Source of the DNA: a virus
Strand: one strand, 5' to 3'
Virus record (IMG/VR): IMGVR_UViG_3300036832_001138
Coordinates: 1 to 64,000 of that record
DNA: 64,000 nt
Positions 1-64,000 of the stretch are shown one piece after another. Every line of letters starts with the position of its first letter. The stretch's first letter is position 1. Under the pieces are notes generated by a model. That model did not search any database and had not been told where the DNA came from. It was given only the letters and a program-made list of their open reading frames with translations. The position numbers and the translations under genes were made by a program.

Positions 1-2
1 CC

Positions 3-776
3 GCGGACACGCAGACAAACGAGTACAAGAATCAAACGCCGGTGCCGCTGATCGGCGCGATCGCAGGGCGACACGGCGTCGGCACAAAAACTCTCGGCAC
101 GATCCCGAGCTTCAAGGTCGACCGCTTTTCCGTGACGCCCGGCGAGAGCGCGCGCGAGGCAATCACCAAGATTGCCAACGCGGCCGGGGCTAAAATCAGC
201 GCGGATCAGAACGGAAATCTCGAACTTATTGGGACCGACGCTCAGGGCGGCTACGCCGAAGCGATCGAGGGCGTGAATATCCTGATCGGGCGCGAAACGA
301 TCACGTCGACGGAAACGCCGAAAAATCTTGCGACCGCGCAGCGACCCGGCAGCGATGATCAATCCGGTCCAGAAGTTGCGCACCAACAACATGCGCAAGG
401 CCAAGGCGGCGGCGGGCAGATGCAAACCAACATGTTCGCCCGCGTGCTCGGCGAAATCCCTTCGATGGGAATCGAACAACTCAAGCAACGCGCGCGGATC
501 GAGGATAACGTCGGCGATGCCAACTCGATCACGGTAACGCTGACGATGTTGGGATGGCAGAAGCCCAACGGCGGCTTGTGGTGGCCGATGGATATCGTAT
601 TCGTCGAATCGCCGATGCTGATCATGGATCGGCCCCTCATTCTCAAGGCGGTGACATATACGCAGGACGATCAGACCGGCACGCGCTCGACGATCGAGCT
701 TGTAAACATGACGGCGTTTGGCGGCGGTGCTGCACAAGCGTCTGGCGGCGGCGGTGGAGGCGGAGGCGAAGAATGA
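3..776 (+). CDS. Mu gpP-like baseplate hub protein, 5' truncated
   Basis: The frame is open to the left window edge, so only the C-terminal part (about 257 residues) is present. The block GWQKPNGGLWWPMDIVFV followed by a beta-rich stretch ending in STIELVNM is typical of the Mu gpP/gp44 baseplate hub family. That protein forms the trimeric hub at the base of a contractile tail. A Gln/Gly-rich insertion lies near residues 125-140 and the C-terminus is a glycine run. The stop overlaps the ATG of the gp45-like gene (ATGA), so the two are translationally coupled. Mu-like gp45, gp46, gp47 and gp48 relatives downstream support the call. Confidence 0.8.
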   Translation, partial: ADTQTNEYKNQTPVPLIGAIAGRHGVGTKTLGTIPSFKVDRFSVTPGESAREAITKIANAAGAKISADQNGNLELIGTDAQGGYAEAIEGVNILIGRETITSTETPKNLATAQRPGSDDQSGPEVAHQQHAQGQGGGGQMQTNMFARVLGEIPSMGIEQLKQRARIEDNVGDANSITVTLTMLGWQKPNGGLWWPMDIVFVESPMLIMDRPLILKAVTYTQDDQTGTRSTIELVNMTAFGGGAAQASGGGGGGGGEE

Positions 777-1711
777 CGTTGCGAACAACGGCGAAAGAAA
801 CCGGGCGGCGCGTGCAAACCTCGCAGGCGCGTTGCACGCTGCGCGATTTCGATGACGATCACGACATGATGGAAATCAAGGCGGCCGATGTGATGACATC
901 GGAAACGCCGACCAATTTCGAGCGCTGGCAATCGGTCGGAATGTCGGTCCACCCGATGCCGCAGGAGCAGGATCAGCAACAACAAGGCCAACAGGATCAG
1001 CAACAGCAAGATGGCGGCGGTGGCGGCGGCAACGGCGATCAAAACCCGTGGAACATGAAGCAGCCCAAGGGCCCGTCGGCCGAAGGGTTGATGATGTACC
1101 CCGGCGGCTCGCGCTCGCATCCGGTATGTGCCGGGATCGATGATCGGCGCGTGCGGCCGTATCAGACCAAGCCGGGCGAAGCGCTTTACTACTCGGCCGA
1201 TGGGTCCGGGCAGACAATGTATCACCGCGTTCGCGGCGACGGGAATGATGGGCTCTTTCTCCTGACGTGCGACGATCAGCAACAGAGCGGGCATGGCGTG
1301 CGCGGACGTGCGGGATCGGGCCAAGGTCCGCAGAAGCGCTACGTTTCCATTCGCCACGTGAACAAGAAAAAGCAGCAACGCAAATCAAAAAAGCTGCAAC
1401 AACAACAGCAACAGCAATACGACATGGAGCTATTTGCTGATCAGCAGCAGGAGTACAAGCACGAAGGCGATTCGGTGAACACCGAGACGCGGCACTACGC
1501 GGATCAGATCGGCTATTACGACGGTTCGACTCAGGTCGGCAATTACAAAAAGAGCGACAAAGAATGGTGCCACCACACTGGAGATCGTAGTCAGTCAACG
1601 CGCGCCGATCAGAATCACTCGCATATTAAATTCGCAGGCTCGCACTGTTGGATGGAGGGCGGCTGCTTTCATTCGGTGCCGTGGGTCTTGAAGCCCGATC
1701 CTTGCACGTGA
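773..1711 (+). CDS. Mu gp45-like baseplate assembly / spike protein
   Basis: About 312 residues; the start is the ATG overlapping the hub gene stop (ATGA), although the frame stays open upstream. The N-terminal part (MTLRTTAKETGRRVQ..) and its place right after the hub fit the Mu gp45 (GpV-type) spike/baseplate family. The protein is unusually rich in glutamine, with Q-runs near residues 63-80 and 205-215. Its C-terminus is rich in His and Cys (HHTGDRSQST..HSHIKFAGSHCW..), which suggests metal binding at a spike tip. Function comes from synteny and weak similarity. Confidence 0.65.
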   Translation: MTLRTTAKETGRRVQTSQARCTLRDFDDDHDMMEIKAADVMTSETPTNFERWQSVGMSVHPMPQEQDQQQQGQQDQQQQDGGGGGGNGDQNPWNMKQPKGPSAEGLMMYPGGSRSHPVCAGIDDRRVRPYQTKPGEALYYSADGSGQTMYHRVRGDGNDGLFLLTCDDQQQSGHGVRGRAGSGQGPQKRYVSIRHVNKKKQQRKSKKLQQQQQQQYDMELFADQQQEYKHEGDSVNTETRHYADQIGYYDGSTQVGNYKKSDKEWCHHTGDRSQSTRADQNHSHIKFAGSHCWMEGGCFHSVPWVLKPDPCT

Positions 1712-1712
1712 C

Positions 1713-2783
1713 ATGGGCCAGTGGTGGATTGCGCCGGGACACAATAACGGCACCGTCTGCATCGACGATGCCTTGCTTTACAACATTGATTGCTCGTCGG
1801 TCCCGGCCAACATCGATCTGATCTTTTGGTACGGCCAGAACGGCGAGATTCTTTATCAGGTTGGTGACCGGCCGCGCATCCGCGAGCCGTTCATCGATAT
1901 CACGCCGTATATCGCGATCTTCGACAAGTGGATGGTCGCGGCGGAAACGACCACACCGCCGCTCACATTGCCGCAATCGAAGTTCGTCAAAACGCAGGAA
2001 GTCGACGCACTGTTTGCTTCGAAGCGGCAGCTTCCGATGTCGTATCTCGGCTATCTTTGGGACGGCAGCGACGAAGCGACCGGCGCGATGTCGGATCAGA
2101 TCGCGGCCATCACCGCGCCGCCCGATCCCTCCGGCGCGATCAATTCGGCAACCGCCGCGCTGGCGACCAGCGTCAATCAGTCATTCGCTGCGCTGATTGG
2201 TAGCGTGAATTCTGCGCACTCGACGATCGAGAGCACGTCAGACGCGGCCAATGCCGCGCTCGCTGGTGGGTCCGGTGCTGGCTATGTCGTTGATGAGGTG
2301 AACTCGATCAACGATTCGTTTGCTGGCGATAATGCGACGGCCGTCAATAATATGCTGGCCGAATTACAGAGCGGCATCACCTACGCGATCTCGCAGCATG
2401 CGGTGCTGATCAACGGATTGCTGGCGGGCGGTGTTCCGCCGGGCACCGCGCTCGATGGCACGCAACCGACGTTTGCCGGAGCGAGCTTCACAGACGCGAC
2501 CAAGCCGTCGATCGTGAGCGTGCCGAGTGTTTCCGCGCCAGACGTTTCGGTACCGCCGGTTTCCGCCACGCCCGTGCCGCCGGTAGATGCGCCGAATATC
2601 TTGTGGCCTCCGATCGGCGCGCCTCCGGTGCCGCTCACCTACACGCAATTTACCACGTTGCTCGGGATGCTGACGCAACGCCGCAACGCGCTGCAAATCC
2701 AACGCACGAACCACAAGAACAACATCATAATTCTGACGACGATCGCGGCCGTCGTTGCTTACGACATTACGACGGGATGGTGA
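1713..2783 (+). CDS. Phage structural protein of unknown function
   Basis: 356 residues, starting directly after the previous stop. The N-terminus contains IFWYGQNGEILYQVGDR, a phrase resembling accessory tail proteins. Residues 145-240 are Ala/Ser-rich and probably helical. A Pro/Val-rich segment (PSVSAPDVSVPPVSATPVPP) precedes a hydrophobic C-terminal helix (IIILTTIAAVVAYDI) that could insert into a membrane or a hydrophobic tail lumen. The position between gp45-like and gp43-like genes suggests a tail or baseplate component. No family is recognised with confidence. Confidence 0.6.
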   Translation: MGQWWIAPGHNNGTVCIDDALLYNIDCSSVPANIDLIFWYGQNGEILYQVGDRPRIREPFIDITPYIAIFDKWMVAAETTTPPLTLPQSKFVKTQEVDALFASKRQLPMSYLGYLWDGSDEATGAMSDQIAAITAPPDPSGAINSATAALATSVNQSFAALIGSVNSAHSTIESTSDAANAALAGGSGAGYVVDEVNSINDSFAGDNATAVNNMLAELQSGITYAISQHAVLINGLLAGGVPPGTALDGTQPTFAGASFTDATKPSIVSVPSVSAPDVSVPPVSATPVPPVDAPNILWPPIGAPPVPLTYTQFTTLLGMLTQRRNALQIQRTNHKNNIIILTTIAAVVAYDITTGW

Positions 2784-2786
2784 GGT

Positions 2787-2813
2787 GGCGGCGGTGCTTG
2801 TGACACCGCCGCC
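2787..2813 (+). other. GC-rich hairpin after structural gene
   Basis: A perfect 10-bp inverted repeat (GGCGGCGGTG / CACCGCCGCC) with a 7-nt loop sits 3 nt after the upstream stop. No T-tract follows, so it looks like an RNA stability or processing hairpin rather than an intrinsic terminator. Confidence 0.5.
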
Positions 2814-2819
2814 GGAGAT

Positions 2820-2914
2820 GCGCCCGGCAGTCACCGTTTGGAGTTCACATCATTCCTGGCCGGGCGCGGCGGTCGCACGAACGCGATGGAGTTCAGAAGA
2901 ATAATGGCGACCGC
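2820..2914. repeat. Orphan TIGR-like A/B hairpin pair
   Basis: One A hairpin (edge GCGCCCGGC/GCCGGGCGC) abuts one B hairpin (edge GGCGGTCGC/GCGACCGC). Each has the exact geometry of the large arrays at 53.7-56.1 kb: A, 9 variable nt, TGGAGTTCA, 9 variable nt, T. Variable segments on the + strand are GTCACCGTT/CATCATTCC (A) and CGAACGCGA/GAAGAATAA (B). It fills the gap between two late genes and could encode two dual-spacer guides. Which strand is functional is not known. Confidence 0.85.
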
Positions 2915-2942
2915 AACGAGAGTGTAACCGAAAAAAGGGCCA

Positions 2943-4103
2943 ATGGCGAGAACACCCACACGAGTACCCGCATTTCCGACAACGCCGCCGGGCGCGGGCG
3001 TGCCGACGCGCGTACCGGGGCCGTCGCTTCCTCCCGTGGGTACGCGCTCGCCCACGCGCGTGCCCGCTGCGCCGCAGACCGCGCCGGGCAACGGCTTTCC
3101 CAATGCGGTGCGTATTCCGCAAACGTCGCCGGTCGGCCCGACCTACCCGGTGCACAGCCCGCCCGCGCCTACCGTCGGCTCGCGCTTCCCGGCGAATTCT
3201 CCGCCTCTGCCCATCGTGCCCGCGCGCTATCCCAACAGCGCGCGGCTGACGGCGGAGGCGGTGATCAGGGGGGCGAGCTTTCCCAATCGAAGCAGTCCGG
3301 GCATGGCGTTGCCGACGCCAACCGGGCAATTCCCCGATCACCCGACGGCGCAACTCCCGGCCCCGCCCGCGCAATTCCCCGACCGATTCGATCCGGGTAT
3401 GACGCTGCCGACGCCAGTCTCGCACTTCCGTCACTACAACAAGCCGGGTGAGCCGGGCTCGGGCGGGTTTGATCCCGCACCTGCGCCAAATCGGCGCTTC
3501 CCGACGCGGCATATCGATCCGCTCACGCGCATCCCGCGGTGGCGGCAACGGCTGCGTATCGCCTCATTCAAGGGGATTGAATTCTACGTCGAGCAACAAG
3601 GGCGCACGTCCGGCACGCGTACCGTCTTGCATCAATATCCGAAGCGCTCTGTGCCCTATGCCGAATCCATGGGACGCGAGGCGTTGCACTACGCGGTCAC
3701 CGGCTATCTGATCCAATCGCCGAACTGGCCGACGGGCGCGTCGTATTACGAGATGCTCTCGGATTATTCCGATCAGCGCGACAGCCTCGAAGCGGCGTTG
3801 ATGGACCCGGTGCCGGGCGAATTGCGTGATCCGCACACGCCGTATCTCGGCGTTGGTTACGCGCCGCTTCTGTTCATGTGTGAGAAGTACACGATCGTCG
3901 AGCAACGCGAGAAGGGCGGTTTTTGCTCGATCGAAATGAGCTTCGTCGAGGCTGGCGTCGCTGGCATGTCGATCCAAATGCAAGACACCGCTGGCGTCGT
4001 CGCCAACGCCGCGAACAACGCGAGCACTGCCGTAGCCGCGCAGGCTAATGCGCAACTCGGTGCCGTCAATCAACCCGGCGCTGCGCTCGCGTTTGAAGAA
4101 TAG
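2943..4103 (+). CDS. DNA circulation protein N-terminal family / Mu gp43-like tail protein
   Basis: 386 residues. Residues 1-190 are a Pro-rich low-complexity tract made of short degenerate repeats (TRVPAFPTTPP, TRVPGPSLPP and similar). From about residue 195 the DNA_circ_N signature appears: WRQRLRIASFKGIEFYVE, then RTVLHQYPKRSVPYAESMG and ALHYAVTGYLI, closing with IEMSFVEAG. In Mu-like phages this protein sits between tape measure and hub and takes part in tail assembly. The repeat-rich N-terminal extension is unusual for the family and may be a spacer or surface-exposed arm. Confidence 0.8.
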   Translation: MARTPTRVPAFPTTPPGAGVPTRVPGPSLPPVGTRSPTRVPAAPQTAPGNGFPNAVRIPQTSPVGPTYPVHSPPAPTVGSRFPANSPPLPIVPARYPNSARLTAEAVIRGASFPNRSSPGMALPTPTGQFPDHPTAQLPAPPAQFPDRFDPGMTLPTPVSHFRHYNKPGEPGSGGFDPAPAPNRRFPTRHIDPLTRIPRWRQRLRIASFKGIEFYVEQQGRTSGTRTVLHQYPKRSVPYAESMGREALHYAVTGYLIQSPNWPTGASYYEMLSDYSDQRDSLEAALMDPVPGELRDPHTPYLGVGYAPLLFMCEKYTIVEQREKGGFCSIEMSFVEAGVAGMSIQMQDTAGVVANAANNASTAVAAQANAQLGAVNQPGAALAFEE

Positions 4104-4158
4104 TTCTTCGTCGTTTCCCCGTTCCACATCGCCGTCAACGTGAAGGGAGGGCATATCA

Positions 4159-4539
4159 ATGCCTGGAAAATGCAATAGCTATGTTCTCGACAACGGCTTG
4201 GTCGCGTTGAAGGCGGCTGCAACGCACATCTATATTTGCAGTCAGGAGCCCGTGGATTACACGACGGCAACGACCACCTACGCGCTTGGCAACAAAAACT
4301 TCGGCGCGGGCGCGGTGCTCACCGGCCCGGTCGATCGCACGCCGAATGGTCGCAAGGTCACGACCAACGCCGTTACCGATGGCAACGTGACCGGCAGCGG
4401 CAATGCCGCACGATGGGCGATTGTCGATGCTGCGAACTCGCGGCTCTTGGTCGACAACGATCTCGCCGCATCGCAGCCCGTGACCGCCGGAAACGTATTC
4501 AGCTTGCCCGGATTTGATTTCGGCATCCCTGGTTCGTAA
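4159..4539 (+). CDS. Small virion-associated protein, unknown
   Basis: 126 residues with a good ribosome binding site (GAAGGGAGGG, then ATG). It has no signal peptide or membrane segment, is rich in Ala, Thr, Asn and Val, and looks all-beta (VLTGPVDRTPNGRKV, RLLVDNDLAASQPVTAGNVF). It leads the block of three paralogous structural genes, so a tail or decoration role is likely. Function is inferred only from position. Confidence 0.6.
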   Translation: MPGKCNSYVLDNGLVALKAAATHIYICSQEPVDYTTATTTYALGNKNFGAGAVLTGPVDRTPNGRKVTTNAVTDGNVTGSGNAARWAIVDAANSRLLVDNDLAASQPVTAGNVFSLPGFDFGIPGS

Positions 4540-4561
4540 ACGCGACTAAGGGAGCGCGGCG

Positions 4562-5431
4562 ATGGTCGCCAAGCTCATCAGGCACAAGTTTCAATCGGCC
4601 GTCGCTGACGGTACCGATGCGACGCTCGTGCGACCGTCTGTCTGGAACGGTGATGCGCATGATTTCAAGCTCGGCGGGCGCACCGTCGTGGTGTTGACGG
4701 ATACGATTGTCAACGCCGACGAATGGAGCCTGATCAAATACAATCGTCCTGGTCAAAATATAGCCGTTTCGCTCGCCGCGCCTGACGCTAACAATTTTCA
4801 GGCGGGATGGACGACATTCCTGCGCAACATCAACTCAGGCATCGCCACCATCACGACTCCGGCCTTGATCCAATTTGGCATGGGATCAATCAGTTCGCTC
4901 AATCTTCGTCAGGGAGAAGATTTGATCCTGACATCGGATGGCACGAATTACGACGTGCTGTGGTCATCGGGCTCGCTATTTGCGCGGGCGGGACAAATAC
5001 CGGGGACGGCGACAAACGACAACGCGGCGGCGGGCAATGTCGGCGAGTTTCTGTTCTCCGTTGTCCCAAGCGGTTCAGGGCCGGGTCTTGTTAGCAGCAC
5101 TGCGGTGGCCGTCGCTGGTGTCAATCTCACGCCGGGGGATTGGGACGTGCAGGCCATGATTGGGTTTGTTGGCGGCGCTGCGACGCAGGTGGCCTATGCG
5201 ATTGGTTCGCTATCAACGGCGCAGGGTGGGATAACGGGCGGCTATGGTTCGGTGTGGCAGGCGTATTACAACGCCGGGCCATTCAGTTCTATCGGCAGCA
5301 TCATGCTGCCGATATCGTCAGTACGATATACCCCCACTAGCACGACAACCGTTTGGTTGAACGCGCAGGTGGGCTTTACTCCTGGCTCAGTCAGCGCCTT
5401 CGGCACCATCCGCGCGCGCAGGGTGCGCTGA
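4562..5431 (+). CDS. Structural protein, paralog 1 of 3
   Basis: 289 residues opening with LIRHKFQSAVADGTDATLVRPSVWNGDAHDF. It shares with the next two genes the blocks EWSLIKYNR, DANNFQAGW, LRQGEDLILTSDGTNYD, GQIPGT.NDNAA.GNVGE and a C-terminal RARRVR. The last block and the beta-rich C-terminal half suggest a trimeric fibre or tip protein. Its stop overlaps the ATG of paralog 2 (TGATG). Function is unknown; the tandem triplication within the tail module suggests a host-contact or decoration role. Confidence 0.65.
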   Translation: MVAKLIRHKFQSAVADGTDATLVRPSVWNGDAHDFKLGGRTVVVLTDTIVNADEWSLIKYNRPGQNIAVSLAAPDANNFQAGWTTFLRNINSGIATITTPALIQFGMGSISSLNLRQGEDLILTSDGTNYDVLWSSGSLFARAGQIPGTATNDNAAAGNVGEFLFSVVPSGSGPGLVSSTAVAVAGVNLTPGDWDVQAMIGFVGGAATQVAYAIGSLSTAQGGITGGYGSVWQAYYNAGPFSSIGSIMLPISSVRYTPTSTTTVWLNAQVGFTPGSVSAFGTIRARRVR

Positions 5432-6288
5432 TGGCAAAACTGTTCAAACATAAGTTTCAGTTGGCCGTCGCGGACGGTGCTGATGCGACACTTGTGCGTC
5501 CATCGACCTGGAACGGCGATGCACATGACTTCAAGCTTGGCGGGCGCACGGTAACGGCGGCGACGGACACGATTGTCACCACCGACGAATGGAGCCTGAT
5601 CAAATACAATCGCGCTACACCCATATCAGTCAGCATGGGGCCGATAGATGCCAACAATTTTCAGGCAGGTTGGGTGACGTTTGTACGCAATCTCGGTGCG
5701 GGAGTTCTGCAAATCAGCGGTACAGGCGGCGTCAACAATGGTTTTGGAAACGCCTCCCCCCTAAGACTTGAGCAAGGTGAAGATGCGATTATCACTTCGG
5801 ATGGCGCGAATTTTGATGCGCTTTGTTCGTCTGGCTCGCTGTGGACGCGCGCGGGCCAGATACCGGGGACGCTAACCAACGACAACGCGGCGGCAGGGAA
5901 TGTCGGCGAGTTTTTGATAGCGACGAGCGGCAGTGGTGCGCTGGTAACCGATACTCCGTTTGCGCTGATAAGTATCACGCTAACAGCAGGAGATTGGGAC
6001 ATTGAGGGGACCGCGACATTTTCCGGCAGTGGGGCAACCCCGGTGAACTATTTGATAACCGCAGTTAACACCGTAGCAAACCAAGTGCATCAGGGACTCG
6101 GTTCGCATTGGCAGACGTTTTGGGGCCAGACGCCATTCAACGTTGTAGGCAACGTGGTTTTGCCGATCAGCAAATGGCGGCTCAGTATTGCGTCTGGCAC
6201 GCAGCCCGTTTATGTGAACGTACAGGCGGGCTTTACTCCGGGCGCAATCAATGCCGTAGGCACTATCCGCGCGCGCAGGGCACGCTGA
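5431..6288 (+). CDS. Structural protein, paralog 2 of 3
   Basis: 285 residues, from the ATG overlapping the previous stop (MAKLFKHKFQLAVADGADAT). It is very similar to paralog 1 over the first 180 residues and diverges in the C-terminal half (about residues 180-270) before ending in the same TIRARRAR tail. Conserved N-terminal attachment and variable C-terminal regions are typical of receptor-binding or decoration proteins. It is coupled to paralog 3 by TGATG. Confidence 0.65.
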   Translation: MAKLFKHKFQLAVADGADATLVRPSTWNGDAHDFKLGGRTVTAATDTIVTTDEWSLIKYNRATPISVSMGPIDANNFQAGWVTFVRNLGAGVLQISGTGGVNNGFGNASPLRLEQGEDAIITSDGANFDALCSSGSLWTRAGQIPGTLTNDNAAAGNVGEFLIATSGSGALVTDTPFALISITLTAGDWDIEGTATFSGSGATPVNYLITAVNTVANQVHQGLGSHWQTFWGQTPFNVVGNVVLPISKWRLSIASGTQPVYVNVQAGFTPGAINAVGTIRARRAR

Positions 6289-7169
6289 TGGTAGCAAAGA
6301 TTTTCAAGCACAAGTTTCAGTCAGCGATTGCGGATGGCGCTGATGCGACGCTCGTGCGGCCGCAGGCGAATTGGAATCTCGACGATCATGATTGGCGATT
6401 TGGCAGCCGCACGGTCACGGCGGCGACCGATGCTATCGTCAATGCCGATGAAATGAGCCTGATCAAATACAACAGGTCATCGGCAATCGCTGTTTCCATC
6501 GCGTCGCCGGATGCCAATAACTTTGTACCCGGATGGCTCACGTTCGTGCGCAACATCGGTGTGGGCTTGGTCACGATCACGGCCGCTGGCACAGCAGTGT
6601 TTAATCGTGGATTGGATTCATCAAGCTTTCTCTACCTTCGTCAAGGCGAGGATGCATTCATCATATCTGACGGCACGAATTACGATGCAATCGTTCGGTC
6701 CGGCTCGCTGTTCAATCGACGCGGCCAGATTCCAGGGACGACAGGAAACGACAACGCGGCGACGGGGAATGTCGGCAACACTCTTAGCGCTTCCAACGGG
6801 CCGTTCGGACTCACGTCAAATGTAATTACCAGCACTAATGCATTCTCTTTAGGCCCCGGCGATTGGGATTGTGATGCAACGATGTCATTCAGCACGGTAT
6901 CGGGCAATGAGCCAAACACCTACGTCGATTATATTACTGGTTTTTTCAATCTCGATACTTATGGCCAAGGATATGGACAGCAGCAATTTGCGGTGCCCTT
7001 GTTTCACAGCCAGCCTTTTCTCTTTATTAACAGCCTTGGGTTCGTGCTACCGACCGCACGAGTTTTGGTGCCAGTTGGCGCGACTTCCGGCGTGTTTATG
7101 GCCGCGCAGGCTGGCTTTGCTGGCCCCTTACAATTCACTTGGTACGCGTCATATCGGCGGGTTCGCTGA
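6288..7169 (+). CDS. Structural protein, paralog 3 of 3
   Basis: 293 residues starting MVAKIFKHKFQSAIADGADAT. It keeps the shared blocks (EMSLIKYNR, DANNFVPGW, LRQGEDAFIISDGTNYD, GQIPGTTGNDNAATGNVG) but has the most divergent C-terminal half, with Asp/Tyr/Gln-rich stretches, ending YRRVR. The stop overlaps the ATG of the LGSPSF-repeat gene. Read with its neighbours this is recent tandem duplication plus divergence. Confidence 0.65.
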   Translation: MVAKIFKHKFQSAIADGADATLVRPQANWNLDDHDWRFGSRTVTAATDAIVNADEMSLIKYNRSSAIAVSIASPDANNFVPGWLTFVRNIGVGLVTITAAGTAVFNRGLDSSSFLYLRQGEDAFIISDGTNYDAIVRSGSLFNRRGQIPGTTGNDNAATGNVGNTLSASNGPFGLTSNVITSTNAFSLGPGDWDCDATMSFSTVSGNEPNTYVDYITGFFNLDTYGQGYGQQQFAVPLFHSQPFLFINSLGFVLPTARVLVPVGATSGVFMAAQAGFAGPLQFTWYASYRRVR

Positions 7170-8674
7170 TGTCCGGCCCGACTGCATTCCAACCTAATGC
7201 CTTTCAGGCGAATGCGTTTCAGACCGCCGTCCCGCTGACGGTTAATGCCTATTCGCTCGGCGCGCTGCAAATCGGCATCCCATCGCTGACGGTCAAGCGC
7301 GTTCTGTCCGCCAACGCCTACTCGCTCGGCTCGCCCGCCTTCGCCGCGCCGCCGCTCAAAGCGGTTGTTATCTTCACGGCCCCCGTGGCGTACTCGCTCG
7401 GTTCGCCGAGCTTCGCCAAACCGGCTCTATTTAGCTGGACGCGGATCGTCGCGGGCGATTACTCGCTCGGCTCGCCGAGCTTTGCGACGCCGCCGCTCAC
7501 GCGCATTGTCGTCTTCGGCAAGCCCGCGGCGTATTCGCTCGGCTCGCCCGCATTTGCCACACCGGCTCTGAAAATTATCGGCTTCGCATTTCATGCGAAC
7601 CCGTATTCGCTCGGCTCGCCGTCATTCGCATCGCCGTTTGTCCGCTTCACGCAAAAGTTCACGGCGCGATCGCTCACGCTCGGATCGCCGACATTTGCCA
7701 CGCCGCAACTGACGCAAACGCATCGGTTCTTTACCAACACGATGGCGCTCGGCTCGCCGAGCTTCGACCGACCAAGCGTCAGGATGAACTATCGCCTTGT
7801 ACCGGCGGCGTTCGATGTCGGCAGTCTCGACATTGCGTCGACCCCGCCCGTGCTTGAGATCACCACGCTATTCAAAGCGAATGCCTATTCGCTCGGTAGC
7901 CCGAGCTTCGGCTTCCCGCGGTTGCAAACGCAAGCCGTCACGCCGCCATGGCCGCCGAGCTATTTGACTCAAGTTGAGTCAGCGACCGATCTGCTCGTTG
8001 GCTTCGTCAACGCGGTGTTGCGCAGCATACCCGACACCTCGACTGACGTTGCGCAAACCGCGTTGCAGCTTGGGGCACAACTTCGTGCCAATGCGACCAA
8101 CATCATTCGCGGCAATACGCTTGGCACGCTACTCAATAACTTCCTGCTCGCGGCTGATGCTGCGGGCGCAACCTATGGCGGTATCGAGGAAGCGCGCAAA
8201 TATCTGATGAGCTTTAGCGGAAGCCCGCAAGTGTTTACGCAAATCGTCATGCGCTCGGCGCTCGTGATGACGCTTGGCCTCGAAAGCAAAATCATTTCGC
8301 GCATGACATTCTCGACGCAAGCGCAAGCGCAAACAATGGTCATGGCCGTGCAGACGATGTTTGATGACGCCAAGGCGATCGGGATCGATACCATCGATGC
8401 GCTGGTTTATGAAAACCTGATTGCGTTGGCCGGTGCAATCATGAACCACCTCGCGACGACGGCATTGCAGCTTCCGCGCTACGTGGAATATCGCAGCGGC
8501 CTACCGATGCCGAGCCTTTATCTCGCCAATCGCGTCTACGGCGACGCCAGCCGGTTCGAAGAAATCGAGCGCGAGAACGGCGTGATTAATCCCGCATTCT
8601 GTCCGCGCACATTGCGCGTCTTGTCGGATGCGGAAATCGTTCCGCTACCGGGAGGGCCCTACCGGGCAAGCTGA
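7169..8674 (+). CDS. LGSPSF-repeat structural protein
   Basis: 502 residues. The first 250 consist of about ten copies of a roughly 28-residue repeat centred on AYSLGSPSFATPPL with a hydrophobic/aromatic spacer. Residues 260-500 are non-repetitive and helical (SATDLLVGFVNAVLRSIPDT, TALQLGAQLRANATN), ending in MPSLYLANRVYGDASRF. This combination of a beta-repeat shaft and a globular C-terminal domain fits an elongated tail or baseplate protein. The start is the ATG overlapping the previous stop; translation upstream of it is unlikely. Exact role is unknown. Confidence 0.65.
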   Translation: MSGPTAFQPNAFQANAFQTAVPLTVNAYSLGALQIGIPSLTVKRVLSANAYSLGSPAFAAPPLKAVVIFTAPVAYSLGSPSFAKPALFSWTRIVAGDYSLGSPSFATPPLTRIVVFGKPAAYSLGSPAFATPALKIIGFAFHANPYSLGSPSFASPFVRFTQKFTARSLTLGSPTFATPQLTQTHRFFTNTMALGSPSFDRPSVRMNYRLVPAAFDVGSLDIASTPPVLEITTLFKANAYSLGSPSFGFPRLQTQAVTPPWPPSYLTQVESATDLLVGFVNAVLRSIPDTSTDVAQTALQLGAQLRANATNIIRGNTLGTLLNNFLLAADAAGATYGGIEEARKYLMSFSGSPQVFTQIVMRSALVMTLGLESKIISRMTFSTQAQAQTMVMAVQTMFDDAKAIGIDTIDALVYENLIALAGAIMNHLATTALQLPRYVEYRSGLPMPSLYLANRVYGDASRFEEIERENGVINPAFCPRTLRVLSDAEIVPLPGGPYRAS

Positions 8675-8677
8675 TCG

Positions 8678-9205
8678 ATGGCCGATGTTCGAATAATCAG
8701 TAAGTTCGATTGGCGCGAGACAATCGCCGATTGGCAGCTATTGCAAAATGGGCTGCTCGACGAACGCGAGGAACTTGCGAATTATGTCAAGGTCGCGCTG
8801 ATGACCAATCGGCTTTCCGAGCCGACGGAAATCAGGCCAGACCCGGATTCTGACGATCGCAACGGATGGTGGGGCGATTATCAGGCGCAAGAGATTCACC
8901 GCGGCTGGCCGATCGGTTGCAAAAATTGGCTGCTCACCCGCGCCAAGATCAACGACGCGCCATCCATGGAAGGTGCAACCGTCGTGCGTGCGGAAATGTA
9001 TACGCGCGAAGCGTTGCAACCGCTAATCGACATGAGACTGTGCACCGCGATCGATGTGAAGGCCGCACGCGTCGGCGTAGATCGCATCGATGTTGGCGTT
9101 GTCGTTTATCGCGGCAACATGCCGGAGGTCGCGCTCCTATTCCAAGACCTTTGGAACAAGATGCGCGTCGAACCGGTGCTCTCGCCGTATGGAGGTTCAG
9201 TATAA
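8678..9205 (+). CDS. Mu gp46-like baseplate protein
   Basis: 175 residues with the GP46 family hallmark DDRNGWWGDY, followed by the CKNWLLTRAKI block that corresponds to the usual GSRLWLLxR motif. Gp46 is a wedge-associated baseplate component of Mu-like contractile tails. It is placed directly before the gp47-like gene with no intergenic gap, as in Mu. Confidence 0.85.
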   Translation: MADVRIISKFDWRETIADWQLLQNGLLDEREELANYVKVALMTNRLSEPTEIRPDPDSDDRNGWWGDYQAQEIHRGWPIGCKNWLLTRAKINDAPSMEGATVVRAEMYTREALQPLIDMRLCTAIDVKAARVGVDRIDVGVVVYRGNMPEVALLFQDLWNKMRVEPVLSPYGGSV

Positions 9206-10309
9206 ATGCCGTGGGTCACGCCAACGTTGCAGCAATGCCGCGAGATCGTGCGCGACGATATCACCGCGTCTTTGCAGGGCGCGGCCGTGGTCGGCAACAC
9301 GGTGCTGCGCGTTATGTCCGATGCGATGGCGGGGATCGGCGCGCTCGTGCTGCGATACGAGGATTGGCAGGCGCGGCAATTGATGGTCGACCAAGCCGAG
9401 AAGGAATGGCTCGATCGGCACGGGAACATATGGCTCGTGAACGCCGACGGCACGACCGGCCGCAAGGGCGCGACCACGGCATCCGGTACGGTAACCTTCA
9501 CGGGCGTTGCAGGCGTGACCGTTGCCGCGGGCACCGAGCTTGTGTCACCTGACGGGCAGGCGTTTTACGATACGCTGGAATTCATCACGCTCGGCACGGC
9601 ACCGGTCGAGGTTGCCGTTCGCGCGACGACCGCCGGGGCGGCGGGCAACATACCCGCGGGCACCGCGCTGGCGCTGACCGTTCCGGAATCCGGCGTCGAT
9701 AGTGCGGTCATCGTCGTCGATCTGCGCGGCGGTGAGGAAGTCGAGAGCGATGACGAACTCCGCGCGCGCGTGCTCGCGCGTATCCGCCAGCCACCGATGG
9801 GCGGCTGCGCTTACGATTACGAGCATTGGGCGATGAGCATTCCGAGCGTGACGCGTGCATGGTGCGCGCCGCGCGAGATGGGAATGGGCACCGTGACGGT
9901 GCGATTCATGTGCGACGCGTTGCGGCCGGAAACCAGCGGCATCCCGACGCAAGACGATATCAATATCGTGCGCAACTATCTCGACACGGTGCGCCCGGTC
10001 GCGGTGCGAGATTTCTTCGTTGAAGCGCCCGTGCCCGAGCCGATCAATTTCAATCTCGCGCTCAAACAGGATTCTCTCGCGCTGCGCGGGCAAGTGCAAG
10101 CGTCAGTCGCGGCGATGATCAGCGAGAAGGCCGCGCCCGCGCACCAAGTCGACGGCGAGCTTGTGGCGGGCACGACGATTCTCGCATCGTGGGTTGCGGA
10201 GGCGATCAACCGCTGCACGAATGATTTCACGCTCGATATGCAAGATCATCCCATGCCGCACAACGGGGCAATCGGGGTACTCGGTGCGATCAGCTATCCG
10301 ATTCCGTAG
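9206..10309 (+). CDS. Mu gp47 / baseplate J-like wedge protein
   Basis: 367 residues with the normal length and order of the baseplate J family: N-terminal helix-rich part (VMSDAMAGIGALVLRYEDW), the beta domain A..ASGTVTFTGVAGVTVAAGTEL, then GAAGNIPAGTALAL, and the signature ELRARVLARIRQPPMGGCAYDY followed by VTRAWCAPREMGMGTVTV. The protein forms the wedge ring of contractile-tail baseplates. Its stop is followed within 10 nt by an orphan TIGR-like hairpin. Confidence 0.9.
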   Translation: MPWVTPTLQQCREIVRDDITASLQGAAVVGNTVLRVMSDAMAGIGALVLRYEDWQARQLMVDQAEKEWLDRHGNIWLVNADGTTGRKGATTASGTVTFTGVAGVTVAAGTELVSPDGQAFYDTLEFITLGTAPVEVAVRATTAGAAGNIPAGTALALTVPESGVDSAVIVVDLRGGEEVESDDELRARVLARIRQPPMGGCAYDYEHWAMSIPSVTRAWCAPREMGMGTVTVRFMCDALRPETSGIPTQDDINIVRNYLDTVRPVAVRDFFVEAPVPEPINFNLALKQDSLALRGQVQASVAAMISEKAAPAHQVDGELVAGTTILASWVAEAINRCTNDFTLDMQDHPMPHNGAIGVLGAISYPIP

Positions 10310-10319
10310 AGAGAAGGGC

Positions 10320-10369
10320 GAGCCCCGGCAGTCACGCTCTGGAGTTCATGAATTCGATGGCCGGGGCTC
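10320..10369. repeat. Orphan TIGR-like hairpin unit
   Basis: A 10-bp edge stem GAGCCCCGGC/GCCGGGGCTC encloses A, GTCACGCTC, TGGAGTTCA, TGAATTCGA, TG, the same 9-9-9 arrangement as the arrays at 53.7-56.1 kb. The stem differs from the standard A stem but is fully self-complementary. The first five variable bases (GTCAC) equal those of the orphan A unit at 2820. Confidence 0.8.
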
Positions 10370-10420
10370 TAAGTCGCTTGGGAGCGACCTGACGACAAGT
10401 TTAGAAAAGATGGAGAGAGA

Positions 10421-11452
10421 ATGCCACCGCCTCCTGGCCCGCCGGTCGAAGATCGCCACGTCCGCCGCGGGCAGGAAGAATATTCGCACGCCATAAGCGC
10501 GTTGCTGCCGCAAGGCATCGCGTGGCCGCGCTGGCCTGACAGCGTTTTGATGCAAACGGTCTATGGCCTCGCGGGCATCATGGGTTATGCCGACGGCCGG
10601 ATCGCCGATCTGCTTGAGCGCGAAAGCGATCCGCGCATCACAACCGAAATGCTCGATTGGTGGGAGCGGGCGTGGGGCTTGCCTGATCCCTGTTACACCG
10701 GTCCGTCGACCATCGGCGAGCGGCAAAAAGCGCTGATGATGCGCATGACGTTAATGGGCGGGCAGTCGCGAGAATTCTTTATCGCGATGGCCGCCTACAT
10801 CGGCTACACGATCGCGATCAGCGAGTACAATCCCTTCATTGTTGGCATCGCGCCGCGCTACCAAGGGCACTATTATCAGGGCAATTATGACGTTGTTGCC
10901 AACTCGCCCGATCTCAGGGCGATCACGCCGAGCAAGGATCAGTTTTGGAGCGCGGTGACGCCGGATGCCGGATACAACACGCCGCCCGGTTACACCAATG
11001 CGCCGACGCCATCCGCATTGACGGTTGCGCTGCCGCCGCTGACTGCCGGAGCGGCAATCTCTTTCGGCGATCGCTTGTGGTTCGACGGCACCAATTGGAA
11101 AATTGCCCCGGTCGGGCAAAGGTTCTATTCCGACATCGCGGGTTTTGACGAATCGCTGCGCTCGCGCTGCGGAGATAACCGCGATTACAAGGCCGACGGT
11201 TCGCTCGGCGAATGGCCCGCACAGATCGGTCATCCGGCGATGCGGTTTGCTTGGACCGTGCACGTCTACCGCGCGCGGCTGACGTGGTTTCGCGCGAGCA
11301 AGGGCCAAGCCGGTGTCGATCCGCATTTGCGCATCGGCAAGGCCGAGGACCTTGAGTGCATCATCCGCCGATGGCGGCCCGGTCATACCGAGGTGCTGTT
11401 CGATTACAGCGGCACCGCTGCGCCGGGCGATCCCATGGCTGGTACGCCGTGA
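10421..11452 (+). CDS. Mu gp48 / YmfQ-like (DUF2313) tail protein
   Basis: 343 residues. The N-terminal half matches the gp48/DUF2313 pattern: EEYSHAISALLPQGIAWPRW, DGRIADLLERESDPRITTEMLDWWERAWGLP, then a RQKALMMRMTLMGGQSREFF block. The family completes the Mu-type baseplate and follows gp47. The C-terminal 180 residues are longer than in the classical members and contain a Trp-rich segment (RLWFDGTNWKIAPVGQRFY). The ribosome binding site is GGAGAG; a short hairpin (GTCGCT/AGCGAC) sits in its leader. Confidence 0.8.
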   Translation: MPPPPGPPVEDRHVRRGQEEYSHAISALLPQGIAWPRWPDSVLMQTVYGLAGIMGYADGRIADLLERESDPRITTEMLDWWERAWGLPDPCYTGPSTIGERQKALMMRMTLMGGQSREFFIAMAAYIGYTIAISEYNPFIVGIAPRYQGHYYQGNYDVVANSPDLRAITPSKDQFWSAVTPDAGYNTPPGYTNAPTPSALTVALPPLTAGAAISFGDRLWFDGTNWKIAPVGQRFYSDIAGFDESLRSRCGDNRDYKADGSLGEWPAQIGHPAMRFAWTVHVYRARLTWFRASKGQAGVDPHLRIGKAEDLECIIRRWRPGHTEVLFDYSGTAAPGDPMAGTP

Positions 11453-11512
11453 TCCTCCCGCGCCGTTGAGACGGCGCGCATCAACCAAAGCGTTCAAAGA
11501 GGGAAATGCGCG

Positions 11513-12847
11513 ATGAAATATTCGCAGCCGTTCGGCACGCCCGATCCACCGCTCGGAACCTACCCGAGATTCGTTAACGGGAATCCCGTGACGGGCACCG
11601 AGGGCTCGATCCCTCCGGCGACCGCGTTCGACGAAGACCAAATCGAGATCATCACCGTTATCCAAAACGCTGGTCTAACGCCGGATCACGGCGACCTGAC
11701 TCAGCTATGGCAAGCGTTGATGGCGCTGTTTGCGCAGAAGTACATCACCACGCCAATCACCAAGACGATACACGGCGCGGGCGCGGATTTTCCTGATTTG
11801 ATTGCGGCGTTTAATTGGGTCGCGCAATACATCATCACGCCGACGGGTAGCGTCACGTTTCTTTGCGCGTCGGGGACATGGAATTACACGCAAACCGTCG
11901 AGGTTAATCACCCGAACGCCGATCGCATTGTCGTCACTGGCCCTGCGCTTACCGGAGCTTCGCCAGCGCAGAATCAACTCTCTGTCACGTGGCCGATCAC
12001 CGGCACGTCGCGGCAGACCGACGGCACCAATCAGCACAATCAGTTGAAGGGCATTTACGCGTGCGAGCTTAGCTTTCTTGGCGGCGTGAGCGGGTTTCGC
12101 GTCTACCGCGGCGGCGTGACCATTCGCTATCTCTTGATCAGCGGGACGCAAACGGTCGCGCAACCGCACGCGGGCGATCCCGGCGGCTGCGGCATCTGTG
12201 CATTTGCCACCGTGGTGCTCGACGGCACGGCGGTATGGGGCTTCGGCAATCATGGTTATTACAGTCAAGGCGGCGCATTTTTATCCTACACATCGCTTTC
12301 GATCATTGCGTCGTTTTGCAATTCATGTGGCTTTTGGACCTTCGGCGGGTTGATCTCGTTTCTGTCCAATCAAAACGTTATCAGCACCTCACACGGCTCT
12401 TGCGCGTTTGCCTGTTTCGGCACCGAGGTCTATTCCGGTATTGTCGATGCGCGCGGGATCGCGACACCGAAAACCGTTGCGGGCGGCGGTGCGTCTAACG
12501 TTGGCGCGGTCACGGTCGAGCAGGGCACGCAATTCATGATGGGGGCGGGAAGCCTTGTGCGCTACTGCAACAACCAGGGCTGCACCGTCGCCGACTGCTC
12601 GACGCTGCAACTCAGCGGCAGCACGGTGATGGATTGCAGCGTTTGGCAGATTTGGATGAACAACGGCGTATGTTGGGCGGAGGGCTCAAATATTCAGCAA
12701 ACCGCGGGCACGGTCTATCCCAACGGCGGCGTTGCGGTTCTGCAAAACGGTGCACAGCTTTCGTTGCTCGGTGCTGTTGTCGGCGGCAGCGTCTTCCCGA
12801 CGCCCAACACGTACAACATGGCGAACAATTCTTTCGTGCGCATGTAA
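11513..12847 (+). CDS. Tail fibre with beta-helix-like body
   Basis: 444 residues. The N-terminus (YSQPFGTPDPPLGTYPRFVNG) resembles Mu-type fibre attachment domains. Residues 95-440 are a Gly/Ser/Val-rich succession of short beta strands (RIVVTGPALTG, GVTIRYLLISG, VVLDGTAVWGF, LQLSGSTVMDC) typical of right-handed parallel beta-helix receptor-binding fibres. Cysteines are unusually frequent in the helix. The gene follows the gp48-like protein, the expected fibre position. Confidence 0.7.
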   Translation: MKYSQPFGTPDPPLGTYPRFVNGNPVTGTEGSIPPATAFDEDQIEIITVIQNAGLTPDHGDLTQLWQALMALFAQKYITTPITKTIHGAGADFPDLIAAFNWVAQYIITPTGSVTFLCASGTWNYTQTVEVNHPNADRIVVTGPALTGASPAQNQLSVTWPITGTSRQTDGTNQHNQLKGIYACELSFLGGVSGFRVYRGGVTIRYLLISGTQTVAQPHAGDPGGCGICAFATVVLDGTAVWGFGNHGYYSQGGAFLSYTSLSIIASFCNSCGFWTFGGLISFLSNQNVISTSHGSCAFACFGTEVYSGIVDARGIATPKTVAGGGASNVGAVTVEQGTQFMMGAGSLVRYCNNQGCTVADCSTLQLSGSTVMDCSVWQIWMNNGVCWAEGSNIQQTAGTVYPNGGVAVLQNGAQLSLLGAVVGGSVFPTPNTYNMANNSFVRM

Positions 12848-12856
12848 GGAGGCACT

Positions 12857-13087
12857 ATGACCGATGTTGGTGTTGGCAGCGGCTATAAGTTTCCTCTCAC
12901 GCCCTTGACGTGCAACTACTGCGGCGCGGTTTGGGATCGAGTCAATCCGGTGGTTCACACCGGAACGGCGAATCAATTCTCCGGCCACACCGATGCCGAA
13001 TGGGAGCAGTGGCGGATCGATCAGGGCATTCCTGACGGCCAACCTTACGCGCGCTGGACGCCGGTCGCGCCCCCGCCCGGACCATGA
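12857..13087 (+). CDS. Small protein with CxxC motif, unknown
   Basis: 76 residues with ribosome binding site AAGGAGG and a single TCNYCGAVW motif. Acidic/aromatic middle (HTDAEWEQWRIDQGIPDG) and a Pro-rich end. It sits between fibre genes and overlaps the next gene by 4 nt, so a fibre chaperone or accessory role is possible but unproven. Confidence 0.55.
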   Translation: MTDVGVGSGYKFPLTPLTCNYCGAVWDRVNPVVHTGTANQFSGHTDAEWEQWRIDQGIPDGQPYARWTPVAPPPGP

Positions 13088-13977
13088 CGCTTCGTCCGCG
13101 CATCCCGCTCGATCTCGGCATTCGGCGACCGCCGATCGTCAGTCCATTCTTTACCTATCCCTATCAAAATCCGGTGTATCCGCCGGACATGCCGATTCCG
13201 GAGATGGAGCAAATCGCGCGCGACGCGGCAATGGCGCGCGCGCAGTCGCCGGGCGAGCGCGTTTGTTTGATCGATGAGGCGACGGCGCTCGAAAACCCGA
13301 CACATACGCACCCTTACGATGAGTGCATGAATTATCGGCACGATCACGTCGTGGCGGATAGCGATCCCTGGACCTACTGGCAACTGCTCGATCAGGTTGT
13401 CTCGAAGTTTATGGCGATCCCGCCGCCGCCGCCGCCGCCGCCGGTTGGCTGGAATTCTCGCGCCCGCGTCAACGAAAGCGGCATTTCGATCATGGATGGG
13501 ACAAGCCCCGGCTGGCAGGGCTTCACGTGGGCGACCATGATCGGCGCGTCGCGGATTAAGCTCGGGCCCGGCAACCAAAGCCGCGTCACGATCCAAGGGC
13601 TTGCGCTGATCGGTCCGGTCTACCTTTGCCCGATCGCCGCACCGGCAAAACCGTTCATGGCGAACATCATTTATCCGCTAACCTTCAATGGCGGGCAGGG
13701 TTTAGTCGTGCCGCAACCGCCTGATTATGTGGCAACATCTGATCCGCTGCCGCACGGACTCGACCTTCCTAACGGTGTCATGATTTATTCGTATGTTCCG
13801 GACGTAGCTCCGGGGCAACCGACCGGGTATATCGGCCACCGCAACACCGAACAGGATTGGTACTCGCGATGGGCGTATGGCAATTGGTCCGGGCATTATG
13901 ATCTGTTCACGCCGACGGCGTGGGTTGCTGCCCCCTTTGGCTCGATTGGGGTGTTAGAGTTCGACGCGAACTACTGA
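13084..13977 (+). CDS. Putative fibre-associated protein with poly-Pro hinge
   Basis: 297 residues overlapping the previous gene (ATGA). Residues 1-110 are helical, then a run of eight prolines (IPPPPPPPPVG) acts as a hinge to a beta-rich C-terminal domain with RVNESGISIMDGT, VTIQGLALIGPVYLC and a DLFTPTAWVAAPFGSIGVLEF end. The layout looks like a receptor-binding or tip protein. No family is recognised. Confidence 0.55.
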   Translation: MTLRPRIPLDLGIRRPPIVSPFFTYPYQNPVYPPDMPIPEMEQIARDAAMARAQSPGERVCLIDEATALENPTHTHPYDECMNYRHDHVVADSDPWTYWQLLDQVVSKFMAIPPPPPPPPVGWNSRARVNESGISIMDGTSPGWQGFTWATMIGASRIKLGPGNQSRVTIQGLALIGPVYLCPIAAPAKPFMANIIYPLTFNGGQGLVVPQPPDYVATSDPLPHGLDLPNGVMIYSYVPDVAPGQPTGYIGHRNTEQDWYSRWAYGNWSGHYDLFTPTAWVAAPFGSIGVLEFDANY

Positions 13978-14075
13978 GTCGAATCACAGTGGAAAAACGT
14001 AAAGGACCAATTGCCAAACGCGGACAATTGGCCCTAGCTTGATTGCTCTCACCTCAAACAGAAGGAGTCGTCATT

Positions 14076-14708
14076 ATGGTCGGAAGACTCGCCTACATCG
14101 TGTTTCTGGATTCCGGTGGTCCGGTCGATCCGGGCTTCGGCGTTCCCGGTTGGCCCGCGCATCCTATCGCACCGGGCGGGCCGCCTCCCGGCATCTGGCC
14201 CGGTCCCGGCTACCCGGCACATCCGATCGCGCCCGGTGGTTCTCCGCCCGGCATTTGGGGCGGTGCGCCAGCATGGCCCGCGCACCCGATCGCGCCCGGT
14301 GGTCGGCCTCCGGGTTTTTGGGGCGGGTCACCCGCATGGCCGAGCCATCCCATCGCGCCCGGTGGTTCGCCTCCGGGTATTTGGGGCGGCGTTCCGCCGA
14401 ACTACATCGACATCGGGTTACCGGGCCAGCCGCCCGGCATTTGGGGCGGTGGCAATCAACCGTTCCCGACGCCGCCGATCTACATTCCGATCCCGCCCGG
14501 CGAGCAGCCGCCCGAAGGCGGCAATGGGCTCTTGCCTAGTCATCCGATTGTGATTCCACCGTCGGAAGGCGTTCCCGAAGATAGCCAAAAATACTTGGTT
14601 CACGTTTACGTCGCGGGGGTTGGTGGAGTGTGGTTCTTGATCCAACCGCCGCCCATGCCGACGCATCCGTGGGTGCCGCCCGCTCCACCGGCAGGGCCGA
14701 AGGCGTAA
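14076..14708 (+). CDS. HPIAPGG-repeat protein
   Basis: About 210 residues; the start was chosen at the ATG after AGAAGGAGTC rather than the upstream in-frame codon. Residues 25-135 hold at least five copies of a 21-residue Pro/Gly/Trp repeat: HPIAPGG(S/P/R)PPG(I/F)WGG. The C-terminus has a short beta segment (YLVHVYVAGVGGVWFLI) and a Pro-rich end. It lies at the end of the fibre block. A hairpin CCAATTG/CAATTGG occupies the preceding intergenic space. Probably a structural spacer or a secretion-independent surface protein; function unknown. Confidence 0.6.
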   Translation: MVGRLAYIVFLDSGGPVDPGFGVPGWPAHPIAPGGPPPGIWPGPGYPAHPIAPGGSPPGIWGGAPAWPAHPIAPGGRPPGFWGGSPAWPSHPIAPGGSPPGIWGGVPPNYIDIGLPGQPPGIWGGGNQPFPTPPIYIPIPPGEQPPEGGNGLLPSHPIVIPPSEGVPEDSQKYLVHVYVAGVGGVWFLIQPPPMPTHPWVPPAPPAGPKA

Positions 14709-14750
14709 CGCGTGACATCTTTCGGTGACGGGCAACCCCCATCACCGTGA

Positions 14751-14814
14751 GCCCTCGACGTTAAGAGCGTCCGAACGTTCTGGAGAGCGCCCGAACGTTT
14801 CTGGCGTCGAGGGC
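14751..14814 (+). other. Long inverted repeat (processing-type hairpin)
   Basis: Perfect 10-bp arms GCCCTCGACG/CGTCGAGGGC enclose 44 nt containing two imperfect copies of CCGAACGTT(C/T). No T-tract follows. A second hairpin (GGCCCCG/CGGGGCC, 14836-14862) lies just downstream and shares the inner phrase GACG-T-AGAGCG. Confidence 0.5.
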
Positions 14815-14864
14815 AACCACGATGAGCGAAAAAGCGGCCCCGACGCTTAGAGCGCCGGGGCCTG

Positions 14865-14914
14865 TGATCCGGGCATCAGGTTATTGGAGTTCATAGGTCG
14901 CGTGGCCGGGATCA
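14865..14914. repeat. Orphan TIGR-like hairpin unit
   Basis: Edge arms TGATCCGGGC/GCCGGGATCA (one mismatch in the 5' arm) enclose A, TCAGGTTAT, TGGAGTTCA, TAGGTCGCG, TG. The spacing is identical to all array units. It lies in the 300-nt gap before the endolysin, after two ordinary hairpins and before the terminator at 14971. Confidence 0.75.
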
Positions 14915-14970
14915 CGCGATCAAGTCTTACAGGGACTTTGCCTAAAGGGTAGAGGCAGAATGAAATGGCG

Positions 14971-15001
14971 GCGGGCTGCTTCGGCGGCCCGCTTTGTTTT
15001 T
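14971..15001 (+). terminator. Intrinsic terminator before the endolysin
   Basis: GCGGGCTGC-TTCG-GCGGCCCGC stem with a UUCG tetraloop followed by TTTGTTTTT. It would end or attenuate the tail-gene transcript just upstream of the lysis genes. Confidence 0.85.
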
Positions 15002-15012
15002 GGGAGCACGCC

Positions 15013-16821
15013 ATGCGCAACAATCCGATCGCGATCTCGTCGGGCCACGGCAAGTTTATTCGCGGTGCGAGCGGATATCTCGACGAAGTTGACGAAGCGC
15101 GTCGCGTCGTTGCGCGCGTTGCTGACATGCTCACCGAACGCGGCGTCACCGTGCGCGGCCCGTTCAATGACGATACGAGCACAACGCAAAACGAAAATCT
15201 CAATCGCATCGTTGACTGGCATAATTCGCAAGAGCGCGTGCTCGACGTGTCGGTGCATTTCAACGCGAATGAAACCACGTCGTCGCCGATGGGCACCGAA
15301 GTGCTCTACGTCACGCAACAGATGCTCGCGGCCGAAGTCTCGACGGCGATCGCGGATGCGGGCGATTTCAAGGATCGCGGACCAAAAAAACGGACCGATC
15401 TCTACGTGCTCAATAACACCGACATGCCTTGTATCCTGCTCGAAGTGTGCTTCGTTGATAGCTCGGCGGACGCCGAACTATACGAAGACAACTTCGATGC
15501 GATTTGCGACGCGATCGCACAATCGATCTGCGATGTGACGGGCGAAGACGCCGGGCCGCAGCCGCCGGATCGTCCGGATCGCCCGGAGCGGCCGCCGCAA
15601 CCGGAAGTGCCAACCGAGCGCCCCGAGCTAAGCAAGGGCGATGAGGGCCCGTGGGTCGAGAGCGTACAGCGAACACTCGGCCTGCCGCTCGACGGCGACT
15701 TCGGCAATACGACACAAGCGGGCGTGCAAGGCTATCAGCGCGCGGTCGGGCTTTCCGCCGATGGCAAGGTCGGCGACACGACATGGAAATATCTCGATGA
15801 GCTTGATCGCCGTATGGCGACCGGCGACGCCGGGATCAGCGATGAACTCGCGGCATCAATCGATGAGTTGGTCGCGGACTCGGGCATCATAGAATATTTG
15901 TGGCCCGATCGCGGGCAAGCGCCGATGGGTTATTACAACGGCATTGCCAAGACCTACGCGTTAGCGATCAAGCGCTATGCCAACGGCGACGGCGCGACCG
16001 CGATCATGGCGCAAGCCGAAACCGGCAGTGCCAGCCATGATGCGCTGACGTGGTATCACGATGAATTCGAAGCGCGCGGGATGCGCAACGATGCGAATAG
16101 CGTCGACACGCTGCGCCATCTGTTCGTGATGCTCACCGGGCTCGGGGTGCGCGAAAGCACCGGCAACCATTGGACCGGGCGCGACATGACCGCCGACAAT
16201 GTGGAATCCGACACGTGCGAAGCTGGCGCGTGGCAATCGAGTTGGAATCTCAGCAATTGCTCGTCGGAAATCAGCAAGCTATTCGATGAGTTCAAGATCG
16301 ATCCGAACGCGTTCCGCCCGAGCTACAGCGAAGGCGTGGTGCCCTATCCGGATGATCTCGACAACTACGGCGGCGGCGACGGTGCGACGTATCAATTCCT
16401 CGCGAAATATTCCCCGGCGTTTGCTGCATTGATGACCGGTGTCGGCATGCGGTTGCTCGGCGGCAGCGAGGGGCATTGGGGGCCGATTCGCCGCCGAGAG
16501 GTGACGATCGAGCCGCGCATCGATGAACTTCTCACCGAAGTCGATTTGCTGGTCGAGAATGAGGACATCGAGCCGCCGGGCCCCCGTCCTGATCCGCGGC
16601 CGCCGCAACCCGAGCCCGGCGCGGCTTACGTCGCCGTCAATGTCTCGGCGTTGGGTCGCGTGATCGTCAATATCGAGGAACCAACTAACGAACCATCGGA
16701 CGAAGTGCCGGAGGTGACGATCAGCGTGCGCAGTAAAGGTGCGGTCGCAGTGAGCGTGAACCACGGCACGCCCGACGAGATCGCCGATGCGTTGCGCGTT
16801 GGTAAGGTGAGACACGTGTGA
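15013..16821 (+). CDS. N-acetylmuramoyl-L-alanine amidase endolysin
   Basis: About 602 residues; the ATG 7 nt after TGGGAG was chosen. Residues 5-165 match Amidase_3: ISSGHGKFIRGASGYLDE (zinc His), SVHFNAN and the catalytic-end Glu in PCILLEVCFVDSS. After a Pro-rich linker, residues 200-260 are a PG_binding_1 domain (GDEGPWVESVQRTLGLPLDGDFG..TQAGVQGYQ). Residues 275-510 form an extra helical domain of unknown type with GVRESTGNHWTGRDM, possibly a second lytic module. The last 70 residues are beta-rich. It cleaves the peptide-glycan amide bond for lysis. Its stop overlaps the next gene. Confidence 0.88.
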   Translation: MRNNPIAISSGHGKFIRGASGYLDEVDEARRVVARVADMLTERGVTVRGPFNDDTSTTQNENLNRIVDWHNSQERVLDVSVHFNANETTSSPMGTEVLYVTQQMLAAEVSTAIADAGDFKDRGPKKRTDLYVLNNTDMPCILLEVCFVDSSADAELYEDNFDAICDAIAQSICDVTGEDAGPQPPDRPDRPERPPQPEVPTERPELSKGDEGPWVESVQRTLGLPLDGDFGNTTQAGVQGYQRAVGLSADGKVGDTTWKYLDELDRRMATGDAGISDELAASIDELVADSGIIEYLWPDRGQAPMGYYNGIAKTYALAIKRYANGDGATAIMAQAETGSASHDALTWYHDEFEARGMRNDANSVDTLRHLFVMLTGLGVRESTGNHWTGRDMTADNVESDTCEAGAWQSSWNLSNCSSEISKLFDEFKIDPNAFRPSYSEGVVPYPDDLDNYGGGDGATYQFLAKYSPAFAALMTGVGMRLLGGSEGHWGPIRRREVTIEPRIDELLTEVDLLVENEDIEPPGPRPDPRPPQPEPGAAYVAVNVSALGRVIVNIEEPTNEPSDEVPEVTISVRSKGAVAVSVNHGTPDEIADALRVGKVRHV

Positions 16822-17186
16822 TGCACATCGTAACTCCCAATGAGCTAACGTTGCCGCAGCGAGTCGCGTTAACCCTTGTCATTGTATTCGTCATTCTATT
16901 CGCGTTCACGGCGTTCGGTTACTTTCAAGGAACGCGCGACGCCGAAGGAAAAGAAATAGACCTGTATCAAGGAATTCCGTTGGATGAAAAGTTGTTGCAG
17001 TTGGACAGGCGCGCGCTCGACGAAGCCTACCATGCGCATCTGATAAAGCTCTGGAACGTGTGGCTTACCGATGGCGCGCGCGAGGCGCAACGCATCACCA
17101 ACGGATTGCGCATTGCGCGCGAATCTTATGCGGTGGCAGCGGCGCAAATCGCCAAGCGCGAACAGCAACAGGAGCAGCGCAAATGA
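16821..17186 (+). CDS. Membrane protein of lysis cassette (i-spanin/holin-like)
   Basis: 121 residues with one N-terminal transmembrane helix (VALTLVIVFVILFAFTAFGYF, residues 15-35) and a long charged helical C-terminal part ending in a Q/E/K-rich tail. That topology fits an inner-membrane spanin or an accessory holin. The ATG at 16821 is used; a GTG one codon earlier is possible. It follows the endolysin directly. Confidence 0.6.
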   Translation: MHIVTPNELTLPQRVALTLVIVFVILFAFTAFGYFQGTRDAEGKEIDLYQGIPLDEKLLQLDRRALDEAYHAHLIKLWNVWLTDGAREAQRITNGLRIARESYAVAAAQIAKREQQQEQRK

Positions 17187-17335
17187 ACACGATCCTAATC
17201 ATCATTCTCGTGCTGTTGCTGATCGGCGCTTTCCCGTCGTGGCCGTATTCGCGCGGATGGGGCCCCTATCCCGCGGGCGGCATCGGGCTCGTGCTGGTCA
17301 TCTTATTGATCCTGATCTTGTTGGGGCACGTCTGA
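17183..17335 (+). CDS. DUF3309 small membrane protein
   Basis: 50 residues, with the complete DUF3309 pattern: two hydrophobic helices (ILIIILVLLLIGAFP and GIGLVLVILLILILL) around the conserved WPYSRGWGPYPAGG loop. It overlaps the previous gene (ATGA). The family is widespread in proteobacteria and unassigned in function; within a lysis cassette it could serve as a holin. Confidence 0.85.
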   Translation: MNTILIIILVLLLIGAFPSWPYSRGWGPYPAGGIGLVLVILLILILLGHV

Positions 17336-17338
17336 AAC

Positions 17339-17497
17339 ATGGCGCAGAAACGAAGGCGCATGACCGAGCGCGAAGCGCGCTTCGAAACCCGGTTTATCTA
17401 CGTGCTTTTGGTCGGGTTCGTGATCGCGATCTCCGCGGTGCTCTATTTCTATTTCACCGGGGCGATCAGCAATGGAGCGGGCAATGCGGTTCAATGA
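17339..17497 (+). CDS. Small single-TM protein
   Basis: 52 residues: a basic N-terminus (AQKRRRMTEREARFETR), one helix (FIYVLLVGFVIAISAVLYFYF) and a short tail. The ATG follows 3 nt after the DUF3309 stop. Probable lysis-cassette membrane protein; the pairing of several tiny membrane proteins here is typical of holin/antiholin sets. Confidence 0.6.
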   Translation: MAQKRRRMTEREARFETRFIYVLLVGFVIAISAVLYFYFTGAISNGAGNAVQ

Positions 17498-17672
17498 TCT
17501 TAGGCGCGAAACGCAAGTGGCGATCGTGATCTTTTTGGTGGTGGTCGCCGGGTTGCTTGCGATCGCGCTTTACGGTTGGCTCACGGGCGCGTGGGAGTTC
17601 CCGGTCGATTGGCGTGAGACTTCGGAATTGTCACGATCGGCCACGCTGCTTATCAACAATATTGGCCAGTAA
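17472..17672 (+). CDS. Small single-TM protein
   Basis: 66 residues (or 62 from the internal ATG at 17484). Basic start MRFNDLRRETQ, one transmembrane helix (VAIVIFLVVVAGLLAIALYGW) and a short polar C-terminus. It overlaps the previous gene by 26 nt and ends the rightward late module. It meets leftward genes tail to tail with a 42-nt overlap. Confidence 0.55.
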   Translation: MERAMRFNDLRRETQVAIVIFLVVVAGLLAIALYGWLTGAWEFPVDWRETSELSRSATLLINNIGQ

Positions 17673-17825
17673 TTCGAACGGTATCGTCACACAATGATCC
17701 CAGGCGTATTTCTGACCGAAATCGAGGATCAGATTGCCATCTTTATCGGTGCTGGGAAGGGCGGCCTTGGGCCATTTGATCATGCCTGCGATTGGTTGCG
17801 CTTGCGGTGTTGCGTGAGTCCACAT
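17631..17825 (-). CDS. Small protein, unknown
   Basis: 64 residues, starting at the ATG behind a strong GGAGGAAAAGCTC ribosome binding site. Contains MIKWPKAALPSTDKDGNLILDFGQKYAWD. It is the last gene of the leftward early cluster and converges with the late module. Confidence 0.6.
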   Translation of the reverse strand: MWTHATPQAQPIAGMIKWPKAALPSTDKDGNLILDFGQKYAWDHCVTIPFELLANIVDKQRGRS

Positions 17826-17908
17826 GAGCTTTTCCTCCGATTTGTTTGATTGATCTTCGGTGGCGGCCCGCGAAAGCGCGGTAGGGAATCCAACCCCTGC
17901 CGCGCTTT

Positions 17909-18070
17909 TCATTTTTGCGCCTGCTTTTGCAACTCCCGCAACGTTTCAATCGCGGGCCAGAATTGATCGCGGCACGGGCAAGCGCTCGGTTTGCCGTGGG
18001 CGCAACTTCCGCAGCATTCGTCGGTCAAAGCCGTCAATGCCGCTTCGGCCGCGCGGTACAAATCCATCAT
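17909..18070 (-). CDS. Small Cys-rich protein
   Basis: 53 residues (MMDLYRAAEAALTALTDECCGSCAHGKPSACPCRDQF...). The five cysteines plus His between residues 19 and 32 look like a metal-binding knot. The start overlaps the stop of the upstream gene (ATGA). Too short for most gene callers but supported by coupling and composition. Confidence 0.6.
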   Translation of the reverse strand: MMDLYRAAEAALTALTDECCGSCAHGKPSACPCRDQFWPAIETLRELQKQAQK

Positions 18071-18252
18071 TTTTGCGTGCTCGTTTCGTTGATGATCCGC
18101 GCGCGCAATTCATCGTCGGTTTCGAGGCGGAAACCTTCGACAACCCCAATCAAGAGATCGCACGGCTGTGCTTCGCCCGGTTTAAGCGGGATCAATCGCC
18201 GAGTGAAATGCGGACCGCTCAACTCTGCTAAGATGTCTTCGATGTCTTTCAT
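18067..18252 (-). CDS. Small protein, unknown
   Basis: 61 residues (MKDIEDILAELSGPHFTRRLIPL...), acidic-helical start and a TDDELRARI end. Coupled to the Cys-rich gene downstream by ATGA. The 124-nt region upstream has no recognisable promoter. Confidence 0.55.
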   Translation of the reverse strand: MKDIEDILAELSGPHFTRRLIPLKPGEAQPCDLLIGVVEGFRLETDDELRARIINETSTQK

Positions 18253-18376
18253 TTTGTGTGCCCGCGTCGATTGCCTTGACCCTCACACATGAACCATGCC
18301 GGGGGCGGCGGGGAGGCAATCTTTCGGCCCCGACGCGCGGGCTCGCCGAGTAGGAACTTCCGCCCCCGAGCGCATC

Positions 18377-18676
18377 CTAGCTCACACGCCGAAGCCGCGC
18401 ACGCAAACTATCGTGGTGCACCACACCGTCGGGCCGCCAATCCTCGATCCGCTCGATCCCCTGTAGCTTCTCGAATGCCTGATTGCGCAGACGTAGCTCG
18501 CGCGCGGCTTGCGTCTTCTCTCGCACGGCCTGATCCTTCGCCGTCGCTTCCGCCATGCACCGATTGATCTTGTACGCGCGATATTTGCCGATCGCGACGC
18601 ACAGCATCATGATTGCGAAGATGATAAGCCACACGACCATCATCGCGGCAGCGTGGAATTCCTGATCGCCGTTCAT
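18377..18676 (-). CDS. Small membrane protein with cytoplasmic coiled coil
   Basis: 99 residues. One TM helix (MMVVWLIIFAIMMLCVAIG, residues 12-30) and a basic, helical tail (MAEATAKDQAVREKTQAARELRL). Its ATG overlaps the stop of the zinc-ribbon gene. Confidence 0.6.
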   Translation of the reverse strand: MNGDQEFHAAAMMVVWLIIFAIMMLCVAIGKYRAYKINRCMAEATAKDQAVREKTQAARELRLRNQAFEKLQGIERIEDWRPDGVVHHDSLRARLRRVS

Positions 18677-18954
18677 TTGTTATCTCCCCAATTCGATCCG
18701 CCATCGTCTTCCTTGGGGATGCGCTGTGCCCACACAATGCGATTGATCAGGCCGCACGTGACGTTGAAGCGAGCGCGGCAAATGACATTGCCGCACTCGA
18801 TATTGATTGCCGAGCCGCCGCGCGGGCCAAGCACGAAACCGCGATAGCCGCAGTCCGGGCAATGGCCCGCGTTGAGCCGACCGAGGGTGATCTCGTCGAG
18901 CATTTGCATTTCGAAATAGACTGGATCACCGGGCCCGGTGGGCATTCGCGTCAT
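18673..18954 (-). CDS. Zinc-ribbon protein
   Basis: 93 residues starting MTRMPTGPGDP at the ATG overlapping the upstream stop (ATGA). HCPDCGYRGFVLGPRGG followed by ECGNVICRARFNVTCG gives a likely four-Cys zinc ribbon of the type abundant among phage early proteins. Role unknown. Confidence 0.65.
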   Translation of the reverse strand: MTRMPTGPGDPVYFEMQMLDEITLGRLNAGHCPDCGYRGFVLGPRGGSAINIECGNVICRARFNVTCGLINRIVWAQRIPKEDDGGSNWGDNK

Positions 18955-19736
18955 GCAATGGCACGGTTCCTCCGCTTGCGTGCGAGCCATACTAACCCAA
19001 GACCGAACAGTCCGGCGATCGGTCCGCTGCCGACGATCGGGCCGGGCACGGGCGTCGGACTATGCAGCGTGGTTTCGATCAGCGCGCCAACATCGCCTTG
19101 AGCGAAAGGCGGGTGCGTCCCGCCAGTGAACGCAAAAACTTCGGTGATCTTGAAGTCCTGCCCCGGCAGGATTGCCGTCAGAGTCATATTGTCGATTCGG
19201 TTCACATTGCTGAATTGGTCCTGGCCTGCGAAACTCGAAATGCCGCCCACGAATGGGCCGCAAAACGGGTTGCTCGTGCCGCAAACGAGAACTTGCGTTG
19301 TCACGGTGTAACCCGGATTGGCGGAAGGCGGCGGGCTTTCGATCGAGCCCCATACCGTCGGCATTGTGATTGTGCCAGTGCCGGTGAACCTACCCTGCCA
19401 CGTGGCATAGAGATACGACGTGCCACCTTGCGGCGGTGCAAACCCGTCGTTGAAAGTAAATTCGAACGTCGGGAAGCTTCCGCCGAGCCCGCCGGAGAAT
19501 TGATTGCCTCCGGGCGGAATGACCATCGCCATGATCTGATCGAAACCGAACCCAGTGACTCCGGTGGGCAAGATAGGATTGCCCAATAACTGCACGATTG
19601 GACTCGTGCCGGTGTTAGTGCCGAGCACCTGAATTCCGTTCATGCCTGCGGCCGGATCGAAATATCCAACCGTAACGGTGTCGGCATTAGCTGCCGTCGA
19701 GAACAACAACGTTGACGCGAGCAGTACCTTTTTCAT
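18951..19736 (-). CDS. Secreted protein with VPGPIVG C-terminal sorting-like signal (1 of 3)
   Basis: 261 residues. A signal peptide (MKKVLLASTLLFSTAANA) is followed by a beta-rich Gly/Thr/Phe-rich body with a Cys pair (LVCGTSNPFCG). The C-terminus has the tripartite layout of PEP-CTERM-like proteins: PVPGPIVGSGP, a hydrophobic helix (IAGLFGLGLVWLA), then RKRRNR. In bacteria such tails are recognised by exosortases and lead to surface display. Finding it in a phage early operon is odd; two relatives lie at 35.6-37.0 kb. Start supported by the signal peptide. Confidence 0.7.
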   Translation of the reverse strand: MKKVLLASTLLFSTAANADTVTVGYFDPAAGMNGIQVLGTNTGTSPIVQLLGNPILPTGVTGFGFDQIMAMVIPPGGNQFSGGLGGSFPTFEFTFNDGFAPPQGGTSYLYATWQGRFTGTGTITMPTVWGSIESPPPSANPGYTVTTQVLVCGTSNPFCGPFVGGISSFAGQDQFSNVNRIDNMTLTAILPGQDFKITEVFAFTGGTHPPFAQGDVGALIETTLHSPTPVPGPIVGSGPIAGLFGLGLVWLARKRRNRAIA

Positions 19737-19754
19737 GGCCGTTATCCTTCACGG

Positions 19755-20156
19755 TTAACCCCCTTTCCTCACCACGGCCGAATCTATCACTCGACCTAGT
19801 GCCTTCACGCCTTCCGGCGTGATCTCTAAAACCTTGTCGCCTTCGACACTGTGCACCTGAAAGTGCACGCCGCTCCAATTCGCGATGCAGTCGCAGATCG
19901 CGACCAAAAGGCTATCGGCGCGTAGCTGATCGCGGCCCATGTCGGTGAGCGACACCGCGCGATACATCATGCTCTTTTCGCCGTGCGGGTCCTTGGCAAT
20001 GAATCCATCTTGGTGCTCGCCCGGTCCGTGCACTTGCGCGAAACCCTTCGCGATCAGCGCGTCGAGCGCTTCGCCGTGACACTCGCCGTATTGCGAGAAA
20101 GCTTCGTTGCCGAGCCACGTCAGCAATTCGCGCTCGGGCAGGGTGAGGTCGGACAT
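19755..20156 (-). CDS. Unknown protein, possibly winged-helix-like
   Basis: 133 residues. N-terminal helices (LTLPERELLTWLGNEAF..) and LEITPEGVKALGRVID near the end resemble small winged-helix proteins, but no family is certain. The same strand and spacing as neighbours suggest one operon. Confidence 0.5.
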   Translation of the reverse strand: MSDLTLPERELLTWLGNEAFSQYGECHGEALDALIAKGFAQVHGPGEHQDGFIAKDPHGEKSMMYRAVSLTDMGRDQLRADSLLVAICDCIANWSGVHFQVHSVEGDKVLEITPEGVKALGRVIDSAVVRKGG

Positions 20157-20162
20157 GTACGC

Positions 20163-20603
20163 TCACGATCCCAAGAGGAATTTTTGATCTAAGATTTCGG
20201 CCTCGTTCTGCGTAATGCGATCCTGATTTGCTTTCTTTTCACGCAGAGCCGTAAGGGCAGTCTCAGCGCAGTCCAAGCAGATACATTGGCCGTAAGCGCT
20301 CTTACAGCGGTAACCATCTTCGCTCAAACAAAACGAGCAAGCGTCGTGGCTTCGAAGCCTCCAACGGTTGCCGACGGAAACAAAATGTTGCGGATAATGA
20401 GAAAGGATAGACCTGATCTCGCGCATGTTCGTTTGATCGGAAAAAGGTTCGCCTGACCTTTTTTGCCATTCGGGATGTTGCGAGACTTCGGCCAAAATTT
20501 CTTCTAATGACAAAGTGCGCTCGTAGCCCGGAAGATGACCCGGAAGAACCGCCCGCAATCTGTTTAGGCGCTCGGAATAGTCAGACCATCGTATTATTGT
20601 CAT
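20163..20603 (-). CDS. Protein with ClpX-type zinc finger
   Basis: About 146 residues from the internal ATG that overlaps the upstream stop. The C-terminal half has ACSFCLSEDGYRCKSAYGQCICLDCAE, resembling the C4 finger of ClpX (CSFCxx...CxxC), which mediates dimerisation and partner binding. The N-terminal part is helical with no known domain. It could be an adaptor or regulator of a host protease; this is inference. Confidence 0.6.
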   Translation of the reverse strand: MTIIRWSDYSERLNRLRAVLPGHLPGYERTLSLEEILAEVSQHPEWQKRSGEPFSDQTNMREIRSILSHYPQHFVSVGNRWRLRSHDACSFCLSEDGYRCKSAYGQCICLDCAETALTALREKKANQDRITQNEAEILDQKFLLGS

Positions 20604-20776
20604 CGCAGCGCCTTCGCGACCGCGCTCACGTGCTCGCGTGTGGCGCGGCGATAGCCGTTTTCCAGATTGGCGATGTGCGAGCGGGAGCAGCGCAGCCGCT
20701 TGGCAAGATCGTATTGCGAAAGTCCCTCGCGCTCGCGCATCCTGCGAATCCGTCGGGCTCGTTTGTCGCGCTTCAT
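20600..20776 (-). CDS. XRE-type HTH regulator
   Basis: 58 residues: MKRDKRARRIRRMREREGLSQYDLAKRLRCSRSHIANLENGYRRATREHV. The helix-turn-helix LSQYDLAKRLRCSRSHIANLENG is a clear Cro/CI-type motif. It starts at the ATG overlapping the previous stop. A compact DNA-binding repressor, possibly for the early promoters. Confidence 0.85.
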   Translation of the reverse strand: MKRDKRARRIRRMREREGLSQYDLAKRLRCSRSHIANLENGYRRATREHVSAVAKALR

Positions 20777-20967
20777 ACTGCACCCATGCGCTGCCGCCCG
20801 CGCTTTAGCGTGTAGCGGCCCCATCCGATCTCGATCAGGATGCCGCGCTCGACCAACGTCTTGAGCATCGGCAAGCGCTTCACGCCTGCGCGGTGCAGCG
20901 CGGTCTTGTAGTTCGCTACGTCGCGGCGGCGGATTTCAATGGGTCGGCGTCGGCGCGCGCGTTTCAT
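20773..20967 (-). CDS. Small basic protein, possibly winged-helix
   Basis: 64 residues, very basic (MKRARRRRPIEIRRRDVANY), with MLKTLVERGILIEIGWGRYTLK resembling the wing region of small winged-helix proteins. ATGA-coupled on both sides. A nucleic-acid-binding role is plausible. Confidence 0.5.
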   Translation of the reverse strand: MKRARRRRPIEIRRRDVANYKTALHRAGVKRLPMLKTLVERGILIEIGWGRYTLKRGRQRMGAV

Positions 20968-21662
20968 GATGTTTGTCCCTCTCGCATCCCAAGCGTTATG
21001 TCGCCGAGTGCCGCGGTTTTTTCCTCGATCGTGTGCTCGGGACGATTAGTTAGATTCTCGGTCTTCTCGATCCACTCGCCGCCGGTCATTGACGGCGGAA
21101 AGAGCACGAAGCCTCGGCTGGCGTCGTAACGGATCAGCGTGGCGTAACCTTCCTTGCCGCGACGATCGAGGTACGCGCGCAAGACCGGATCGCGATGCGC
21201 GTCGGGATAGTTTGGATCGACCCACACTTGGATTGCGGGAATTGGCGTGCACTTACCGGTCGCATCGTCAACGTGCTCGACGAAATCCGGCGACATGTCG
21301 ACGACGTAGTGCGAGCGATCGGGCCGCGAGAGTTCGGCCGTATCGTCGGCGACCAACCAGCGACATGACCAAAAGCGGCAACCAAAAGGTCGGCGCGCGT
21401 AGATCGCGCAGCCAACGTGAAATTTCTGAAACTTGCATCGCTCGCCCGCGGGTTTGTCGAAATCGCGGATCATGCGGCGCTTCTGCTCGGCCGTGAGCAT
21501 TCCAAGCTCGATCATCTTGGCGAGCGTTTCATCGAAATGCTCAGTCTTCTCCGCTTTCATCGGCAACAGTTTGCAACACAAAGAGCAGTCGCCACATCGT
21601 CGCGCGTTCGGGAGTTCATTGATAATTCCGTCGGCATTGAATTGGATTTTGACCGTGCTCAT
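20964..21662 (-). CDS. YkgJ-like cysteine cluster protein
   Basis: 232 residues from the ATG overlapping the HNH stop (MSTVKIQF). Residues 20-115 carry the CxxCxxCC...C...C.IY..RPxxCRxxxC pattern (CGDCSLCCKLL, CKFQKFHVGCAIYARRPFGCRFWSC) of the YkgJ/CxxCxxCC family, a probable Fe-S or zinc cluster of unknown function. The C-terminal half is unassigned. Confidence 0.75.
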   Translation of the reverse strand: MSTVKIQFNADGIINELPNARRCGDCSLCCKLLPMKAEKTEHFDETLAKMIELGMLTAEQKRRMIRDFDKPAGERCKFQKFHVGCAIYARRPFGCRFWSCRWLVADDTAELSRPDRSHYVVDMSPDFVEHVDDATGKCTPIPAIQVWVDPNYPDAHRDPVLRAYLDRRGKEGYATLIRYDASRGFVLFPPSMTGGEWIEKTENLTNRPEHTIEEKTAALGDITLGMREGQTS

Positions 21663-22135
21663 GACCAATCCCCATAATGGAGTTTTTCAGCTTCACGCCG
21701 AACAGCACCGGCAGCCTCGATCATGTCGTACAGGCCAAGCGAAAGCATCTTGCCATCAACGCAAATTCGCGCTCGAAATCTCTCGCCGTATCGAGTCACG
21801 CCTCGAATGCCAGTTGTGTTATTGCAGCCGACGCTACGGTTTTTTCCATTCTGTGAGCGAGTAGCGGCGCGTAAATTGCGCCAGCGATTGTTGCTTTGTT
21901 TCCGATCGCGATGATCTGTTTCAGATGTGGGCCACGCTCCCGACACGAGAGCGCGCGCGACGATATGCGCCAGATAGTGATGGCCGTCGATATAAAGCCG
22001 ACGATATTTGCGTACAGACTTGTTGCCGCGAAACCATCCTTTCGCTTGACGCACCGACGGCATACGCCAGCGAAACAAACCGGTTGCTTGGTTATATTCA
22101 AGCAAGGCGCGCAATCTCGCGATTGTTGGTTTCAT
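21659..22135 (-). CDS. HNH homing-type endonuclease with AP2-like domain
   Basis: 158 residues. The catalytic HNH core is ETDHRDRKQSNNRWRNLR (residues 71-90). It is followed by TGIRGVTRYGERFRARICVDGK, the AP2/ERF-type DNA-binding fold common in phage HNH endonucleases. Such genes are usually selfish, free-standing homing endonucleases. It is nonetheless ATGA-coupled on both sides, so it is integrated in the operon. Confidence 0.85.
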   Translation of the reverse strand: MKPTIARLRALLEYNQATGLFRWRMPSVRQAKGWFRGNKSVRKYRRLYIDGHHYLAHIVARALVSGAWPTSETDHRDRKQSNNRWRNLRAATRSQNGKNRSVGCNNTTGIRGVTRYGERFRARICVDGKMLSLGLYDMIEAAGAVRREAEKLHYGDWS

Positions 22136-22305
22136 TGCGTCGGCCCACCGGTTAGCTTGCGTTGAAGCTCGGTGATCAATGTCTCGAATTCCTTGCGCGT
22201 CGCCTCCATCTCGGCGAGCAGGGCCTCAAGCTCGATTTTGGTTTCGTCGAGCTTGGCGATCGCGCGCTTTTGCAGCGCGGCGAGATGATCAAACAGAGAC
22301 GACAT
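22132..22305 (-). CDS. Small coiled-coil protein
   Basis: 57 residues (MSSLFDHLAALQKRAIAKLDET, then KIELEALLAEMEATRKEFET): almost entirely one heptad-like helix. First gene after the putative promoter at about 22336; its stop overlaps the HNH start. Confidence 0.6.
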   Translation of the reverse strand: MSSLFDHLAALQKRAIAKLDETKIELEALLAEMEATRKEFETLITELQRKLTGGPTQ

Positions 22306-22330
22306 GCGATTCCTTCAACCAATGTAATTC

Positions 22331-22362
22331 TTACATAGGCCAATGGTCCCCGTCCAGTGGAA
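22331..22362 (-). promoter_or_regulatory. Putative promoter with GGCCAATGGTCC operator
   Basis: On the - strand GGACCATTGGCC is followed by TATGTA (a -10-like hexamer) upstream of the 22305 start. The -35 is poor. The palindrome matches the one found between -35 and -10 at 27717, 33850, 34177, 37147 and 56137. It overlaps the hairpin at 22348-22381. Confidence 0.5.
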
Positions 22363-22381
22363 AGAAATTTTCTGGACGGGG
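22348..22381 (-). other. Inverted repeat after the SH3 gene
   Basis: Perfect 10-bp arms CCCCGTCCAG/CTGGACGGGG with a 14-nt A/T-rich loop begin 2 nt after the stop of the SH3-like gene. No terminal T-run, so termination is uncertain; it abuts the promoter of the next operon. Confidence 0.5.
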
Positions 22382-22382
22382 A

Positions 22383-22979
22383 TTAGTAAATCCAACAGCG
22401 ATTGAGCGGGACGCCCGCCGTCCATGACCACGCGAAGGTCGGGGTGAGATCGCAACCGGCGGCGACAAGCAGCCATTTCCCCTCGCGGCCCAAGGGTATA
22501 AGCGGCGTGCCATTGGTGAGCGCCATGACTGCGGGCCCGTTGGGGGCGGCGCGGACGTTGAGCCCGTCGGCCGCCACGTTCACCATCCCGGTTGAGCACC
22601 GGGGCGGATCGGCGCAGGCGGTATAGGGCCCGTACACCCAACCCAATGGCGGCGGCGCTGGCGGGGGCACCGGGGCCGCTTCCGCGACCACGGGCGGCGG
22701 CCCTGGCGGCACGGGCGGCGGCAGGAGCACCGGCAACGGGCCGGGGCAATAGGGGAAAGGCCCGCCCCGGCAGCCCGGCGGGACGCTGGCGGGCCCGTAG
22801 GCTTCGGTAAGCGTGGGGGCGCGGTATTGCCCAAGGGCGGGGGCCGAAACCAGCGCCAGCGCCATCCCTAGGGCCGGGGCTAGGCTAGCGGCGAGCCCAA
22901 ACCGTAACGGACGCCGGGTGCATTCGAGGGGCGATTTTGGGCCGGTTTGGGCCCTATTTTGGCAGGGGTTCATTTGCAT
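22383..22979 (-). CDS. Secreted SH3-like protein
   Basis: 198 residues. Basic start, signal helix (LAASLAPALGMALALVSAPALG) and a Pro-rich linker. The C-terminal bacterial SH3-type domain (VAADGLNVRAAPNGPAVMALTNGTPLIPLGREGKWLLVAAG) ends WSWTAGVPLNRCW. Such periplasmic proteins are typical of Bradyrhizobium-like genomes and bind peptide or wall ligands. Probably a host-derived cargo gene; it may act on the envelope during infection. Confidence 0.7.
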   Translation of the reverse strand: MQMNPCQNRAQTGPKSPLECTRRPLRFGLAASLAPALGMALALVSAPALGQYRAPTLTEAYGPASVPPGCRGGPFPYCPGPLPVLLPPPVPPGPPPVVAEAAPVPPPAPPPLGWVYGPYTACADPPRCSTGMVNVAADGLNVRAAPNGPAVMALTNGTPLIPLGREGKWLLVAAGCDLTPTFAWSWTAGVPLNRCWIY

Positions 22980-23304
22980 AAGCCTTTCGTTTTCTTAGCT
23001 TTCTTTGCCGCGCGCGGGTTCTCTCGCGGGCCGTGTCGAGCGTAACCTTGCCCCTAGCGATCGCCATAAGCTCATACGCGCGGCTCACCCCCAAACCGCA
23101 GACTTCCCGCACGATCCCCTCCCAAAAATGCTTGGTCTTGTCTTGCCGCAGTGCAACAAGCGCCTTGCCCGCTTCGCGGTAATATCCTGGCGACTTCGGG
23201 AACCGGCGGCCGAAATAGACCATCGAGCGCACCCGACGGGTTTGCTCAAGATCGTGGTCGTCGAGCCGGATGGGCAATTCGCTGATCGTCGTCATCGCGC
23301 TCAT
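22954..23304 (-). CDS. Unknown phage protein
   Basis: 116 residues from MSAMTTISELPIRLDDHDL, the ATG overlapping the stop of the tiny TM gene upstream. MVYFGRRFPKSPGYYREAGKALVALRQDK and VSRAYELMAIARGK suggest a helical DNA-associated protein (the second phrase recalls HTH proteins of the DUF3102 kind). Ends in a very basic tail (ARERTRARQRKLRKRK). Confidence 0.55.
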   Translation of the reverse strand: MSAMTTISELPIRLDDHDLEQTRRVRSMVYFGRRFPKSPGYYREAGKALVALRQDKTKHFWEGIVREVCGLGVSRAYELMAIARGKVTLDTARERTRARQRKLRKRKAYANEPLPK

Positions 23305-23396
23305 CCCGGCCACACAAAAATGTGCGAATAGACGCAAATCGCGATCCATATGGCCGCACCCGCGAGCATCAGGAAATTGATAAATCCGTCACTCAT
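23301..23396 (-). CDS. 31-aa membrane peptide
   Basis: MSDGFINFLMLAGAAIWIAI, then CVYSHIFVWPG: a single membrane-spanning segment. ATGA overlaps with the genes on both sides make it a credible small gene despite its size. Confidence 0.55.
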   Translation of the reverse strand: MSDGFINFLMLAGAAIWIAICVYSHIFVWPG

Positions 23397-23479
23397 CGCA
23401 GCGTGATCCAAACCGCGATCCCGAACATCACGATGCAGAGCGCGATCACCGCGAGTCCAAACAGGATGATCTCATTCAT
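23393..23479 (-). CDS. 28-aa membrane peptide
   Basis: MNEIILFGLAVIALCIVMFG followed by IAVWITLR: one transmembrane helix. Its stop overlaps the start of the next tiny membrane gene (ATGA). Two consecutive mini-membrane proteins suggest a paired function such as toxin-like or superinfection control; this is inference. Confidence 0.5.
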   Translation of the reverse strand: MNEIILFGLAVIALCIVMFGIAVWITLR

Positions 23480-23483
23480 TTTT

Positions 23484-23777
23484 TTAACGCTGCCGATTCT
23501 TCATTTCGTCGCGCGTCAACTGCGATACGCCCTTACTCCGCCGTTCCTTTTCCGTCAGCTTGGGATAGCACTCGACACAGATGCGCTTGGGCACCCTTGG
23601 GGCGTGCCAGCGATACATGATCGGGCACCCGCATCGGCAGCACACGCCCTTGAAATTGTCGTCGAACGGCGATGGCCCATCCGGCAGGCAAACAAGATAT
23701 TCCGCCGTTTCTGCTTTCGCGTCGGATACGACCTTAACCGGCGTGTTGCCGACGTTGACTGTCTCGCGTTTTTTCAC
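23484..23777 (-). CDS. Zinc-ribbon protein, paralog of the 63.2-kb gene
   Basis: 97 residues. The stretch VKVVSDAKAETAEYLVCLPD, then GPSPFDDNFKGVCCRCGCPI and RWHAPRVPKRICVECYPKL, contains CxxC pairs forming a zinc ribbon. It aligns along its length with the gene at 63234-63512, so the phage keeps two diverged copies. Confidence 0.7.
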   Translation of the reverse strand: MKKRETVNVGNTPVKVVSDAKAETAEYLVCLPDGPSPFDDNFKGVCCRCGCPIMYRWHAPRVPKRICVECYPKLTEKERRSKGVSQLTRDEMKNRQR

Positions 23778-23989
23778 GGGATATCTCCGGCGGCTTCGAT
23801 CGGCGTGAGCATCGAGCGCACGTGATCGCAGAGCACTTTTGTCGTGGCCTCACGCGTGCCGGTAATGCGCAGCCATTCGGCGATCTTGGCGTCGTCCCAT
23901 GCTCCGCCGCTGTGAAATAGCAAGACCAGCTTGAGCGCATCCATCACGCTGTAGGACGGTTCGGATTCGTAGTTCGTTTCGGTCATCAT
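23774..23989 (-). CDS. Small protein, unknown
   Basis: 71 residues. VMDALKLVLLFHSGGAWDDAKIAEWLRITGTREATTKVL predicts a small helical domain like a winged-helix. Coupled to the zinc-ribbon gene by ATGA. Confidence 0.55.
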   Translation of the reverse strand: MMTETNYESEPSYSVMDALKLVLLFHSGGAWDDAKIAEWLRITGTREATTKVLCDHVRSMLTPIEAAGDIP

Positions 23990-24219
23990 TCCGGTTCCGT
24001 TTCAAAATAAGCAGCGAGCGCAGATTCCGGTCCGGTTAGCGCAGCGACGGCGAGCGCCACCAACACACCGATATCGCCCTCGAACCAACCGCTATCCCCG
24101 ACCAATCGGGCGAGCGCTTCGATAAGCTCGCGCTGGCCTGCGGTGAGTTCATCGTCGAGATGATTCAGCGCTTGGCTGAATTTCCAGTTTACCAAGCGCG
24201 ATTTCAGCTTCTCATTCAT
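23986..24219 (-). CDS. Small helical protein, unknown
   Basis: 77 residues (MNEKLKSRLVNWKFSQALNH...), helical with a hydrophobic segment IGVLVALAVAALTGP near the end. ATGA overlaps on both sides. Confidence 0.55.
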   Translation of the reverse strand: MNEKLKSRLVNWKFSQALNHLDDELTAGQRELIEALARLVGDSGWFEGDIGVLVALAVAALTGPESALAAYFETEPE

Positions 24220-24455
24220 CGCTTGTCATCCTGATCCGACACGCGCAGCAACGGCCGCTCGCCCTGCGCATCCTGATAATCCTCGCGCGCGACTTTGAGC
24301 CCGCGCCGCTGTAGCTGGCGGCGGATGTTCGTGGAGTCGCCGCGCACGTCGCAGTGATTGCCGTAAAGCACGACGCCAAGGAAAACCATCTTGGCGCGCA
24401 CGGCTTCCCAATCCTTGCACGCGCCCCAATTGATATGCACGTTTTCGGTTTTCAT
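24216..24455 (-). CDS. Small protein, unknown
   Basis: 79 residues. MKTENVHINWGACKDWEAVRA, then MVFLGVVLYGNHCDVRGDSTNIRRQL; the alternating basic region could contact nucleic acid. ATGA-coupled within the same operon. Confidence 0.55.
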   Translation of the reverse strand: MKTENVHINWGACKDWEAVRAKMVFLGVVLYGNHCDVRGDSTNIRRQLQRRGLKVAREDYQDAQGERPLLRVSDQDDKR

Positions 24456-24718
24456 TTTTCGTCTCGTTGAGTTTCGAGCGTCATAACCCGTGCTGCTAGA
24501 TCGCGAAGCTCGGATAGCGCTCGATCGATATCGGTATGCATGGCTTCGACTTCGCCCGCGGTAATGTTGGTTCTGGCGAGATCGTTGACGGCAGCACGTA
24601 TCAATCGCATGTCATGTTGCAATGTCGAAATGGCTTCGCCAATCAGCGGCAAGCCATCAACTCTTGCACGGATCGGCGCGAGTTCGGCGCGCAACATTTC
24701 GAGTGTCAGATCAGTCAC
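24452..24718 (-). CDS. Coiled-coil protein
   Basis: 88 residues, continuous amphipathic helix (MTDLTLEMLRAELAPIRARV...; ISTLQHDMRLIRAAVNDLAR; LRDLAARVMTLETQRDEK). Likely oligomeric adaptor; no family recognised. Confidence 0.55.
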   Translation of the reverse strand: MTDLTLEMLRAELAPIRARVDGLPLIGEAISTLQHDMRLIRAAVNDLARTNITAGEVEAMHTDIDRALSELRDLAARVMTLETQRDEK

Positions 24719-24724
24719 GATAGT

Positions 24725-24943
24725 TCACACCGTTTCCGGCCAAGATTGCACGAGCATCGCGAGCATGGTGCGGTTGCGGATGACCAACTTTTGAAACACG
24801 TTTTCCAAGCTCCGGCGCACGCCGCCCGCGGTGGTGCCGACCTTGCACGCGATCTCTTTGTTGGTGAGTCCGTGCGCAACCAGCCGCGCAATCTCAAGCT
24901 CGCGCGCGGATAGCTCCTGCATTGCATAGGCCGTCGTGTTCAT
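24725..24943 (-). CDS. LuxR-type HTH protein
   Basis: 72 residues. LSARELEIARLVAHGLTNKE, then IACKVGTTAGGVRRSLENVFQKL is a complete GerE/LuxR helix-turn-helix. No receiver or ligand domain is present, so it is a stand-alone DNA-binding module. The upstream in-frame extension is basic low-complexity and was excluded; the chosen ATG starts 10 nt after the previous stop. Confidence 0.8.
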   Translation of the reverse strand: MNTTAYAMQELSARELEIARLVAHGLTNKEIACKVGTTAGGVRRSLENVFQKLVIRNRTMLAMLVQSWPETV

Positions 24944-24953
24944 GGCGCACCGT

Positions 24954-25241
24954 TTACCGCTTGAAGTTGAACGCGCGATCGAAGCTCGACGGTGCGGTCG
25001 TGACCGAACCCTGATAGGTCCCGTGCGTGCCATAGAGGTTCGTTTCGTTGCCATTGCGGATCGAGCTTCCGGAAAAGTTTCCGTTGCGATCGTAAAAGCT
25101 CGTTGAATTGCCGTGCGTGATCGCCGAGCCGGAATAGCGCCCGTTGGCGTCGCGGAAGTTTTCTTGCTGTGCCAGAGCCACAGTCGCGATCATGGTGGTG
25201 ATTGTGATGGTGATCACAATTCCGAACAAAAATCGTCGCAT
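24954..25241 (-). CDS. Secreted GNxxxxYxxxGxYxGS-repeat protein
   Basis: 95 residues with a signal peptide (LFGIVITITITTMIATVALA). The mature part is three copies of a 20-22-residue motif: FRDANGRYSGSAITHGNSTS, FYDRNGNFSGSSIRNGNETN, LYGTHGTYQGSVTT. The layout recalls the secreted repeat protein at 35105-35524. A small beta-repeat periplasmic protein; role unknown. Confidence 0.65.
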   Translation of the reverse strand: MRRFLFGIVITITITTMIATVALAQQENFRDANGRYSGSAITHGNSTSFYDRNGNFSGSSIRNGNETNLYGTHGTYQGSVTTAPSSFDRAFNFKR

Positions 25242-25284
25242 TGGTCCTTATCCTTTGCCCCGCGCGGGGGAAGTGGGGAAAATC

Positions 25285-25325
25285 GGGGCCGCCGACGCGG
25301 CGGGGGTGAGAGAGTCGGCGGCCCC
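25285..25325 (-). terminator. Possible terminator hairpin
   Basis: 12-bp arms GGGGCCGCCGAC/GTCGGCGGCCCC; on the - strand the stem is followed by GATTTTCC, a weak T-tract. It lies downstream of the 25373 gene stop. Confidence 0.4.
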
Positions 25326-25372
25326 TTGGGGCCCGTTCGATCGAGGGGGGATCGACCGGCCGGGCTTTCTCG

Positions 25373-25639
25373 TTAATCCTTCTTAAAGTTGAAGTAGACG
25401 CGCGGGCTATGCGTGAACTCTAGCGAGCCTTTCGCGCCGTCGGCTTTGCGCTTCACGACGACGAACGGTGCCATGAAGCCGATCACTTCGAAGTCGCGCG
25501 TAAGCTCGTTGGTTGTCCAGCGCTCTTGCGCTTGGGCGAGATCGCGATGCGGTTGACCGCTTTCGATCATGGCACGGCGGATGCTCGTACCGTTTTCGAT
25601 CATGGCGCGGCGGTCGCTCTCGGTTTCATCGTGGCTCAT
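25373..25639 (-). CDS. Small protein, unknown
   Basis: 88 residues. Two near-repeats at the start (DRRAMIENGTSI / RRAMIESGQPH), then FEVIGFMAPFVVVKRKADGAKGSLEFTHSPRVYF, a beta-hairpin-like end typical of small modifier proteins. A usable ribosome binding site precedes the ATG. Confidence 0.55.
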   Translation of the reverse strand: MSHDETESDRRAMIENGTSIRRAMIESGQPHRDLAQAQERWTTNELTRDFEVIGFMAPFVVVKRKADGAKGSLEFTHSPRVYFNFKKD

Positions 25640-25654
25640 TTGTCAGTCTCCCGG

Positions 25655-26212
25655 TTAGTCGCTAAGGTTCTGCTCGACGTTCATTTCTAAGTGCGCTTCG
25701 CGTGCGCGAGCGGCATCGCAAGCCTTCTCATATTCGCGGCGTAGAGCATTGATCGCCTGCTCGTAATCCTCCGCCGATTTGAAACCGTAACCGCGGCTCA
25801 CTTTGATCTGCACGTCGCGAAGCTCGCGATCGATCTCGGTGATGCGCTCGCGCAATCTGCGCTGCTCGATCAGGCGATCCTTGATCCACTCGACCGGCGG
25901 ATAAACTTCGGTCGGGCCGCCGTAGCTCTCGCGCGCTTTCTTGCTGTAGCTGCCATCGGTGAACAGCAAATTCCCCTCGCGCTGGTGAATGCCCTTGATT
26001 TGCGTCACGCCGCTGCCGTCATGCTTGAGCACGTCGAGCGCGAGGTTCATCGCCTTGGCTTTGATCTCGACCTTTTCGGCAGCGTCGATCGCGGCGGTTG
26101 CTTCGTCGAAACTCGCGAAGTGATTCGGGCGTAGCTCGCCGCCTTCGACGCGAAACTTTTTCGAGTCCGCGTCGATGACGATATCGCGGTCCTTATAGGT
26201 TGCGAGCTTCAT
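25655..26212 (-). CDS. Coiled-coil protein, unknown
   Basis: 185 residues from MKLATYKDRDIVIDADSKKF, the ATG overlapping the upstream stop. Residues 1-50 are beta-rich; the C-terminal 90 residues are charged and helical (IKDRLIEQRRLRERITEIDRELRDV). No enzyme motif is seen. Confidence 0.6.
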   Translation of the reverse strand: MKLATYKDRDIVIDADSKKFRVEGGELRPNHFASFDEATAAIDAAEKVEIKAKAMNLALDVLKHDGSGVTQIKGIHQREGNLLFTDGSYSKKARESYGGPTEVYPPVEWIKDRLIEQRRLRERITEIDRELRDVQIKVSRGYGFKSAEDYEQAINALRREYEKACDAARAREAHLEMNVEQNLSD

Positions 26213-26430
26213 TGCTGGACTCCGATCTTCCTGAGATTGATGGGCGCAGTGCGGTAGGTGTAGCCGAGATATCCGCCCCAATCCGATCCGTCGGGTTTCA
26301 TCTCAAACAGCGAGCGCACGGTCACCATGCCGTCGCGGTGCACGCGTAAGACGCGGGCGCGGATGCGCCGATGCGGCGCAAACCAAAGCTCGTAACAAAC
26401 AAGATCGTCCTTTTTGATTTGCGCGGTCAT
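26209..26430 (-). CDS. Small beta-rich protein, unknown
   Basis: 73 residues (MTAQIKKDDLVCYELWFAPHRRIRARVLRVHRDGMVTVRS...), resembling a small SH3/KOW-like beta barrel in its strand pattern. ATGA-coupled both sides. Confidence 0.5.
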   Translation of the reverse strand: MTAQIKKDDLVCYELWFAPHRRIRARVLRVHRDGMVTVRSLFEMKPDGSDWGGYLGYTYRTAPINLRKIGVQQ

Positions 26431-26624
26431 CGCAGCAATCCCAAGTGAAATTGGATCGTGGTGAGCGCGTCTTGCGCTTCCTCCATGTATTCCTTGGCCT
26501 TGTCGATCAGTCGCGGCACGTCGGCTTGCTGTGCTTCCTTCATGATGGTGAGCGTCGCGCTCACGCCTTCGAGCGCGAGCATCAACTTTTCCGTCGCGGG
26601 CCGATCAGCTTTTCGCTTAGCCAT
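26427..26624 (-). CDS. Small helical protein, unknown
   Basis: 65 residues (MAKRKADRPATEKLMLALEG...; VPRLIDKAKEYMEEAQDALTTI). Two or three amphipathic helices; coupled to the next gene by ATGA. Confidence 0.5.
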   Translation of the reverse strand: MAKRKADRPATEKLMLALEGVSATLTIMKEAQQADVPRLIDKAKEYMEEAQDALTTIQFHLGLLR

Positions 26625-27036
26625 GATGGTGGCCCCCCGATCGCGCGTAAGCTTTGCGGGCGTAATGGAGCGCGCAGCGCAGCGTGCAAAATGGCTTGTA
26701 AGGCGTGGAGTAGGTTTCGCCGTCCCACACCCATCGCGTCATGACGGCTCGGCCATCGTCGGCGCTGATATACGGCGAGGTTTCTTTGATCACGACGCCG
26801 TTGCCGCGGTAGGGCGGCGGCGGCGGGATTTCTCCCACTGTGATGTAGCTGCGACGCACGCGGCCGCCCCATTCCTTTTGCTCGTGCAATCGGCTCGGCG
26901 CGTCCCAACGCACCTCTTGCGATGCCGCGTTGCGCCTGCCGTAAGCTTTGCCGCAGCATGCGCATTTCGGGCGAGGTGCGCCGCGCTTTAGCGTGGCGTC
27001 GAGCGATCGCATTTCTTTCTTGGTCGGAGCGGCCAT
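26617..27036 (-). CDS. Protein with two Cys pairs, unknown
   Basis: 139 residues. CACCGKAYGRRN near residue 25 and FCTLRCALHYARKAY near residue 115 can form a split zinc site. The middle has a Pro run (IPPPPPYRGNG). Overlaps the next gene by 8 nt. Unknown role. Confidence 0.6.
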   Translation of the reverse strand: MAAPTKKEMRSLDATLKRGAPRPKCACCGKAYGRRNAASQEVRWDAPSRLHEQKEWGGRVRRSYITVGEIPPPPPYRGNGVVIKETSPYISADDGRAVMTRWVWDGETYSTPYKPFCTLRCALHYARKAYARSGGHHHG

Positions 27037-27039
27037 GGC

Positions 27040-27258
27040 TCAATCCTCCAACTCGATTCGCTCGGCCTGCTCGATCGCGTCGGCGAGCTTACGCGCGTCG
27101 CGGGCTTGCTGCTCGAATGTCTCGACAATGCGCCTGCGGCCTTCGTCCGACCAATACATCGCATCGGCCGGAGGCGTGTTGTGCACAAGCGCATCCGCTT
27201 CATATTGATCGGCGGCGACGCGCAGCGCATTGGCGAGGGTATGGCGTTTCGCGCGCAT
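27040..27258 (-). CDS. Small helical protein, unknown
   Basis: 72 residues from MRAKRHTLANALRVAADQYE (ATG overlapping the upstream stop, TGATG). The stretch ADAMYWSDEGRRRIVETFEQ, then QARDARKLADAIEQAERIEL is helical and charged. Confidence 0.55.
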   Translation of the reverse strand: MRAKRHTLANALRVAADQYEADALVHNTPPADAMYWSDEGRRRIVETFEQQARDARKLADAIEQAERIELED

Positions 27259-27683
27259 CACGCCACCGCTTCCGCGAGCACCTTCCACGCATCAACGCCG
27301 GGCTCGAATTCGAGCGTCAGCGCATGGTGAAACGTTTCGCCGATGTAGCCTTTGATGTCGTTGCGGTTCGGTCCGCTCACGCGCAGATCGATCTCGAACG
27401 CGAGCGACGGCCGCACGGTCACGACGTGATAGGTCCAGCCGTCGTAATAACCGCCATCATTCATATGGTGAAACGCCGTCTTGAACCGCAGACAATCGCT
27501 TGTCGAATTGTCGAGATCGAGCGTCGTGGGATTATCGAAGCCGCCGCCCGATGGCATGTGCTCGCGCGTGAGCACTTCGATGGTGTCGGTATGGCGCTTG
27601 AACCATTCGGAATTGCCGTTGGCGCGGCAAGTCTCGCGCGCGTCGATCGCGCTGGCGATGATCTGATAAAGCTTGCGGCGCAT
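27258..27683 (-). CDS. Unknown protein, first gene of operon
   Basis: 141 residues. Starts MRRKLYQIIASAIDARETCR behind GAAGGAGTC, the same ribosome binding phrase used throughout the next island. The beta-rich second half (YDGWTYHVVTVRPSLAFEIDL; TFHHALTLEFEPGVDAW) has no known family. The promoter at 27712-27740 is well placed to drive it. Confidence 0.6.
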   Translation of the reverse strand: MRRKLYQIIASAIDARETCRANGNSEWFKRHTDTIEVLTREHMPSGGGFDNPTTLDLDNSTSDCLRFKTAFHHMNDGGYYDGWTYHVVTVRPSLAFEIDLRVSGPNRNDIKGYIGETFHHALTLEFEPGVDAWKVLAEAVA

Positions 27684-27711
27684 GACGATGTGACTCCTTC
27701 AACCGGTTCCA

Positions 27712-27740
27712 GATATGGGCCAATGGCCCGGATTTGGCAA
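27712..27740 (-). promoter_or_regulatory. Promoter with GGGCCATTGGCCC in its spacer
   Basis: On the - strand: TTGCCA, 17 nt, CATATC; the palindrome GGGCCATTGGCCC ends one base inside the -10. Start site expected near 27705, about 20 nt before the ATG of the 27683 gene. Confidence 0.65.
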
Positions 27741-27929
27741 GAGGGTTTGCGATTTTCTTTTGCCGAGTTATACGCTCGACGCGCGCAAATTTTTTCCGCG
27801 GGCCGGTTGTCCGGATCGCATTTTCGCTATACATTCCAAGGTAATCGCACCGTCGTAGCCGACTCCTTCAACCGTGCTTTAGTGCTCCGGTGCGGCGGAC
27901 CGCCGCGAACGGCAAAGGTCGCGCTGGTC

Positions 27930-27992
27930 AAAAAGAAACCCCCGGTCGGGCTCGGCCTCATAAGCCAAAGCCCTTCCGGGGGTTTTCATTTT
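27930..27992 (-). terminator. Bidirectional intrinsic terminator
   Basis: AACCCCCGG/CCGGGGGTT arms with T-rich tracts on both sides (TTTCTTTTT on -, TTTTCATTTT on +). It ends the leftward AAA+ island transcript. Between it and the promoter at 27712 lies a remnant with another GAAGGAGTC phrase but no good gene. Confidence 0.85.
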
Positions 27993-28011
27993 CAGCGATG
28001 TGACTCCTTTA

Positions 28012-28395
28012 TCAAGGCGCAGGCGGTAACGGCGTTCGGTTGATCGAGCGGCAACCACGATCGCGATCGGCGTTTATTAGATCGCGAGCGAGCACCGCCG
28101 CGTCCGCGGCCATGCCGACATATTCGGGAAACGCATTGAGTAGAATTCCCGCATAGCGCAGTTGATTGGCTTCGACCCGTCCGCACAGCTTATCGTAAAC
28201 AATAATCTGTGCAGCGCGCTTCAAATCCTTCCCAACGACACTAATCCAAACCCAAGAGTTGATGCCGTTATCGCTCGCCCAATTTTGGTATTGCATCCGC
28301 AGAGCGGAGGCTTCCGGACTTACGTTGCTGTCCTGCGCCGATGCCATGCTCACGGTCGCAAGCACGAGCATCATGAGAGCGATTAGAGTTCGCAT
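28012..28395 (-). CDS. Secreted protein, unknown
   Basis: 127 residues. Signal peptide MRTLIALMMLVLATVSMASA, then a helical mature domain with two Cys (KLCGRVEANQ; DRDRGC) that may form a disulfide. The start after GAAGGAGTCGAACA was chosen over a longer upstream frame. Last gene of the AAA+ island; periplasmic destination is inferred. Confidence 0.65.
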   Translation of the reverse strand: MRTLIALMMLVLATVSMASAQDSNVSPEASALRMQYQNWASDNGINSWVWISVVGKDLKRAAQIIVYDKLCGRVEANQLRYAGILLNAFPEYVGMAADAAVLARDLINADRDRGCRSINRTPLPPAP

Positions 28396-28487
28396 TGTTC
28401 GACTCCTTCGTTGTGATGCACCGGGGCAAGCCGGTGAGTGCCGATGGGCACTATCGAATCCCGCCTCGCGACGGGACTCTGTAGCGC
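28396..28487 (-). promoter_or_regulatory. Structured leader L1
   Basis: One of seven full leaders, each 92-99 nt. RNA order (- strand): CTACAG, hairpin P1 (GTCCCG..CGGGAT), CGATAGTGC, hairpin P2 (GTGCC/GGCAC), hairpin P3 (CACCGG-CTTGCC-CCGGTG), then GAAGGAGTC and the ATG. Stems differ between copies but stay paired. Confidence 0.75.
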
Positions 28488-28832
28488 TCAACCTTTGTGG
28501 TGATGCCAACTATGGCCGCCGTCGTGGCTGTGCGCCCCGTGGCCGACGACCTGCTTATTGACCGAGCGGCCGGATAGCTGCTCGGCGCGGGCGATCTCCG
28601 CCTTGGCGAGCCCCGAACCGTGCACCATCAATTGCCGATAGGCGCACGCGTCGGTCACGCCGTTTCGATCGTCTTCGGTCCAGCCCGCAAACGCGATCGC
28701 GCCTTGCGGCCCGATCACCGGCTTAACCTGCTTTGCCGCTAATCGCTGTGAGAGCTTCGCAACAGCGTCGCGGACTTCCTGCTTGCGCTGCGAAATCGTT
28801 TGACCGCGGCGCAACCTTGTATCGCATGGCAT
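28488..28832 (-). CDS. Conserved MPCDT-type protein, unknown
   Basis: 114 residues beginning MPCDTRLRRGQTISQRKQEV, a recognisable start of a small family found near AAA+ ATPases of the Ycf46 kind. Middle: VKPVIGPQGAIAFAGWTE. The C-terminus is His-rich (HGAHSHDGGHSWHHHKG), suggesting metal binding. Its leader L2 precedes it. Confidence 0.6.
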   Translation of the reverse strand: MPCDTRLRRGQTISQRKQEVRDAVAKLSQRLAAKQVKPVIGPQGAIAFAGWTEDDRNGVTDACAYRQLMVHGSGLAKAEIARAEQLSGRSVNKQVVGHGAHSHDGGHSWHHHKG

Positions 28833-28925
28833 GGGAGACTCCTTCGTATGAGAGCGCCGGGGGCAAACCCGGCGAGTGCATGCGCACTATGACCGGGCCC
28901 GCATGGGGCCCGGCTTAGTGCTCAC
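28833..28925 (-). promoter_or_regulatory. Structured leader L2
   Basis: CACTAAG, P1 CCGGGCCC/GGGCCCGG, TCATAGTGC, P2 GTGC/GCAC, P3 GCCGGG-TTTGCC-CCCGGC, then GAAGGAGTC. Same order as L1 with compensated stem changes. Confidence 0.75.
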
Positions 28926-29729
28926 TTATCGCGTGGGATCGTTGGTGTATTCTTCCCACTGCTTCTTTTCGAGTTGGTCTTTCGACAACGCGTCGAGCGG
29001 AGAAAGATCGATTGCCCGGCCCGTGGTCACGGGCGCGGCGATCGCTTTGCCGTCGGTATCGAGATCGAGGAACGCCGTGCGCTGCTCGGCGATCCTGCGG
29101 ATGGCCGACCGATCAACCTCGACCGCGGCCTGCTCCCCGGCCGCTTTGATGGCCGTGGCGCTGGCGCGTGCCAGATCGATCGCGACTTGCACGCGGGCGG
29201 TTGCGTCAGGCGAAAGCATCTGCCCGACGCTCTTGGCCCGGCGGGCCGCCTCACGAACCTTTTTCACGTCGAGGTTCGCTAAGCCTTCCTGCATATCGTC
29301 CATCAAATCGCGAATCTCGCTATTGATGGCCTTGACCGCCTCAACGTCGTCGGGAGCGATCCGCCCCGTCATGACGTTGACGCTCAACCGCGTGACGTTT
29401 GCGGTTGCGTTGAACGCGTCTTGGATGCGCCGTGCTTCGGCGATCGCAGCGGCGAGCTTATCGCTTTCCGCTTCCGGGCAGAGCAGCCCGAACGCGCTAT
29501 GCGCGCAAACCTTGCGGATCGCGTTAGATGCCTTGCCGCGGGCAACCGCCGCGGCTTCGTGCTCGACCGGATCGACGATCGTGCGCTCGGTTTCCCAACG
29601 CGCCCGCCGCTCGCCTTCCGGCGTAGTGTGATCGGCTTCGATCGTTTGCTTGGCGTAGCTCACATTGCCGCGGACGCTGGTCGACAACGCAACCAAAAGG
29701 CCGGGGCGCAGTGTGGAGGTATTTAACAT
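28926..29729 (-). CDS. Unknown helical protein of AAA+ island
   Basis: 267 residues. The N-terminal 40 residues (RPGLLVALSTSVRGNVSYAK) look like a small beta domain found in similar ATPase neighbourhoods. The rest is long helices (AAAIAEARRIQDAFNATANV; VREAARRAKSVGQMLS). Probable partner or substrate adaptor of the ATPase encoded upstream; no catalytic motif is seen. Confidence 0.65.
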   Translation of the reverse strand: MLNTSTLRPGLLVALSTSVRGNVSYAKQTIEADHTTPEGERRARWETERTIVDPVEHEAAAVARGKASNAIRKVCAHSAFGLLCPEAESDKLAAAIAEARRIQDAFNATANVTRLSVNVMTGRIAPDDVEAVKAINSEIRDLMDDMQEGLANLDVKKVREAARRAKSVGQMLSPDATARVQVAIDLARASATAIKAAGEQAAVEVDRSAIRRIAEQRTAFLDLDTDGKAIAAPVTTGRAIDLSPLDALSKDQLEKKQWEEYTNDPTR

Positions 29730-29827
29730 GGTTAGACTCCTTCGTTTGATATGTCCGGGGCAAGCCGGAACACGTGCTCGGCGAGCACTATCGAGGGCAG
29801 CGCCTTAGCTGCCCTCTGTAGCGATCG
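29730..29827 (-). promoter_or_regulatory. Structured leader L3
   Basis: CTACAG, P1 GAGGGCAGC/GCTGCCCTC, GATAGTGC, P2 GTGCTC/GAGCAC, P3 TCCGG-CTTGCC-CCGGA, then GAAGGAGTC before the 29729 start. Confidence 0.75.
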
Positions 29828-31408
29828 TCAGGAGATATCGAGGGCGCGGACTTGCGCCTTGCGCCGCTCGATTGTCGCCGCGGTTGTCTCGACCGTGGAA
29901 GCCGGGCGAGCCCGCCCGACCGCCCACGCGCGAAGCGCCGCGATCTTTTCTTTCGACGTTTCGGCCAGCGGCACGACATTGCCCGCCGCTCGGATTAGAT
30001 CGTCGGTCGTGATCTCACGCTTGCCATCCGCAAAGGCGGAGAACATCGCGTCAGGCACGATCTCGGCGACTTCCGAGCCGGTGAACTTGTCGCACGCCTT
30101 GGCGATCGCCTTGGCGTCGACCGCGACCTTGCCACGGCCATGCTTGCGCATGGCCGTCTGCAACACCGCGATCCGCTCGACTTCGCTCGGGAGATCGATG
30201 AAAAAGACTTCATCGAATCTTCCTTTGCGCATCAACTCCGGCGGCAGATCGTCGACCTTGTTGGCGGTCGCGATCACGAAGGCTTCGCCCTGGCGCTCTT
30301 GCATCCAATTCAGGATGCTACCGAGCGCATCGGACGAAACGCCACCATCGGCCGCGCCTTGCGTCGCACCGGCCAATGCTTTTTCGATTTCGTCGAGCCA
30401 CACAACGCAGCGGCCCACGCTCTCGATCACGCGGAGCGCCTTTCTCAAATTGCCTTCCGATTCGCCGACGAACTTGCTTTTGAGCGCACCAAGATCGAGG
30501 CGCAGGAGCGGCACGCCGTAGGCCGTGGCGATCGCCTTGGCCGTGAGCGACTTACCGCAACCGGGAACGCCAACGAGCAGCGTGCCCTTCGGCGCAGGCA
30601 ACCCGTAGGCTCTCGCGTCCGGCGACCATGCCGCACTGCGCGACACGAGCCATTGCTTCAAGCCTTCGAGGCCGCCAACCGCTTCGAGCCCACCGGGCAG
30701 CGGATCATGCCATTCGAGCACGCGCTCGCGGGCAATCACGCGCTTTTTCTCGGAAGCGACGGCGGTCGGCTCGATCGTGCGAGTCTGCACGAGCGATTTC
30801 GAGTAAACCGCCTGCGCTTCCTCCCCGGTCAATCCGACCGCGGCATCGATTGCCGCGTCGCGCTGGCCGTTGAGGTTGAGGCCGTATTGCTCGACAAGAC
30901 CGTCGAGGATCGCGGCGATCTCCGCACGATCCGGAAGCGGCCACTCGATCACCGTGACGTGCCCGGCAAGCTCGGCCGGAACGTCGCCGGAGGGCGAGAG
31001 CACGATCAGCGATTGCGCGGCTTCGCGTTTCACGCCCGGAAGCAACCGGCAAAGGTTGCGAACCTTGCGCAGCGGAGCAGCGCCGGGCGGGCCCTGTAAC
31101 CATACGGGCAAGTCCCGCATGATCCACACGCCCCGCTCATTGCTTTTCGCTCGCTCGCGGATGGCTTCGAGCGTCGCATCCGGATCAGCGGACCCGATGT
31201 TGCGCTCGACGTTGCCAGCCATATCGGCGACGCCTTGGCCTACGTCCCAAGTATGGGCAACGTAACCCGCGGTAGCCGCCGCTTCGAACAAGTAGCCTTC
31301 GACGCGCGCTTCCTCGCGGGTAACGACCCACAACAGCGGATTGCGCGCGCGCAGCAACGCCGCGATATCTTCCGCGACTTGCAGGCTTTTGCTCATAACG
31401 TTTGTCAT
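29828..31408 (-). CDS. AAA+ ATPase, Ycf46-like
   Basis: 526 residues from MTNVMSKSLQVAEDI, the ATG behind GAAGGAGTC. The N-terminal domain has LRARNPLLWVVTREEARVEG, the start typical of Ycf46-type ATPases. The AAA+ module follows: Walker A VGVPGCGKSLTAK (about residue 280), Walker B CVVWLDEIEKAL (about 335), and LMRKGRFDEVFFIDLP with the arginine finger. Such ATPases remodel protein complexes. In this island it is likely the motor for the flanking small proteins. The C-terminal part carries a typical lid (TGSEVAEIVPDAM). Confidence 0.88.
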   Translation of the reverse strand: MTNVMSKSLQVAEDIAALLRARNPLLWVVTREEARVEGYLFEAAATAGYVAHTWDVGQGVADMAGNVERNIGSADPDATLEAIRERAKSNERGVWIMRDLPVWLQGPPGAAPLRKVRNLCRLLPGVKREAAQSLIVLSPSGDVPAELAGHVTVIEWPLPDRAEIAAILDGLVEQYGLNLNGQRDAAIDAAVGLTGEEAQAVYSKSLVQTRTIEPTAVASEKKRVIARERVLEWHDPLPGGLEAVGGLEGLKQWLVSRSAAWSPDARAYGLPAPKGTLLVGVPGCGKSLTAKAIATAYGVPLLRLDLGALKSKFVGESEGNLRKALRVIESVGRCVVWLDEIEKALAGATQGAADGGVSSDALGSILNWMQERQGEAFVIATANKVDDLPPELMRKGRFDEVFFIDLPSEVERIAVLQTAMRKHGRGKVAVDAKAIAKACDKFTGSEVAEIVPDAMFSAFADGKREITTDDLIRAAGNVVPLAETSKEKIAALRAWAVGRARPASTVETTAATIERRKAQVRALDIS

Positions 31409-31502
31409 CTTTGACTCCTTCAATAGTGAACCGGAGGGCAAGCTCCGGAGCGTTGCGAGTGCAACACTATGACGCCCGCCGTAGCGGGCGCTTAGTGATG
31501 TC
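31409..31502 (-). promoter_or_regulatory. Structured leader L4
   Basis: GACATCACTAAG, P1 GCGCCCGC/GGCGGGCG, TCATAGTG, P2 GTTGC/GCAAC, P3 CCGGAG-CTTGCC-CTCCGG, then GAAGGAGTC before the ATPase gene. Confidence 0.75.
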
Positions 31503-31727
31503 TCACTTGGTGAGGTGGGCGCGAAACGCGTCACTGTAAGGCTTGGACAGATGCGCCAGCGTTGGCCGGTATCGCATCCGGTAGGATCGATCGTAATTCG
31601 CGCCGTAAGGCTTGCCGATCGCGTTGAGATGTTTGCCGTGTACGCGTTGGGCGACCGTATATTGCCGCGGCTTGGTCACGCGATAACCAGCGGCTTTCAC
31701 CACGGCGATCGCTTGATCGAGACTCAT
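31503..31727 (-). CDS. Small basic protein, unknown
   Basis: 74 residues, MSLDQAIAVVKAAGYRVTKP, then a basic Tyr-rich part (YDRSYRMRYRPTLAHLSKPY). The start is the ATG behind GAAGGAGTCGAAT. It looks like a small nucleic-acid-binding protein; no family is recognised. Confidence 0.6.
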   Translation of the reverse strand: MSLDQAIAVVKAAGYRVTKPRQYTVAQRVHGKHLNAIGKPYGANYDRSYRMRYRPTLAHLSKPYSDAFRAHLTK

Positions 31728-31823
31728 ATTCGACTCCTTCGAGAGAGAAGCGCCGGGCAAGCGGCGCAGTGCAGCGAGTGCAGCACTATGACCGGGCGGC
31801 ACGCCGCCCGGCTTAGCGATGTC
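31728..31823 (-). promoter_or_regulatory. Structured leader L5
   Basis: GACATCGCTAAG, P1 CCGGGCGGC/GCCGCCCGG, TCATAGTGC, P2 TGC-ACTCGC-TGCAC region, P3 GCGCCG-CTTGCC-CGGCGC, then GAAGGAGTC. Confidence 0.75.
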
Positions 31824-32477
31824 TCACTTGGTAGGATTGAAACCGGCCCGCTCGGTCGTGCCCCACGATAAGCCGAAGTGCTCGGCGCACGTTGGGCCAT
31901 AGCCGACCGCGGTCGACCGTTCGTCTTTGAGCGGCAGATTGCAGAAGCAGCACGCGCCAGTTAACCGGCCATGCTCGCCCGCGACCTTTGCGGGATCGCA
32001 AGCGAATTCCTTGAGCCGGGCAACGATCGCGTCCGTGCGGCCGTTGAGCTTGGCCGCCGGTTGAAACCCGCCGTCGACCGTGATCCGGCCGAACCAATCG
32101 CGACCATCAACGCCCTTGTTGGCGTCGAGCACCGTGATCGAGCCCGGCACCTTGGCCCGCGGGCCCGCGACCGAGAGGCGCAGCGTCACGTCCGCGGCAG
32201 GAACCGCGAGCACGATCGCCGGATATTTGAGATGTTGCTTCGCCTTGGCGAAAAGCGCGAGCACGCCGGACATTTCGCCGACTTGCTTGGCTTGCGGCTT
32301 GGCATCGGCAACCGTCGCGTAAATGAAGCTTTCGCGATAGGTGCCGACTTGCTCGCCGAGCGTGACCGGTTTTGTGCGGCCATCGCGCAGCGTCACCGTG
32401 ATGACTTCGCCGGGATTGTGCTGCATATCGCACAGCACGCCCCACGAACCATCCGGCAATTTGCGGAAACTATTCAT
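31824..32477 (-). CDS. Protein with C-terminal DUF6011-like zinc motif
   Basis: 217 residues from MNSFRKLPDGSWGVLCDM. The body is beta-rich (GEVITVTLRDGRTKPVTLGE). The C-terminus has GACCFCNLPLKDERSTAVGYGPTCAEHFGL, the C..C..S..G.GP.C pattern of DUF6011. These small zinc modules occur in many phage proteins of unknown role. Part of the AAA+ island. Confidence 0.7.
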   Translation of the reverse strand: MNSFRKLPDGSWGVLCDMQHNPGEVITVTLRDGRTKPVTLGEQVGTYRESFIYATVADAKPQAKQVGEMSGVLALFAKAKQHLKYPAIVLAVPAADVTLRLSVAGPRAKVPGSITVLDANKGVDGRDWFGRITVDGGFQPAAKLNGRTDAIVARLKEFACDPAKVAGEHGRLTGACCFCNLPLKDERSTAVGYGPTCAEHFGLSWGTTERAGFNPTK

Positions 32478-32576
32478 CTTCGACTCCTTCATTTGAATGC
32501 ACCGGGGCAAGCCGGTGAGTGCAGCGAGTGCAGCACTGCAAAGGCCACGCCGAAGCGTGGCCGATGCGGTGGTGTC
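32478..32576 (-). promoter_or_regulatory. Structured leader L6
   Basis: CACCACCGCATC, P1 GGCCACGC-TTCG-GCGTGGCC, TTTGCAGTGC, P2 region TGCACTCGCTGCA, P3 CACCGG-CTTGCC-CCGGTG, then GAAGGAGTC. P1 is identical to that of L7. Confidence 0.75.
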
Positions 32577-33104
32577 TCACTCAGTGACGACGGCAAGCGG
32601 CGAGTCCGCCTGCCATGCCGGATCGATCGAAGCATCCTCGACGCCGGGATCGAGTCCTTCGTTGTAACCGAGTTGAATCGCGCCATCCCACGACGCCAGC
32701 CGCTCGCGGATTTCGGCGTTGTCGGGCACGACGAGAAGGCCGCCCCAAATCTCATTGAGGCCGGTTTCCTTGACGGTGCCGAGCGTGCCCGCAGGCACGA
32801 CGCAATGGGGAAAGATGTCCCACGGCATCACGAACTTGACGCGCGAGCCGGGGTGCAGGTCGCGAGCCAATTCGAACCACGTGGCGGCGCGCTCGCCGTC
32901 GGCGGGGATCAGACGAAACAGCGGTTGAGCACCGCCGCCGCCGAGGTGCTGGCCATAGGCTTGCAGATCGCGGATCGCGATCGCCGTGCTCTCCGGATCG
33001 TCGGGGAAGCACTCGTCGACGGGGCATTCGGTTTCGAACGTCCAAGCGTCCGAGCCGTGAACTTGCGAGTAGAGGCGCACGCGCATTCTATGTTTGATGG
33101 TCAT
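32577..33104 (-). CDS. Unknown protein of AAA+ island
   Basis: 175 residues from MTIKHRMRVRLYSQVHGSDA, behind GAAGGAGTC. Contains ECPVDECFPDDPESTAIAIR and a beta domain (PAGTLGTVKETGLNEIWGGLLVV) resembling KOW/SH3-like barrels. Upstream in-frame extension is the leader and was excluded. Confidence 0.6.
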   Translation of the reverse strand: MTIKHRMRVRLYSQVHGSDAWTFETECPVDECFPDDPESTAIAIRDLQAYGQHLGGGGAQPLFRLIPADGERAATWFELARDLHPGSRVKFVMPWDIFPHCVVPAGTLGTVKETGLNEIWGGLLVVPDNAEIRERLASWDGAIQLGYNEGLDPGVEDASIDPAWQADSPLAVVTE

Positions 33105-33202
33105 CTTCGACTCCTTCGGGTGATGCGCCGGGCAAGCGGCGCGAGCGTTGCGAGTGCAACACTGCAAAGGCCACGCCGAAGCGTGGCCGATGCGGTGGTG
33201 TC
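33105..33202 (-). promoter_or_regulatory. Structured leader L7
   Basis: Same P1 as L6 (GGCCACGC-TTCG-GCGTGGCC), CAGTGTTGCACTCGCAACGC, P3 GCGCCG-CTTGCC-CGGCGC, then GAAGGAGTC. L6 and L7 are the closest pair and look recently duplicated. Confidence 0.75.
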
Positions 33203-33469
33203 TCACTTCAAGTTTTGCCGGTGATAAACGAACGCCGTTTGCGCGCTCGGCAGGGCACGCGAAAACGTTTCGGTGCCCGTGTAGCAGATGACGCCAGCGG
33301 TGCACGTAAAGTCCGCGTTGGCACCGTAAGGCCGGAAAAACGTGATCTCGTTTTCCGTGACGTTTTTGACGATGGCGGTGCCCCACGGACCGTCGAGCAC
33401 TTTCACCACGTCGCCAATGCGAAGCTCGGCAACCGGCATTTCGCGATTGGGATACATCGGATTTTCCAT
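33203..33469 (-). CDS. Small beta-rich protein, first gene of AAA+ island
   Basis: 88 residues from MENPMYPNREMPVAELRIGD behind GAAGGAGTC. VVKVLDGPWGTAIVKNVTENEITFFRPYG looks like a small SH3/KOW barrel. Its leader keeps only the P3 hairpin (GCGCCG-CTTGCC-CGGCGC). Promoter at 33844-33872. Confidence 0.6.
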   Translation of the reverse strand: MENPMYPNREMPVAELRIGDVVKVLDGPWGTAIVKNVTENEITFFRPYGANADFTCTAGVICYTGTETFSRALPSAQTAFVYHRQNLK

Positions 33470-40923: not shown

Positions 40924-41461
40924 GGGGGCGTGGCGGCTCGTGCCGTCCTTTATCCTTAGCAAGAGCGAGAAGTTCGCTCACATCTTGCACACGCATCACC
41001 TTCTCAATTATCTTGTTAAGGTCGACGCGCAGCGAGCGTATTTCATGCTCAATTTGGTCGAGTCGGGAAGGGGCCTCGCGCGTTCGCTCCCCGCTATCCA
41101 CACGTCTTTCCAGCGCTAAAATTCGCCGAGCGAGCACAGCGGGATGCAATTCCATCGCTTCGAGCACGCGCATGCGCTCGCGCATGTTCTCTATCGACCC
41201 TTCGGCCCGGTTCAAGGCGTCGAGCGCAGCCGATATCTGCAACGCCAAATGCTCGGCTCGCGGGACGATGCTCTTGTGGACGAAATTTTCCAAGCGGCGA
41301 TGCTGCTCGTCGAGCACTTCGGCCGCGGCGCGGTCGCCCCATCGCTGCCAATTCGGCAGATCAACCGGGACAAGCCGCGTACCCTGCGCTCGCAAGGTGC
41401 GTGGCGGCGTGAAGCCGGTAATCTTGCGCTTGATCTTCCGTTTTCGCTTTTTCATTTGCAT
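40883..41461 (-). CDS. Coiled-coil protein with basic N-terminus
   Basis: 192 residues. Very basic start (MQMKKRKRKIKRKITGFTPP), then long charged helices (RAEHLALQISAALDALNRAE; LDQIEHEIRSLRVDLNKIIE). A DNA-associated scaffold is plausible; no family. Confidence 0.55.
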   Translation of the reverse strand: MQMKKRKRKIKRKITGFTPPRTLRAQGTRLVPVDLPNWQRWGDRAAAEVLDEQHRRLENFVHKSIVPRAEHLALQISAALDALNRAEGSIENMRERMRVLEAMELHPAVLARRILALERRVDSGERTREAPSRLDQIEHEIRSLRVDLNKIIEKVMRVQDVSELLALAKDKGRHEPPRPHDDPTRPSGWQTE

Positions 41462-41565
41462 TCGACTCCTAGTGGGCGGTCACCGCAATCAGGAGAAAAC
41501 CGCAATGGGTGCGAGCACGTTGCGAGCAGGCCGAAAAGTATCAGTGCGACGCCGAGCGCTTTCAT
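41452..41565 (-). CDS. 37-aa membrane/lipoprotein-like peptide
   Basis: MKALGVALILFGLLATCSHP, then LRFSPDCGDRPLGVECK. A short signal-like helix ends in LLATC, a near-lipobox. ATGA overlap with the upstream gene supports translation. Confidence 0.5.
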   Translation of the reverse strand: MKALGVALILFGLLATCSHPLRFSPDCGDRPLGVECK

Positions 41566-41798
41566 GACGGATCGACGCCGCCAATTCGCAGATGGTCGAG
41601 CGCTTTCGCGAGGCATAACTGCGCTGCATAGGCGCGCAGGAGCTTGGCCGTTAGTTCGAATTCTCGGGCGCTGCCCGGCTGGTCGCGATCGCGCGCCTCT
41701 TTCGCCCATACTTCGCGCTCCGCGGCAAGCGTGAGTGCTTCGTCGGCGGCTTTCGGCAATTCTGCCGGAGTGTATTTGGTGGGGATCACGGCCATCAT
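41562..41798 (-). CDS. Small helical protein, unknown
   Basis: 78 residues. LPKAADEALTLAAEREVWAK, then FELTAKLLRAYAAQLCLAKA: two long helices. ATGA-coupled. Confidence 0.55.
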   Translation of the reverse strand: MMAVIPTKYTPAELPKAADEALTLAAEREVWAKEARDRDQPGSAREFELTAKLLRAYAAQLCLAKALDHLRIGGVDPS

Positions 41799-41977
41799 AC
41801 AAACTTCGGTGCGTGTTGTTTTTCGTAATCGTCGAGGATCGATTCCATGATCCGGATGCGCTCGGCGGCTTCGTGCGGCGTCATCTTGTCGTCACGCACA
41901 AACCGCGGGTAAACGCCGCGACGCATCGCAAGCTCGCGCCTGATCTCGGATATCTTTTGTTCCAGCGTGTAGCTCAA
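41795..41977 (-). CDS. Small helical protein with TTG start
   Basis: 60 residues (SYTLEQKISEIRRELAMRRG, VYPRFVRDDKMTPHEAAERI, RIMESILDDYEKQH). No ATG fits; the TTG overlapping the upstream stop (TTGA) is the natural start. Helical, probably a small DNA- or protein-binding factor. Confidence 0.6.
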   Translation of the reverse strand: MSYTLEQKISEIRRELAMRRGVYPRFVRDDKMTPHEAAERIRIMESILDDYEKQHAPKFV

Positions 41978-42198
41978 ATCCAAATCTCCGCGATCTTCGG
42001 GTCGTCGAGCGGGTGACGTTCCATGCGCACCAAACCGCGCGGTATCTTGCCGCGCACTTCGTCGAGCGTGAGCCCAACAAATACCGCTCCGGTTGCCTCT
42101 GTGCGTCCGCGGCCGAGAAGCCACTTTCGCGCGACGTAAAACGTGGGCAGGTCGAGCGGATGGTCATAGATCACCCATAGCGGCAGATCGTTTGTCAT
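41974..42198 (-). CDS. Small alpha/beta protein, unknown
   Basis: 74 residues from MTNDLPLWVIYDHPLDLPTF, the ATG overlapping the upstream stop. Contains YVARKWLLGRGRTEATGAVF. This type of short protein recurs in alphaproteobacterial phages. Confidence 0.6.
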   Translation of the reverse strand: MTNDLPLWVIYDHPLDLPTFYVARKWLLGRGRTEATGAVFVGLTLDEVRGKIPRGLVRMERHPLDDPKIAEIWI

Positions 42199-42605
42199 CG
42201 CCATTCCGATATCGGCGTCGGATCGAGTAGCGATCGCGGGGTGAATGTTTCCATTAGAAAGCGCCACACGCGTGGAAACAGATCAACCGCCGCACGCATC
42301 GGTTTTGGTTCGGTTACTGGTTGCGCACCATTATCACTGCGCACAGCGCGAGCCCGATCATCGATCCGAACAGAATCAGCAACTCGGGGGGTAGGTGCGC
42401 GAGCATCGGGTTGCCTCCAATAGAGCATCGACTTCGGCATGGTCGCGCGGCCGACGAACCAACATCGCTTCTGATCGATCTCGCGCCAACTCCAATACTC
42501 GCGCGACATGGGCCGCTCGCTGCACGCGATGCGCCCTTGCCCGTGCGCAGGCAAATCGGCAATGAGCATGAACGCGAAGCTTGCGGCCATCGGCGCGAAT
42601 CTCAC
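42195..42605 (-). CDS. Secreted YWSWREID-type protein
   Basis: 136 residues. A short signal-like start (FAPMAASFAFMLIADLPAHG), then YWSWREIDQKRCWFVGRATM, PKSMLYW, a motif common in small periplasmic proteins of Bradyrhizobium-type bacteria. The C-terminal half is low complexity. A host-derived envelope protein is likely. Confidence 0.6.
   Translation of the reverse strand: MRFAPMAASFAFMLIADLPAHGQGRIACSERPMSREYWSWREIDQKRCWFVGRATMPKSMLYWRQPDARAPTPRVADSVRIDDRARAVRSDNGAQPVTEPKPMRAAVDLFPRVWRFLMETFTPRSLLDPTPISEWR
42314..42406 (-). CDS. Candidate nested 30-aa membrane peptide
   Basis: In another frame inside the YWSWREID gene, TTGGAGGCAACCCG precedes an ATG coding for MLAHLPPELLILFGSMIGLA, then LCAVIMVRNQ. 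The strong ribosome binding site and the single transmembrane helix support a real nested gene. Not proven. Confidence 0.45.
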   Translation of the reverse strand: MLAHLPPELLILFGSMIGLALCAVIMVRNQ

Positions 42606-42608
42606 GTC

Positions 42609-43016
42609 TTAGTCCGGCGCTGGTAGAAGTGGCTGCATCGTGCCGCTCTCATAGATTTCGGCGATGCGCGGCGCGGCAGTCTCGTAAACCGTCTTGCCAT
42701 CGGGCATGACGATGTGAGCGAAAAACGCTTGCTCGAATGTCTCGATACGGCTGGCGACACTTTCGAGCTTGGCTTTGATGCAAAGAAGTAACGCGCGCCA
42801 GCGCTGCCGCCGCTCTTGCGCGATTTTATCGCCCGCGCCTTCCGGCAACGGCAAGAGAAACCGCACGCGGCGGTTCTTGGCTTCGAACATCACGATGGCG
42901 CGTCCCGGTTCGATGACCAGCCCAAATTTGTCGGCACCATAGCGCGCAACGGCCGCTTCGATTTCCGCTTTGGATTGATTTTCCGGAACACGGGTGCGCT
43001 CGGCATATCGGCTCAC
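42609..43016 (-). CDS. Conserved phage protein, unknown
   Basis: 135 residues. The N-terminal TRVPENQSKAEIEAAVARYG, then IVMFEAKNRRVRFLLPLPEG, then RRQRWRALLLCIKAKLESV form a pattern shared by many alphaproteobacterial phages. The C-terminal YETAAPRIAEIYESGTMQPL is also typical. Function unknown. Confidence 0.7.
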   Translation of the reverse strand: MSRYAERTRVPENQSKAEIEAAVARYGADKFGLVIEPGRAIVMFEAKNRRVRFLLPLPEGAGDKIAQERRQRWRALLLCIKAKLESVASRIETFEQAFFAHIVMPDGKTVYETAAPRIAEIYESGTMQPLLPAPD

Positions 43017-43213
43017 GCGATATCCTCAATTTTGAATTCGAGATGCATTCCGTCATTCGATTGCACGTTCGCGCGATAGCCGTGCGCGTTGAGCGTGCGG
43101 TTCACGAGCGAAAAAAGCTTCACGTCGACAAGATAGGATTCATTGGCCGCGTGAAGCTCGGCGATGATTTGCGCGACGGGGATCATCCCATCCTCTGCGA
43201 ACTTGAATGTCAC
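43013..43213 (-). CDS. Small protein with GTG start
   Basis: 66 residues; the GTG overlapping the upstream stop (GTGA) starts MTFKFAEDGMIPVAQIIAEL. Alpha/beta pattern, no family. Confidence 0.55.
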   Translation of the reverse strand: MTFKFAEDGMIPVAQIIAELHAANESYLVDVKLFSLVNRTLNAHGYRANVQSNDGMHLEFKIEDIA

Positions 43214-43533
43214 TCCATCCGCTCCGTCGCCGCTGCCCACGACGCGGCTTCCGCTTGAAGCTCGTTGATGCGTTCCACGAGTTCGGCATTTCGTTCTTGT
43301 AGTTGCGGCACGATGTCTGCCAAGTGCTGCATACGTTGCACTTCCGCGATGCTGGCGGGATCACCGAACACGTTGAAGCCCGACCATGACAGGCCCGCGA
43401 ATTCGAGGTTGGCGGCAGTGAGTGCATCGGTGAATTCCCCCGGTGGAATACGCTCACGATTTTTCATGCGTGCTTCTCTGATCAGTTGTTGCCAGAAACC
43501 GGCTTCGTTTTCGATGTCCTGACGCGTGACCAC
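43210..43533 (-). CDS. Coiled-coil protein, unknown
   Basis: 107 residues, GTG start. Helical with ERNAELVERINELQAEAASW near the end. GTGA-coupled to the next gene. Confidence 0.55.
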   Translation of the reverse strand: MVTRQDIENEAGFWQQLIREARMKNRERIPPGEFTDALTAANLEFAGLSWSGFNVFGDPASIAEVQRMQHLADIVPQLQERNAELVERINELQAEAASWAAATERME

Positions 43534-44016
43534 TTATTGCATCTTCGCTGTGCGACGCGGCAGCATGCCCACAAGCCGACCTTGCGATGTTGGCCTCAAT
43601 TGATGATCCATGAATTCGAGCGGGGCGAGCGTCGGCTTGCCGGTTTCGCGGATGATGCGGCGATGCGCCACCATCATGCCGCCTTCGCTATCTTCGCCCA
43701 TGAACGCGATGACTTCGACGCGATTAGGGAAATCAGCGATGGTCCCGCCTCTCTCGATCCATTCTTTCGCTCCGCCGCCCGTCGCGGTCCATGCCTCATC
43801 GATGAACAGGCAGCACACCACGTCGTTAAGCTCGAAGAACGCGCGCATGATGGCCACGCTCGTATCCTTGTCGCCGGACGGCGGCATAACCACCGCATGC
43901 TCGCCGTTGGCTTTGACCACGTGCCACATCGGACGAACCGCGCCCGTTTCCGCAAAGCGATCCTGCGCCCAAGTTGACGCATGCTCGATCATTTCGCGAA
44001 GCTGCGCGGTGCTCAT
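43534..44016 (-). CDS. Conserved alpha/beta protein, unknown
   Basis: 160 residues. MWHVVKANGEHAVVMPPSGD, then IMRAFFELNDVVCCLFIDEA, EVIAFMGEDSEGGMMVAHRR. The strand order suggests a compact alpha/beta fold found in several phages. No catalytic residues are evident. Confidence 0.6.
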   Translation of the reverse strand: MSTAQLREMIEHASTWAQDRFAETGAVRPMWHVVKANGEHAVVMPPSGDKDTSVAIMRAFFELNDVVCCLFIDEAWTATGGGAKEWIERGGTIADFPNRVEVIAFMGEDSEGGMMVAHRRIIRETGKPTLAPLEFMDHQLRPTSQGRLVGMLPRRTAKMQ

Positions 44017-44513
44017 TTGAAATCGCCGGTTGTCTGATCGACGCGCGGATCACTCCGGCGCGGTGGCGCTTTGGCAACGCTGGCGATGCGATCGAGCGCC
44101 GAGCGCATGTCGGTGATGCCTTGACTCACGTGCGAATGCCGCGCCGCTTCGGCGCTGGCGATCTCGGTCAAGACGTTGGCGGCTTCTTCCGCATTCTCTC
44201 TTGGGACGGCGCGGAGCTTGGTCACTTCATTGGCGGCATGCTCGATTGTCTGCCGCGCCTCGTCGCCCAACTGTGCCATGCGTTTGGCGAACGTGTCGCC
44301 GATCTCGCGTAGCTGTTTGGCGACAGTCTCGCCTTCTCTGATCTCTTGATCGGAGATCGCGCGGATTTTGTCGGCCGCTTTGATGCATGCATCCATGACG
44401 CTATTTGCTGCCGCAGGCACGCCGCCGTTGCCGCGCTTGAGTTCATCGCTCGTAAGCTTGGCGAATTCCCGTTCCATCGATTGCGCTAGATCGTGATCAG
44501 ATGGCATTTTCAT
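44013..44513 (-). CDS. Long coiled-coil protein
   Basis: 166 residues, almost wholly helical (MDACIKAADKIRAISDQEIR; VAKQLREIGDTFAKRMAQLG; AANEVTKLRAVPRENAEEAA). Overlaps neighbours at both ends. Likely an oligomeric scaffold. Confidence 0.55.
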   Translation of the reverse strand: MKMPSDHDLAQSMEREFAKLTSDELKRGNGGVPAAANSVMDACIKAADKIRAISDQEIREGETVAKQLREIGDTFAKRMAQLGDEARQTIEHAANEVTKLRAVPRENAEEAANVLTEIASAEAARHSHVSQGITDMRSALDRIASVAKAPPRRSDPRVDQTTGDFK

Positions 44514-44943
44514 TCTCCCCTTGTCTGAAAGGTTCAGGCCATTGCCAGATTAGTTGTCCGTCGACACGAATCACCGGCCGCTTTAGCGCGCCAGCCCTGA
44601 TCTCCGCCTCGACCGCATGATGATCGGCGAACCAATCGACCTTTGGTATTTGATCGAGCGGCAGGTCGATCGTGTCGCCCGCTTCGTCGAAGCCATAGGC
44701 TACCGCGTTGCCCGCGTAGAGCTTGCTATAGATCGCGAAATAATGCTGCTTCGCCGCCTCGACTCTAAATCCCCACTCGTAAACCACGACACCAACGCCG
44801 GACCTGCCATCATGCGCGCGGCGCACGAGCCCGTGGTCGACTTGCAAGCGATCGAGCCCGGCCGCGTCATAAACATCGTGAAGCTCTTTCGCTTCGATCG
44901 GCACGATCTCGCGCGCTGCCGGGCGGATGATCAGAAAATTCAT
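44497..44943 (-). CDS. DUF3846-like protein
   Basis: 148 residues from MNFLIIRPAAREIVPIEAKE (ATG overlapping the upstream stop). The stretch LHDVYDAAGLDRLQVDHGLV, then GVGVVVYEWGF recalls the DUF3846 pattern, a small phage fold of unknown function. The C-terminal 70 residues are extra. Confidence 0.55.
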   Translation of the reverse strand: MNFLIIRPAAREIVPIEAKELHDVYDAAGLDRLQVDHGLVRRAHDGRSGVGVVVYEWGFRVEAAKQHYFAIYSKLYAGNAVAYGFDEAGDTIDLPLDQIPKVDWFADHHAVEAEIRAGALKRPVIRVDGQLIWQWPEPFRQGENENAI

Positions 44944-45113
44944 GATCGATATCCGACGCTCGCCTTGTTGTGCGCGCGGATCGCGTCTTTGCGCATGGAG
45001 TCGGAAAGACTCTGCACCGCGAGCGCCGTTTCCGACGTGCCGCGTTTTGGGTACACCGTGACCAATAGCTTGAGCACCATGTGCGCAAACCAAATGCGAA
45101 GCAGGTCGGTCAT
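44940..45113 (-). CDS. Small protein downstream of recT
   Basis: 57 residues from MTDLLRIWFAHMVLKLLVTV, with an amphipathic/hydrophobic N-terminus and a polar end. ATGA overlaps with recT and the DUF3846-like gene. Confidence 0.55.
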   Translation of the reverse strand: MTDLLRIWFAHMVLKLLVTVYPKRGTSETALAVQSLSDSMRKDAIRAHNKASVGYRS

Positions 45114-46273
45114 TTCAGCGGTATCCCGTCGTATCCGTCGAGCCACGCTTGCCAAAGCTTTTTGTCTTCGCGGTACTCGCCGGGGATCGCCTTGCGCTGT
45201 ACGCCTCTGATCTTGTCGGTTTGTCCGTGGCCCCACGCCTCGATCTCCGCCTCTCGCCCTTGCATGTTGCCCGCGATCTCGCGCGCCTTCTCGCCAAGCT
45301 CGCGCGCTTGGTCGACTTGTTCTTTCGGTGGCAGAATCTCGGGATTGGTGTCGGCAGCGCCGGGATTGCGAGCGCCAGAGGGGACGCTTGCTTCCCGCAC
45401 GCCACCGTTCGCCGCGTCGCCTACGGCATCATCATGCTGTGCGGCAGAGTCAGTCGCTTGCGTCGCGGTCGAACTAAAACCGGCACCGAAATCGTCGAGC
45501 GTCGAGGCGACCGACGCCGGACCGTGCTCAATCTGCGGCTGCGTGCGGTGCTCATACGGCTCGGGATGGCCGATCGCGTCCATGCTCTCGGCTTCGTGCC
45601 GGAATACGTTTTCAATATCCGATGCCATCGGCAGCGATTTGGCATGCCGCCGCATGACGGTCTTGCGCACCATCTCCGGATAAAATACGTCGTCGTCCCA
45701 CGGCGTCGCACGCTTGGCGCGCACGGCAGGCGACTTCAAACGAATTTCTTCGATCTGATCGATGGTCATCCATTCGATCGATTTGCTTTCGTCGTCTTTG
45801 AAGGTCGCGACACTATACGCGCCGATGATCTTGCGCTTCGAATTGCCGGTCAGCGATGGCTTGTGATGCACGTAGGGCCGATCGCCGAATGCGATATCGA
45901 ATTGGTCGCCCTCGAATACGACCTGACAATTTAGGTCGTTGATCAATCCCGATGCGCGAACCTTTTTGCGCAGACCGACCACCATCGGTTGATAGGTCGC
46001 GATCAGATCGGGGCCGGATTTGAACGGCACGATCGCCGCCTCGCGGCCGTCGAGCATCAAGCCATCTTGCGCCGCATGCATCATGACCGAGAGCAGCGAG
46101 CGCGGATTGCAGCGAAGCAAGTCCGGCTTATCGTTGAGCGTGGTGAAAACCACGCGCTTAAACTTATCGACGGTTTCCTTCGGCATCAGCATCGCGAATT
46201 GCGAGCTTGATTTTTCGATTAGCTCGCGCAGCGCGCCGGATTGATCTTGCTTAGCCGGTGTAGTCGTTGCCAT
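45110..46273 (-). CDS. recT: RecT single-strand annealing protein
   Basis: 387 residues. Residues 15-230 match the RecT/Redbeta superfamily: MPKETVDKFKRVVFTTLNDK, LSVMMHAAQDGLMLDGREAA, ATYQPMVVGLRKKVRASG, YPEMVRKTVMRRHAKSLP. It anneals complementary single strands during recombination. The C-terminal 140 residues are an acidic, low-complexity tail that may bind single-strand binding protein. The YqaJ exonuclease gene lies just upstream in the same direction, giving the usual exonuclease/annealase pair. Confidence 0.92.
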   Translation of the reverse strand: MATTTPAKQDQSGALRELIEKSSSQFAMLMPKETVDKFKRVVFTTLNDKPDLLRCNPRSLLSVMMHAAQDGLMLDGREAAIVPFKSGPDLIATYQPMVVGLRKKVRASGLINDLNCQVVFEGDQFDIAFGDRPYVHHKPSLTGNSKRKIIGAYSVATFKDDESKSIEWMTIDQIEEIRLKSPAVRAKRATPWDDDVFYPEMVRKTVMRRHAKSLPMASDIENVFRHEAESMDAIGHPEPYEHRTQPQIEHGPASVASTLDDFGAGFSSTATQATDSAAQHDDAVGDAANGGVREASVPSGARNPGAADTNPEILPPKEQVDQARELGEKAREIAGNMQGREAEIEAWGHGQTDKIRGVQRKAIPGEYREDKKLWQAWLDGYDGIPLK

Positions 46274-46285
46274 TTACACTTTCCC

Positions 46286-46516
46286 TCATTCACCCGCCGA
46301 GTTAGGAGTAAAGCGAAACTCCGGCTCGGATGGGCGCATGGCAAATTGCCGATGCGCATCGTCGACTTCCTCGCGCAGCACATTGAACATTTGCCCGACT
46401 TCGTTGGGAGTCAACACGCCGCCATTGCGCTGGCCGAGCCTGCCGAGTTGGCGCAGCCCGCGCAGCACGCGCGAGACTCGCGTTTCGGTTTGCACCCGGT
46501 ATTTATTCGCATCCAT
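46286..46516 (-). CDS. Small helical protein between recT and exonuclease
   Basis: 76 residues from MDANKYRVQTETRVSRVLRG, behind GGAGGAAACTA. Helical, basic, with VGQMFNVLREEVDDAHRQFA. Its position suggests a recombination accessory factor. Confidence 0.55.
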   Translation of the reverse strand: MDANKYRVQTETRVSRVLRGLRQLGRLGQRNGGVLTPNEVGQMFNVLREEVDDAHRQFAMRPSEPEFRFTPNSAGE

Positions 46517-46603
46517 TAGTTTCCTCCGTCTCAAGTTTGGTGGGGGCGCGACCGGGAGTGTCGGTTGCGGTGGCCGCGCCCCCGCGGCGACATTGGTGAG
46601 CGC

Positions 46604-47557
46604 CTACGCCGCCGCCGTGCCTTCGTCATCCTTCACAGCACGAAGCTGCCGATAGGTTGACGCGCGCACGAAGTGTTCCTTCTTTTGCACCGTCTTTAGG
46701 GTTACGCGCCAACCGTTCACGAGCGCGATCTCGGCGTCGCCGATCTTTTGCTTGATCTCGATATCAATCTCTTTGCAGCGCGCTTCCGCGGTGTCGCAAT
46801 CGGCTTTGACTTTCTCGCGCTCGGCAAGCAATTCGTGCACGCGGTTATCGCTGCGCAGATCGATGGTTTTGCCCGGTGTCGCCGTGGCATGCATCGCCGT
46901 GATCAGCGCGGCATCGCGGGTAAAATCCGCCTTCGGCGTATTGCCCGCCTCAACGTCATGCCAAAACCTTTGCACGCCATCGCGGATGCGCGCTTCCGCC
47001 GCTTCGTGGCGCGGCACTTCGAACTCGTGAAGCTCCGGCGCGCCCCACGGCTTGATCTCAAGCGCAGCGATCAATCCAAACTCGGCACGCGCGAGCATCA
47101 TGCACGTGAGGCATTGCAGGCTAATCCATGCGGGCGCGCCGTCGGTCCAATAGCGCTTGAATTGCGCGCTGGCGACGGTCTTCGCCTCGACGATGCCGCG
47201 TCTGCGCCCGGTCGGCCTGATCTCGGTACAGAAAAAGTCCGGCGTCCCGCCGAGCCGCAATTGCGTGTGGCGGAAATAGGAGTTGGCCGCGCGCAGTTTC
47301 CAATCCGGATGTGCGCGTTGCACGTAGCGGCCGACCAACTCTTGAAGCTCGATGCCGCGCGCCATCACGCTGCTCATCGCGCGCTCGGGAAGCTCGACGC
47401 CGCGCACCTTGGCGTGCAGGCCATAGATCGTTTCGTAAGGGTGCAGACCAAACAGTGCGCCGACCGTGCCTGCCGTCACGTCGTGCTTTCGCCACGCGAG
47501 CCATTCGGCTTCGCTGGTTATGATACGGCGTTCGATCGTGGGCGGCTTCTTTGGCAT
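46604..47557 (-). CDS. YqaJ / lambda-type exonuclease
   Basis: 317 residues. EAEWLAWRKHDVTAGTVGAL, then GIELQELVGRYV, LGGTPDFFCTE and IVEAKTVA make the PD-(D/E)xK core of YqaJ-type recombinases (GxPD...ExK). It would resect double-strand ends 5' to 3' to feed RecT. The C-terminal 100 residues are a coiled coil plus basic tail. The upstream region has an operator-like palindrome at 47582. Confidence 0.88.
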   Translation of the reverse strand: MPKKPPTIERRIITSEAEWLAWRKHDVTAGTVGALFGLHPYETIYGLHAKVRGVELPERAMSSVMARGIELQELVGRYVQRAHPDWKLRAANSYFRHTQLRLGGTPDFFCTEIRPTGRRRGIVEAKTVASAQFKRYWTDGAPAWISLQCLTCMMLARAEFGLIAALEIKPWGAPELHEFEVPRHEAAEARIRDGVQRFWHDVEAGNTPKADFTRDAALITAMHATATPGKTIDLRSDNRVHELLAEREKVKADCDTAEARCKEIDIEIKQKIGDAEIALVNGWRVTLKTVQKKEHFVRASTYRQLRAVKDDEGTAAA

Positions 47558-47581
47558 CCGGGCGCTCGCGGATGGGGTGAG

Positions 47582-47595
47582 GGGCCAACGGTCCC
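47582..47595 (-). promoter_or_regulatory. Operator-like palindrome upstream of exonuclease
   Basis: GGGACCGTTGGCCC (- strand), a variant of the shared operator. TTGTGC lies 17 nt before a poor -10, so the promoter itself is uncertain. Confidence 0.4.
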
Positions 47596-47751
47596 GATTC
47601 GCACAATGTCACGCTATGCGGGCAAGTCAAAAGATTTTTTGCGCGAAGCGGTACGCGTCAGCGACGTTGACCCAAAAATATCCCGCTAACCGCCGGAGCT
47701 TAGAAGGTTTTGCGCCTTTTCCACATGCCCCGCCGGGACGCTCGCGACACG

Positions 47752-47780
47752 TTGCCGGTGACGGCCTCGCGGCGTATGGT
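47752..47780 (+). promoter_or_regulatory. Putative promoter of the replication module
   Basis: TTGCCG, 17 nt, TATGGT, about 50 nt before the ATG at 47837. No GGGCC palindrome in its spacer, so it would be regulated differently from the early promoters. Confidence 0.45.
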
Positions 47781-47836
47781 TTCAAGGCTCTGTCCGGACT
47801 CGGACTTTCTGCGAAAAATCATGCGGAGGCAATACC

Positions 47837-48226
47837 ATGGCTGATAGCGGCGGCAACGGCTATGACCGACAACAATTGGAGGGATTTCTCAGCGAAATCG
47901 ATGACGCGGATGCACGGCTCGCGTCACTCAAGGGCGAGTATATGCAGTCGTGCAAGGGCGTGCGCGAGGATATCTCGGCGGTTTACGATCGCGTCAAAGA
48001 CGCGGGCGTGCCGCAACGGGCATTCAAGACCATCGTCAAAAACCGGCGCTTGAACCGGCAGATCGACGCCAACGTACAACGGCTAGAGTTGGACGCGCAG
48101 GCCGATTACGACAAATTGTGCGAAGACCTTGGCGACTATATCGACCTTCCCCTTGGCCGCGCCGCGGCCGATCGGGCCCGGCCGCGTGCTGCCGAATCGA
48201 ACCTCGACTCGCTCGCCGCAGGCTAA
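47837..48226 (+). CDS. GapR/DUF2312-like nucleoid protein
   Basis: 129 residues with ribosome binding site GGAGG. The stretch DDADARLASLKGEYMQSCKG, VREDISAVYDRVKDAGVPQR, AFKTIVKNRRLNRQID resembles DUF2312/GapR, coiled-coil proteins that clamp overtwisted DNA near replication forks in alphaproteobacteria. Residues 85-115 extend beyond that family. First gene of the rightward replication block. Confidence 0.65.
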   Translation: MADSGGNGYDRQQLEGFLSEIDDADARLASLKGEYMQSCKGVREDISAVYDRVKDAGVPQRAFKTIVKNRRLNRQIDANVQRLELDAQADYDKLCEDLGDYIDLPLGRAAADRARPRAAESNLDSLAAG

Positions 48227-48327
48227 CGCCAGCGCCGTAATCTGTAGGCGCGCGGTGGGCGGATGGGGGCCACCATCATGCCTGCCGCGTGGCGTTCCTT
48301 CCGGGCTTGTCGGGATGCGGCGGTGCT

Positions 48328-56173: not shown

Positions 56174-56202
56174 CAAAAAAAGAGCCGCCCCGAAGGGCGG
56201 CC
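56174..56202 (-). terminator. Intrinsic terminator insulating the TIGR-like locus
   Basis: GCCGCCC-TTCG-GGGCGGC then CTTTTTTT on the - strand, right after the 56209 gene and before the locus promoter. Confidence 0.9.
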
Positions 56203-56208
56203 CGAGCT

Positions 56209-56868
56209 TTAGCTTAGATCGAGCGTGCGGCCTGCGATCGTGGGGGCCGCGAGTTGTTTCGCTTCGCCGAGATCGAGCCGTCGCTTCGCCATTCGCGAGG
56301 CTTTGATCGCGTCGCGCTGGCGTAGCGATTTCTCGTAATACTTCTTTCGTAACTTGAGCTTGCGCAGTTTCGTCTTAGCGAGCTTTTCCTTTCGCTCCCA
56401 CGCGGCGATCAACTCAACCGTGCGCGCGTAGCGTGCTTGTTGCCGGTCCGTCGGCGGCTTCGCCTTCGCGCGGGCGAGCTTTCCGTCGAGCCATCCCGAC
56501 TTGACCACGTACTCCGCGAGCCTGCGCTCGATATACGCATGTTGCGGAGCGTGCGGCCCGAGCCGATTGCGGTCATAAAGGCGATTGAATGCCCAATGAC
56601 TTATATCGTGCACGATCCCTTTCCATCCGCTGAAACTCGGATGGCGATAGGCCGGGTTGACGTAGAACACGCCGCCACGAGTCCAAGTGCGCCGGTTGCC
56701 CGACGTTGGTTTGAACTTTCCGCGGAACTTGCGTTTCGGCGAGTTCGCCGGACCGAGCGAGAGGGCGAGTCTGACGAGCTTGCGCGCGCCAGCGATCGCC
56801 TCCTGCGGTGTGGGGGCCCGCGCATCCGCGGGCCATGCGGCATTGACGTTTTGATAGTTCGTTGGCAT
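56209..56868 (-). CDS. Phage protein with HDxSHW motif, unknown
   Basis: 219 residues. The central YRHPSFSGWKGIVHDISHWA, then FNRLYDRNRLGPHAPQHAYI, ERRLAEYVV has an HDxSH...H...E arrangement that could bind a metal like a small metalloprotease, but this is not established. The C-terminal 90 residues are Lys/Arg-rich helices (KTKLRKLKLRKKYYEKSLRQ). Promoter with extended -10 at 57002; terminator at 56174. Confidence 0.6.
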   Translation of the reverse strand: MPTNYQNVNAAWPADARAPTPQEAIAGARKLVRLALSLGPANSPKRKFRGKFKPTSGNRRTWTRGGVFYVNPAYRHPSFSGWKGIVHDISHWAFNRLYDRNRLGPHAPQHAYIERRLAEYVVKSGWLDGKLARAKAKPPTDRQQARYARTVELIAAWERKEKLAKTKLRKLKLRKKYYEKSLRQRDAIKASRMAKRRLDLGEAKQLAAPTIAGRTLDLS

Positions 56869-56902
56869 GATTATAGTTCCTCTGATTTGGACGCAACGCC
56901 TT

Positions 56903-56948
56903 CCGCCCGGCCGACACCATCGGTCGGGCGGTTTTGTTGCTGATCTGA
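56903..56948 (+). terminator. Hairpin with T-tract on + strand
   Basis: CCGCCCG...CGGGCGG stem with inner CGA/TCG pairs followed by TTTTGTT on the + strand. No rightward gene ends nearby, so it may stop antisense transcription or fold in the leader of the 56868 gene. Confidence 0.45.
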
Positions 56949-57001
56949 TTCACCTGTCAAAGAGCCCGGTCGCTTTGCGCGCGCGATCTTCTATTTGTTT
57001 G

Positions 57002-57010
57002 ATTATAGCA
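57002..57010 (-). promoter_or_regulatory. Extended -10 promoter
   Basis: TGCTATAAT on the - strand: perfect -10 with the TGN extension, no good -35. Lies about 135 nt before the 56868 start in a 333-nt gene-free stretch. The rest of that stretch (56869-57201) shows no gene; A/T-rich near 57095. Confidence 0.6.
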
Positions 57011-57201
57011 CAGATCGGAATCGCGTGTTTTGTTAGTTAGCTCGCGTCAATGACTTAGCGGGAATCGGACTTCACTTTCCGGCGGCAATCGCACGAAAAT
57101 ATTTTTTATTCATGCTTTTCGGGTAGTGATCCGAGCGCCGGACCGTTGGACAATTCCAGACAATTGGGGCAGACTCGCGCCGATAACCGGAGCAAGCGAA
57201 A

Positions 57202-57420
57202 ATGAGAAAACCCGACTTCGATCTTGAGGGCGTTCCGCAAGCGTACAGCGTCAAGACTTTTGTCTGCGCCAATCCCGAATGCGGGCGCATCCATGTTGTG
57301 CTCGAAGATGAAAGCCGGAAGCCGATCGCGCATTTTGTCGCGCCGGATGATTTCGGCGTCAAGCTCGTGCGCGAGCAGGAAGTAGCGGCGGAGATGCGTG
57401 ACGATCCGCACGTGCACTAA
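57202..57420 (+). CDS. Small protein with CxxxxC pair, unknown
   Basis: 72 residues, CCGGAGC ribosome binding site. AYSVKTFVCANPECGRIHVV, LEDESRKPIAHFVAPDDFG resembles small phage zinc proteins. Coupled to the next gene by TAATG. Confidence 0.6.
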   Translation: MRKPDFDLEGVPQAYSVKTFVCANPECGRIHVVLEDESRKPIAHFVAPDDFGVKLVREQEVAAEMRDDPHVH

Positions 57421-57596
57421 TGTCGAACTGGCGCAGTTTTGTCGAGCGACCCGTGCTTTATCAGCGCATTGAAGTAACGCGCTATCCGACGCGAGACGAG
57501 CCGCTTGATTGCCTCATCTGGAACCCGAATGAGAATTGGAATTTACGCGGTCTATACTGGCGACCGATTAGCGCCAGCCTCCCGCGCCAGCCTTGA
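57420..57596 (+). CDS. Small Trp-rich protein
   Basis: 58 residues (MSNWRSFVERPVLYQRIEVT, RYPTRDEPLDCLIWNPNENW). The ATG overlaps the previous stop. Its 3' end overlaps the convergent 557-aa gene by 29 nt. Confidence 0.55.
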   Translation: MSNWRSFVERPVLYQRIEVTRYPTRDEPLDCLIWNPNENWNLRGLYWRPISASLPRQP

Positions 57597-59241
57597 TTTT
57601 GTCCTTGATCCAAATCGCTTCGTCCGCGGCGGTCATCGCACCTTTCGGTATGTGCCTTGAGCGCCGCGGGTGCCACGTATACGGCACATCGATCTCCTGC
57701 ATTAACAGGTGATCGCGGCCCGGCACCGTGATCGAAACGTCATAGCCTGCCCATGTGAATTCGCGCAGCCCGCGAAATTGCATCGGCATCGCGCGCCCGT
57801 CGGCGCGCACGTGCGGACGCACAGCATGAAATATCCGCTGCTCACGGCCATTCTTATCGAGCACGTGGTCGCGATCCTTGAAAAAGTACGGAAGCCGATT
57901 CGGCTCGATGCCAAACACCGCCGTCAGATCGCCCTTCGAAACTGATACGCGGCAGGTCGCATAATAGGATTCCTCAATCTGTTTCACCGCGTTGCAAAAC
58001 AGATGCGCGAGATGCAGTTGTGCGTTCAATCCGTATTGCTTCGCCCATTCTTGGTAGTTGTGCGGGATGCGCCAATCGTGCTCGGTCCGATAATTGCCGC
58101 CTGTTGTCTCGCGCGTCTTCAATACGCGAATGACACTGCCGTCATCGCTCACCCAAATCGGAAACGAGTTCGGCACACCCCAACGCCTTTTGAACTTCGG
58201 ATGCTCGGGACGATCCCACCAAACTGTCAGAACGTAGAGCTTGCCACCGACCTTTGGCTGCACATACCACGGGATGTTTCTGTAGCGCACGAAATAGAGG
58301 AATTTCGGCGTCCACATCTGTCCCTTGTTCGTGGTGTTTTCCCATTCTTCGTCGTGCGGGTTGACGCCATGGGCAACGCAACCGAACACCGGCCAATATT
58401 TCTTGAACCACGGAGTCAGGCGAATGTCTTCCTTGTATCTTTTTAGTTCCTCGCCGCGAATCTTGTGCTGCGGATCGTGCTTGATATTGGTTTGCGTTGC
58501 CGTGTAAGGCAACAACGTCGCGCCGATCACCTTGTAAAAGTCATAGGCGTCGACATCGTGTTTTTTCATCCGCTCGATGTAAACCCAATAGCGCTCAAGC
58601 TGCATTAAGATCGTGTCGCGGAAATTGAACGTGCCGAAGAATTCGGATTCCTTGAAAAGTACATCGCCCTTGCCATCACCCTCCATCCATTCGTCGGCGA
58701 TAATGTCGTCATTCGGATCAACGAACGCATCTTCCACAAGCGGCGGCGGCTGTTCCTTCGGTTCGCTCGGAATAGAGACTCGTTCCTGTTTGACGGGTTC
58801 AGGACCGCCGCGCTCGACCCAAACGTCGTGCTTCATGCGCGCGCGCTCAAGCTCGCGAAGGTGATCATCTTGACGCTTGCGTACATCACGGCGCTGTTGC
58901 GGTGAGAGTTCGTCGATCGCCTTGGCTCTACGCTGCCGCCTAGAACTTCTCGGCTCGGATTCAAACGCCGATGCTGGCGGCTCTTGCGGCGGCTCGAAAG
59001 CGAACGGCGATTGCGGCGTTACGCTTGGTTGCGGCTCAGCTTGCGGCAGCGATGCGATAGGCGCGCTTGGCGCGCTCGCAGGCGAAACGACTGGCGCGGG
59101 CGGCTCGACTTGCGCGGGCGGCTCGACTTGCGTTGCTGGCGGTTGCGGTTCTTGCGTCGATTGCTCGACATGCGCCCCCTCGCTTGGCCGAAACCATGCT
59201 ACCGTCTGCCAGAACCATTGCCGCAGCCGTGCCAGCATCAT
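57568..59241 (-). CDS. Large phage protein, unknown
   Basis: 557 residues. A short hydrophobic N-terminus (LARLRQWFWQTVAWF), a Pro/Ala-rich linker (residues 25-90), an acidic region (EDAFVDPNDDIIADEWMEGD), then a 380-residue globular part rich in Trp/Tyr (YDFYKVIGATLLPY; WWDRPEHPKFKRRWGVP; EWAKQYGLNAQLHLAHLFCN). No motif assigned. It is coupled closely to the HTH gene upstream, so a replication or transcription role is possible. Confidence 0.6.
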   Translation of the reverse strand: MMLARLRQWFWQTVAWFRPSEGAHVEQSTQEPQPPATQVEPPAQVEPPAPVVSPASAPSAPIASLPQAEPQPSVTPQSPFAFEPPQEPPASAFESEPRSSRRQRRAKAIDELSPQQRRDVRKRQDDHLRELERARMKHDVWVERGGPEPVKQERVSIPSEPKEQPPPLVEDAFVDPNDDIIADEWMEGDGKGDVLFKESEFFGTFNFRDTILMQLERYWVYIERMKKHDVDAYDFYKVIGATLLPYTATQTNIKHDPQHKIRGEELKRYKEDIRLTPWFKKYWPVFGCVAHGVNPHDEEWENTTNKGQMWTPKFLYFVRYRNIPWYVQPKVGGKLYVLTVWWDRPEHPKFKRRWGVPNSFPIWVSDDGSVIRVLKTRETTGGNYRTEHDWRIPHNYQEWAKQYGLNAQLHLAHLFCNAVKQIEESYYATCRVSVSKGDLTAVFGIEPNRLPYFFKDRDHVLDKNGREQRIFHAVRPHVRADGRAMPMQFRGLREFTWAGYDVSITVPGRDHLLMQEIDVPYTWHPRRSRHIPKGAMTAADEAIWIKDKIKAGAGGWR

Positions 59242-59248
59242 CGCTCTC

Positions 59249-59707
59249 TCACACCACGGTGAGTTTGACGGGCTTCTTTCGTTTCAACCGTTGCAGCCGC
59301 GTTGCACGCGCGAGATCGCGCGCTTGGACTTCTTCAACAGCATACGGCTTCAATGCTTCGAGCAGACCGTCGAGATGATAGATATTCGTCGAACTTTTTT
59401 TGTGGAGATTTCGTCGCTGCTCGCGCCCGATAAGCCTAGCGTGCTCTAAACTCGCAATGCGCCGTTGAACGGTGCGCGGGTGGATGCCCATTGCGTGCGC
59501 AATGGTGACCTTCGAAGGATGCGGAAGAGTCTCACGTTCCCACCAATAGCGCAGCAAATGAATGACGATCACAACATCGGTCGAGTCGATCCCGAGCGCG
59601 GTCATGTGCTCGAAAAGCATATTCGGGACGGCCGTCCATCCCGCCTCCACAAGCTCCTTGCCAAACTTCTGTTCGATGGCGCGCGGCTTTTTCGATTCGT
59701 CGGGCAT
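59249..59707 (-). CDS. HTH replication/transcription factor
   Basis: 152 residues. GIDSTDVVIVIHLLRYWWER, LPHPSKVTIAHAMGIHPRTV, QRRIASLEHARLI is a winged helix of the HTH_36/replication-initiator-like type; the C-terminus is basic. Promoter at 59974-60002. Confidence 0.7.
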   Translation of the reverse strand: MPDESKKPRAIEQKFGKELVEAGWTAVPNMLFEHMTALGIDSTDVVIVIHLLRYWWERETLPHPSKVTIAHAMGIHPRTVQRRIASLEHARLIGREQRRNLHKKSSTNIYHLDGLLEALKPYAVEEVQARDLARATRLQRLKRKKPVKLTVV

Positions 59708-59973
59708 CGGTGCCTCCCACGGCTACATAGATCACCGCGGCATTGTTGCAGAGTCCCACCAGGGAGACAGGCGTGCCTTGGGGGCGACGTTCTGATGGGT
59801 TTCGAATACTGTGTGCAGCTTGCGGTGGTTCTTTTTTGTAGGGCACGCGTGTCGCCCCATCCCCGGACACTGGCGTCGTGAGGGGGGAGGCAATGGTGTC
59901 TCCCCCGCTACCGAAAAATAACGATTTTTTCGCTTTAACCGAGACACCGCGGTCGCCCTATTTACCCGCGGCC

Positions 59974-60002
59974 ATTGTCCGACCGTCGCCGTCGGCTGTC
60001 AA
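59974..60002 (-). promoter_or_regulatory. Promoter of the HTH gene
   Basis: TTGACA, 17 nt, GACAAT on the - strand, without the shared operator. Followed by an A/T-rich hairpin (CGAAAAA/TTTTTCG). The remaining 59708-59970 region holds no clear gene. Confidence 0.6.
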
Positions 60003-60024
60003 ACGGTCCGATACGGGCATCCCC

Positions 60025-60360
60025 TCATTTTTTTCCCGCGTCGAGCCATTCGCGGATTTTGATCAACCAAACACCCTGCGCGACCGTGGGGCGTGCGTCG
60101 GCGCTCACCGCAAGCTCGTTGGTCATCTTGCGGATAAATCTTCGATCTTCGGCATCGATGTTGGGAAGCTTGCGCTGCTCGGCGTCCGCCTGCGCAACGT
60201 CGCGCTCGATCGTGACCACGAGCGCAAACCAATCGTCGGGCGAGCGCTCGGTACCCCGCGCCGAATCCACGATGATGGCGATGATTGAAAGAAAAACGGC
60301 AAACGTTGCAACGCCAGCGGCAAATCCCGACCAAAATGTCCACCACGCCTGCCGGTTCAC
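60025..60360 (-). CDS. Membrane protein, unknown
   Basis: 111 residues. One TM helix (FAAGVATFAVFLSIIAIIVD) and a helical periplasmic or cytoplasmic part (NIDAEDRRFIRKMTNELAVS). ATGA-coupled to the gene upstream. Confidence 0.6.
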   Translation of the reverse strand: MNRQAWWTFWSGFAAGVATFAVFLSIIAIIVDSARGTERSPDDWFALVVTIERDVAQADAEQRKLPNIDAEDRRFIRKMTNELAVSADARPTVAQGVWLIKIREWLDAGKK

Positions 60361-60566
60361 AGCGAAAACTCTTTGATGAACTTGCGCAAGCCCAAATCAT
60401 CGCCCGCCGCAGCTAATCGCAAGCCCTCGATCGTGCGCTCCGGACGAAAATGCGGATCGTGATTCTGTAGCTCGGAAATCAGCATCGCGATCGCGTTCTG
60501 TGGCTCGCGCGGCAGATAGCCGAGCGCCTTGCGTTTGGCGGCGGCGAGTTGGGAGTCGGTGATCAT
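60357..60566 (-). CDS. Small helical protein, unknown
   Basis: 69 residues from MITDSQLAAAKRKALGYLPR. PQNAIAMLISELQNHDPHF, then GDDLGLRKFIKEFSL. Coupled by ATGA on both sides. Confidence 0.55.
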   Translation of the reverse strand: MITDSQLAAAKRKALGYLPREPQNAIAMLISELQNHDPHFRPERTIEGLRLAAAGDDLGLRKFIKEFSL

Positions 60567-60652
60567 CGGTGCAATACTCCGAACCACCATAGCAGCGCCA
60601 TGATCGCCAGCGTGGCGAGAGCCGCGATGCTGCGAACCTCAATCTGATTCAT
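60563..60652 (-). CDS. 29-aa membrane peptide
   Basis: MNQIEVRSIAALATLAIMAL, then LWWFGVLHR: a single hydrophobic helix. ATGA overlaps with both neighbours. Confidence 0.5.
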   Translation of the reverse strand: MNQIEVRSIAALATLAIMALLWWFGVLHR

Positions 60653-61023
60653 CGCGATGTTATTCTTGGCACTGGTTTCTCGATTTGCGGCTGCGATGGT
60701 GGGCGTTCCCAACCGCGCTGATCCATGAATTCTTCGGGCGATGAGACGACCTGACACCATTCCCAAACCATGACTATTTGCATTTCATGGTGTTCGCTGT
60801 AGCCGAAGATGCGATCTTGGCCCGGAAGGCCACGGCGACTAACGGATTCGTTGTACCGCGTGATAAAGGCCACGCCGACTAGATATTTACCGAAAGTTTC
60901 TAGGACCAGCGCCGTTCGATTCCTGTCGAGAGCGCGCGCGAAAACGATTCTCATATCCCAAACCTCCGTCCAGTATAGCGGTAGCCTCCAATCTGGCGGT
61001 ATGTGTGCGAACGCGATCGGCAT
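60649..61023 (-). CDS. Unknown protein
   Basis: 124 residues. RIVFARALDRNRTALVLETF, GKYLVGVAFITRYNESVSRR, then HHEMQIVMVWEWCQVVSSPE: alpha/beta pattern with no known family. Short 9-nt gap to the HNH gene. Confidence 0.55.
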   Translation of the reverse strand: MPIAFAHIPPDWRLPLYWTEVWDMRIVFARALDRNRTALVLETFGKYLVGVAFITRYNESVSRRGLPGQDRIFGYSEHHEMQIVMVWEWCQVVSSPEEFMDQRGWERPPSQPQIEKPVPRITSR

Positions 61024-61032
61024 GATCTCGCA

Positions 61033-61437
61033 TCAGTCATCCTTGGTGAACACGTGTTCGTGGTAATCGCAGAAATCGTTGGGCGGCCAATCGCCCATTT
61101 CTTCGACCCACGCGATCGCGTCTTGCTGGTGCGCAAAAATAAATTCCTCGCATAGCTCGCACACGGCGGATTCGCAGTGGCGCACGCGATGATGGAAGCG
61201 GCACAGCACCTCCAAATCTGTGTCCAACTCTGCGCCGAGCCGTTCATAGCTGCGATGGTGCACCTCAAGATTTTCCGTCACGGCACAGCGCGGACCGCGC
61301 GGGCCATCGTCATGGAATTCGCAACATGGCACGAATTCGCAACGATGCCCGGCGGCAATGAGCCGTCGCCTGCGCCGCTCCGCCCACGTGATCGAGGCGA
61401 GATAGTTGCGATAATCGGTTTTGCGGAAACTGGTCAT
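61033..61437 (-). CDS. HNH endonuclease
   Basis: 134 residues. CEFVPCCEFHDD and the core LEVHHRSYERLGAELDTDLE, VLCRFHHRVRH form an HNH motif (HH, D, H) of the phage/restriction type. Additional Cys pairs (CELC) bind structural zinc. May act in packaging or homing; context does not decide. Confidence 0.85.
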   Translation of the reverse strand: MTSFRKTDYRNYLASITWAERRRRRLIAAGHRCEFVPCCEFHDDGPRGPRCAVTENLEVHHRSYERLGAELDTDLEVLCRFHHRVRHCESAVCELCEEFIFAHQQDAIAWVEEMGDWPPNDFCDYHEHVFTKDD

Positions 61438-61994
61438 TTCAAAGTCTCATTGAGATACGAGGCCCACATCTTGCCGCCGAGACGATCGGCCAATGACGGA
61501 TCAAGCGGTCGGCCGTCGTCGCGCTTCGGATCGCGTCGTATCCAATGCCGCCAAGTGGCGGGCGAAGTCGGAGCGCGCGGATTGGTGTCCATCTGATCGT
61601 GAATGCACCGGAGTCCAGCTTCTAGCGGTAGCCACGGCTTGATTCCAAAAAACTCATAACCCGCATACTGGACGGGCTTGCATGCCAACTCGCCGAGACG
61701 CTTGGCAAGGTCCATCAACTTTTTCAGTACATCCACGGCATCATCCAATCGATCGAAAAACACCGAAGTGCTCGCATCGCCGAATGCGGCGGCCTCGACC
61801 GTCGCCCAACAGGTGACGCGCCAGCCGTAGTAACGATATGCTTGGATCAGACCGAAATGCTCGTAGCCGGTCCATCCGCCGTATCTGCCGCAGTTTTCAT
61901 TATAGATCACGCGTTTTCCTCGCCACCGCGCTTGCAATTGTTCGGTCGTCAAATAGCGATGTGTGACTTCGATGGATCGGCGGTCAGCGTTCAT
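61434..61994 (-). CDS. Unknown protein
   Basis: 186 residues from MNADRRSIEVTHRYLTTEQL (ATG overlapping the upstream stop). Trp/Tyr-rich (GRYGGWTGYEHFGLIQAYRY, YGWRVTCWATVEAAAF). No family. Confidence 0.55.
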   Translation of the reverse strand: MNADRRSIEVTHRYLTTEQLQARWRGKRVIYNENCGRYGGWTGYEHFGLIQAYRYYGWRVTCWATVEAAAFGDASTSVFFDRLDDAVDVLKKLMDLAKRLGELACKPVQYAGYEFFGIKPWLPLEAGLRCIHDQMDTNPRAPTSPATWRHWIRRDPKRDDGRPLDPSLADRLGGKMWASYLNETLK

Positions 61995-62251
61995 TCGGAT
62001 GATCCGATCTCTGTGCTGATATACCGATCGAAATATTCCGGCTCTACGTCGATATCGCCACGTGGTTCGCCGCCGATGCACGCCAATTCATTTGCCTCGA
62101 TCGCCAATTCCGCCGTGTTGCTGATCGCTTCGAGGCGATCGAGCGCATACCAAGTTGGCTTGCCGTCGCGGTCGTAGCCTTCCTCGCGAATCGTTTCCAA
62201 TTCGTAAATGATGCGAGCGATCGCGCGATCTAAACCTTGGCGGCTAATCAT
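61991..62251 (-). CDS. Small helical protein, unknown
   Basis: 86 residues (MISRQGLDRAIARIIYELET, ALDRLEAISNTAELAIEANE). Coupled by ATGA both sides. Confidence 0.55.
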   Translation of the reverse strand: MISRQGLDRAIARIIYELETIREEGYDRDGKPTWYALDRLEAISNTAELAIEANELACIGGEPRGDIDVEPEYFDRYISTEIGSSE

Positions 62252-62508
62252 TCCCTTTCCTCGTCGAGCGCTTCGCGCATGGCTCTGGCTTTTTTCACGT
62301 GTGCATCCAACTCGGCGTTGATGCGGTCAAAGAGTTCGGGCGCGTTGCCTTCGTCTTCGATCACCTTCATTACCCATGTCGCACCGGCATAGAACACAAC
62401 CTCGATCAGCAATTGCAGATGCGCGTTCGGATGCGGCCATTGCTTCGCAATGATTTCCTCTTGCACCGTGCGGAAGCCTTCGGCGATCAAATCCGCTTGC
62501 GTGGTCAT
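62248..62508 (-). CDS. Small helical protein, unknown
   Basis: 86 residues (MTTQADLIAEGFRTVQEEII; HLQLLIEVVFYAGATWVMKV). Helical, with a hydrophobic middle. Confidence 0.55.
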   Translation of the reverse strand: MTTQADLIAEGFRTVQEEIIAKQWPHPNAHLQLLIEVVFYAGATWVMKVIEDEGNAPELFDRINAELDAHVKKARAMREALDEERE

Positions 62509-62669
62509 CGCGCGTTCTCCTTATCCGGCAGCGTTGCAAGTATTCTTTCCACGATGCTATCGATCATCGCTGGCCCGACCGGAACTTGATCAAATCGTTT
62601 AAGGACTTCACGCACAAAGTCTTCGGTGTGCGCGCGATCCCAATCGCTGATCGGATGCTTGCGTTTCAT
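62505..62669 (-). CDS. Small protein, unknown
   Basis: 54 residues from MKRKHPISDWDRAHTEDFVR. Helical; ATGA-coupled both sides. Confidence 0.5.
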   Translation of the reverse strand: MKRKHPISDWDRAHTEDFVREVLKRFDQVPVGPAMIDSIVERILATLPDKENAR

Positions 62670-62986
62670 TGTTCGGCCTTGACCATTGCCACGATTTCGG
62701 CGTGTTTCGCTTCGGCTTCCTCCCACGTCGCGGTGCGAAAGTCTTCCTGATTGTGTTTGCCGCCGAATACCTTCGTTTCAAATGGCATCTTGTCGGGCGT
62801 GAGAACGAGCCCGACGAATACGGTGCTGATCCACACATCGCCGATCTCCGTCTCCGCGACGCGGCGGTTTTCCGTTTTCAAGTACCAGCGAAACCATTCG
62901 TCATTGTTTGGATGCTGCACAACTTTTTTGTCGACAAGGATGAACGTGCACGCATCCAAATATGCCGCGTGCCCCATGTTGGTCAT
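62666..62986 (-). CDS. Conserved phage protein, unknown
   Basis: 106 residues. The phrases ETEIGDVWISTVFVGLVLTP, MPFETKVFGG and FRTATWEEAEAKHAEIVAMV match a small family very common in phages, with no known role. Confidence 0.7.
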   Translation of the reverse strand: MTNMGHAAYLDACTFILVDKKVVQHPNNDEWFRWYLKTENRRVAETEIGDVWISTVFVGLVLTPDKMPFETKVFGGKHNQEDFRTATWEEAEAKHAEIVAMVKAEQ

Positions 62987-63237
62987 GGCAATGGCCCCCC
63001 ACCGACATGGAAGATTGTTGTATTTTGCTTTTTCGCAATCTCGTAGCCTTCGCGATCTAATAGTGTCATCAGCAAGTCGACGGTTTGCCCCACGGTGAGC
63101 TTTTCGCCTTCCATGCGGATCATTGCCGAGCCGAGCAACACGATCATCACGTCGCGGGTGCTGGTGGTCATCTTGGATACGAGCCCATGCTTGGTTACTT
63201 TGTCGAGCGCTTGCGCGAGCTTGGTATTGTCGGTCAT
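62983..63237 (-). CDS. Small helical protein, unknown
   Basis: 84 residues from MTDNTKLAQALDKVTKHGLV (ATG overlapping the upstream stop). MTTSTRDVMIVLLGSAMIRM, VGQTVDLLMTLLDREGYEIA. Confidence 0.55.
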   Translation of the reverse strand: MTDNTKLAQALDKVTKHGLVSKMTTSTRDVMIVLLGSAMIRMEGEKLTVGQTVDLLMTLLDREGYEIAKKQNTTIFHVGGGPLP

Positions 63238-63512
63238 TCGTGTGCTCCCGTCACTTTTTTGCGTTTGCCCGGAAGTGTCTCGGCGAGCTTGTTGGCGCAG
63301 TTGAGACAAATCTTTTTCGGCTTGCGCGGTACGTGCCAGCGAAACATGATCTTGGTTCCGCAATGCGCGCAAAAGCCGGTGAGGTTGTCGTCGAACTTCG
63401 ATGGCCCATCGGGCATGCAAACAACGTAATCGACCGTTTCCGCTTCGGCTTCGCTGACAACCGTGACCGGCACGCCGCCGAGAGTGATCTTTTCTCGCTT
63501 TCGCTTGGTCAT
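63234..63512 (-). CDS. Zinc-ribbon protein, paralog of the 23.5-kb gene
   Basis: 92 residues. VTVVSEAEAETVDYVVCMPD, GPSKFDDNLTGFCAHCGTKI, MFRWHVPRKPKKICLNCANK parallels the 23484-23777 protein residue for residue over about 70 positions. The four Cys make a zinc ribbon. Confidence 0.7.
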   Translation of the reverse strand: MTKRKREKITLGGVPVTVVSEAEAETVDYVVCMPDGPSKFDDNLTGFCAHCGTKIMFRWHVPRKPKKICLNCANKLAETLPGKRKKVTGAHE

Positions 63513-63850
63513 TGTCGCGATTGCTTTCCGTCGCAGTTATCGCCCTTGGCCACCATCTGGCTATGCTCGACGCGGCGATCGATAACTTCGCGCAATGCCG
63601 TGCGCTTCTCGCAAGACCATCCGCTCTTTGCTATTGTGAGATAGCGGCAACACGCCTTGCCTTGACCGAGCCTGCACACCGATTCCACCCATTCGTCATG
63701 CGGCGGCGCATCCGACCAAACCCGCGCTTTCTCGGTCTTTTGCACACGCCGTCGTCGCCGTTTCCTCCGGCCGGTCATCATCGCCAGCAGTTTGCCGGTC
63801 ATCATCGCAGGTTCGCCGTTCACCACCGCCAGCGGTTTGCCGTTTATCAT
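63509..63850 (-). CDS. Protein with N-terminal short repeats, unknown
   Basis: 113 residues from MINGKPLAVVNGEPAMMTGK (ATG overlapping the upstream stop). The start is about three copies of a 9-residue unit ((N/T)GKPLA-MM). A very basic run (RRKRRRRRVQK) and a Cys-rich helical part (GKACCRYLTIAKSGWSCEKR) follow. Confidence 0.5.
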   Translation of the reverse strand: MINGKPLAVVNGEPAMMTGKLLAMMTGRRKRRRRRVQKTEKARVWSDAPPHDEWVESVCRLGQGKACCRYLTIAKSGWSCEKRTALREVIDRRVEHSQMVAKGDNCDGKQSRQ

Positions 63851-63999
63851 CGCTCTTGCGACTCCACCATCCGCCGCACATAAATGCCGGAGCGGGTTGG
63901 TTGTTTGCAGTAGTCGCAAGTCTCGGGCTCGGGCTCGCGAAGTCGCACGGGCTCTTGCCCGGCCAAGCGATTCCAACAGGCTTCGCAGATCGCTACCGT
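63847..63999 (-). CDS. Zinc-ribbon protein, 5' truncated by window edge
   Basis: The last 50 residues are present: ICEACWNRLAGQEPVRLREP, ETCDYCKQPTRSGIYVRRMV. Two CxxC pairs give a zinc ribbon. ATGA overlap with the next gene; the start lies beyond the window. Confidence 0.6.
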   Translation of the reverse strand, partial: TVAICEACWNRLAGQEPVRLREPEPETCDYCKQPTRSGIYVRRMVESQER

Positions 64000-64000
64000 C

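What the first reader, a model, noticed from the sequence alone, without database searches (positions are those of the whole stretch)
2820..14914. Orphan dual-spacer units scattered between late structural genes
Four more hairpins with the same 10-9-10 loop occur outside the arrays: an A/B pair at 2820-2914 and singles at 10320-10369 and 14865-14914, all in intergenic gaps. The last two have different but self-complementary (or nearly so) stems, so the loop format is kept while the stem changes. On the late (+) transcript they read TGGAGTTCA, the complement of what the array promoter would give. They could be solo guides, decoys, targets for array RNAs through loop-loop pairing, or seeds of array growth.
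Basis: partly seen in the sequence, partly recalled or inferred. Interest (0 to 1): 0.8.

Follow-up and report, generated by a model that had tools for sequence, protein, structure and literature searches.

The report
Scattered single guide-RNA genes in phages
This phage carries, besides its array of dual-spacer guide RNAs, single copies of the same guide hairpin in the gaps between its virion genes on the opposite strand, and related phages do the same, which suggests that guides of the recently described TIGR-Tas system can also be small independent genes whose target-matching parts are swapped in place.

Summary
Units lie at 2820-2914 (pair), 10320-10369 and 14864-14915; a further pair lies at 67392-67488 of the 73-kb record, outside the window. 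Read on the minus strand each is stem-CCA-9 nt-TGAACTCCA-9 nt-TG-stem. This is the TIGR stem-loop guide unit (box C CCA, box D UG), and the window encodes a nuclease-less TasA (52733-53647) and two arrays. The orphans are best read as dispersed single-guide genes. They fold as RNA with strong covariation. Isolated units often carry a short 5' hairpin where arrays have a second guide. The three late-region groups are antisense to the virion genes; two were compared with relatives, whose gaps are empty. Antisense units in seven phage records have sigma70-like promoter sequence upstream; sense units in early operons do not. At orthologous sites flanks differ by 15%, stems by 1% and spacers by 57%, so guides are replaced in place. 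No guide matches its own genome, other units or relatives beyond chance, which argues against decoy targets and loop-loop pairing; targets remain unknown. TIGR-Tas is known; in the one primary paper held I found no mention of solo units, their 5' hairpin, antisense placement or in-place spacer exchange. Nothing here shows expression.

The parts
2820..2867 (-). orphan unit A of the pair: CCA + spacer GGAATGATG + loop TGAACTCCA + spacer AACGGTGAC + TG, 9-bp CGGC-type stem
2869..2914 (-). orphan unit B of the pair (5' partner in the RNA): spacers TTATTCTTC and TCGCGTTCG, 8-bp GGTCGC-type stem
2921..2949 (-). candidate promoter of the pair, TCGCCA-17-TACACT
   Evidence: p=0.031, 85-nt window; not found with another window and background nor by the strict scan
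2784..2815 (-). strong hairpin directly 3' of the pair, no T run
   Evidence: read from the sequence
10320..10369 (-). solo orphan unit: spacers TCGAATTCA and GAGCGTGAC, 10-bp stem GAGCCCCGGC
   Evidence: RNA fold with its 5' hairpin z=-4.8
10371..10390 (-). 5' hairpin of the solo unit, AGGTCGCT(CCCA)AGCGACTT, like the unit-B stem without a guide
10398..10427 (-). candidate promoter GTGGCA-18-TAAACT
   Evidence: p=0.046 and 0.043; not found by the strict scan
14864..14915 (-). solo orphan unit: spacers CGCGACCTA and ATAACCTGA, 11-position stem with one C/C mismatch
   Evidence: folds poorly on its own
14836..14862 (-). intrinsic terminator directly 3' of the solo unit, stem then GCTTTTTCGC
14922..14938 (-). 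weak 5' hairpin AAGTC(CCTGTAA)GACTT
   Evidence: p=0.04; p=0.075
52733..53647 (-). TasA, Nop-domain protein without a nuclease domain
53678..54215 (-). TIGR stem-loop array, 10 units in B-A pairs
54931..56122 (-). TIGR stem-loop array, 22 units in B-A pairs
56130..56159 (-). candidate array promoter TTGACA-18-TATATG
   Evidence: p=0.003
54227..54898 (-). gene X, conserved protein between the arrays, function unknown

Best explanation
The orphan units are functional, independently placed genes for single (or paired) tigRNA guides of the phage's own TasA system. Each would be transcribed from the minus strand, from its own promoter where it sits antisense in a late-gene gap, or within the operon where it is in sense. 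The stem-loop, often with a 5' hairpin, would be released and bound by a TasA dimer through boxes C and D, and the two 9-nt spacers would pair with the two strands of a target in another replicon, which TasA can bind but has no domain to cut. Units appear as small cassettes and their spacers are exchanged while stems stay fixed. Shown by sequence: anatomy, covariation, TasA homology, 5' hairpin, antisense placement, promoter enrichment, empty sites in relatives, spacer turnover. Inferred: expression, binding, targeting and its purpose.
For: Box C/D layout CCA-9-TG...CCA-9-TG on one strand only, as published for TIGR units (PMC12045711). TasA: profile match to TasR 9MTY; model's best folds TasR, TasH, IS621, Nop5. 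Stem covariation in 26 solo units: 96% of cells paired, score 0.568 vs 0.171 shuffled, 0/500. 5' hairpin on 43 isolated units, combined p about 1e-15, none on the 3' side or before grouped units. Seven phage records with antisense units between virion or late genes, none found in sense there. Promoter-like sequence upstream of 13 antisense groups p=6e-8; opposite strand p=0.09; sense units p=0.34. Terminator after the 14864 unit. Orthologous sites: flank 14.6%, stem 1.0%, spacer 57% divergence. All six orphans of this phage carry the array's consensus loop.
Against: No expression or binding data. No target found: own genome, relatives and one viral-collection scan at chance. The 14864 unit has a stem mismatch and a poor fold and only a weak upstream match. 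Promoter scores use an E. coli-like matrix, and the antisense set was defined after seeing the data. Orphan positions are not conserved in syntenic relatives. All orphan groups of this phage share strand with its array, so orientation may reflect a genome-wide strand bias.
Confidence: 0.7

Rival explanations
1. RNA decoys: solo units mimic tigRNAs of a competing phage's Tas protein and occupy it, as solitary CRISPR repeats (Racrs) do to Cas proteins.
For: Racrs are solitary repeat units in phage genomes (PMC10651486). Several records with solo units have no TasA match, for example a 68-kb record with three antisense solo units.
Against: This phage has its own TasA and its orphans carry its own loop. 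Stems are kept and spacers turn over, which a decoy does not need. Records without TasA may be fragments.
Confidence: 0.15
2. Non-functional relics or hitchhikers: units scattered by recombination from arrays and decaying in gaps.
For: Two positions are empty in syntenic relatives; the 14864 stem has a mismatch.
Against: Covariation in stems, perfect boxes and consensus loops, 5' hairpin, antisense-only placement in late regions with promoter-like sequence, stem divergence 1% against 15% in flanks.
Confidence: 0.1
3. Elements of the late mRNA: on the plus strand the hairpins act as RNA stabilisers, processing sites or attenuators between virion genes.
For: They sit in intergenic gaps of the late operon and the plus strand also folds.
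Against: Box motifs and intrinsic terminator are on the minus strand; in other phages the same units lie in sense in early operons; hypervariable spacers are not expected of a stabiliser.
Confidence: 0.05

Closest known systems
TIGR-TasA with stem-loop arrays (Faure et al. 2025, PMC12045711)
   Same: Nop-domain TasA without nuclease, hairpin units with two spacers flanked by box C (CCA) and box D (UG), short loop element between spacers
   Different: Units dispersed as single or paired genes far from TasA, antisense to virion genes with own promoter-like sequence; solo units with a 5' hairpin; spacers replaced in place. In the sections and searches read I found no mention of these; their dual-repeat array search covered 5 kb on either side of the protein gene
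Racrs, solitary CRISPR repeat units in phages (PMC10651486)
   Same: Single guide-like repeat units encoded alone in phage genomes
   Different: Racrs mimic the repeat of a host system and inhibit it; these have two spacers each and match the phage's own arrays
Dispersed box C/D snoRNA genes
   Same: Single guide RNAs with box C/D motifs bound by a Nop-domain protein, scattered over the genome (comparison made in PMC12045711)
   Different: No K-turn, L7Ae or fibrillarin partner was looked for or noticed here; guides of the known TIGR relatives pair with DNA, not RNA

Membership tests
TIGR-Tas, stem-loop type | Tas protein with Nop domain | tested here: met
   profile match to TasR 9MTY E=0.0012; model's top folds TasR and TasH
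[quoted passage not shown]
   CCA-9-TGAACTCCA-9-TG in arrays and orphans
TIGR-Tas, stem-loop type | palindromic stems in place of edge repeats | tested here: met
   stem covariation
TIGR-Tas, stem-loop type | units in arrays next to the tas gene | tested here: not met
   true of the two arrays; the orphan units lie kilobases away. The system as a whole is a member; the orphans are filed as a variant of it
TIGR-Tas, stem-loop type | RNA expressed, processed and bound by Tas | not testable with these tools
   needs RNA-seq and pull-down
TIGR-Tas, stem-loop type | spacers direct binding to a tandem DNA target | tested here: inconclusive
   no target beyond chance
Racr-like RNA inhibitors | mimics a foreign system, no matching effector in the same phage | tested here: not met
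   this phage has TasA and arrays with the same loop; open for records without a TasA match

The most novel reading that the evidence does not exclude
Phages run a two-mode guide repertoire: arrays transcribed with TasA, and mobile single-guide cassettes dropped into late-gene gaps in antisense with their own promoters, in which whole guides are exchanged by recombination through conserved stems and loops; some phages keep only solo guides and rely on a Tas protein supplied by another element.
Probability: 0.3. Interest if true: 0.88.

Novelty: new variant of a known kind. Interest (0 to 1): 0.74.

Why it matters
The discoverers of TIGR-Tas state that how its arrays arise, expand and get their spacers is an open question. 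Orthologous units in closely related phages whose spacers were replaced while stems and flanks stayed fixed, and units that share spacers with other units of the same genome, make that question directly testable. Solo units also offer a minimal natural guide gene.

Tried and rejected
Self-targeting in either geometry: best matches equal permuted spacers. Targets in 18 related records, tested on a random 110 of 286 units: chance. Viral-collection scan for the target of a guide conserved in two phages: 10 hits, about what I estimate by chance. Orphans as targets or partners of array guides: chance. Rfam: no match. TasA in plasmids: none; in reference genomes only two weak partial matches; in cultured phages one distant match. 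Alternative guide strand: rejected, the CC of box C is kept in the expected place only on the minus strand. Completeness of the G044 record from an end repeat: not confirmed. Hits of the first viral pattern scan without a stem (most of L010-L025) were chance matches. Low-scoring scan hits inside genes or with broken stems were set aside by eye. A search for syntenic relatives of the endolysin next to the 14864 unit found none, so that gap could not be compared.

Full report
Anatomy. On the minus strand every unit reads stem, CCA, 9 nt, TGAACTCCA, 9 nt, TG, stem. The loop nonamer occurs 27 times in the window against 0.29 expected. Outside the arrays it occurs in a pair at 2820-2914 and singles at 10320-10369 and 14864-14915; the 73-kb record has another pair at 67392-67488.

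System. The gene at 52733-53647 is a TasA. It weakly matches the IS110 Nop-like family, its profile best matches the TasR chain 9MTY among solved structures, and its AlphaFold2 model (pLDDT 84) is closest to TasR and TasH, then IS110 recombinases and Nop5. No nuclease domain was seen. The units fit the published stem-loop TIGR format. For dual-repeat arrays that paper looked within 5 kb of the protein gene; in the sections and searches read I found no mention of solo units.

Orphans are RNA-like. In 26 solo units from many phages (chosen from 36, ungapped), 8 of 11 stem pairs show changes on both sides, 96% of cells pair, and the covariation score is 0.568 against 0.171 in shuffles. Units were found by requiring a stem, so the share paired is partly built in; the number of double changes is the more telling measure. 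The unit at 10320 with its 5' hairpin folds with z=-4.8; the 14864 unit, which has a C/C mismatch, does not fold well alone.

Standard format. In this clade arrays are made of B-A pairs (GGTCGC stem, then CGGC stem). Of 43 non-redundant isolated units, 18 have a significant hairpin within 8 nt upstream (2.1 expected; combined p about 1e-15); the downstream side (p=0.5) and units that start a group (p=0.2) do not. In several cases the hairpin is the B stem closed by a plain loop, as at 10371-10390 here.

Placement. Among the records read in full, antisense groups between virion or late genes occur in this phage (baseplate and endolysin region), G002 (tape measure), G022, G024 (head closure, tail sheath), G042 (tail fibre), G043 (major head protein, terminase) and G044, and no unit was found in sense inside such clusters; sense units sit in early-type operons. 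Flanking genes of G022, G044 and two G042 units had no informative PHROG assignment, so 'late' there rests on gene order. By genome 7 of 7 agree (p=0.016), with the caveat that in the phages with a TasA the array lies on that same strand.

Expression signals. The array starts after TTGACA-18-TATATG. Upstream of 13 antisense groups a sigma70-like matrix scores above random genome positions (combined p=6e-8), not on the opposite strand of the same stretches (p=0.09) nor upstream of 21 sense units (p=0.34). For this phage alone the three values were 0.57, 0.046, 0.18 with a 70-nt window and 0.031, 0.043, 0.41 with 85 nt and another background, so single promoters are tentative. The strict consensus scan finds no promoter at any of these places, the array included. 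The 14864 unit is followed by an intrinsic terminator on its own strand.

Origin and turnover. A relative with the same virion genes (L128) has about 18 nt where this phage has the pair, and four relatives have about 12 nt or less where it has the 10320 unit, so these look like inserted (or lost) cassettes of about 100-140 nt. The 14864 gap could not be compared. Across 14 comparisons of orthologous units, flanks differ by 14.6%, stem and boxes by 1.0%, loops by 6.3%, spacers by 57%. These comparisons come from few loci and are not independent: twelve of the 14 are one paired site in four phages, and stem conservation is partly favoured by the scan's own stem requirement. There, flanks 95% identical can carry a replaced guide while flanks 81% identical keep it, and the two units of the pair behave independently. 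A solo unit (L153/L203) also shows replacement. Units in G002 and G048 share spacers with other units of the same genome, one combining the A spacer of one unit with the B spacer of another, which suggests recombination through loop and stems.

Function. No unit tested matches its own genome, relatives, the orphans or the array beyond permuted spacers. So self-regulation, decoy targets and loop-loop pairing are unsupported, and targets lie elsewhere or are unknown. The most likely reading is a dispersed guide gene for TasA, acting on other replicons by binding. A Racr-like decoy role is the main rival, chiefly for records in which no TasA was found.

Limits. No expression data; gene calls in relatives are crude; most records are fragments; the antisense set was defined after inspection; the structure scanner was adjusted during the work, with shuffled controls run for one version. 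The notebook's remark that G044 is a complete genome is withdrawn.

Noticed in passing
54227-54898: Gene X, 223 aa, between the arrays next to TasA; homologs (22-57% identity) at the matching place in 11 other TIGR-TasA phage records. No Pfam or PHROG function; model (pLDDT 76) has no close solved fold. Candidate accessory protein.
   Followed up: partly
record 67392-67488 (outside the window, locus L009): A further B-A pair, in sense between early-type minus-strand genes.
   Followed up: yes
14970-14993: Plus-strand terminator-like hairpin inside the listed start of the endolysin ORF 14965-16821; the true start is probably near 15013.
   Followed up: no
G042 (L209-L212): 68-kb phage record with three antisense solo units and no TasA match.
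   Followed up: partly
4562-7169: Three consecutive ORFs match the same single tail-fibre-like region of relatives, as if triplicated here.
   Followed up: no
14187-14389: 63-nt tandem repeats within ORF 14076-14708.
   Followed up: no
L043: Rhizobium phage RHph_X2_25 carries a distant TasA-like protein (26% identity), annotated hypothetical.
   Followed up: partly
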